A DNA stretch of 33,182 bases. It comes from Bacteroidia bacterium (GTDB taxonomy: Bacteria; Bacteroidota; Bacteroidia; Chitinophagales; UBA2359). Below are positions 1 to 33,182 of the stretch, piece by piece. The first letter of the stretch is position 1, and each line of letters begins with the position of its first letter. A model generated the notes under the pieces. The model did not search any database, had not been told where the DNA came from, and saw only the letters and a list, made by a program, of their open reading frames with translations. The DNA lies in assembly GCA_030427245.1 (NCBI GenBank), contig JAUHXA010000076.1:1-33182 (forward strand). Reading direction: 5' to 3'. The position numbers and the translations under genes were made by a program.

Positions 1-27
1 TTGTGAACCTAACCTATCTTGGTATCC

Positions 28-44
28 CATAATGTCAAATAACT
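28..44 (-). promoter_or_regulatory. boxA-like rRNA leader motif
   Basis: Read on the minus strand this is AGTTATTTGACATTATG, close to the boxA-like leader (AGTTCTTTGACAT-type) that I recall upstream of 16S rRNA genes in Bacteroidota. It lies downstream of two tandem promoters pointing left. Its proposed role is antitermination of an rRNA operon starting beyond position 1. The motif is visible; the rRNA assignment is inferred because no rRNA sequence is inside the window. Confidence 0.5.
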
Positions 45-108
45 TCTCGCTCCTAAATTCTAAATCAAAATAATTGTTCCATTATCTCGTTCAGTACCGA
101 AGCGGGCG

Positions 109-139
109 CAAAGGTATAACCTTTTTTTCTTTCCAACAA
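109..139 (-). promoter_or_regulatory. Minus-strand promoter P2, probably rRNA operon
   Basis: On the minus strand TACCTTTG (109-116) is an exact match to the Bacteroidota -7 box TAnnTTTG. A TTG (137-139) lies 20 bases upstream as the -33 box. The sequence after the -7 box begins GCGCCCGCTT, a G/C-rich start typical of stable-RNA promoters in this phylum (from memory). Transcription runs left, out of the window. Confidence 0.65.
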
Positions 140-263
140 ATATTTTGTTGTTTTTTTTTGAGTGGTATCACTTTCTTTCTTCGCAGTAACTTTACTCACT
201 AAATATATAATGATACATCAAAAATAATTTTAGAACAACCTTCCTTTTGTAAAGAAGGGACTG

Positions 264-294
264 CAAAGGTATGGCATCTTTTTATTCTCTGCAA
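264..294 (-). promoter_or_regulatory. Minus-strand promoter P1, probably rRNA operon
   Basis: The same octamer TACCTTTG is at 264-271 on the minus strand, with TTG at 292-294 and again a 20-base spacer. It lies 155 bases upstream of P2. Tandem promoters with identical -7 boxes are typical of rRNA operons. No open reading frame on this strand starts between P1 and the left edge that would explain them otherwise. Confidence 0.6.
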
Positions 295-299
295 GGATT

Positions 300-595
300 A
301 TTCTAAAAGTTCGTTAAAACAATTGCATTGTGACAAAACAATGACAAAAATAATTTAGTATCAATGTAGCCCTTTCTTCTCTTTAACCGTATAACACAAC
401 ATATCCTAAAAGGATTTTCCCTTATCATGCTCTAATTTGATAAGCAAATTAATCTTTAAGCTGAAATCATACCTTAAAATGTGCTTTCATCTCAACAATT
501 TTGTACCTTTTTATAAGCATTGAGTTGGCACAATTATTGAAACAACAGTATTTAACCCACGAAGAATAAACATATAATACACCAGCAAAAATTAT
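300..595. other. Intergenic, AT-rich, few signals
   Basis: No gene is apparent. It lies between the leftward rRNA-type promoters and the first plus-strand gene. It holds short inverted repeats (AATTTG 434-439 with CAAATT 445-450; CTTATC 421-426 with GATAAG 439-444) and a weak sigma-54-like sequence at 525-540. Nothing else stands out. Confidence 0.5.
525..540 (+). promoter_or_regulatory. Possible sigma-54-type promoter
   Basis: TTGGCAC-N5-TTGA has the GG of the -24 box and the correct spacing to a -12 box, but the -12 box reads TTGA instead of TTGC. Transcription would start near 552, upstream of the gene at 596. The match is imperfect and no TAnnTTTG promoter is clear here, so this is tentative. 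Confidence 0.25.
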
Positions 596-1624
596 ATGCT
601 TAATTCTTTTTTTATGAAAACATTTACTAAGATATTCCTATTTTTATTACTTACTTCTTTATTTGCGCCTAATTTATTATTAGGTATGGATTCGAATTTT
701 CCTAGCGAGAATTCGAATGGAGTTAAAATGCCCCTCCCACAAAATGAACGCTTTTCTTGCATTGCGACCTCTAATAAAAGTATTCTAGCAAAAAAGTTAA
801 CTACTAAGAATGCTTCCCTCTCAGAGAAACCCCCTCTGAAAATGAGCATTGAAATAATGCAAAAACAATTTGAAGCAGGTTTTCAATCTTCGAGTTTCCT
901 ACATGACTTTGCCTATGCTCTTGAAAGCCATGAACTTCCTTACTACGAAGTCGTAAATAAATATTTGCAGCAAGTACGGAAAAAGAAACAGCTATTGACA
1001 CTTAAAAATCAAGAATTCGTATTTCATTTTTCAGAAAATGCTCAGACTGATGCTTTTGATATCCTATTACAAGAAAAAATGATTTTTTCGGAAAGCTATG
1101 GACTTCAGAATGTAGAAAGAAAAATCAAAAATGCTTTATTCAATTCTACCTTACATGCTGCCTTTACACAAAATGACCATTTATTTAAAAGGATTAAACA
1201 GTTAACTAAAAAAGCGACTCTCAATGATTACTCACAATTTTTGTATATTTTAGAGTCAAAATATTTTGAGTATTTGAAGGATTGGAAAAGTTATATAAAA
1301 GTAACTTGCAACTTTATGGATAAGTATGAGGGAAGCGATCCTATTTTTCTTAATAATCAAGCCATTTCAATCCTAAAAATAAAAGAAAACAAAGAAATCT
1401 TAAAGCGAGCAAAAAACTGGACTGAAAAATCTATTTTCATAGATCCTCAAAATTACAACTATCAAACTTACGCTTACATTCTATACAAATTAGGCGATCT
1501 TAATGCCGCTAAAGTTGCTAATTTGAAAGCATCAAAATTTAATAAAAGAAATTATATCGAGAAAAAAGTAACTCTACCTAATGATGCAGAAACCTTTAAA
1601 AAACGTCTTTATTCAAAAACATAG
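596..1624 (+). CDS. Exported protein of unknown function with TPR-like C-terminus
   Basis: I do not recognise a family. The product is 342 residues from the ATG at 596. A second ATG at 614 gives a cleaner signal peptide (MKTFTKIFLFLLLTSLFAPN), so either start is possible. After the signal sequence comes a low-complexity stretch, then a mostly helical, Lys- and Phe-rich body. Residues ~255-320 (alternating short helices with a 'DPQNYNYQTYAYILYKLGD' segment) look like one or two tetratricopeptide-type repeats. These usually mediate protein contacts, so a periplasmic scaffold role is a guess. The gene stands alone: rRNA-type promoters diverge from it on the left, and a palindromic repeat that can form a terminator begins 10 bases after its stop codon. 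The real-gene call rests on length, the signal peptide and codon pattern. Confidence 0.7.
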   Translation: MLNSFFMKTFTKIFLFLLLTSLFAPNLLLGMDSNFPSENSNGVKMPLPQNERFSCIATSNKSILAKKLTTKNASLSEKPPLKMSIEIMQKQFEAGFQSSSFLHDFAYALESHELPYYEVVNKYLQQVRKKKQLLTLKNQEFVFHFSENAQTDAFDILLQEKMIFSESYGLQNVERKIKNALFNSTLHAAFTQNDHLFKRIKQLTKKATLNDYSQFLYILESKYFEYLKDWKSYIKVTCNFMDKYEGSDPIFLNNQAISILKIKENKEILKRAKNWTEKSIFIDPQNYNYQTYAYILYKLGDLNAAKVANLKASKFNKRNYIEKKVTLPNDAETFKKRLYSKT

Positions 1625-1634
1625 TTTTTTTGTT

Positions 1635-1741
1635 CTTTAGTAAGGGTAAAAAAATAACTCCTCGTTTTCTTTTGCTAACATACCCCATCCCCTTTCAAAA
1701 GGGGAATATTGGTCGATGAGTTATTTTTTCTTTTTTACTTA
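1635..1741 (+). repeat. Dispersed palindromic repeat, copy 1 (REP/MITE-like)
   Basis: This 107 bp segment is ~93% identical to 25347-25452. The ends are an imperfect inverted repeat of about 27 bases (core AAAAAATAACTC near the left end, its reverse complement near the right). In the middle is a hairpin, CCCCTTT-ca-AAAGGGG (1690-1705). The right end is T-rich (TTATTTTTTCTTTTTTACTT). It lies between convergent genes 10 bases after one stop codon, so it may also serve as a bidirectional terminator. No transposase is encoded; if mobile it would be non-autonomous. Confidence 0.85.
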
Positions 1742-1801
1742 GCATCTCAATCGGGTAGTAAAATACACTTTATACCATTTACGCCTACTATCCGATTTCT
1801 A

Positions 1802-2551
1802 TTATATTCTGAACTTCAAGTCTTTTAGTTTCTCTAAAAAAGTTTTCTTTTTACGGGCAGAAATATATACTTCCGAACCGTCACTTAGTTCCACCGCACC
1901 TTCCTTTTTATATTTTATAATGTGTTTTAGATTGATTAAGTGACTCCCATGTATTCTATGGAAGTTAGAATTGGATAAAAGTTCATCATAATACTTCAAT
2001 GTTTTGGTTACTAATATTTTTTTTCGATTTACAGCATAAAAAATAGTACAATTGCCATCTGCCTCACACCTTATAATCTCTGAGATATCAATAAAGGTTA
2101 GTCCTTCTATGCTTGGAAGTCCTAATTTTTGAAAAGTTTGTGTGTCTTTTGACAAATTTTTAATGGCTGTGGCATCTGAGTCACCCCTTCTTTTTATGTA
2201 CCGATTGACTGCTTTTTGCAACTCTAAAATATTGATAGGTTTCAATAAGTAGTCCAATGCAGAAAATTTAATAGCTCTTATCGCATATTCATCGTAGGAA
2301 GTAGTGAATATCACTGCAAATTGAATATCATCTAAGCTTTCTAACAATTGAAAGCCTTCATCTCCAACAGGCATTCGCACATCTAAGAAAACCAATTCTG
2401 GCTGATGTTCTTGAATCATTTTTAAGCCCATTGCAGCAGAGTCTGCAAAAGCAATTATTTCAACTTGTGGACAATATTCGTTTAGTAAGTTACGGAGTGT
2501 ATGACGGCTACCTTCTTCATCATCTACTATTAATGTGCGAATTCTGGTCAT
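1802..2551 (-). CDS. LytTR-type two-component response regulator
   Basis: This is a cytoplasmic DNA-binding response regulator of the AlgR/AgrA/LytR family, 249 residues, normal length. The receiver domain (residues ~4-118) has the acidic pair D10/D11, phospho-acceptor D57 (in LVFLDVRMP), the conserved Thr at 83-84 and K104 in LLKP. A LytTR DNA-binding domain follows (~145-245), with the typical FHRIHGSHLINLKHI segment. The partner kinase should be a LytS/YehU-type (His_kinase) sensor, but none is in the window. The start is 39 bases after the GSCFA gene on the same strand, with no clear TAnnTTTG promoter in the gap, so it is probably read from the upstream operon. Target genes cannot be told from the sequence. 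Confidence 0.92.
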   Translation of the reverse strand: MTRIRTLIVDDEEGSRHTLRNLLNEYCPQVEIIAFADSAAMGLKMIQEHQPELVFLDVRMPVGDEGFQLLESLDDIQFAVIFTTSYDEYAIRAIKFSALDYLLKPINILELQKAVNRYIKRRGDSDATAIKNLSKDTQTFQKLGLPSIEGLTFIDISEIIRCEADGNCTIFYAVNRKKILVTKTLKYYDELLSNSNFHRIHGSHLINLKHIIKYKKEGAVELSDGSEVYISARKKKTFLEKLKDLKFRI

Positions 2552-2590
2552 AAGGAATGTGTGTTATGTAAGTATCTTTGTTAAGCAGTT

Positions 2591-3577
2591 TTAATTCTTT
2601 TCTTTATTCAAAAAGAATCCTTTCTCTTCTTCAAAATCCAAAAGTGGATACTCGTTTTCCAGACCTTCAATATACTTCAATTGCTGCTGTAAAAAACGCT
2701 GGTGCGCTTCACTATTGGGGTTTCGAGGACGGTGATTTTTAGCATTCAAAATCTTCTCGATTCTTTCCTTCAATTTTCCTGTTTGCTGGTCAAAATATGC
2801 TTCTTGAAATTTTCCCCAAATATAATCAATTGCCGTTGAGGTCGGATGTAACATGTCCGATTCATAAAACCGATAATCTCTCAAATCGTCCATCATGATT
2901 TCGTAAGCAGGAAAATAATTGACCTTCTTCAATTTTGCCTTCAATTCATGTATTGCCACCAAAAGAGTCGCCTTACTCAACTGGTTGTCAATCGCTCCAT
3001 TTTTCCAATGACGAATCGGACTAAGCGTAAAAATGATTTGCAGCTTGGGATTCAATTGTTGTATTTGCTTCAAAGTCGGCGAAAGCACTTCTACGATGTC
3101 TTTGACAGAGATGCGATAGTGGTCAAATTGTTTCTGTGGAATCTTGTGACAATTCGCCACAATTTCACCCGATTCTTTCCATTGATAGACAAAAGCTGTT
3201 CCCAATGTGAGCAGCAAAAAGTCTGCTTGCTTCAAAAAAATACTCGCCGTTTTTAGCTCTTGATTGATGTTTTGGAGACAAGTATTTTGATTCTTGTGAG
3301 AAAAATGTCCATGGTGCGCCCAGCTATGCCATTGTTCATTGAAGTGATGCAGTTCATCGGAGTTGTACGGCTTTGCAGCAATCAATCTTTGAAGGCAAGT
3401 ATTGATGGACAGGGGATTGTATAGTATTCCAAAAGGATTCACCATTGAAGGGAATTTTAGCTTTTGCATTTGATTCCCAATATTTTCCGTAAAACAAGAA
3501 CCGATGAATAGACTCTTATTGTTGTAGGTGATTTTTTGAAGCGAAGGGGAAATGTTTATTTCGGTTCTAAACTTCAT
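2591..3577 (-). CDS. GSCFA-domain protein (SGNH-hydrolase-like fold)
   Basis: The product has 328 residues and carries the family signature GSCFTENIG at ~26-34, which names the GSCFA domain, a group common in Bacteroidota and related to SGNH/GDSL esterases. Further family-like blocks are NPFGILYNP (~47-55), LTLGTAFVY (~123-131) and DMLHPTSTAIDYIW near residue 240, the last resembling the C-terminal DxxH catalytic block of SGNH hydrolases. No signal peptide is visible, so it is probably cytoplasmic. The substrate is unknown. Its ATG overlaps the TGA of the upstream dehydratase gene by four bases (ATGA, 3574-3577), so the two are very probably translationally coupled. Confidence 0.9.
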   Translation of the reverse strand: MKFRTEINISPSLQKITYNNKSLFIGSCFTENIGNQMQKLKFPSMVNPFGILYNPLSINTCLQRLIAAKPYNSDELHHFNEQWHSWAHHGHFSHKNQNTCLQNINQELKTASIFLKQADFLLLTLGTAFVYQWKESGEIVANCHKIPQKQFDHYRISVKDIVEVLSPTLKQIQQLNPKLQIIFTLSPIRHWKNGAIDNQLSKATLLVAIHELKAKLKKVNYFPAYEIMMDDLRDYRFYESDMLHPTSTAIDYIWGKFQEAYFDQQTGKLKERIEKILNAKNHRPRNPNSEAHQRFLQQQLKYIEGLENEYPLLDFEEEKGFFLNKEKN

Positions 3578-5166
3578 GATTCAATCTTAAAAACTCTTGC
3601 AAAATAAGTTCCGATTTCTTCGACCAAAGCATCTTTGTTTCCTTCTACTTCAATTCCTGCCAATGCTTTCGCCAAGCGTTTTTTGTACTCCAATTGCATT
3701 TGTCGACCGATTTGGATTCGTTGGGCTTGTGGCGAACCTGCTCCGTGCATGGATTCGGTGAGATAGCCAACGGCATTGCGTCCGAGGGTCATGTTTTCAA
3801 TAAGGCGCAAAATTCTCATTCTGTCTTCGGTCTTTACCTCTGCTCTTCCCTGCAAATATTTACGAATCAACTTGCCAATTTCGGGGTGATTGAGTTCTTG
3901 TTCGGAAGGCATTGTAGCGACCAATCCGCCTGCCAAGTCTTGTGCCAATCGTCCGATTTCGTAGGGCATTTTGGTGACATGGTGTTTGCAGACATTCGAT
4001 AACATTCCATCACAAATATATGCGCCCGATTTGGTGGCGTATCCTTGATGTGAAGAGGCGATTCCGGTGGCATAAATGGTTTCGTTGAGGTGGGTCATTT
4101 CGACCAGTTTGTCTTTGATGTGCGATACTTTTGGGATTCCATTGTAGTCCGCAATCGTTGCGGCTGCGCCAATCAACACATCTCCCAACCCGCTTTTGCA
4201 GACATAGCTTCGTCGGTGATATGCCGTAAAACGCTCTACCAACATGGATGCAAAATCGTATTCTCCATCCATAAAAATATACTTATTGGGAATGAATACT
4301 TCGTCAAAAATCACCATTGCTTCTTGTCCGCCATATTTGGCATTTCCTACGTCAATGCTTCCTCCTTCCATACTCCGCATATCACAACTTTGTCGCCCAT
4401 AAATGTAGGTAATTCCTTTGGCATCAACAGGTACTGCTCCAACAATGGCAAAATCTTTGTCGCCTTCACCAAGTCGCATGGTGGGCATTATCAACATCCA
4501 ATGCGAATTGATGCAGCCTGTTTGGTGGGCTTTTGCGCCACTAACATATACGCCTTCATCGGTTCGACGGGTGACGTGAACGAACATATCTGGGTCTGCT
4601 TGTTGGTGCGGGGGAAGGCTTCGGTCTCCTTTTACATCGGTCATCGCACCACCGATTACTTGGTTGTATCGGTGTGTGAGGGTAATAAATTCTTTGAAGC
4701 GTTGGTGGTAAGTGGTCTTGTATTTTTCGTCTATTTCATAGCTGACGGAGTATAGAGAATTGAAGGCATCCATTCCGACACAACGTTGGAAACAAGTGCC
4801 TGTTAGTTGTCCCAGTTTTCGTTGCATTTTGTTTTGCATCACCATGTCATTGGCGCTTGTGACAACGTGCAAAAAACGACTGATTCGCTCGCCTGTGAAG
4901 GGTGATATAACGGAAGCCAATTCGGGGGCTTCTATTGCTAAGTCGTAGGTTCGAGCCAAAGCATTGATGGAAGGGCGAATCATGGGATGGTCCACAGGTT
5001 CTTTGACCAGTTCTCCAAAAAGATAAATCGTCAAATCTCGATTTCGAAGGCTGTTGATATAGTCTTCACCTGTCGTGATTTTTTTATATTTAATAGAGGG
5101 TTTTGAGTTTGTTAGCATTGGAGTTCTATAATTTTGAAGAGGGAACAATTGTTTTTTAGCTTCCAT
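3574..5166 (-). CDS. abfD: 4-hydroxybutyryl-CoA dehydratase-like enzyme (HpaB/AbfD family)
   Basis: Predicted FAD and [4Fe-4S] enzyme of the 4-hydroxyphenylacetate-3-hydroxylase superfamily, 530 residues. It matches 4-hydroxybutyryl-CoA dehydratase/vinylacetyl-CoA isomerase rather than the HpaB monooxygenases. The cluster-ligand motif C125-x3-C129 sits in TCFQRCVGMDAFN, H317 and C323 in YHRRSYVCK, and the blocks AKAHQTG, IYGRQSCD and TESMHGAGSPQAQRI are all present. In the clostridial enzyme, as I recall it, the ligands are C99, C103, H292 and C299 with Y296 nearby. The Tyr is kept here (Y321), but only five residues separate the His and Cys instead of six. A promoter (TTG-N18-TATCTTTG) lies at 5189-5217, which supports the ATG at 5166; an internal ATG at 5118 aligns better with the family N-terminus. 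Downstream it is coupled to the GSCFA gene. The substrate is inferred from the family. Confidence 0.8.
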   Translation of the reverse strand: MEAKKQLFPLQNYRTPMLTNSKPSIKYKKITTGEDYINSLRNRDLTIYLFGELVKEPVDHPMIRPSINALARTYDLAIEAPELASVISPFTGERISRFLHVVTSANDMVMQNKMQRKLGQLTGTCFQRCVGMDAFNSLYSVSYEIDEKYKTTYHQRFKEFITLTHRYNQVIGGAMTDVKGDRSLPPHQQADPDMFVHVTRRTDEGVYVSGAKAHQTGCINSHWMLIMPTMRLGEGDKDFAIVGAVPVDAKGITYIYGRQSCDMRSMEGGSIDVGNAKYGGQEAMVIFDEVFIPNKYIFMDGEYDFASMLVERFTAYHRRSYVCKSGLGDVLIGAAATIADYNGIPKVSHIKDKLVEMTHLNETIYATGIASSHQGYATKSGAYICDGMLSNVCKHHVTKMPYEIGRLAQDLAGGLVATMPSEQELNHPEIGKLIRKYLQGRAEVKTEDRMRILRLIENMTLGRNAVGYLTESMHGAGSPQAQRIQIGRQMQLEYKKRLAKALAGIEVEGNKDALVEEIGTYFARVFKIES

Positions 5167-5188
5167 TGAAGTTCAGAACAATATTATC

Positions 5189-5217
5189 CAAAGATATTAA
5201 ATCCTTTTCAAAATCAA
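5189..5217 (-). promoter_or_regulatory. Promoter of the dehydratase-GSCFA-LytTR unit
   Basis: On the minus strand TTG (5215-5217), an 18-base spacer and TATCTTTG (5189-5196) fit the Bacteroidota consensus exactly. The predicted start near 5183 gives a leader of about 17 bases before the ATG at 5166. Confidence 0.65.
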
Positions 5218-5238
5218 GAAGGTAGGAAATGATGATAT

Positions 5239-5598
5239 TTACTTCCAACGTAGTTTTCGCCTATTCAAAAGATTAATCATAAATCCATTTACTCCCCAAA
5301 GTATCAGGCTAAAGGCAATGGCTGTTAGCCAACTATTGACATAAAAGCCAACGGTCAGACTGTCTATCATCAATATCAATAAAGAATTGAGAATGAGTAT
5401 GAACAAGCCCAGGGTTGTGAGGGTTGTAGGTAATGTCAAAAAGGCAAGTATGGGTCGGCTAAATGTGTTGATGACTGCAAGCCACATAGATACGACAAAA
5501 GCTGCCATAAAACCTTTGACAAGTACGCCCGGCAATAGGTACGCAGTGATAACCACAGCGATACTATTGATGATTAAATTCACCAATCGCTTCTGCAT
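5239..5598 (-). CDS. Phage holin family 4 (PF04020-type) small membrane protein
   Basis: The product is 119 residues with four predicted membrane segments (about 5-25, 30-50, 60-82, 88-110), a basic C-terminus (NRRKLRWK) and the characteristic N-terminus 'INSIAVVITAYLLPGV' followed by NTFSRPILAFLTLPTTLTTLG. This fits the mycobacterial-type 4-TM phage holin superfamily, a chromosomal membrane protein widespread in bacteria; the name does not indicate a prophage here and no phage genes are nearby. Function in the inner membrane is unknown. It is 72 bases upstream of the dehydratase, which has its own promoter. A structured sequence lies 36-76 bases upstream of its start (5634-5674). Confidence 0.88.
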   Translation of the reverse strand: MQKRLVNLIINSIAVVITAYLLPGVLVKGFMAAFVVSMWLAVINTFSRPILAFLTLPTTLTTLGLFILILNSLLILMIDSLTVGFYVNSWLTAIAFSLILWGVNGFMINLLNRRKLRWK

Positions 5599-5633
5599 GA
5601 AATTCTTGAATTGATATTAAATGAAAAATTTCC

Positions 5634-5674
5634 TTAGGTGGGCTTCTACATTAATACCTAAATGGGCGTAGAAG
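5634..5674 (-). other. Interleaved inverted repeats, possible H-type pseudoknot
   Basis: Two perfect inverted repeats interleave. TTAGGT (5634-5639) pairs with ACCTAA (5656-5661), and CTTCTAC (5643-5649) pairs with GTAGAAG (5668-5674). The single-stranded connectors are 3, 6 and 6 bases, short enough for a classical pseudoknot. On the minus strand it would lie in the leader of the holin-family gene (ATG at 5596-5598). The pairing is visible; any RNA function is inferred. Confidence 0.45.
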
Positions 5675-5684
5675 TTCCATAATT

Positions 5685-5976
5685 ATTGGTTTTTCTTCAA
5701 TTTTTTTATGGTCAGATGTGGTAAGAAATAGTTTAAATTCAAATATAAAATAATCAAATATGCGTTATACATATTAGCTATTCTTTTGAATTTTGGTAAT
5801 TCATTAGTAAGTGAGTCAGCAAACAAGAATCTGTGGTTGGTGGTATATAGTAGATAATAAAAAATTAATTGTTTTTGCTTGACTACTTATTATATGATAC
5901 GCAATAGAAGGGAATGAGTTTGGTTTTTAATGTCTGTTTAATGTAAAGAAATGGGATGAACTTAAATAAAATAAAA
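5685..5976. other. AT-rich intergenic stretch without a gene
   Basis: No credible reading frame on either strand. A -7-like CAAATATA (minus TATATTTG, 5740-5747) is present but has no TTG at the right distance. Otherwise I see nothing. Confidence 0.5.
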
Positions 5977-6016
5977 AATGCTTATCATTTGCTTTTTGAA
6001 GCGCATGATAAGCATT
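5977..6016 (-). terminator. Intrinsic terminator after the ATP-grasp gene
   Basis: AATGCTTATCAT (5977-5988) and ATGATAAGCATT (6005-6016) form a perfect 12 bp stem, with a smaller GCTT/AAGC stem inside the loop. On the minus strand it is followed by TTTTTTATTTTATTT. It lies 30 bases past the stop codon of the ATP-grasp gene. Confidence 0.85.
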
Positions 6017-6045
6017 GATAACTAATAAATTATATGATATTTGTC

Positions 6046-7254
6046 TTAATTGGTCGATTTTTCAGGAGCAGGTGCGCTTGCATGAAAATTTTGAAATACC
6101 TGTTCTGTGTATTTATCCAATAGGGTCAATACTCTTTCCCGCTTGTCAGATTTGACAATCATCCCTATATGATGGTCTTTGTGCATTTTCCAACAAATTT
6201 CTGGGTCTGTGAACTGATTGTAGTCGGGGCGTTGGTATTTGATAAGTGAAACAATAATGCCTGTATAATCTTTTTGAGGTTTGGGTAGCTTATAGTCTGC
6301 TCCTAAAGCTTTTGCTACTTCAATTTTTGCCCATTCCCCCCACAAATTGATGCCCGAAGAGTACTCTACCATTTCGGCGAGATGTGCGCCTCCTACCCTT
6401 GAAGATGTTTCCAAAAAATAGAACTCACCTGTTTCTTTCGATTTAATAAATTCAGTATGAGAAGCACTGTATTGCATTCCAAAAGCTTTCATTACTTGCT
6501 TGTTAGCTTTCTGCAAGGCTTTATCGTCTGCGCTTCCATATTTGACGACGCAGGAGCGAAAAATTCCACCTCCATGCGCTACTTCAAAAGGAGTATTCAA
6601 ATATTGAGAACCTCGTGCAAAAATGACTTTTCCATCGACACTCAATGCGTCAACATGATAAACATCTCCTGGACGAAACTGCTCAATGAGGTAATTGTGT
6701 CTTTCTTCTCCCAGTTTTTCTAAATGTTGCCAAAGTTGCTCGGCAGAATGTATTTTGGTGATTCCTGTTGCGGAGGCTTCGGAACGAGGTTTTACCAACC
6801 AAGGAGCTTCCACATTCGATACGTAATCACTGATTTCTTGGTCATTGAAGAGTCCGCTAAAAGCAGGAACTTTAATTCCTGCATCTGCTGCTTTGATTCG
6901 CATTGCCAACTTATCACGAAAATATCGCGCTGTTGTTTGTCCCATTCCTGGAATACGAAAATGCTCTCTCAACAAAGCTGCTTTCTCTACATCAAAATCA
7001 TCTAATGCAACAATTCTATCTATTTTGCGAGTTTTTGTCAACCAAGACATTCCTTGAATCATCTGTTTTTCGTCCCAGTGTCCGTCTTCGTTTTCTACCA
7101 TGTAGAAAATTTCATCAATGGATTCTCTTGCCCATGATGCATGTTCAAGTTTTTTCGACGTTATCAGATATACGGTGCAGCCTTCTGCTTTACAAGCACG
7201 TATAAAATCTTGTCCTTTGAAGTAGGAAGCAAGACAGAGGAAAGTTGGTTTCAT
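6046..7254 (-). CDS. ATP-grasp domain carboxylate-amine ligase-like protein
   Basis: Predicted cytoplasmic ATP-grasp enzyme of 402 residues that would join a carboxylate to an amine or thiol through an acyl-phosphate. The N-terminal ~100 residues resemble a Rossmann-like preATP-grasp domain (TFLCLASYFKGQDFIRACKAEG, then RIVALDDFDVEKAALLREHF). The ATP-grasp core shows PWLVKPRSEASATGI (nucleotide-binding Lys), YLIEQFRPGDVYHVDAL and the metal-binding segment FYFLETSSRVGGAH. The substrate cannot be told; relatives include peptide and amino-acid ligases. The frame is open to 7320, but the first ATG is at 7254. The codon at 7320 (TTG) falls inside a TACCTTTG promoter box (7318-7325), which argues for 7254. 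A strong terminator follows the gene, so it appears monocistronic. Confidence 0.88.
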   Translation of the reverse strand: MKPTFLCLASYFKGQDFIRACKAEGCTVYLITSKKLEHASWARESIDEIFYMVENEDGHWDEKQMIQGMSWLTKTRKIDRIVALDDFDVEKAALLREHFRIPGMGQTTARYFRDKLAMRIKAADAGIKVPAFSGLFNDQEISDYVSNVEAPWLVKPRSEASATGITKIHSAEQLWQHLEKLGEERHNYLIEQFRPGDVYHVDALSVDGKVIFARGSQYLNTPFEVAHGGGIFRSCVVKYGSADDKALQKANKQVMKAFGMQYSASHTEFIKSKETGEFYFLETSSRVGGAHLAEMVEYSSGINLWGEWAKIEVAKALGADYKLPKPQKDYTGIIVSLIKYQRPDYNQFTDPEICWKMHKDHHIGMIVKSDKRERVLTLLDKYTEQVFQNFHASAPAPEKSTN

Positions 7255-7317
7255 CTTTGTATTTTGTTGAAAATTGAAAATTATCCTTTTTAAAAATGGG
7301 TGCTGATTTTGGGGACG

Positions 7318-7325
7318 CAAAGGTA
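7318..7325 (-). promoter_or_regulatory. -7 promoter box of the ATP-grasp gene
   Basis: The minus strand reads TACCTTTG, a perfect TAnnTTTG. The nearest upstream TTG (7350-7352) is 24 bases away, longer than usual, so only the -7 box is supported. The start would be near 7312, giving a ~58-base leader. Confidence 0.5.
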
Positions 7326-7380
7326 AAAAAATGATGGGAAGAAAGATAGCAAAGGATGTTAATGTTTCGTTAAGAACAAA

Positions 7381-7417
7381 CGGATTGGTTCAGGCTATAT
7401 TCTCCCAAACCAATCCG
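7381..7417 (-). terminator. Hairpin downstream of the coiled-coil gene
   Basis: CGGATTGGTT (7381-7390) and AACCAATCCG (7408-7417) form a 10 bp perfect stem, 67 bases past the stop codon at 7484. On the minus strand it is followed by TTTGTTCTT, a modest U-tract, so it is a probable terminator. Confidence 0.65.
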
Positions 7418-7483
7418 TCTCAAATTTTCGGAAACGAGAGTGTCAAATCCTTGTATCTTCCCTCTCAAAACATTGGAATGTGC

Positions 7484-8341
7484 TTATTGCTGCGAGCGAA
7501 TCGAATGTAAGTTATACTTCAACTGTTCTACTTTTTGAATTTGTTCACGAGTAGCTTTGTTTCTATCTTCTTGAATCAATGTATTTTGTTCTATATCTGC
7601 TTCTGCTTTACTGATTGCTTGTTTATAATTTTCGATGTCTTTGACTAGTTGTTCATATTCTGCCTGCAACTTTTGCCGAGCTTTATCCATTTGAAATAGC
7701 ATTTTTTCTTCACCTGCTAATTCTTCACTTACTGCTTTGTAGGATTCGGTAATGGCAAAATCTCGAATCATGGATAGACCCACCTCATATTGTTGAGCAT
7801 TGGTCGAACCTGATAAATATCCTTTTTCTCCTCCTAAATCAAAAAAGACCTTCAATAATGTGCCACTTGGATAGGGCTGTACAACAGAATAGATATCAAC
7901 TGTACCTTCACTCAATCCGTCTATATAGGCTTCTTTAGACAGAAATTCACTGCCGTACATTTTGGGTTTTGCTCCAAAATCTTTTAAGTATTTTTTCCAA
8001 CTTTTGGCTACATCATTTGCAGCGGCACCAGGAATAGAGACTCTGATACCTGGTTTTTGTCCTTGACTCATAAAATCGAAGACTTCTGTTGTTTCTACTA
8101 CAGGAGGAGCTGCTAGTTGAAGTTGAAGAGGACCTATTGTCACTGTTTGTGTACCGTCGTCTTGAGGAGTCTCTTGCTGTGGTTGTACAGGCATTTCCCC
8201 CATTTGTGTGGGAGTTTTTTGGTTGTTACCTGCATCAGGTGGAATAAACTGGTATTGATTAGCGGGTTGTGCAATTGCTGTTTCGGCAATCAAAAAAAGT
8301 AATCCAGCAAGTAAAGTAAGTATGACTTTAGATTTTTCCAT
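7484..8341 (-). CDS. Exported protein with C-terminal coiled coil, function unknown
   Basis: The product is 285 residues. A clear signal peptide (MEKSKVILTLLAGLLFLIAETAIA, cut before QPANQ) sends it to the periplasm or outside. Residues ~25-65 are Pro/Gln-rich and disordered. Residues ~85-190 look like a compact alpha/beta domain (GIRVSIPGAAANDVAKSWKK ... VDIYSVVQPYPSGTLLKVFFDLGG). Residues ~205-285 are a long heptad-patterned coiled coil rich in Lys, Glu and Gln. I do not recognise a named family, although similar architectures occur in Bacteroidota. It lies downstream of the OmpA-type gene on the same strand but is separated from it by a terminator-like hairpin, so it is probably transcribed separately. 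Confidence 0.75.
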   Translation of the reverse strand: MEKSKVILTLLAGLLFLIAETAIAQPANQYQFIPPDAGNNQKTPTQMGEMPVQPQQETPQDDGTQTVTIGPLQLQLAAPPVVETTEVFDFMSQGQKPGIRVSIPGAAANDVAKSWKKYLKDFGAKPKMYGSEFLSKEAYIDGLSEGTVDIYSVVQPYPSGTLLKVFFDLGGEKGYLSGSTNAQQYEVGLSMIRDFAITESYKAVSEELAGEEKMLFQMDKARQKLQAEYEQLVKDIENYKQAISKAEADIEQNTLIQEDRNKATREQIQKVEQLKYNLHSIRSQQ

Positions 8342-8412
8342 GCTACTAATATAAGGTTTTTTTATTCAAACTTTAAATGATTGTTGAATATTTTAAGAAT
8401 TGGGTTAAAAAT

Positions 8413-8447
8413 AAGCCCTAATACTGCGATAAGCACTATTAGGGCTT
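8413..8447 (-). terminator. Terminator after the OmpA/SPOR gene
   Basis: AAGCCCTAATA (8413-8423) and TATTAGGGCTT (8437-8447) form an 11 bp perfect stem. On the minus strand the next bases are ATTTTTAACCC. A second, weaker palindrome (TGCTAT...ATAGCA) abuts it on the 8448-8472 side. It separates the OmpA/SPOR gene from the coiled-coil gene. Confidence 0.8.
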
Positions 8448-8539
8448 GCTATGAACGATGTTCGATATAGCAAAGTTAAAAAAATATTTTGCAGTTAGTA
8501 TCTTCAACGAATTTTTGAAGTGAATTGGTATGTTTTTAT

Positions 8540-11500
8540 CTACCTCCCGATTCTCAATCCGTTTTTATATTTCACTACGAACGCATCGCCATAGCCACGG
8601 TGTTTGAGTTCTAATAATGCTTGGTCTACATTGGTTTTGTCTGTAAAACTTCCTAAAATAACCCTTTTTACTCCTGTGCTGGTAGTTTCGGTATCTACAA
8701 AACCTAAGTCTTTTAACTTATTGAAGGCTGCCATATCTGGAGAGCGATAAGCCCCCAGTTGGATTTTATATTCTGTTCCTACGCTTGTTGATGTAGAGGA
8801 GCTGGGTGAGGATGCTGCAAAATCAGTTGTTGTATCATCAGATGATGATGTTGTCGTACCAGCATTATTACCTGACTCGTTTGGAACATAATAATCATAT
8901 ACATTTTTGCCAGTAGTTGATGTTCCCGACTGTATGCAGCAATTTTCGTCAATAATCACCTCGCCTGTAATAGGATCTCTGTCGTAATAAGTAGGAGTAT
9001 TATTGCTACTATAAGGAGATGTTGTAGTGCTTGAACTGCTGCTGTAAGGAGATGTTGCGGAACTGCTCGAACCCATATCATAGTCATAAGTTGAAGTACT
9101 ATTAGTGCTTGAACCTGAATAGATATTGGCATTACTGCTGCTGCTGCCTGAATAATTGTTGGTACCTCCTTGTGTCAAACGCTTGCCGCCGCTACCAAAA
9201 TAGCGAGGTAGGCTGTAAATCGAATTGGAGTTGTAGCCTGTTATGACAAATTCTGTACGTCTGTTTTCTTGGTGTTTGCCTTCATTGCAGGGTACACCGT
9301 CTCCACATTCATTTGCCAATTGATTTTCACCATATCCTTTTGCGGTCATTCTACTTGGAGCGATTCCTCGTGAGGTGATGTAGTTGAGGGCGGATTGGGC
9401 TCGTCTGTCCGAAAGGTCGGCATTATAGGCATGTGTTCCTCTTGAATCTGTGTGAGAACGAAGGTCAATTATAATTCCTGGATTCTCGAACATAAATTGA
9501 ACCACTTTGTCTAGTTCTATTGCCGCATCAGGACGTATGTTGGCTTTGTCAAAATCGTAATATATGTGATTCAATTGAGGAAGGACTCCTTCCAATACAG
9601 GATGTCTTGGATCACTACCTTTTCCATCATCTTTGAAGGTGATGTCATCGGTTTTATTACTATTAGGAGTATTCCCTGATGCGTTAGGATTGCCACTATT
9701 TGCGTTAGGGTCTCCTCCTATATTGCTTCGAGGATCAGTATTTCCGTTGTAGGGGTTGTTACCGCTGCTATTGGGGTTATTGGGGTTGTATGGATTGTTA
9801 GGATTATTAGGGTTGTTTGCATTGGCATCCATAGGTATCGGTGCGATTTCTATATCTAAAGCTATTTTGTTTTGAAGTGGGTCTTCACAGTCTATTCCTC
9901 TTGTGGAAAGAGTTTTATTGGCCGTGAAGTAAAATTCTTTGGTGGCATAGATTACATAGTCAGATTCCGAATTTAGATAAAATTGATACATGCCATCTGC
10001 TTCTGTCACAAAGGTATTGTCGTCTCTTGTTTCGGCATTGGTAATAGTAACAATGGCACCGCCTACGGGCAAACCCGTTGCTTTGTCGACAACCATTCCT
10101 GTTACTTCGCATCCGCCTTCACCTGCTGGACCAGAACCCTCAGGACAAATCGGGATTTTGATATTGATTTGCTTGCCATTCATACCACCAACAGTAGAAA
10201 TACTTTCTTGGCCTTCTTCATAACCCATTTTGGTTGCCACGACTGTATATTCTTTATTGGGCGAAACAGGGAAACTGAACGTACCATTGAAGGAACTTTT
10301 CTTTTTCTGCATGATTTTGTTGCCGTCCATCAATTGTACCATAGCACTTTCGAGAGGTTCTTGCGTATTACAGTCTATGACTACTCCTGTCATGATATTG
10401 GTCAGTTTGGTGAAACTGTAAATGTCATCGTCTCCTTTTCCACCTGAACGATTGGAAGAAAAATATCCTTTCTTGTTGGATGCGTCAATAATCATCGCAA
10501 AATCGTCGCCATTGGTATTGATCGGGTAACGCAAGTTATCGGGAGAGCTCCAAGTTCCATCTTCTAATAACATAGTAGAGAAAAGATCTAAACCTCCTAA
10601 GCCTGGCAATGCGTCTGATGCAAAATAGAGCGTGCCATCGTCTGCCATAAAAGGAAACATTTCGTGTCCTTCGGTATTGATTTCTGGGCCCAAGTTTTCG
10701 GGTGCGCCCCAACTATCTCCGCTTTTATAGCTGACATATAAATCCACACCACCATAACCTCCTGGCATATCCGAAGCAAAGTACAATGCTTGTCCGTCGG
10801 GCGAAAGTGCTGGATGCCCTACAGAATAATCGTCGCTATTGAAGGGAATGGATTTGATTTCATTCCATTTATCACCGTCTGCTTTTGATTCGTAGATTTG
10901 AAGGTTGACGGTTTTGAGTTTTTCCTCAGTATCATACCCTACTTTTCCTTTGAAGTAATTGTTTCGAGTAAAATACATGGTTTCAAAGTCTTTCGAGAAA
11001 CTCACTGTGCCTTCGTGCATCCACGTATTTACTTTTCCTTTGAAGCTTTCGGGAGTACTAAGAGCAGAAGGATTATCGTCGCTTTCGCCTTTGGAGTAGA
11101 ACAAATCTAAAAAGGGAGCATTCCTCCAATTGTAATTACGTTGAGCATGTTTATCGCTTTGTTCAGAAGCATATACAATCCCGTCTTTATAGAAAGCGGG
11201 GCCGAAATCTGCCAGACTAGAGTTGATGTTACTCGCCAAACTGACCTCATAGATGCCTGGATCGGTCAAAAAATACGTAGATTCTTCACATGCTTCAACC
11301 TGTCTGAGTCCCCTTGTATCAGCAGGTACCAACTGTGCATATTCCAAAAAGAATTCTTTGGCTTCTTCAAATTTCCCATTGGCCTTCAATGCCATCGCAT
11401 AATAGTATTTGTGAATGGGCTCATTCTCTGACAGTTCTACTACTTGCTCATACCAATATTCTGCTTCAACGGGCATGTTCATGTATCGGTAGGTATCTGC

Positions 11501-11701
11501 CAATTTTATTTTCGCTTCTGGAATATCGTCTTTTGCCAATACACGTTTGTATTCCTCGGCTGCCTCAGGAAAAGAAAATCTGTCAAATAAAGCATTTGCT
11601 TTCTTTAATCTTGAATCTTCACTTTGTGCATTCACAGTACTTGTTTGTATGCAACATAGGATAAACAAAAAAAGTATAACGACGAGTCGGTTATGTTTCA
11701 T
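8540..11701 (-). CDS. Large TPR-PD40-OmpA-SPOR envelope protein (PorE-like)
   Basis: Probable peptidoglycan-anchored envelope protein; the order TPR, PD40 propeller, carboxypeptidase-regulatory domain and OmpA_C is that of PorE, a T9SS subunit. From the ATG at 11701 it has 1053 residues: signal peptide ending VNA|QSEDS, TPR repeats ~30-140, WD40-like PD40 blades ~165-430 (LSPDGQALYFASDMPGGYGG, ADDGTLYFASDALPGLGG), two regulatory-like beta domains ~436-515 and ~531-620, a linker of Asn-Pro-Asn repeats ~628-690, OmpA_C ~708-822 with the peptidoglycan-binding Asp (HTDSRG) and Arg (SDRRAQSA), a Ser/Thr-rich linker, and a C-terminal SPOR domain ~977-1053. The SPOR domain is an addition to classical PorE and would bind denuded peptidoglycan. 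An earlier ATG at 11749 adds 16 residues; the frame beyond it has only a TTG. A true PorE is one of several OmpA paralogues, so orthology is uncertain. Confidence 0.85.
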   Translation of the reverse strand: MKHNRLVVILFLFILCCIQTSTVNAQSEDSRLKKANALFDRFSFPEAAEEYKRVLAKDDIPEAKIKLADTYRYMNMPVEAEYWYEQVVELSENEPIHKYYYAMALKANGKFEEAKEFFLEYAQLVPADTRGLRQVEACEESTYFLTDPGIYEVSLASNINSSLADFGPAFYKDGIVYASEQSDKHAQRNYNWRNAPFLDLFYSKGESDDNPSALSTPESFKGKVNTWMHEGTVSFSKDFETMYFTRNNYFKGKVGYDTEEKLKTVNLQIYESKADGDKWNEIKSIPFNSDDYSVGHPALSPDGQALYFASDMPGGYGGVDLYVSYKSGDSWGAPENLGPEINTEGHEMFPFMADDGTLYFASDALPGLGGLDLFSTMLLEDGTWSSPDNLRYPINTNGDDFAMIIDASNKKGYFSSNRSGGKGDDDIYSFTKLTNIMTGVVIDCNTQEPLESAMVQLMDGNKIMQKKKSSFNGTFSFPVSPNKEYTVVATKMGYEEGQESISTVGGMNGKQINIKIPICPEGSGPAGEGGCEVTGMVVDKATGLPVGGAIVTITNAETRDDNTFVTEADGMYQFYLNSESDYVIYATKEFYFTANKTLSTRGIDCEDPLQNKIALDIEIAPIPMDANANNPNNPNNPYNPNNPNSSGNNPYNGNTDPRSNIGGDPNANSGNPNASGNTPNSNKTDDITFKDDGKGSDPRHPVLEGVLPQLNHIYYDFDKANIRPDAAIELDKVVQFMFENPGIIIDLRSHTDSRGTHAYNADLSDRRAQSALNYITSRGIAPSRMTAKGYGENQLANECGDGVPCNEGKHQENRRTEFVITGYNSNSIYSLPRYFGSGGKRLTQGGTNNYSGSSSSNANIYSGSSTNSTSTYDYDMGSSSSATSPYSSSSSTTTSPYSSNNTPTYYDRDPITGEVIIDENCCIQSGTSTTGKNVYDYYVPNESGNNAGTTTSSSDDTTTDFAASSPSSSTSTSVGTEYKIQLGAYRSPDMAAFNKLKDLGFVDTETTSTGVKRVILGSFTDKTNVDQALLELKHRGYGDAFVVKYKNGLRIGR
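9750..9826 (-). repeat. Coding 9-bp tandem repeats (Asn-Pro-Asn linker)
   Basis: Within the OmpA/SPOR gene the DNA consists of imperfect 9-base units (plus-strand forms such as TTATTGGGG and TTAGGATTA) encoding NPN/NPY triplets between the last beta domain and the OmpA domain. Units of three codons let the linker change length by slippage without frameshift. Confidence 0.7.
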
Positions 11702-11749
11702 CAGAAAGGGGTTTAACAAGTTCAATAATAGTGTGAGTTCGCTCTTCAT

Positions 11750-12226
11750 GGTTTGACTAGTATTTTTACAAAAACAGTACCAAAGTAAAACTTGAAGGGG
11801 CAAATGACCACTTTTCAAATTTATGTAAATTCAATTACTCTGTGTTTGTGAGTGAATATATGAGTAGGTTGAATAATTATTTATGAATGAGGTCGCAATT
11901 GAGAATGAAGTGGAGTTTAACAGCCTGACTATACTTTCATTAGAGTATTTAATAGTAACTGGGTTATACTTACTCTTACGGTGAATGGAGGCTACAAATA
12001 TACAGGATAATGTCATAAAAATTTAATCTTTGTCATTTTTTTGTCATAAAATTAAAAAGTTTCAAAATTTGACCTTTTTGGGTAAATCGGTAAAAAAATG
12101 TTTATGGCTTAATAAAGGTTTTTAGTGCAGGAGCTAAAACAATGGTTGGCTTAATGGATTTAGGAACTATGTTTAAGGCAATAGGTCTGTAGAAAGCAAT
12201 TTTGAAAAACTTGATAATAGAAAAGT
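11750..12226. other. Intergenic region upstream of the OmpA/SPOR gene
   Basis: No convincing gene. A minus-strand -7 box TATATTTG is at 11995-12002, but no TTG stands at the usual distance. Near 12012-12052 TGTCATAAAA-type motifs repeat in the same direction. A tiny plus-strand frame of 16 codons (12142-12192) has an AGGAG eight bases before its ATG but no further support. An open frame at 11831-12016 on the minus strand has no features of a real protein. Confidence 0.5.
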
Positions 12227-13663
12227 CTAAGACCGCCGAGCTAAACACCAAGTCTTTAGAGTGTCTTTGAAGACGATAGATAAGCTAATCAAGGTAAAAC
12301 CAAACTGCAAAATGCTTGCTTGTGTGTAATTCATATAGGATTGTTGGACTGCAAAAAAGCTGATGAGTAAAACGCCAACAATACTGATAAATGGCAGATA
12401 CATTTTGGGAGACTTCAATGGAAACAAATAACTTGGATAACACACACACAACAAGACAAAGACAAAAATGCGAGTGCTGACTGCTGCAATGACTGCACCC
12501 CAAATTTGAAGCGAAGGAATAAGGAGGAGGTTGAGAATGACGATTAGAACCGTGGAAACGATTTGGAGTTGGAAAGTTGTTTTGGTGTTTTTGTAGTAAT
12601 AAAACTGCTGATAAGCGAGGTAGGTAATGGCTGAAAATAGGTAGCCAATCACATAAATAAACACATAAGGTTTGATGGCTAAGTATTCTTCTTTTGTGAC
12701 TATCCAATGTATATGCCCGACCAGTAAAACAATACCTGATGCGGCAAGAACGGTCAATAGAAAGTAAAATTCGTACAATTGCTGAATTTCTTGCTGTTGG
12801 ATAGCCTTCTTTTTTGCCAATGCCTCATAAAAAAACGGCAATATAGCGGCTCTCACTGCAAAATAAGCCAACTCAATAGCTCCGACCAAAATATTGAGTA
12901 AGCTGTAGATACCCACCAAACTCAAACTGCAAAATCGCTCTATGATAAACCTGTCTCCAAAAGCATAAAGCCAATCGAGCAAAGTCTGTGGTAAGTAATA
13001 TTTGATAAACGAAAAGGGGCGCACAAAATACTTCCAATCTATTCGCCAAGTCAAATATTGCCGATTCAGATACAAAACGATAATAGCAATCGCCCAACTG
13101 CTGATGCTCTTACCTGCCAAAACGCCTACGATTCCCCAATCCGTCAAAACGAACAAGACCTGCAAACCTGTGCTTAGGAAAATATTACTGAGTTGGATGG
13201 CAGCATAAAAACGGAGTTGTTTTTTGTTGCGGAGATAAGCCATGAAGGGCGCAAAAAAATTGTACGCCACACCTTGAAGGGTAGCCCAATACCCGTAAGG
13301 ATAGAAATGAACGGTTTCGTCTTTGAAGATTAGCTGAAATAAACTTTCACCAAGCAGAAATAGAAGCAAACTACTCAACAGACTCAAATAGAGTGTAAGC
13401 ATCAACATTTGCCCCAAAAAACGCCGCAAACGCTCGTAATTGTAGTGGTAATTGTAGTAAAAAGTAAAAAAAGCAGCGGTGATGCTCAAAGCACAGGTCA
13501 TTCCGACCAGTGTAGAATAATTGCCCATGAGCGACAAAATCCCATATTCTTCACTCGGAAAATAGTTGAGATAAAAAGGCTGCAAGAGAACCAATGACAC
13601 AAAAGGCTGCAGAAAAAACAGAAAACTGTATAATATGGTAGAACTGATGAGTTTTTGCTGCAT
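12227..13663 (-). CDS. Polysaccharide flippase (Wzx/MOP superfamily)
   Basis: Integral inner-membrane protein of 478 residues with about 12-14 hydrophobic segments across its whole length, the layout of lipopolysaccharide or O-antigen flippases of the MOP exporter superfamily. The N-terminus (STILYSFLFFLQPFVSLVLLQPFYLNYFPSEEYGILSL) is typical of Wzx proteins, with a conserved Glu-Tyr-Gly after the first helix. Such proteins move undecaprenyl-linked oligosaccharides across the inner membrane. No glycosyltransferase is next to it, so the substrate is unknown. A -7 box TAACTTTG on the minus strand (13691-13698) predicts a start near 13685 and a leader of about 22 bases, supporting the ATG at 13663. 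The gene stands apart from the divergently transcribed gene at 13878. Confidence 0.85.
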   Translation of the reverse strand: MQQKLISSTILYSFLFFLQPFVSLVLLQPFYLNYFPSEEYGILSLMGNYSTLVGMTCALSITAAFFTFYYNYHYNYERLRRFLGQMLMLTLYLSLLSSLLLFLLGESLFQLIFKDETVHFYPYGYWATLQGVAYNFFAPFMAYLRNKKQLRFYAAIQLSNIFLSTGLQVLFVLTDWGIVGVLAGKSISSWAIAIIVLYLNRQYLTWRIDWKYFVRPFSFIKYYLPQTLLDWLYAFGDRFIIERFCSLSLVGIYSLLNILVGAIELAYFAVRAAILPFFYEALAKKKAIQQQEIQQLYEFYFLLTVLAASGIVLLVGHIHWIVTKEEYLAIKPYVFIYVIGYLFSAITYLAYQQFYYYKNTKTTFQLQIVSTVLIVILNLLLIPSLQIWGAVIAAVSTRIFVFVLLCVCYPSYLFPLKSPKMYLPFISIVGVLLISFFAVQQSYMNYTQASILQFGFTLISLSIVFKDTLKTWCLARRS

Positions 13664-13690
13664 TGGAAAATGCTACATTTTTTAAGAAGT

Positions 13691-13698
13691 CAAAGTTA
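13691..13698 (-). promoter_or_regulatory. -7 promoter box of the flippase gene
   Basis: The minus strand reads TAACTTTG, matching TAnnTTTG, 28 bases before the ATG. A -33 TTG at 17-20 bases is not clear. Confidence 0.45.
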
Positions 13699-13736
13699 CC
13701 AACTTTTTGTTCAAGTAAAGGTTTTCTTTTTTTGGT

Positions 13737-13813
13737 ATGGTTTGTGCAATAATTTTAATAAGACAAATTGAGAACTTGGCAACAATGCCAAAACTCAATC
13801 ACTAACAAACCAT
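13737..13813. repeat. Nested inverted repeat upstream of the orphan secreted gene
   Basis: The outer arms ATGGTTTGT (13737-13745) and ACAAACCAT (13805-13813) are perfect over 9 bases. Inside them, ATTGAG (13767-13772) pairs with CTCAAT (13794-13799), and TTGGCA (13776-13781) with TGCCAA (13786-13791) around an ACAA loop. The whole can fold as one branched hairpin of 77 bases. It lies between divergent genes, 64 bases before the ATG at 13878. It is not followed by a U-tract, so a leader RNA or operator is more likely than a terminator. Confidence 0.6.
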
Positions 13814-13877
13814 TAAAAATCATTCCAAAATGTTTTTTTAATAACCTTATTTTTTCACGCTAAATCCACAGGCCGTT

Positions 13878-14477
13878 ATGAAGAAATCCATCCTAATCTT
13901 ATTATGCGGAGTTTTCCTGTCACTCTCCGCTATTTTTGCACAAGAAAAATCGCTTATCGAAACCAATCTCATTGAAGTAAACGGTTTTTTTGATGTAAAA
14001 ACAACCACTTTTACCTTCAAAAAAGTAGACCCTAATAATCGTATTGTTGCTTTTACAAAAGAAGACTTATCTTACCTTACATCTTTTTTTCAAAGTCAAG
14101 AAGGCGTTTTAAAAGTTGATGGAGATCATCTCGACAAAACTGTTCATGTTGTCAGTTTACTCAAAGAAGATGGAGAAATCTACTTCAAACATCGAGAAAT
14201 TGCAGAGATTTTGAATGAAGATGGTTTTGTCACAATTCGACTTCGAACTCGTTCTAAAAGCCAATATTTGATAGCCATTGCTCCTCCTATTAAAGAAGAC
14301 GAAGTGACTGCTGAATTGGTAAAAGAAGAAAAACCCGAAGACTGCAATGAATGTGGAGAAGTAAAGGTAAGTAAAGAGGTATTAGACCTATTGAAGAACA
14401 TGGATTTTGGCGGTGAAATGTTTGACATGAGTACAGATAGCACTGACCAGCTAAAGACTACTTCTGACATGAAATAA
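13878..14477 (+). CDS. Secreted protein of unknown function
   Basis: The product is 199 residues from an ATG that gives a standard signal peptide (MKKSILILLCGVFLSLSAIFA, cut before QEKSL). The mature part is a small alpha/beta-looking domain (~25-140) followed by an acidic tail holding a CNECGE pair of cysteines (~153-156) that could bind a metal or form a disulphide. I recognise no family. It is convergent with the aminopeptidase gene, with only two bases between the stop codons, and is preceded by the nested inverted repeat at 13737-13813. It may be lineage-specific. Confidence 0.7.
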   Translation: MKKSILILLCGVFLSLSAIFAQEKSLIETNLIEVNGFFDVKTTTFTFKKVDPNNRIVAFTKEDLSYLTSFFQSQEGVLKVDGDHLDKTVHVVSLLKEDGEIYFKHREIAEILNEDGFVTIRLRTRSKSQYLIAIAPPIKEDEVTAELVKEEKPEDCNECGEVKVSKEVLDLLKNMDFGGEMFDMSTDSTDQLKTTSDMK

Positions 14478-14479
14478 TT

Positions 14480-15742
14480 TTAGTTGCAAAATTCTATCAA
14501 TAGTCGCATCAAATCTTCAAATTCAGTTAGGGGAAGTGTTTCAGGACGATCATAAATATCGTGATATGCCTGAATCCCTCCTAAAGTATAAATAAAAAAA
14601 CAAGGAACATTGTGTGTATAAAAAAACCAATGATCACTGTTTGCCGCTTCCCCTCTCTTTTTTATTTGAGGCACATATTGCTTGTATTCATTGATGGTTT
14701 CCAATCTTGCAAATTCTACTGGAAACTCAATGGCATTCACCGCAGTAATGCCTTCATCTCCTGTTCCAACTATATCCAAATTCACCAAAAATTTTATCTG
14801 CTGTAGAGGAAACAATGGGTTCTCTACAAAGTGCTTAGACCCAACCAAGCCCAGCTCTTCTGCACCAAAAGCAATAAAAGCAATAGAGTAGGTTGGAGGA
14901 TTTTCTGAATAGTATTTTGCCAAATTAAGCAACATTGCCACACCACTTGCATTGTCATTTGCTCCAGGGATAAATTGATTTGCTCCCAATCTTCCCAAAT
15001 GATCATAATGGGCTGTAAACACATACATCGAATCAGGATACTTCGTACCTTTTATATAACCCAATACATTTTGCGTTTGGTAAGTCGTCTGAAAGGATGC
15101 ATCAATATTGATTCCCACTTCCTTCACCTTCGGAGGCATCGCCGCCCTACTTACCTGAATGTGCGTGAAATTATCAACACTGTTAGCCGTATGCCAAGTC
15201 AGTTTTTCTTCTACACTAATGAATGCCGCAGCATCTAAATGACTACCAATAAACAACCTCACACGTTCTCTAGCTTTTATTGCATTTTCTGCTTCATAGT
15301 CAAATACAACCACCTCATTCGTAAAACTTTTATTCAACATGAGCTTGTTAAAAGCCCCACGATTGAGTATTTTATTTTCTTTCAAGTGCGCTGCTTTGAA
15401 GCCTCCTGCTTGCCCTCTTGCAGAAGGAGAAACAATAAAATCTTTTCCTGCCTCCAGTTCTACTCCATTTATGCTCAATAGCATGTCTTCTGGAAAAGTA
15501 TTGACAGAAATCATGTATTCTTGATAGTAACTATCGGTAAAAGGCTTCAATTTCCAACGTTTAAACTCCTCTGCAATGAACACTGCAGCTTTAGTTTCAC
15601 CTTCCAATACATAGCCTCTCCCGTGCATACTTGGGGCACAGAGTGAATCAATAACTTGACGAGCATATTGAATATCTTGAGCAAATCCATCTGAATAACA
15701 ATTTATCAAAAAAATCAAGAGCATTACTTTAAAAAATCTCAT
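14480..15742 (-). CDS. Exported M28-family zinc aminopeptidase
   Basis: Secreted or periplasmic metallopeptidase of 420 residues that should release N-terminal amino acids using two zinc ions. It has a signal peptide (cut near DGFA|QDIQY), a PA-like inserted region (~100-230) and the M28 catalytic core. All five expected ligands are visible: His in FTAHYDHLG, Asp in PGANDNASG, Glu in FGAEELGLVG (with the catalytic Glu just before it), Asp in VNLDIVGTG and His in QAYHDIYDRPE. The length fits the family. The ATG at 15742 gives the signal peptide. Facing gene 13878-14477 ends two bases away. The substrate is probably extracellular peptides. Confidence 0.92.
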   Translation of the reverse strand: MRFFKVMLLIFLINCYSDGFAQDIQYARQVIDSLCAPSMHGRGYVLEGETKAAVFIAEEFKRWKLKPFTDSYYQEYMISVNTFPEDMLLSINGVELEAGKDFIVSPSARGQAGGFKAAHLKENKILNRGAFNKLMLNKSFTNEVVVFDYEAENAIKARERVRLFIGSHLDAAAFISVEEKLTWHTANSVDNFTHIQVSRAAMPPKVKEVGINIDASFQTTYQTQNVLGYIKGTKYPDSMYVFTAHYDHLGRLGANQFIPGANDNASGVAMLLNLAKYYSENPPTYSIAFIAFGAEELGLVGSKHFVENPLFPLQQIKFLVNLDIVGTGDEGITAVNAIEFPVEFARLETINEYKQYVPQIKKRGEAANSDHWFFYTHNVPCFFIYTLGGIQAYHDIYDRPETLPLTEFEDLMRLLIEFCN

Positions 15743-15834
15743 AGCTTAAGTTTGTACTTTAGAGCAACATAATAAGTAAAAGTTCAAAAATATTCGGTAT
15801 ATTTTTTCTTCTTACAAAGAAAGTAAACAAAAAA

Positions 15835-15865
15835 TTGGCTACAAAGCGAAATATCTTTACCTTTG
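15835..15865 (+). promoter_or_regulatory. Promoter of rplU-rpmA
   Basis: TTG (15835-15837), a 20-base spacer and TACCTTTG (15858-15865) match the Bacteroidota consensus perfectly. Transcription should start near 15871, giving a leader of about 16 bases before the rplU ATG at 15887. Confidence 0.75.
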
Positions 15866-15886
15866 CAATCCGAAAAAAAAAAGCTT

Positions 15887-16195
15887 ATGTTCGTAATAGT
15901 AGAAATAGCTGGTCAACAATTTAAAGTTCAAGAAGGACAAGAAATATTTGTTAACCGCTTAGATGCTGAAGAAGGTGCATCTGTAGATTTTGATAAAGTG
16001 CTACTCACCTCTGATGGAGATGATGTAAGCATTGGATTACCACTAGTAAGTGGAGCAAGTGTTTCCGCTACCGTTTTGGAACATTTGAAAGGCGATAAAG
16101 TTATCGTCTTCAAAAAGAAAAGACGTAAAGGGTATAAAGTTAAGAATGGACATCGTTCTTACCTTACCAAGTTGAAAATCAATAGTATTGGTTAG
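15887..16195 (+). CDS. rplU: 50S ribosomal protein L21
   Basis: Large-subunit ribosomal protein that binds 23S rRNA, 102 residues, the normal length. The N-terminus MFVIVEIAGQQFKVQEGQEIFVNRL and the C-terminal basic block FKKKRRKGYKVKNGHRSYLTKLKI are diagnostic. The frame can be extended to a TTG at 15863, but that TTG is inside the -7 promoter box, so the ATG at 15887 is the start. rpmA follows 63 bases downstream on the same strand, the usual L21-L27 pair. Confidence 0.97.
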   Translation: MFVIVEIAGQQFKVQEGQEIFVNRLDAEEGASVDFDKVLLTSDGDDVSIGLPLVSGASVSATVLEHLKGDKVIVFKKKRRKGYKVKNGHRSYLTKLKINSIG

Positions 16196-16258
16196 GATTT
16201 GGTATTCCCAGTAATAGAAACAATTAGTAAACCATAGATTTTTTAAAATAATTTTGTC

Positions 16259-16675
16259 ATGGCTCATAAGAAAGGTCAAGGTAGTAGTAAAAACGGACGG
16301 GACTCACAAAGTAAACGACTTGGAGTTAAAATATATGGTGGGCAAGTAGCCATTGCAGGCAACATTATTGTTCGTCAAAGAGGCACAAAATTCCACCCAG
16401 GTAAAGGTGTTGGAATAGGTAGAGACCACACTATTTTTGCGACCACAGAAGGAGTAGTTACTTTTGAAAAAAGACGGCAAAATCGTACTTTTATCTCCGT
16501 ACTTCCTTTTGAAGAAGAAGAAGTCACTATTGACACTCCGAGCGTCAAAACTGCAACTGCGGAAATGCCTGAAGCTACTTCAAGTGAAGCAAGCGTAGAG
16601 GACGCAGATGAAGACAATTCTACCAACACATCAGGAGAAAAACCTGAACCTGCTGTTGGTAATGAAGCAGAGTAG
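16259..16675 (+). CDS. rpmA: 50S ribosomal protein L27 with acidic C-terminal extension
   Basis: Ribosomal protein whose N-terminus reaches the peptidyl-transferase centre. Residues 1-85 are typical L27 ([28 protein letters not shown]..., then [20 protein letters not shown]). It starts directly MAHKKG, without the cleaved N-terminal extension of Firmicutes. Residues ~86-138 form an unusual tail rich in Glu, Asp, Ser and Thr, with almost no basic or hydrophobic content and presumably disordered. Most L27 proteins end near residue 85-90. A strong hairpin follows the stop codon. Confidence 0.96.
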
Positions 16676-16704
16676 AATTTAACTATAAAATTAATTCTAA
16701 ATAT

Positions 16705-16744
16705 TTAACCCCAAAATAATAAATCATTATTGTTTTGGGGTTAA
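16705..16744 (+). terminator. Terminator after rplU-rpmA
   Basis: TTAACCCCAAAA (16705-16716) and TTTTGGGGTTAA (16733-16744) make a perfect 12 bp stem; the loop can extend pairing with AATAA/TTATT. The U-tract after it is weak (GTGCGTTTGGGT), but stem strength and location 30 bases after the stop codon support a terminator. Confidence 0.7.
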
Positions 16745-16886
16745 GTGCGTTTGGGTAAATCTATTCAAATAAAAAACCAATTGGAGTGAACAAAGTTCCA
16801 TTTTTGGCATTTATATACAAATTGTACTAATTTTATTGTTTTTCTATCATCTAACAAAGAAAGACAGCTCTTTTATAAAAAAAATA

Positions 16887-17303
16887 ATGAATACAATAAA
16901 CGACATATATGAATGGATGGAATTGTACTTACTTGAAAAATTGGATGAAGAAGAAAGCGAGCGTTTTGAAAAAAAATTGAATTCAAGTAAGGAATTCGCC
17001 GAAGATTTTCGAGCAATGGAAATAGAGATGTACGAAGAGGGAAGGCTACCGACTACTCGTAAAAAAATGTTTGAAGAAAGATTGAAAAATGATGCAGAAC
17101 TAGCGAATGAGCTTGCTTTGCACATAGCCACATTCGAAATTATCAATTTACTAGATAATCAAGAAAACATAGAAAATCCTTCTTCATTATCGGATAAGCG
17201 TATATCCTTACCGCAGTATTTGCTTTTTCAAGAAAAGCGGTTGCTAACATTTTTTGAATTTCTACGAAGATGGTTTCAATCTTTTTTCAGAAAATTGCTG
17301 TAA
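16887..17303 (+). CDS. Small protein with tandem anti-sigma-like helical motifs
   Basis: The product is 138 residues from the ATG at 16887; the frame extends to a TTG at 16836 but without support. Two copies of a helical motif common at the N-terminus of Bacteroidota anti-sigma factors are visible. The first is 'MELYLLEKLDEEESERFEKK' followed by LNSSKEFAEDF (~10-45); the second is EEGRLPTTRKKMFEERLKNDAELANEL (~50-78). The usual zinc-binding HxxxCxxC is absent, and so is a clear transmembrane helix. The C-terminus (~110-138) is aromatic and basic (LTFFEFLRRWFQSFFRKLL), amphipathic enough to touch a membrane. It is probably a regulatory or interaction protein, but no sigma-factor gene is adjacent. 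It converges on dnaJ, with 14 bases between the ends. Confidence 0.6.
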   Translation: MNTINDIYEWMELYLLEKLDEEESERFEKKLNSSKEFAEDFRAMEIEMYEEGRLPTTRKKMFEERLKNDAELANELALHIATFEIINLLDNQENIENPSSLSDKRISLPQYLLFQEKRLLTFFEFLRRWFQSFFRKLL

Positions 17304-17317
17304 CCCAAAAATAGCTA

Positions 17318-18469
17318 TTAATTGAAATAATCTCTCATTTTATCAAAGAAATTCTTATCTCCCTTACCTGGATTTGGCTGAAAATTAGGTGAATTACGAA
17401 GTTTCTCTAAAGCATTTTTTTCGGATACACTCAGATTTTTAGGTATCCAAACATTCACCTCTACCAATTGATCCCCCGTTCCATAAGAATTTACCGAAGG
17501 AACTCCCTTTCCTTTGAGTCGGAAAATTTTGCCTGAAGGAGTACCGGGTGGAATTTTGATTTTTGCTTTGTTGTTAATCGTTGGAATTTCTACAGTCGTT
17601 CCCAATGTTGCATCAATAAAACTAATGTGCAAAGCGTAAATCACATCATTTCCTTCTCTTTGAAGGTGTTCGTGTGGAATTTCTTCAATGCCAATAATCA
17701 AATCACCCGCAGAACCACCTCTCTCGCCTGCATTTCCTTTCCCCGTCATAGATAACTGAATTCCTTCACTTACCCCCGCAGGAATGTCAATATTGATGGT
17801 CTCTTCTCCATAAACCCGACCATCTCCTTTGCAGGATCCACATTTATTGGTAATCATTTTGCCCGAACCTTGACAACTCGGACAAGTAGTAGTGGTCTGC
17901 ATCTGCCCTAAGAAAGTATTGGTAACTTGTCGAACAGCTCCCATACCATTACAGGTTGTACAAGTCGAAAATGCGCTACCGTCTTTTGCTCCCGTTCCAG
18001 AACAGGTATCGCAGCCCACATATTTGGGAACTTTTATCTTTTTTTGTGTTCCTTGAGCAATCTCTTCCAATGACAATTTTACTCGTACCCGCAAATTCGT
18101 GCCTCTACGGCCCGTACCTCTCTGTTGTCGAGAACCTCCTCTTGCCCGACCACCGCTAAAAATGTCTCCAAAAATATCTCCGAAATTCTCAAAAATATCT
18201 TCAATATTCATTCCTCCTCCGCTAAATCCGCCACCAGGGCCACCCTTCACACCTGCATGTCCAAAGCGGTCATACCTTGCTCGTTTTTCCTTGTTGCTCA
18301 GCACCTCATAAGCTTCTGCTGCCTCCTTAAATTTCGCCTCTGATGCCGCATCTCCAGGATTTCTATCAGGGTGAAACTTGAGCGCTACCTTTCGGTAAGC
18401 TTTTTTGATTTCGTCCTCACTAGCAGTTTTTGAAACACCTAATATTTCGTAAAAATCTCGCTTTGCCAT
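17318..18469 (-). CDS. dnaJ: Chaperone protein DnaJ (Hsp40)
   Basis: Co-chaperone that delivers unfolded proteins to DnaK and stimulates its ATPase; cytoplasmic; 383 residues, normal length. J domain ~1-70 with the HPD motif in [10 protein letters not shown], then a Gly/Phe-rich region (~75-115), then four CxxCxGxG zinc modules ([32 protein letters not shown]) at ~155-220, then the C-terminal substrate-binding domain. All features of a class-I (type A) DnaJ are intact. It follows grpE by 71 bases on the same strand, and the pair is probably one operon. dnaK is not in the window. Confidence 0.98.
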
Positions 18470-18540
18470 TGTAATAAATTGAATTGCCTTTTTTGAATCT
18501 GAACTTTTTACTTATTTTTTCCGCCTCTTAGAATATCTAG

Positions 18541-19185
18541 TCATTTACCCACCACTACCTTGGCATAGCGGATAATTTTGTCGTTCAAATAATATCCTTT
18601 CTCTAAAACGTCAATTATTTTCCCTTGCAAATCAGGACTAGGAGCAGGAATCTCTGTCAAAGCTTCATGATATTCAGGATCAAACTCTTTTCCTTCACAT
18701 TCCATCACCTCCAATCCTTTCTGATCAAGCGTGCTTTTGAATTTGTTGTAAATCAACTCAAAACCCTTCAATGCCTCTTTTGCAGATTCATCCGTTACCT
18801 TATCGCTTGCTTTGAAAGCTCTATCAAAATCATCCAATACAGGTAACATGTTTACAATCACATCTTTACCCGCCGTTTTGATCATGTCTACACGCTCACG
18901 AGAAGTTCTACGCTTGTAATTTTCAAATTCAGCAGCCAATCGCATAAATTTATCTTTCCATTGTGCCGTTTCTTCCTGTGCTTGTGCCATTTTTTGTTCA
19001 ACATTAAGCCCTTCAGCCGACTCTTTGTCAGTTTTTTCTGTTTCAGCCTCCATTGCAGCATCCCCATCTTCCATATCTTCAAGAACTTCTTCTACATCAG
19101 AATCGGCAAATACCTGATCTACAATCTTTTTAGCCTCTTTTTCAGCCATTTCTTGAATCTTCACCTCTATATTTTTTTTACTCAT
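18541..19185 (-). CDS. grpE: Nucleotide exchange factor GrpE
   Basis: Releases ADP from DnaK; cytoplasmic homodimer; 214 residues. An acidic, disordered N-terminus (~1-65) is followed by a long coiled coil (~65-115: 'QWKDKFMRLAAEFENYKRRT') and the C-terminal beta-rich head (EGKEFDPEYHEALTEIPAPSPDLQGKIIDVLEKGYYLNDKIIRYAKVVVGK), which carries the family signature. It is upstream of dnaJ on the same strand. I see no clear TAnnTTTG promoter or CIRCE-type operator before it, so its heat-shock control is unknown. Confidence 0.97.
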   Translation of the reverse strand: MSKKNIEVKIQEMAEKEAKKIVDQVFADSDVEEVLEDMEDGDAAMEAETEKTDKESAEGLNVEQKMAQAQEETAQWKDKFMRLAAEFENYKRRTSRERVDMIKTAGKDVIVNMLPVLDDFDRAFKASDKVTDESAKEALKGFELIYNKFKSTLDQKGLEVMECEGKEFDPEYHEALTEIPAPSPDLQGKIIDVLEKGYYLNDKIIRYAKVVVGK

Positions 19186-19363
19186 CGTCTCATTTAATTT
19201 TTTGCCTGTCGAATATCACTCATATTAACCAAAAAGTTTGCCAATGGAAATTATCCGACAAATTGGCAGATACCTACAAAAATTACTGTCGTTATTTATT
19301 TTTTGAAGTGAGAAAAGTGAAAACAAAAATATTTCCATTATTTCCCCACAACCCCCAACTCGC

Positions 19364-19885
19364 CTAATTCATCCTTCGCTTCAATTCATAGTCCATCCAA
19401 GCAAATGTTTGGTCTCTTCCAATAATAATTCCTCGCTCATCAACCAAAAAATAAGCAGGAATCTCTTCAAACTGAAACTCTACCAAATACTTAGAGGTAA
19501 ATGCAGTCGTGTCAATCAGTTGGTATTTCCAGCTCGGTTGCTTTCGTTTCAATACTTTTTCCCATGTTTCACGTTTCTCATCCAATGAAACACTAAGAAT
19601 TTCAAAACCTTCTGCACTACCAATTTGAGCGTTTTTGTATTTTTGATAAAGCTTTTCCATATCGGGAAATGCCTTTATACAAGGTTTGCACCAAGAAGCC
19701 CAAAAATCGACCAAAACTATTTTGTTCTCAATAGAGGCCAATGAAATAGTATTCCCTTGTTGGTCTATACCTTCAATATTGGGCATTTTCGCTCCATTTA
19801 TCAGCCTTTCGGATTGCGTATCAAAATTACATTGAAGGAGAAAAGCCGTTAAACACACTACAATAACCCACAAATACGATTTCAT
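19364..19885 (-). CDS. TlpA-type thioredoxin-fold lipoprotein
   Basis: Probable periplasmic thiol-disulphide oxidoreductase of the TlpA/ResA type, 173 residues. The signal sequence ends in a Cys after a hydrophobic run (TAFLLQC, C19), suggesting a lipoprotein. The thioredoxin fold shows the active site WCKPC (C66, C69) in VDFWASWCKPCIKAF, and the cis-Pro in FEEIPAYFLVD. Such proteins reduce or oxidise exported thiols, for example in cytochrome c maturation; the partner is unknown here. It is divergent from the XRE gene at 20065. A -7-like TAATTTTG is at 19956-19963 on the minus strand, without a good -33 box. Confidence 0.88.
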   Translation of the reverse strand: MKSYLWVIVVCLTAFLLQCNFDTQSERLINGAKMPNIEGIDQQGNTISLASIENKIVLVDFWASWCKPCIKAFPDMEKLYQKYKNAQIGSAEGFEILSVSLDEKRETWEKVLKRKQPSWKYQLIDTTAFTSKYLVEFQFEEIPAYFLVDERGIIIGRDQTFAWMDYELKRRMN

Positions 19886-20027
19886 TTACATTAATCAATG
19901 GTGAATAAATATACTTTTGAATCAGCAAGCACATATTTTTGCTATTTTGTTGGTGCAAAATTAAGATAATATTCAATGCTTTCAATCATTTATCGGAAGA
20001 TCTGGAAGGGAAATGACTGTGTGAGTT

Positions 20028-20057
20028 TTGTTGAATGGATATTTAGTAATATATTTG
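20028..20057 (+). promoter_or_regulatory. Promoter of the RM cassette, near-leaderless
   Basis: TTG (20028-20030), a 19-base spacer and TATATTTG (20050-20057) fit the consensus. The predicted start (~20062-20064) is practically at the ATG (20065). GACTGTGTGAGT (20015-20026) just upstream resembles the GACT...AGTC half-sites bound by RM controller proteins, but is imperfect. Confidence 0.6.
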
Positions 20058-20064
20058 CCAAATA

Positions 20065-20385
20065 ATGTCAAGACAAAATAAAGAAATGACAATATTCGGA
20101 GATAGAATTAGGAAATTAAGACAATCCAAATGCCTCAAACTAAGGGAATTGGCTGCAAGTTTAGATATCGATTCTGCTACTCTAAGTAAAATTGAAAGAG
20201 GAAAAAGAAATGCTTCTAAAAATCAGGTAATCCTTCTTGCAAAAACTCTTAATGAAAATTTATCTGAATTAAAATCCTTATGGCTTGCTAATAAAATTTA
20301 TGAGATTATTGGCGAGGAAGAAGAAGCACTAGCAGCAATTCAAGTGGCAGAAAAAGAAATAAAGTATCAATCAAAACAAAAATAA
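20065..20385 (+). CDS. XRE-family regulator, probable RM controller (C) protein
   Basis: DNA-binding protein of 106 residues. An XRE/Cro-type helix-turn-helix fills residues ~10-65 (FGDRIRKLRQSKCLKLRELA, then ASLDIDSATLSKIERGKRNAS); an acidic, helical tail (~72-106) follows. Small XRE proteins immediately upstream of restriction-modification genes usually act as controller proteins, delaying nuclease expression until the DNA is methylated. Its stop codon overlaps the next ATG by one base (TAATG, 20383-20387), so translation is coupled to the RMS gene. The promoter is almost at the start codon. The role as controller is inferred from context. Confidence 0.8.
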   Translation: MSRQNKEMTIFGDRIRKLRQSKCLKLRELAASLDIDSATLSKIERGKRNASKNQVILLAKTLNENLSELKSLWLANKIYEIIGEEEEALAAIQVAEKEIKYQSKQK

Positions 20386-22814
20386 TGACAAAAAAAACTG
20401 ATAAAATAATTGACTATATTTCTGGCTTAGAAGTACATGCAACCCCAGAAGAAATGGAGGCAGTTCAAGTGTTCTCAAAACAACTTGTTGAAGACTATGG
20501 ATACGATAAAACACAAATTACTACACACCCACAATTTAGAGTAAAATCAAGTCCTTCAGATACAAGGGGTAAATACCCAGTTGACATTGCCGTTTTTAAA
20601 GATAGCAAGAAGAAAGACGATGAGGTTTACATAATTATTGAATGTAAGAAAAAGAACAGAAAAGATGGTAGAGGACAGTTAGAAGATTATTTGAGACTTT
20701 CAAGAGCATCCCTAGGGGTTTGGTTCAATGGCGAAGAAAGACTGTTCTTGAGAAAATTTGAGAAGTCGGGAAAAGTACTATTTGAAGAAATTCCTAACAT
20801 ACCATTAGTAAATCAAAGAGTTGAAGATATTGGTAAATTCAAGAAAAAGGAATTAAGACCAACTCATAACCTTAAAGCAATTTTCAAATCTATAAGAAAT
20901 CACCTAGCTGCAAATACTATCGGTGCTACTCGTGATGAAGTTCTGGCACAGCAATTAATAAACCTAATATTCTGTAAACTATATGATGAAAAATTTACTC
21001 TCCCAAATGAGAATGTAAGATTTCGAGCGGGAGTTGATGAATCGCCAAAAGAAATTGAAAAAAGGATAAAAAATTTATTCAACGAAGTAAAGAAAAATCA
21101 GAAAGAAGTTTTTGCGGAGGAAGATAAAATCACATTAGACACCAATTCTATTGTTTATGTCATTGGCGAACTTCAAAATTATTCTTTAATGAATAGTGAA
21201 AGGGATGTAGTAGCCGATGCTTTCGAAACATTTATTGGACATGCACTAAAAGGAGGTCAGGGTCAATTTTTTACGCCAAGAAACGTAGTGAAAATGATTG
21301 TTGACATTTTGAATCCTAGTGAAAAAGATAGAGTCATTGATCCTGCTTGTGGAAGTGGTGGTTTTCTTATCGAATCCTTAAAGCATGTTTGGGCTGAATC
21401 TGAGGAAAAATATAAGCAGTTGGAATGGAGTCAAGCCCAAATAGAGAAGAAAAAGATAGAGACAGCAACAAATAATTTTAGAGGAATTGATAAAGATTAT
21501 TTTTTAAGTAAGGTTGCAAAAGCTTATATGAATTTAGTGGGTGATGGTACAACAGGGATATTTTGTGAAGACAGTTTGGAAAACCCAAGCAACTGGTCTC
21601 AAGAAACTCAAACCAAAATCAAAATGGGCGAATTCGATATACTAATAACCAATCCTCCATTTGGTGCTAAAATTCCTGTAACTGGAGAGGCTAAAATAAA
21701 ACAATTCGATTTTGGATATAAATATAAATTTGATAAAAAAAGCAAAAAATGGATTAAAACCAATAAATTAAAAACAAGGGAGGAACCCCAAGTTTTATTT
21801 ATCGAAAGATGTTTGAATTTGTTAAAGGATGGTGGTAAAATGGCAATGGTTCTTCCAAGTGGAATTTTAGGAAATGAAAGAGGAAAATATTTGAGAGAAT
21901 ATATTTTGGAGAAAGGAAATTTGTTTGCGATTGTTGAATTACCATTTGAAACTTTTAGTCCTAACGTTACAATCAACACAAGTGTCCTATTCATCCAAAA
22001 GGGAAAGAGTATAAAACAAAAAGATTTATTCATTTCGATAAATGAATATTGCGGACACGATAAAAAAGGACGACCAATTGACCAAGATGATATTCCCCTT
22101 GTAGCTTCAATATATAAATCTAAAAAAACTAATTCAAACAATTTTTTCATTAATCCTGCTTTATTAGAGCATAGTTTTATAGCAAAAAGGTATTTACAGA
22201 AATATGTTGATAACCTCGAAGTTTTAAAAAAGAGTAAATACCCATTGGTTACCTTGGGTTCATTGATAAAAACGGTTCACAATGGCGCAAACATTGACGA
22301 TGCTTCAATATATGTAGAACAGGGAGAAGGCATTCCTTACATACTTGTAAAAACAATTACTAAAGAAGGAATTAACTTTGAAAATCTAAAGTACATTAGA
22401 AAAGATTTGATTACCAATAAAGATGTTCTAAAAAATACTGTTTCGGAAGAAACAATAGTCATGACTAGGGCAGGCAATGCGGGAATTTCAGCTAATATCC
22501 CACCAGATTTAGTGAATGGTATTGCATCGGGTTTTTTAATTAATATTCATGTTAACTTAAAAAAAGTCAATCAATATTATTTAGTATCCTTTTTGAACTC
22601 AAAATTTGGGCAACTTCAGTTAGAAAGAATATCAAGTGGTTCGATATTACAAAGTATTCGTTCCTCAGATTTAAAGCAAATTATGATTGTCTTACCTCCT
22701 TTAGAGATTCAGAATAAAATTGGAGACAAAACTAAAAAGGCTGTTTATGCGAAAGCTGAAACAAGAGCGAAAATAAAAAATGCCGATAGTGACATTGCAT
22801 CTTTGATGAAGTAA
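20385..22814 (+). CDS. Single-chain restriction-modification protein (HsdR_N nuclease, N6-MTase, TRD)
   Basis: Protein of 809 residues joining three activities, as in type IIG or single-chain type I-like enzymes. Residues ~1-130 are an HsdR-N-type PD-(D/E)XK nuclease: D67 (PVDIAV), E86-x-K88 (IIIECKKKN) and the QxxxY motif Q98/Y102 (GRGQLEDYL). Residues ~150-600 are an HsdM-like adenine methyltransferase: GQGQFFTPRNVV, SAM motif I D319PACGSGGF, catalytic N423PPF. Residues ~615-809 hold one target-recognition domain of HsdS type and a final coiled coil (PPLEIQNKIGDKTKKAVYAKAE). It should methylate and cut at one site; the sequence recognised is unknown. A and T-rich codons (AAA, AAT, ATA) seem commoner than in neighbours, suggesting acquisition. 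No frameshift is seen. The next gene starts 35 bases on. Confidence 0.9.
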   Translation: MTKKTDKIIDYISGLEVHATPEEMEAVQVFSKQLVEDYGYDKTQITTHPQFRVKSSPSDTRGKYPVDIAVFKDSKKKDDEVYIIIECKKKNRKDGRGQLEDYLRLSRASLGVWFNGEERLFLRKFEKSGKVLFEEIPNIPLVNQRVEDIGKFKKKELRPTHNLKAIFKSIRNHLAANTIGATRDEVLAQQLINLIFCKLYDEKFTLPNENVRFRAGVDESPKEIEKRIKNLFNEVKKNQKEVFAEEDKITLDTNSIVYVIGELQNYSLMNSERDVVADAFETFIGHALKGGQGQFFTPRNVVKMIVDILNPSEKDRVIDPACGSGGFLIESLKHVWAESEEKYKQLEWSQAQIEKKKIETATNNFRGIDKDYFLSKVAKAYMNLVGDGTTGIFCEDSLENPSNWSQETQTKIKMGEFDILITNPPFGAKIPVTGEAKIKQFDFGYKYKFDKKSKKWIKTNKLKTREEPQVLFIERCLNLLKDGGKMAMVLPSGILGNERGKYLREYILEKGNLFAIVELPFETFSPNVTINTSVLFIQKGKSIKQKDLFISINEYCGHDKKGRPIDQDDIPLVASIYKSKKTNSNNFFINPALLEHSFIAKRYLQKYVDNLEVLKKSKYPLVTLGSLIKTVHNGANIDDASIYVEQGEGIPYILVKTITKEGINFENLKYIRKDLITNKDVLKNTVSEETIVMTRAGNAGISANIPPDLVNGIASGFLINIHVNLKKVNQYYLVSFLNSKFGQLQLERISSGSILQSIRSSDLKQIMIVLPPLEIQNKIGDKTKKAVYAKAETRAKIKNADSDIASLMK

Positions 22815-22849
22815 TTCAAAATCATCCCCTTTTTAACCCATCCAGCAAC

Positions 22850-25303
22850 ATGAAAAACAACTACCTTCAAACACTTTTGTACTGTTTTTTTCTACTCTTT
22901 CTTTTATCCAACTGCAATACGCCACAGGCCACAACTGCAACCCTCTCCAAAAATTCTATTGAAGCCAAAACCGCAGGAATGGAAAAAATGGAGGGATATT
23001 TTCCATTTTATTGGGATGCCAAGTCGGGAAAAATATGGTTGGAAATCAATCAACTAAACACAGAATTTTTATACGTCAATTCTTTGGCAGCAGGTGTAGG
23101 CTCTAATGACATTGGATTAGACAGGGGACAGTTGGGCGGTGAGCGAGTGGTCAAGTTTGTGAAAACAGGCCCAAAAGTTTTACTGCTGCAACCGAATTAT
23201 CGCTACCGAGCCGAAAGCGACAATGTGGAAGAACAAAAATCAGTGGAAGAAGCCTTTGCTCAATCGGTATTATGGGGTTTTGAAACTGCTGCAGAATCTG
23301 ACGGTCGTGTATTGGTAGATGCAACGAGCTTTTTACTGCAAGATGCCCACGGAGTTGCCGAAACATTGAAGCGAAGAGAGCAGGGAAGCTACAGTTTAGA
23401 CGCCTCACGTTCTGCCATTTTTCTACCCCGCACCAAAAATTTTCCACAAAACACGGAGTTTGAAGCGACCCTTACCTTTGTTGGCAAGCCCACAGGCGGC
23501 TATATTCGGGCAGTTGTACCAAGTGCCGAAGCGGTAACTGTTCGCCAACACCACTCTTTTGTGCAGCTACCCGATGATGAATACCAACCTCGAAAGTATG
23601 ATCCTCGAAGCGGTTATTTCCCTTTGAGTTATTACGATTATGCAACGCCTATTGATCAACCCCTTCAAAAACAATTTATTTACCGCCACCGACTACAAAA
23701 GAAAGATCCGATAGCAAGGGTAAGCGAAGCTGTCGAACCAATTGTATATTACTTAGATAGAGGAACACCAGAACCCATTCGCTCGGCACTCATTGAAGGA
23801 GCGAATTGGTGGAATCAAGCTTTTGAAGCGGCAGGCTACAAAGATGCTTTTCGAGTAGAAATTTTACCTGAAGATGCCGACCCAATGGATGTGCGCTACA
23901 ATTTGATTCAATGGGTACACCGTTCTACAAGAGGATGGTCTTATGGCAGTTCGGTATCTGACCCACGTACAGGCGAAATCATCAAAGGACATGTGAGTTT
24001 GGGTTCGTTGCGGGTTCGTCAAGATTTTTTAATCGCACAGGGTTTGATTGCACCTTATGAAGAAGGCAAAGCGGTTTCTAACGAGATGCAGGAAATGGCT
24101 TTAGCGAGATTGCGGCAACTGTCAGCGCACGAAGTCGGGCATACACTGGGCTTGGCGCACAATTTTGCAGCAAGTGTCAATGGTCGGGCTTCGGTGATGG
24201 ATTATCCCCATCCTTATGTCACGCTTACCAAATCGGGGGATTTGGATTTTTCGCAGGCTTATGATACAGGCATTGGCGAATGGGACAAACGAGCGATTAT
24301 ATATGGTTATCAAGACTTTCCAGAGGGTGTGGACGAATTGGCGCAAATCATAGAGGAAACCTTGGACATGGGTTTTGGGTATCTATCGGACAGCGATGCC
24401 AGACCTTTTGGGGGCGCACACCCGAATGCCCATCTTTGGGACAATGGCGAATCAGCTATTGAAGAGCTAAACCGATTGTTGGAAGTTCGTAAGGTTGCTT
24501 TGCAGCGATTCGGCAATGCCAATATTCCTTTTGAAACACCTATGGCGAGTTTGGAAGAAGTTTTAGTACCGTTATACTTGTCACATCGCTATCAAACAGA
24601 AGCGGTTGCAAAAATAGTGGGAGGCTTGGATTATACGTATGCGATGCGTGGCGATGACCAGATTCCGACTCAATTATTACCTTCTAAACTTCAAAAAGAG
24701 GCATTGGAATCACTTTTAAGCTTGATAGACGCAGAATTTTTAGCACTACCCGAACACATTTTGGAACTGATTCCACCTAAGCCAATGGGTCTTTATCGTA
24801 CCCGTGAAAGCTTCAATGCTCGAACAGGCATGACGTTTGACCCTATTGCAGCCGCCGAAAGTGCTATCAATCCTGTCATAGAATTGCTGCTACATCCTCA
24901 ACGTGCAGCAAGATTAGTAGAATATCATGCTCGTTTTGATACTTTGCCAAGTTTTGAAGAAGTGATTGACCAACTATTTTCTGCTACTTGGAAAAAAAAT
25001 TACCCTAATGCCTACCATGCCGAAATTGGACGAGTTGCAGATAGATTGGCCTTACATCATTTGCTTCAATTAGCTGCAAACGAATCCATTGCAGGACAGG
25101 TTCGTGCGATTGCTTTATGGAAGGTAAACGAATTGGAAAATTGGCTTCAATCCCAATTGAAGAGAATTTCGTCTTCTTCCGATAAAGCACACTATACGCT
25201 TGCCATTGCAGATATTCGCCATTTTAGAGAACATCCCGAAAACTTCAAGGTAATGCAGCCTGTTGATATGCCCGATGGATCGCCAATTGGTTGTGGACAT
25301 TGA
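22850..25303 (+). CDS. Zinc-dependent metzincin-type metalloprotease lipoprotein
   Basis: Secreted protease of 817 residues anchored as a lipoprotein (FLLFLLSNC with Cys after LLSN). The metzincin motif HExxHxxGxxH is complete: H427, E428, H431 and H437 in HEVGHTLGLAHNF, with the Met-turn at SVMDYPHP. N-terminal ~45-330 resembles the DUF5117/DUF5118 beta region found with these proteases in Bacteroidota, and the ~520-800 part their DUF4953-like helical domain; I call these from pattern, not a search. It starts 35 bases after the RMS stop, without an obvious promoter of its own. Repeat copy 2 begins 44 bases after its stop codon. Confidence 0.88.
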   Translation: MKNNYLQTLLYCFFLLFLLSNCNTPQATTATLSKNSIEAKTAGMEKMEGYFPFYWDAKSGKIWLEINQLNTEFLYVNSLAAGVGSNDIGLDRGQLGGERVVKFVKTGPKVLLLQPNYRYRAESDNVEEQKSVEEAFAQSVLWGFETAAESDGRVLVDATSFLLQDAHGVAETLKRREQGSYSLDASRSAIFLPRTKNFPQNTEFEATLTFVGKPTGGYIRAVVPSAEAVTVRQHHSFVQLPDDEYQPRKYDPRSGYFPLSYYDYATPIDQPLQKQFIYRHRLQKKDPIARVSEAVEPIVYYLDRGTPEPIRSALIEGANWWNQAFEAAGYKDAFRVEILPEDADPMDVRYNLIQWVHRSTRGWSYGSSVSDPRTGEIIKGHVSLGSLRVRQDFLIAQGLIAPYEEGKAVSNEMQEMALARLRQLSAHEVGHTLGLAHNFAASVNGRASVMDYPHPYVTLTKSGDLDFSQAYDTGIGEWDKRAIIYGYQDFPEGVDELAQIIEETLDMGFGYLSDSDARPFGGAHPNAHLWDNGESAIEELNRLLEVRKVALQRFGNANIPFETPMASLEEVLVPLYLSHRYQTEAVAKIVGGLDYTYAMRGDDQIPTQLLPSKLQKEALESLLSLIDAEFLALPEHILELIPPKPMGLYRTRESFNARTGMTFDPIAAAESAINPVIELLLHPQRAARLVEYHARFDTLPSFEEVIDQLFSATWKKNYPNAYHAEIGRVADRLALHHLLQLAANESIAGQVRAIALWKVNELENWLQSQLKRISSSSDKAHYTLAIADIRHFREHPENFKVMQPVDMPDGSPIGCGH

Positions 25304-25346
25304 AGAAAGTACAATATTAAACATCGCTTTCTTAAAGCATTTTAGC

Positions 25347-25452
25347 TCCTTAGTAACGGTAAAAAAATAACTTCTCGTTTTCTTTTGCTAACATACCCCA
25401 CCCCCTTTCAAAAGGGGAATATTGGTCGAGGATTTATTTTTCTTTTTTACTT
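25347..25452 (+). repeat. Dispersed palindromic repeat, copy 2 (REP/MITE-like)
   Basis: Second copy of the 107 bp element at 1635-1741, same orientation, one base shorter. The central hairpin ACCCCCTTT-ca-AAAGGGG and the flank TTCTCGTTTTCTTTTGCTAA are kept. Substitutions fall mainly in the outer arms. It lies between two plus-strand genes and its T-rich right end would let it terminate the metalloprotease transcript. About 100 bases remain between it and porZ. Confidence 0.85.
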
Positions 25453-25552
25453 ACCTTCACCTCTACTTTTTGTTGTCCAACCGACATAACCAACCCTTGC
25501 ACACTGTTGTTACGTTAACTTACAACAGAACACGACAAAAATTTCGTATCGA

Positions 25553-27913
25553 ATGAAAAACAGTTATATCTCAAAATATGTGTACGCCATCATTTTTGTA
25601 TGGATGCTTTTATTTACAAACCATTTGCAGGCACAAGAACGAGCTTTAGGAACTTGGGAAGCCTATCTAACCTACGAAAGTGGTCAGGCCATGCTTTTAG
25701 CCGAAAACAAGATATTTGTAGGAACGACCGCCTCGCTTTATTTTTTAGACAAAACCGACAACTCCATACATACTTTATCCCCTGTAGATGGTCTAAGTGA
25801 CCTGAATATCAAAAGTTTGGGATATCACTCCCCTACCGAAACTCTCATCATCGCTTATGAAAATGCCAACATTGACCTGATGCCCAATGAAGGAAAAGTC
25901 GTCAATATATCGGATGTCAATCGGGCTAATATTTTGACGGGAAAAACCATCAACAATGTATTGGTGGAAGGCGATTTTGCCTACTTGTCTTGTGGTTTCG
26001 GAATTATCTATTTGGATATTTTGAAAGCAGAAATCAAAGATACCTACATCATTGGGAACAATGGTGCTCAGATTGAAGTCTATCAAGTGGCAGTCGGAGA
26101 TGGAGTTATCATGGCTGCAACAGAGGAGGGAATCTACAGAGCCTCTCTCAACAGTGGCAGTTTGACAAACTTCAATAATTGGGCTTTGGAAACACATGAA
26201 GCATTGGTCTCAGGAGCAGCATCAACAGCCGTTGCTTATCGAAATGGGCGTTTTTATGCGGTACAAGATGACATATTGTTTCGATACGAAGATGGAGATT
26301 GGACTCCACAATATTCAGACGAAGGTTATACACCTTATTCGCTAGATGTCAGTCAAGGACAACTGATTTTGACGGCACAAAGTGCGGGTGTTTTTGGAAA
26401 AATCACCGTATTTGACGAAAATGAGCAGACAAAAATAATTGGTGATTACGGAGGGAAAGTTCGGAATATTCAACAATCTGCAATGGACATAGATGGTACG
26501 ATTTGGACCATTGACTTTTGGTTTGGATTACACCACATCAACCCTGATAGTCCCAACAATAATGTACAATCCGTTTTTCCAGACGGGCCCTTTACAAAAG
26601 ACGTTTTTGGACTAGAAGTCATGGATGGGAATCTATTCGTTTTGCCAGGAGGGACAACACAAGCTTGGGGCCCTCGTGCTTTGAAGCTGGGTTTTTACCA
26701 TCTAAGTGAAATGGGCGAATGGACACACTACAACAGTTCTTCCGCCCCCGCTATCAATGTATTGACATTGCAGGACTTCATTGCTGCAAAAAAGCACCCT
26801 TCACTTCCCAAGATTTACTTGGCTTCTTTTGGAGGAGGCTTGGTAGAGTTTGATTACGAAACCGCAAAAGTGTATGATGAATCCAACAGCAGCATCCAAT
26901 TTATGATTCCCGACATCAGTCCCGCACGTTATCGAATCACTGGAATAGACTTTGACAACCAACAAAATATGTGGATCAGCAATTTTGGAGCTCCCAAACC
27001 CATTTCTGTACAAACCCCCGAAGGAGATTGGTATGCTTTTGCGCCTTCGGATGAAGACAATATTGACCTAGGGCCTGAAAGAGAGGTCATCAAAATGAAT
27101 ATAGATGCCTACGGCCAAAAATGGGTAGCTATGAAAGGGCGAGGAGTATTGGTGTTCAATCACGGGCCTGACTTGGCAAATCCCAACGATGATTTTTATC
27201 AACACTTGTTGGAAGGAAACGGTGGCATTATCAGCAATACCGTATTTTCGGTTGCCAAAGATTTGGAAGGTTGGGTTTGGGTCGGCACCGACAAAGGAGC
27301 AGCGTATTATACCTGCGACCCATTCAGTATTGAAGAGAGAACTTGTCAGGCAGTGCAGCCGATTTTGGAAGTAGATGGATTTGGGGCATTGTTGTTAGGA
27401 ACTGAAAATGTGAGAGCGATTGCAGTAGATGGAGCGAATCGAAAATGGTTTGGTACGGACAATGGCGTGTTTTTGATGTCGGCAGATGGGACAGAACAAA
27501 TTCTACGTTTTACAACAGAGAACAGCCCTCTGCTCTCCAATTCGATTACTTCAATCGCCATCAATGACCAAAGTGGCGAAGTCTTTTTTGGCACCAATGA
27601 AGGCGTAATTTCCTACAAGGGAGATGCAATTGCAGCAGATGATATTCATGGTGAAGTGATTGCTTATCCGAATCCTGTGCGCCCAGAATATGTGGGGCCG
27701 ATTGCAATTCGTGGTTTGGCACAAAATGCGGTGGTCAAAATTACCGACATCAGCGGCAATCTCATGTTTGAGACTCGTGCTTTAGGCGGTCAGGCTATTT
27801 GGGATGGACGAGATTATACGGGCAGAAAAGCGGCTACGGGTGTCTATTTGATTTTTAGCAATAGTGAGGACGGAACGGATACAAATGTGGCGAAGTTGTT
27901 GATAGTGAACTAA
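25553..27913 (+). CDS. porZ: PorZ-like T9SS component
   Basis: T9SS-associated outer-membrane surface protein of 786 residues, close in length to the known PorZ, which helps the sortase PorU attach A-LPS to cargo. A signal peptide ends near LQAQERALG. Residues ~30-690 form two seven-bladed beta-propellers, visible as repeated GTxxSLYFLDK-, YLSCGFGIIYLD- and WVWVGTDKGAAYYT-type strands, including two-component-regulator-propeller motifs. Residues ~700-786 are a Por secretion C-terminal domain: VIAYPNPVRPEYVGPIAIRG, VKITDISGNLMFET, GRKAATGVYLIFS. The start ATG follows a long leader. Its stop overlaps the stop of the convergent lipoprotein gene by four bases. Orthology rests on architecture and context with other T9SS genes here. 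Confidence 0.85.
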   Translation: MKNSYISKYVYAIIFVWMLLFTNHLQAQERALGTWEAYLTYESGQAMLLAENKIFVGTTASLYFLDKTDNSIHTLSPVDGLSDLNIKSLGYHSPTETLIIAYENANIDLMPNEGKVVNISDVNRANILTGKTINNVLVEGDFAYLSCGFGIIYLDILKAEIKDTYIIGNNGAQIEVYQVAVGDGVIMAATEEGIYRASLNSGSLTNFNNWALETHEALVSGAASTAVAYRNGRFYAVQDDILFRYEDGDWTPQYSDEGYTPYSLDVSQGQLILTAQSAGVFGKITVFDENEQTKIIGDYGGKVRNIQQSAMDIDGTIWTIDFWFGLHHINPDSPNNNVQSVFPDGPFTKDVFGLEVMDGNLFVLPGGTTQAWGPRALKLGFYHLSEMGEWTHYNSSSAPAINVLTLQDFIAAKKHPSLPKIYLASFGGGLVEFDYETAKVYDESNSSIQFMIPDISPARYRITGIDFDNQQNMWISNFGAPKPISVQTPEGDWYAFAPSDEDNIDLGPEREVIKMNIDAYGQKWVAMKGRGVLVFNHGPDLANPNDDFYQHLLEGNGGIISNTVFSVAKDLEGWVWVGTDKGAAYYTCDPFSIEERTCQAVQPILEVDGFGALLLGTENVRAIAVDGANRKWFGTDNGVFLMSADGTEQILRFTTENSPLLSNSITSIAINDQSGEVFFGTNEGVISYKGDAIAADDIHGEVIAYPNPVRPEYVGPIAIRGLAQNAVVKITDISGNLMFETRALGGQAIWDGRDYTGRKAATGVYLIFSNSEDGTDTNVAKLLIVN

Positions 27914-28731
27914 CTTGAAGGTATCCCAACTTCAAACCCTTCAAATACTCCCGCAGGAATTTCTTCAAATACCTCAATATCGCTTAATTTATTTTTTCCT
28001 CTATCTCCACTCAACAAAATTTTTCCATGTGGTTGATAATCTTTCCAAGGAGTCGTAAATCGAGCAGTATCATCACTGGCCTTTGCATAAAAAGACCACT
28101 CGCTCACCAAATTAGAAGCTTTGTCGACAGACACCAAATATTTGTTTTCAGGTGTTACCCCCACTTCATTGAAGGTCAATTGCAGCACTTCGGCTTCTTT
28201 TTCGTCTTGCGATACACCTTCACCAATGTACTTCAAGGTCACGCCACTATCCTTTAGTTTGAAAGGCATCACCAACCAATAAGAATCATTCACCCAAATT
28301 TTATACGCTTGCTGCATCAATTCCTTTAATCTCGTTGAATCACTTACTTCCATACCTTTTTCCATCGCCTTGCCTTCTTTGGTTTGGACGTTGACCAAAA
28401 GCTGTAAACTATCCGCAGGTACTTCTATGCGAACATTACCCGCTAATTTGTCCCAAAGCAAAGTACGCCGACCAAAGAAGTTCCATTTGATGTATCGGGT
28501 ATCACTCCAATTCTTCCAGCCACCCATTGCAGTCATCACCGAATCTGCTATTTCAATCGCTTTGGCATCCGATTCGGCTTTATTGAAGCCTTTTGCAGCA
28601 GGATAAGAAGCATTGGAGGTAGCGCTAGCTTGTGTTTTTGAAGTGTCTTGTGAATTGTTTGTTTGACAAGCCATTAACAAAAAACATAGAACGAAAGTGA
28701 AGAGCAAAGACGAATAAGTAGATGATTGCAT
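27910..28731 (-). CDS. Lipoprotein of unknown function
   Basis: The product is 273 residues with a lipoprotein signal (FLLMAC, Cys 22). The mature part starts with a Ser/Thr-rich spacer and a helical segment, then a mainly beta domain: 'AMGGWKNWSDTRYIKWNFFG', LLWDKLAGNVRIEVP, YWLVMPFKLKDSGVTLKYIGEG, ENKYLVSVDKASNLVSEWSF. This resembles the open beta-barrel of LolA/LolB-like or DUF6503-type lipoproteins, but I cannot name the family with certainty. Its 3' end overlaps that of porZ by four bases (stop codons on opposite strands), so no terminator separates them. It could be cotranscribed with the T9SS cargo gene 40 bases upstream. Confidence 0.75.
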   Translation of the reverse strand: MQSSTYSSLLFTFVLCFLLMACQTNNSQDTSKTQASATSNASYPAAKGFNKAESDAKAIEIADSVMTAMGGWKNWSDTRYIKWNFFGRRTLLWDKLAGNVRIEVPADSLQLLVNVQTKEGKAMEKGMEVSDSTRLKELMQQAYKIWVNDSYWLVMPFKLKDSGVTLKYIGEGVSQDEKEAEVLQLTFNEVGVTPENKYLVSVDKASNLVSEWSFYAKASDDTARFTTPWKDYQPHGKILLSGDRGKNKLSDIEVFEEIPAGVFEGFEVGIPSS

Positions 28732-28771
28732 ATTTTTTTGAATTTTGGCTTGTATTTGAAATTCCTATGTC

Positions 28772-30607
28772 CTATCTGATCAAAACCACCGTTCCTTTAC
28801 GCTCCAATACAAAACCCAATTCCGACTGCATACGAATGTAATACGCATAAACTCCTTGCGCTGCTAATCTGTTTTTGTAAAAACCATTCCAACCTTCATC
28901 CGGGTCGGTTGTAGTGAAAACATGTTCACCCCAACGATTGAAGACCACCATTTTATAGTCATTCGGATTGGGGTTTTTGATGATGGGTTTAAAGACTTTG
29001 TTTACACCATTGGGAGCAAAAGCATTGGGAACAAAAATGCGAGGAGATTGAGACACGCAGACTTCATTGGATTGAGAAAGTTCAGTGACGGTCGTTCCAT
29101 CACCACAGGTAATATTGTATTGGGCTGCAATATAGTAGCAATAAGAAGGCGTAGAACCCACTCCACTTTCCACAATATCTTTGAATTCAAAAGTAGCATT
29201 GCTGAGAGTTTGAATAGGCACGAAGTTTTTGAAGGGTATGTTTTCGCTTCGATAAATGGTATAACTATTGATTTCTGCCCCTTCTCCAATATCAAATTCT
29301 GTCCACGAAAGAAGATTACTTCCATCCAATTGATTGCGTCCATTCAAGAAAATGGTACTCCCAATGTTGGATTCTACTCGCCTGCCACAATCATCCAAAT
29401 GTACAATTTGGTAGAAGTAAGGCCCTTGATTAATATTCACTGGATCGCCAATTTCAGTCGCAGGAGGCGAACTACTCGAAATTTCGCCTATTTGTTCAAG
29501 AGCATTCGGGCTGAATCCTCCAAAAAGTTGCAAAGAAGTGATTTCGGAGTTTAGGTCAATCGTCCATTCCAGTTCCACACGATTATTGAGTGTGTCAATA
29601 CTTGCGACCCTCAAACAAATATCTGTCGGCGGATTACTCGCTTCTCTGGTCACACAAACTTCGTTGGATTCTGAAGTCAAATTGCTGGTATTATTCGCAA
29701 CAATTTGAAAACATTTTTCGGCTGTATTTGGGGTAATTGAATAAGCCAAATTGGTCGCTGGGGCGGGCACAATGGTCGTATCCGTATCTGTATAAACGGT
29801 GTAGCTCACCACACTATCTATGGGGATGCCATTTTCATCACTTCGATTCCAACCCACATAAGGAGTCCAAGAAAGATTAACCAAATCATTGCAGCTATCG
29901 ACTGTTGCTTCTACAAAAACTGTAAAATGTGTGTCAGACAATACGCTTGTTTTTCTGGAATCATTGTCGCCACAACTAAAAGAGCGTAATCTGTAGCCAA
30001 TAGAGGACAAACTCGCATCTACGCCTGTATTGTCAATAATATAAATCGTATCATTGACAATCGTTAAGTCACCCAACAAACTTGGCACTCCTTCCACAGT
30101 ATTAAATTCCTGCCCGTCTTCTGTTCGGATAAGAAGATAGCCAGTTATTTCTGCATCAGGAACTGGCAAAAAAGCAATTTGAACGCTGCCATCGGGAAGA
30201 ACAGTCGTATTCAATACAGAGGGCGGATTCGGACGACGATTGCTCAACGTATCGGAGGGCAAAGATTCTTGTCCTCCACAGCGAATCGTCATATAGTAGT
30301 ATCGCAAGGTCATACCTACTGGTACACTATTGAGATCGTGTTCGTAAGGAGAAGGTGCAGCCGTAGCAACCAATTCTGTAAAAGGCCCTTCGGGAGTCTC
30401 AGATGTGTAAATTACATATTCCTCAAAACTACCGCCATTGCAGTCCACATTGGGCTGATATACCCATGTAACAGTCGAAATGGAATTGCTAAAACTGGCA
30501 CAATCAATTTGAGGTGGATTGGGCTGAGCTTGAAGCAAAAGGGGCATCAAACCAACCAGAATAAGTACGAAAAAAGAAGGTAATCTAAAAGTTTTTTTGA
30601 TATTCAC
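28772..30607 (-). CDS. T9SS type B cargo protein with FN3-like repeats
   Basis: Secreted surface protein of 611 residues. It has no ATG at the right place; the GTG at 30607 opens a good signal peptide (MNIKKTFRLPSFFVLILVGLMPLLLQA, cut before QPNPP), and the frame upstream runs only into the M16 gene. The body (~30-530) consists of four or five fibronectin III-like domains (YTSETPEGPFTEL, YTVYTDTDTTI, YTIYRSENIPFKNF strands). Residues ~530-611 are the gliding-motility-associated (CHU_C, type B) sorting domain: IFVPNAFAPNGVNKVFKP, VVFNRWGEHVF, GVYAYYIRMQ. It should pass through T9SS. It begins 19 bases after the M16 stop codon on the same strand, so they are probably one operon. Function of the repeats unknown. 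Confidence 0.85.
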   Translation of the reverse strand: MNIKKTFRLPSFFVLILVGLMPLLLQAQPNPPQIDCASFSNSISTVTWVYQPNVDCNGGSFEEYVIYTSETPEGPFTELVATAAPSPYEHDLNSVPVGMTLRYYYMTIRCGGQESLPSDTLSNRRPNPPSVLNTTVLPDGSVQIAFLPVPDAEITGYLLIRTEDGQEFNTVEGVPSLLGDLTIVNDTIYIIDNTGVDASLSSIGYRLRSFSCGDNDSRKTSVLSDTHFTVFVEATVDSCNDLVNLSWTPYVGWNRSDENGIPIDSVVSYTVYTDTDTTIVPAPATNLAYSITPNTAEKCFQIVANNTSNLTSESNEVCVTREASNPPTDICLRVASIDTLNNRVELEWTIDLNSEITSLQLFGGFSPNALEQIGEISSSSPPATEIGDPVNINQGPYFYQIVHLDDCGRRVESNIGSTIFLNGRNQLDGSNLLSWTEFDIGEGAEINSYTIYRSENIPFKNFVPIQTLSNATFEFKDIVESGVGSTPSYCYYIAAQYNITCGDGTTVTELSQSNEVCVSQSPRIFVPNAFAPNGVNKVFKPIIKNPNPNDYKMVVFNRWGEHVFTTTDPDEGWNGFYKNRLAAQGVYAYYIRMQSELGFVLERKGTVVLIR

Positions 30608-30626
30608 TTGAGTTTGTATTTTGTTT

Positions 30627-31913
30627 TTATTTGCCGACAATGACCTGGGTAAGTTGCTGTTCGTCAAAATATTTACATGCCAACAATTGTAAATCACTTG
30701 GAGTGACTTGTTCAATAGTTGCAATGAGTTGGTAGAGATAATCTATATCCAAGCCGTAAAGGTACGTTCCTTCCAATGCACTTGCAAGATTGAAAGCCCC
30801 ATCCACACTCGATAGCAAATTTCCCATCAGATAACTTTTAACCAAAGACAATTCTTCGTCCTCTACCAAAGTGTTTTTTAAACGATTCATTTCCAAAAAT
30901 ATTTCTTTCATCGTTTCTTCCCACGCATCATCTGCAACCTCCGTGCTAATACTCCAATATCCTGCCCTTAAAAAAGAGATATTGGACGAATAGATACCAT
31001 AAGTTAGTCCCTTTTCCTCTCTGATATTGCTCATGAGACGAGAACCAAAAAAACCTCCAAACAACGTATTCAAAACATAAAATGCGGGATAATCGGGATG
31101 GGTTTTGTTGAAGAGGGGTTGCCCCATGCAAATAGCTGCCTGAACCGAGCCTTTTTTGGAAATGTACTGTTTTTGTGCCATGTAAGTTGGAATCGTATGA
31201 TTAGGCTTTCCTTCAATGGTTCTTTTTTGCCAATCAGAAGTACCCAAATAGCGATTGACCAAACCTATTTCTTTTTCGGACAACTTTCCTGCAATGTAAA
31301 TCTGGCAGTTATTCGGTACATAGCGTTGTTGGAAAAACTCTTTAAGGGCATCAGTATTAACTTGATCATAGTCCGATACTTGCACATTGTAGCCATAAGG
31401 ATGTTCGCCCCCAAAAATGGCTCGATTGAAGTGCCTCTGAGCAAGGTAGTCGTTTTGCTCCAAATTGACCAACAGTTTTTGTTTGCTGTTTTGAACAATC
31501 GTTTGTAGTTCTTTCTCAGGGAAATTTGCTTCAATGAGTATTTCCCTCAATACAGGCAAGAGGTAAGGAAGGTGTTTGGTCAGTGTAAAAAGCGTGATAC
31601 TTGCATAATCTTTGTTGGCAGACGATTTAAGTGTAGCACCGTGATATTCAATACGATTGTGCAACTGTCTACCCGTCATTTGAGCGGTTCCTTCTCGCAA
31701 CATTCGGGCGGTAAACTCTGCCGACAACCTGTGTTGTTCGTGCCATCTGCCCGCCTGAAAAACCAAACGTATCATTGCCACTTCTTGTGTACCCATATTC
31801 CACAAATAAATAGGCACATCGTTGTCCAATTGCAGTTTTTGTGGTGGCGTTATTTTTAAAGATTGAAGAGGGCGAAGTATTGGTGCAACCTTTCTATTAA
31901 GTCTGTTCTGCAT
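30627..31913 (-). CDS. Inactive M16-family peptidase subunit
   Basis: M16 (pitrilysin/MPP) fold protein of 428 residues. In place of the zinc site HxxEH the aligned stretch reads AEFTARMLREGT, so all three key residues (His, Glu, His) are lost. It keeps the partner-subunit signature FFGSRLMSNIREEKGLTYGIYS (Arg-Tyr pair). In heterodimeric M16 enzymes such a half binds substrate and pairs with a zinc-bearing subunit. That partner is usually adjacent but is not in the window (the gene on the right is the oxidoreductase). The frame extends to a TTG at 31943, but the first ATG is 31913. No signal peptide is seen. The type B cargo gene follows. Confidence 0.85.
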   Translation of the reverse strand: MQNRLNRKVAPILRPLQSLKITPPQKLQLDNDVPIYLWNMGTQEVAMIRLVFQAGRWHEQHRLSAEFTARMLREGTAQMTGRQLHNRIEYHGATLKSSANKDYASITLFTLTKHLPYLLPVLREILIEANFPEKELQTIVQNSKQKLLVNLEQNDYLAQRHFNRAIFGGEHPYGYNVQVSDYDQVNTDALKEFFQQRYVPNNCQIYIAGKLSEKEIGLVNRYLGTSDWQKRTIEGKPNHTIPTYMAQKQYISKKGSVQAAICMGQPLFNKTHPDYPAFYVLNTLFGGFFGSRLMSNIREEKGLTYGIYSSNISFLRAGYWSISTEVADDAWEETMKEIFLEMNRLKNTLVEDEELSLVKSYLMGNLLSSVDGAFNLASALEGTYLYGLDIDYLYQLIATIEQVTPSDLQLLACKYFDEQQLTQVIVGK

Positions 31914-31944
31914 GAATTTTTTAAATAATATACTGTACGGCAAA

Positions 31945-31988
31945 ACTATTGAAGTTTGATTCTATATAATTTTTTACACTTCAATAGT
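31945..31988 (-). terminator. 11-bp inverted repeat between korB and the M16 gene
   Basis: ACTATTGAAGT (31945-31955) and ACTTCAATAGT (31978-31988) are perfectly complementary, with a 22-base loop. On the minus strand it follows the oxidoreductase gene by 84 bases and is followed by TTTTGCC, so it may terminate that transcript. It also overlaps the predicted start of the M16 transcript, so an operator or leader hairpin is an alternative. Confidence 0.5.
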
Positions 31989-31990
31989 CT

Positions 31991-32019
31991 CAAAATTAAC
32001 CATTTTGAATACACTGCAA
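31991..32019 (-). promoter_or_regulatory. Promoter of the M16-type B cargo operon
   Basis: On the minus strand TTG (32017-32019), an 18-base spacer and TAATTTTG (31991-31998) match the consensus. The start would be near 31985, inside the inverted repeat, giving a leader of about 70 bases. Confidence 0.55.
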
Positions 32020-32071
32020 CGGCAATCCAATTCAAGTTTTGGGTTTGAATTTGTACCTTGAAATTGAGTTT

Positions 32072-33118
32072 TTAAATCGTCCAAGTCTGATTCCCTGCAA
32101 TCAGTTGATTCAAATCTCCCTCTCCTTTTTTGCCGACTGCTTCCTTCAATTGGTCAAAAAGCATGTCTTCATAGCAAGGACGCTCTACGGCATACAAAAC
32201 CCCAAAAGGTCGGGGCAAATAGTCCTCTGTAATGATCGTGCTTGGGCTGTCAAAAAATCGAGTTAACATCTGAGACTTGTAAATATCAGTTTCGTCGTGT
32301 ATCCAAAGGTCGTTTTCCGAAAAACCCGTTTCTTCCAGATTAACCACCACAGGCTTCAATCCATCAATGCGAATCCCTTTACTGTTGTTGGTGCCAAACA
32401 CCAAAGGTTTGCCATGCTCCAAAAAGATAGCCGTTTCGGGTTTAGTTGCTTTGTCTGTAAAGGCAAAAAAAGCTCCATCGTTGAAGATGTTGCAGTTTTG
32501 GTAAATCTCCAAAAAGCCTGTGCCTTTGTGGTGATAGCTTCGGGTCATCATTTCCCGCAAGTGTTTGACATCTCTATCCATTGACCTCGCTACAAAGGAC
32601 GCATCTGCTCCCATCGCAAAAGCAAGTGGATTGACAGGTCTATCCAAAGAACCCATCGGAGTAGATTTGGTGACTTTGTTGACTTCTGATGTGGGTGAAT
32701 ATTGCCCTTTGGTCAAGCCATAGATTTGATTGTTGAAGAGCAGAATGTTCAGGTTGAAGTTTCGACGGAGAATGTGCAGGAGGTGATTTCCTCCAATGGA
32801 TAAGCCATCACCGTCACCTGTCACCATCCAAATCGCCAAATCTGGATTTGCCATTTTCAAGCCCGAAACGAAGGCTGGCGCACGTCCATGAATCGAGTGC
32901 ATTCCATAAGTTTCCATATAATACGGAAATCGAGAGGAACAGCCAATTCCCGAAATCACCGCTACTTCGTCTTTGTTCAAGCCCAAATCTGCCATCACTT
33001 TCTGAACCTGCGAAAGTATGGCATAGTCTCCACAGCCAGGACACCATCGCACGTCTTGGTTGGTTGCAAAGTCTTTTGGTTTGAGTGTGCCGTTTGGTTT
33101 TGTCGTATTTATTGCCAT
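32072..33118 (-). CDS. korB: 2-oxoacid:ferredoxin oxidoreductase, beta subunit
   Basis: Thiamine-diphosphate subunit of a CoA-dependent 2-oxoacid:ferredoxin oxidoreductase (2-oxoglutarate or similar acid to acyl-CoA + CO2), cytoplasmic, 348 residues. The N-terminus has the WCPGCGDY cluster/TPP motif, then SGIGCSSRFPYYMETYGMHSIHGRAPA, and the TPP-binding GDGDGLSIGGNHLLH, followed by NNQIYGLTKGQYSP. The alpha subunit (korA) is expected directly upstream, beyond the right edge. The substrate is inferred from likeness to KorB rather than PorB. A tandem hairpin element occupies the gap before its start. Confidence 0.93.
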   Translation of the reverse strand: MAINTTKPNGTLKPKDFATNQDVRWCPGCGDYAILSQVQKVMADLGLNKDEVAVISGIGCSSRFPYYMETYGMHSIHGRAPAFVSGLKMANPDLAIWMVTGDGDGLSIGGNHLLHILRRNFNLNILLFNNQIYGLTKGQYSPTSEVNKVTKSTPMGSLDRPVNPLAFAMGADASFVARSMDRDVKHLREMMTRSYHHKGTGFLEIYQNCNIFNDGAFFAFTDKATKPETAIFLEHGKPLVFGTNNSKGIRIDGLKPVVVNLEETGFSENDLWIHDETDIYKSQMLTRFFDSPSTIITEDYLPRPFGVLYAVERPCYEDMLFDQLKEAVGKKGEGDLNQLIAGNQTWTI

Positions 33119-33131
33119 TTTTTTGTTGTTT

Positions 33132-33175
33132 CATAGGGCTTTACCCTATGTTATGGTATTTCGCTCCTTTGGAGC
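33132..33175 (-). repeat. Tandem hairpin element upstream of korB (REP-like)
   Basis: Two hairpins stand in line: CATAGGG-cttta-CCCTATG (33132-33150) and GCTCC-ttt-GGAGC (33163-33175), separated by TTATGGTATTTC. Such paired hairpins resemble a family of repeated intergenic elements I recall from Bacteroidota genomes. They lie between korB and the gene upstream, expected to be korA, and could affect processing or stability of that transcript. The window ends here, so the full element cannot be seen. Confidence 0.55.
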
Positions 33176-33182
33176 TGTTTTA

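Follow-up and report, generated by a model that had tools for sequence, protein, structure and literature searches.

The dehydratase locus

The window (the whole 33,182-nucleotide stretch of DNA analysed here) carries on its minus strand an uninterrupted open reading frame of 530 amino acids, whose product is a predicted 4-hydroxybutyryl-CoA dehydratase (4HBD). The features of this locus are listed below, with equivalent residues of 1U8V, the structure of AbfD from Clostridium aminobutyricum, given in brackets.

2591–3577, minus strand: GSCFA family gene, downstream of the dehydratase gene and overlapping it by 4 bases
3574–5166, minus strand: 4-hydroxybutyryl-CoA dehydratase gene (predicted)
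3718–3759, minus strand: TESMHGAGSPQAQR motif, residues 470–483 (E471 corresponds to E455)
4195–4218, minus strand: segment H317-RRSYV-C323-K324 with the predicted His and Cys cluster ligands, from codons and alignment
4201–4203, minus strand: V322, the lone residue between Y321 and C323 (two glycines)
4516–4530, minus strand: AHQTG motif, residues 213–217 (T216 corresponds to T190)
4780–4782, minus strand: C129, predicted [4Fe-4S] ligand (aligns with C103)
4792–4794, minus strand: C125, predicted [4Fe-4S] ligand (aligns with C99)

The GSCFA gene may be co-transcribed with the dehydratase gene. Elsewhere in the window, the plus-strand stretch 20065–22814 holds a helix-turn-helix gene and then, with a one-base overlap, a gene for an 809-residue protein with HSDR_N_2, N6_Mtase and Methylase_S domains; the pair resembles a single-chain restriction-modification enzyme accompanied by its controller. 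Just downstream, a plus-strand gene at 22850–25303 encodes an 817-residue DUF5117/DUF4953 protein of the met-zincin type.

Spacing of the predicted cluster ligands

A first-pass annotation of this DNA had drawn attention to the distance between two predicted cluster ligands, counting five residues between H317 and C323 where it gave six between H292 and C299 of the clostridial enzyme. Both counts were borne out. Codons 317–324 read CAC (H), CGA (R), CGA (R), AGC (S), TAT (Y), GTC (V), TGC (C) and AAA (K), leaving five intervening residues, and the aligned segment of 1U8V, H292-RQSYGG-C299, has six. C125, C129, H317, Y321, C323 and K324 all lie at the positions given in that annotation. In our literature search, no paper was found that pairs H292/C299 with the enzyme name, and the spacing may still be discussed in print.

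The ligand set itself is preserved. Residues C99, C103, H292 and C299 of 1U8V, which we take to be its [4Fe-4S] ligands, align with C125, C129, H317 and C323, respectively, and 21 of the 22 positions of 1U8V that we looked up are identical in the window protein, S161 being the only one that differs. Six of the identical positions (T190, E257, Y296, K300, E455 and Q101), presumably active-site residues of AbfD, are also unchanged in 6VJR, the solved enzyme of Nitrosopumilus maritimus. Because the four ligands and the mapped catalytic positions are conserved, nothing points to another substrate.

Similarity to solved dehydratases

The best match to the window protein among PDB sequences was 6VJR (808.8 bits, 71% identity), in which the segment, HRRSYVCK, is the same letter for letter; identity to 1U8V, where the segment reads HRQSYGGCK, was 54–56%. 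Structural comparison of a predicted model (VIA-align) gave the same order, with Z = 54.8 and an rmsd of 1.3 over 450 residues for 6VJR (71% identity) and Z = 50.1 and an rmsd of 1.5 over 450 residues for 1U8V. The mean pLDDT of the model was 81.3, with values below 50 at residues 1–26, 475–488 and 527–529, the second of which overlaps the TESMHGAGSPQAQR motif. Relative to 6VJR, the window protein is ~28 residues longer at its N-terminus, mostly at low model confidence, and its host is a bacterium rather than an autotrophic archaeon.

A search of the window protein against NCBIfam matched no model for 4-hydroxybutyryl-CoA dehydratase. In trees and PDB matches, the protein groups with the solved 4HBD members and apart from HpaB-like proteins. 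Since five residues separate the His ligand from the Cys ligand in 6VJR, deposited as 4HBD, as they do in the window protein, a six-residue spacing does not define the family.

Distribution of short and long segments

HRRSYVCK was present in all 82 of the other loci first fetched (83 of 83 with the window included), a set made up of the best 80 of 430 relatives plus two from a phylum survey and therefore leaning to close kin. The survey was widened to the phylum of a Nitrosopumilus genome (with matches in 94 of 300 genomes, 20 more stretches taken), those of a Gammaproteobacteria-labelled MAG (9 of 398) and a Chloroflexi-labelled MAG (13 of 201), and plasmid records (11 matching, five fetched). 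The resulting alignment comprised 177 rows, duplicates included: 174 loci, the window protein and two PDB chains. One of the loci, L102, encodes a protein 100% identical over 496 aligned residues to the 6VJR chain.

The eight-letter segment occurs in 130 of the 177 rows (115 distinct sequences) and the nine-letter segment in the other 47. All but one of the short rows have HRRSYVCK (n = 129); the exception, from Sphingomonas, has HRASYVCK. The long form is HRQSYGGCK in 1U8V, Fusobacterium and Cetobacterium, and it also occurs in distant rows that lack the cysteine ligands (for example, HRFTAISYK). Loci that we label crenarchaeal-type by inference (L162–L173, from genomes in the Nitrosopumilus phylum) keep the CxxxC and H...C ligands of the window protein but differ from it in having the long segment, HRQGYAGCK or similar, and in lying on a separate tree branch. 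In L154, a distant paralogue without the first CxxxC cysteine, the segment is nine letters long, yet a Cys stands at the sixth position after the His.

The five-residue spacing is thus an ordinary mark of a whole clade of related sequences and not an anomaly of the window protein. The first-pass annotation had suggested that it could alter the [4Fe-4S] site or mark an unusual variant with another substrate; this suggestion is not supported, because alignment with the solved dehydratases shows the same spacing in 6VJR, an outcome that the annotation itself had named as refuting, and the spacing is common to the whole sampled clade. Within the group of the host, the gene is rare: it was found in 3 of 296 genomes of the phylum (the host included) and in 1 of 119 genomes of the order (the host only), and the host genome holds one copy.

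Origin and composition of the short-segment branch

Phylogenetic trees were built without the segment columns and one residue on each side, retaining 82 of the 177 rows in a first tree and 62 in a second, from which 20 distant rows were removed. Omitted rows were L001, L084, L085, L093, L096 and L138, those under 400 residues, and those at least 86% identical to a kept row (seven rows were kept beforehand; L086 was unmatched). L154 was tallied as a long row by segment length in the 82-row tree and was left out of the 62-row tree.

In the 82-row tree, a single branch (SH-aLRT 100) separates the 43 non-redundant short rows from all others, corresponding to one change of segment. The same branch received support of 100/100 in the 62-row tree under LG+C20 and was recovered in 100% of 200 bootstrap trees. 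When the tree was rooted on distant relatives, the short form was nested among long-form rows, and it is therefore best read as the product of a single loss of one residue. By this reading, one of the residues separating the catalytic Tyr from the cluster Cys would have been lost once, in the common ancestor of the branch, through a change from GG to V.

The branch is marked by more than its segment. At 15 sites, including R319 and V322 inside the segment as well as N112, C218, W223 and R231, the 43 short rows carry a residue that is invariant or almost so; none of eight close long rows has it, and no more than one of 11 crenarchaeal-type rows does. At each of these sites, 6VJR carries the residue found in the window protein. 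Its members, by MAG labels as deposited, include ammonia-oxidising archaea (AOA) together with Saprospiraceae, Flavobacteriaceae, Rhodothermaceae, Planctomycetaceae, Myxococcales, Actinomarina/OCS155, Chromatiales, Bradyrhizobium and Sphingomonas, and the nearest named relatives of the window protein are Saprospiraceae MAGs. This mixture of archaea and bacteria suggests horizontal transfer.

Two further observations came from the same survey. Three genomes (G608, G668 and G684; loci L156–L158) each carry a short-form dehydratase with KMHQTG, and immediately adjacent to it an open frame of 483–488 residues encodes another, distant member of the family; L156, the only one of these loci kept in the trees, takes a basal position in the short clade. 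A 2.2-Mb genome from the phylum of the L012 MAG (G1189) holds five very different members of the dehydratase/HpaB family (L140, L151, L153, L154 and L155), of which L154 has an unusual segment, HRLFGTCK, and an incomplete CxxxC motif.

Alternative explanations

A flavin monooxygenase of the HpaB type (HpaB is the oxygenase component of 4-hydroxyphenylacetate 3-monooxygenase) would share the fold of the window protein and would account for its strong Pfam matches to HpaB_N and HpaB. The curated NCBIfam HpaB models, however, score the protein at 135 and 100 bits, far under their cut-offs of 480 and 885, and the HpaB-type monooxygenase chains listed among the structural matches reach at most Z = 37.1 at no more than 22% identity, whereas the two 4HBD structures reach 50.1 and 54.8. 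With the predicted cluster ligands also present, we regard a monooxygenase as very improbable, in agreement with the first-pass annotation, which had preferred a 4-hydroxybutyryl-CoA dehydratase over HpaB. Loss of one codon through a sequencing or assembly error is refuted by independent records and is as good as excluded, the same segment being found in 82 of 82 other loci and in the 6VJR chain.

A variant dehydratase, altered at its [4Fe-4S] site and acting on another substrate, would be in keeping with the 15 clade-fixed sites, R319 and V322 among them. In two loci (L012 and L015), an MttB-type methyltransferase gene lies near the dehydratase gene, so that some members of the clade could use another 4-substituted acyl-CoA. 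Yet 6VJR, 71% identical and with the same segment, was deposited as 4HBD, the mapped catalytic positions are identical, and the agreement of 6VJR at all 15 sites means that these sites cannot signal a departure from the substrate of the AOA enzyme. We consider such a variant unlikely.

The reading we prefer, to which we assign a probability of about 0.92, is that the product is an ordinary 4-hydroxybutyryl-CoA dehydratase of the N. maritimus branch, dependent on FAD and a [4Fe-4S] cluster, with a role that is probably in aerobic catabolism. We infer the cofactor content, activity and host role of the window protein from its sequence, fold match, conserved residues and clade; very probably, it dehydrates 4-hydroxybutyryl-CoA. 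The substrate would bind beside FAD and a [4Fe-4S] cluster with C125, C129, H317 and C323 as its ligands, water would be removed by way of a radical (ketyl) intermediate, and the dehydrated product would then be isomerised to crotonyl-CoA.

Genomic context and physiological role

The host genome has two COX1 (heme-copper oxidase) matches. It has no match to PF02550 (AbfT-type CoA-transferase) or PF00465 (iron alcohol dehydrogenase), two families for which controls were positive in 4 and 13 of 14 genomes, respectively. A single PF13607 match lies in a 297-residue frame that, by its length, we take to be succinyl-CoA synthetase alpha, and no dedicated 4-hydroxybutyrate-activating enzyme was found when this genome was searched for PF02550 and PF13607.

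Gene neighbourhoods were compared between 35 related loci, many of whose flanks are truncated by contig ends, and the initial 9,000 bases of the window. The recurring flank clusters, with families assigned by Pfam on example members, were SDR (13 loci), MaoC (10), acyl-CoA dehydrogenase (8), SSF symporter (5) and enoyl-CoA hydratase (4). None of these clusters was represented in the 9,000 bases compared, where no other gene, including the GSCFA gene, fell in a cluster of at least three loci, and the dehydratase gene has no obvious metabolic neighbour in the window.

The recurring neighbours in relatives fit acyl-CoA catabolism. The host has an oxidase, and neither the CoA-transferase nor the iron alcohol dehydrogenase family of the clostridial pathway was detected in its genome, which argues for aerobic use of 4-hydroxybutyrate over GABA fermentation. 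The enzyme therefore probably serves aerobic catabolism or recycling of 4-hydroxybutyrate, or of a precursor, via crotonyl-CoA, and not a clostridial fermentation of GABA. This role is uncertain because the gene lacks a metabolic neighbour in the window and is rare in its group.

In two Chloroflexi-labelled MAGs, a gene for an MttB-family methyltransferase follows the short-form dehydratase gene (L012, 8109–9614; L015, 7638–9146), directly in L015 and after one small open reading frame in L012. The family was called by Pfam on L015, and L012 is alike by sequence. This neighbour suggests a possible connection to quaternary amines, for example gamma-butyrobetaine.

Oxygen

Across 33 chosen genomes, COX1 was detected in all 15 with the short segment and in 7 of 18 with the long segment (Fisher p = 0.00017, a value that counts genomes and not independent events); one of the seven long-segment matches was weak (G453, E = 5.5e-25). 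The sample was chosen by hand, with one AOA genome (G403) and without clostridia or fusobacteria, and completeness was given for 3 of the 33 genomes, so that some COX1 absences may be false. As the segment changed once, the association amounts to one event, which cannot show cause or isolate the effect of the missing residue.

The title of the 6VJR entry describes the N. maritimus enzyme as oxygen-tolerant. The same term is applied to the AOA enzyme in a passage of PMC11494057, citing a 2020 preprint by DeMirci et al., and in a passage of PMC7554672. A statement in PMC12794621 has the enzymes of the HP/HB cycle in general as oxygen tolerant; such tolerance would include the long-segment crenarchaeal enzymes, which speaks against a simple oxygen story.

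The change from GG to V, together with the other clade-fixed sites, could tentatively be seen as a single ancient adaptation to air that later spread between aerobic bacteria and AOA, an idea that we hold to be possible but rather doubtful. The oxidase association fits it. Structurally, the shorter segment could turn a widened helical turn by the cluster Cys into a regular, tighter-packing helix; the predicted model of the window protein shows the helix continuing without a break over residues 303–341. If the idea is true, the short segment would be part of a package that lets a radical enzyme live with oxygen.

Implications for surveys and for the family

The short segment already has a practical use as a marker. 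The AOA primer hcd-911F, whose sequence is printed in a passage of PMC3620491, translates in that printed form to SYVCKTG and hence lies on the HRRSYVCK segment, so the motif is already in use as an AOA marker. When whole loci were scanned, the primer matched exactly in 4 of 47 archaeal loci and with one mismatch in 12 of 47; among bacterial loci, it matched with one mismatch in 3 of 35 (L011, L025 and L033). It also matches the window with two mismatches at 4190–4209, inside the dehydratase gene. Surveys of AOA with hcd-911F may thus also count bacteria of the short-segment branch.

For the family as a whole, the window protein adds a member to a known group of enzymes. Its missing residue is the mark of a clade, neither a defect nor a sign of new specificity, and HRRSYVCK, as opposed to HRQxYxGCK, offers a cheap sequence mark by which to recognise the branch of the oxygen-tolerant AOA enzyme.
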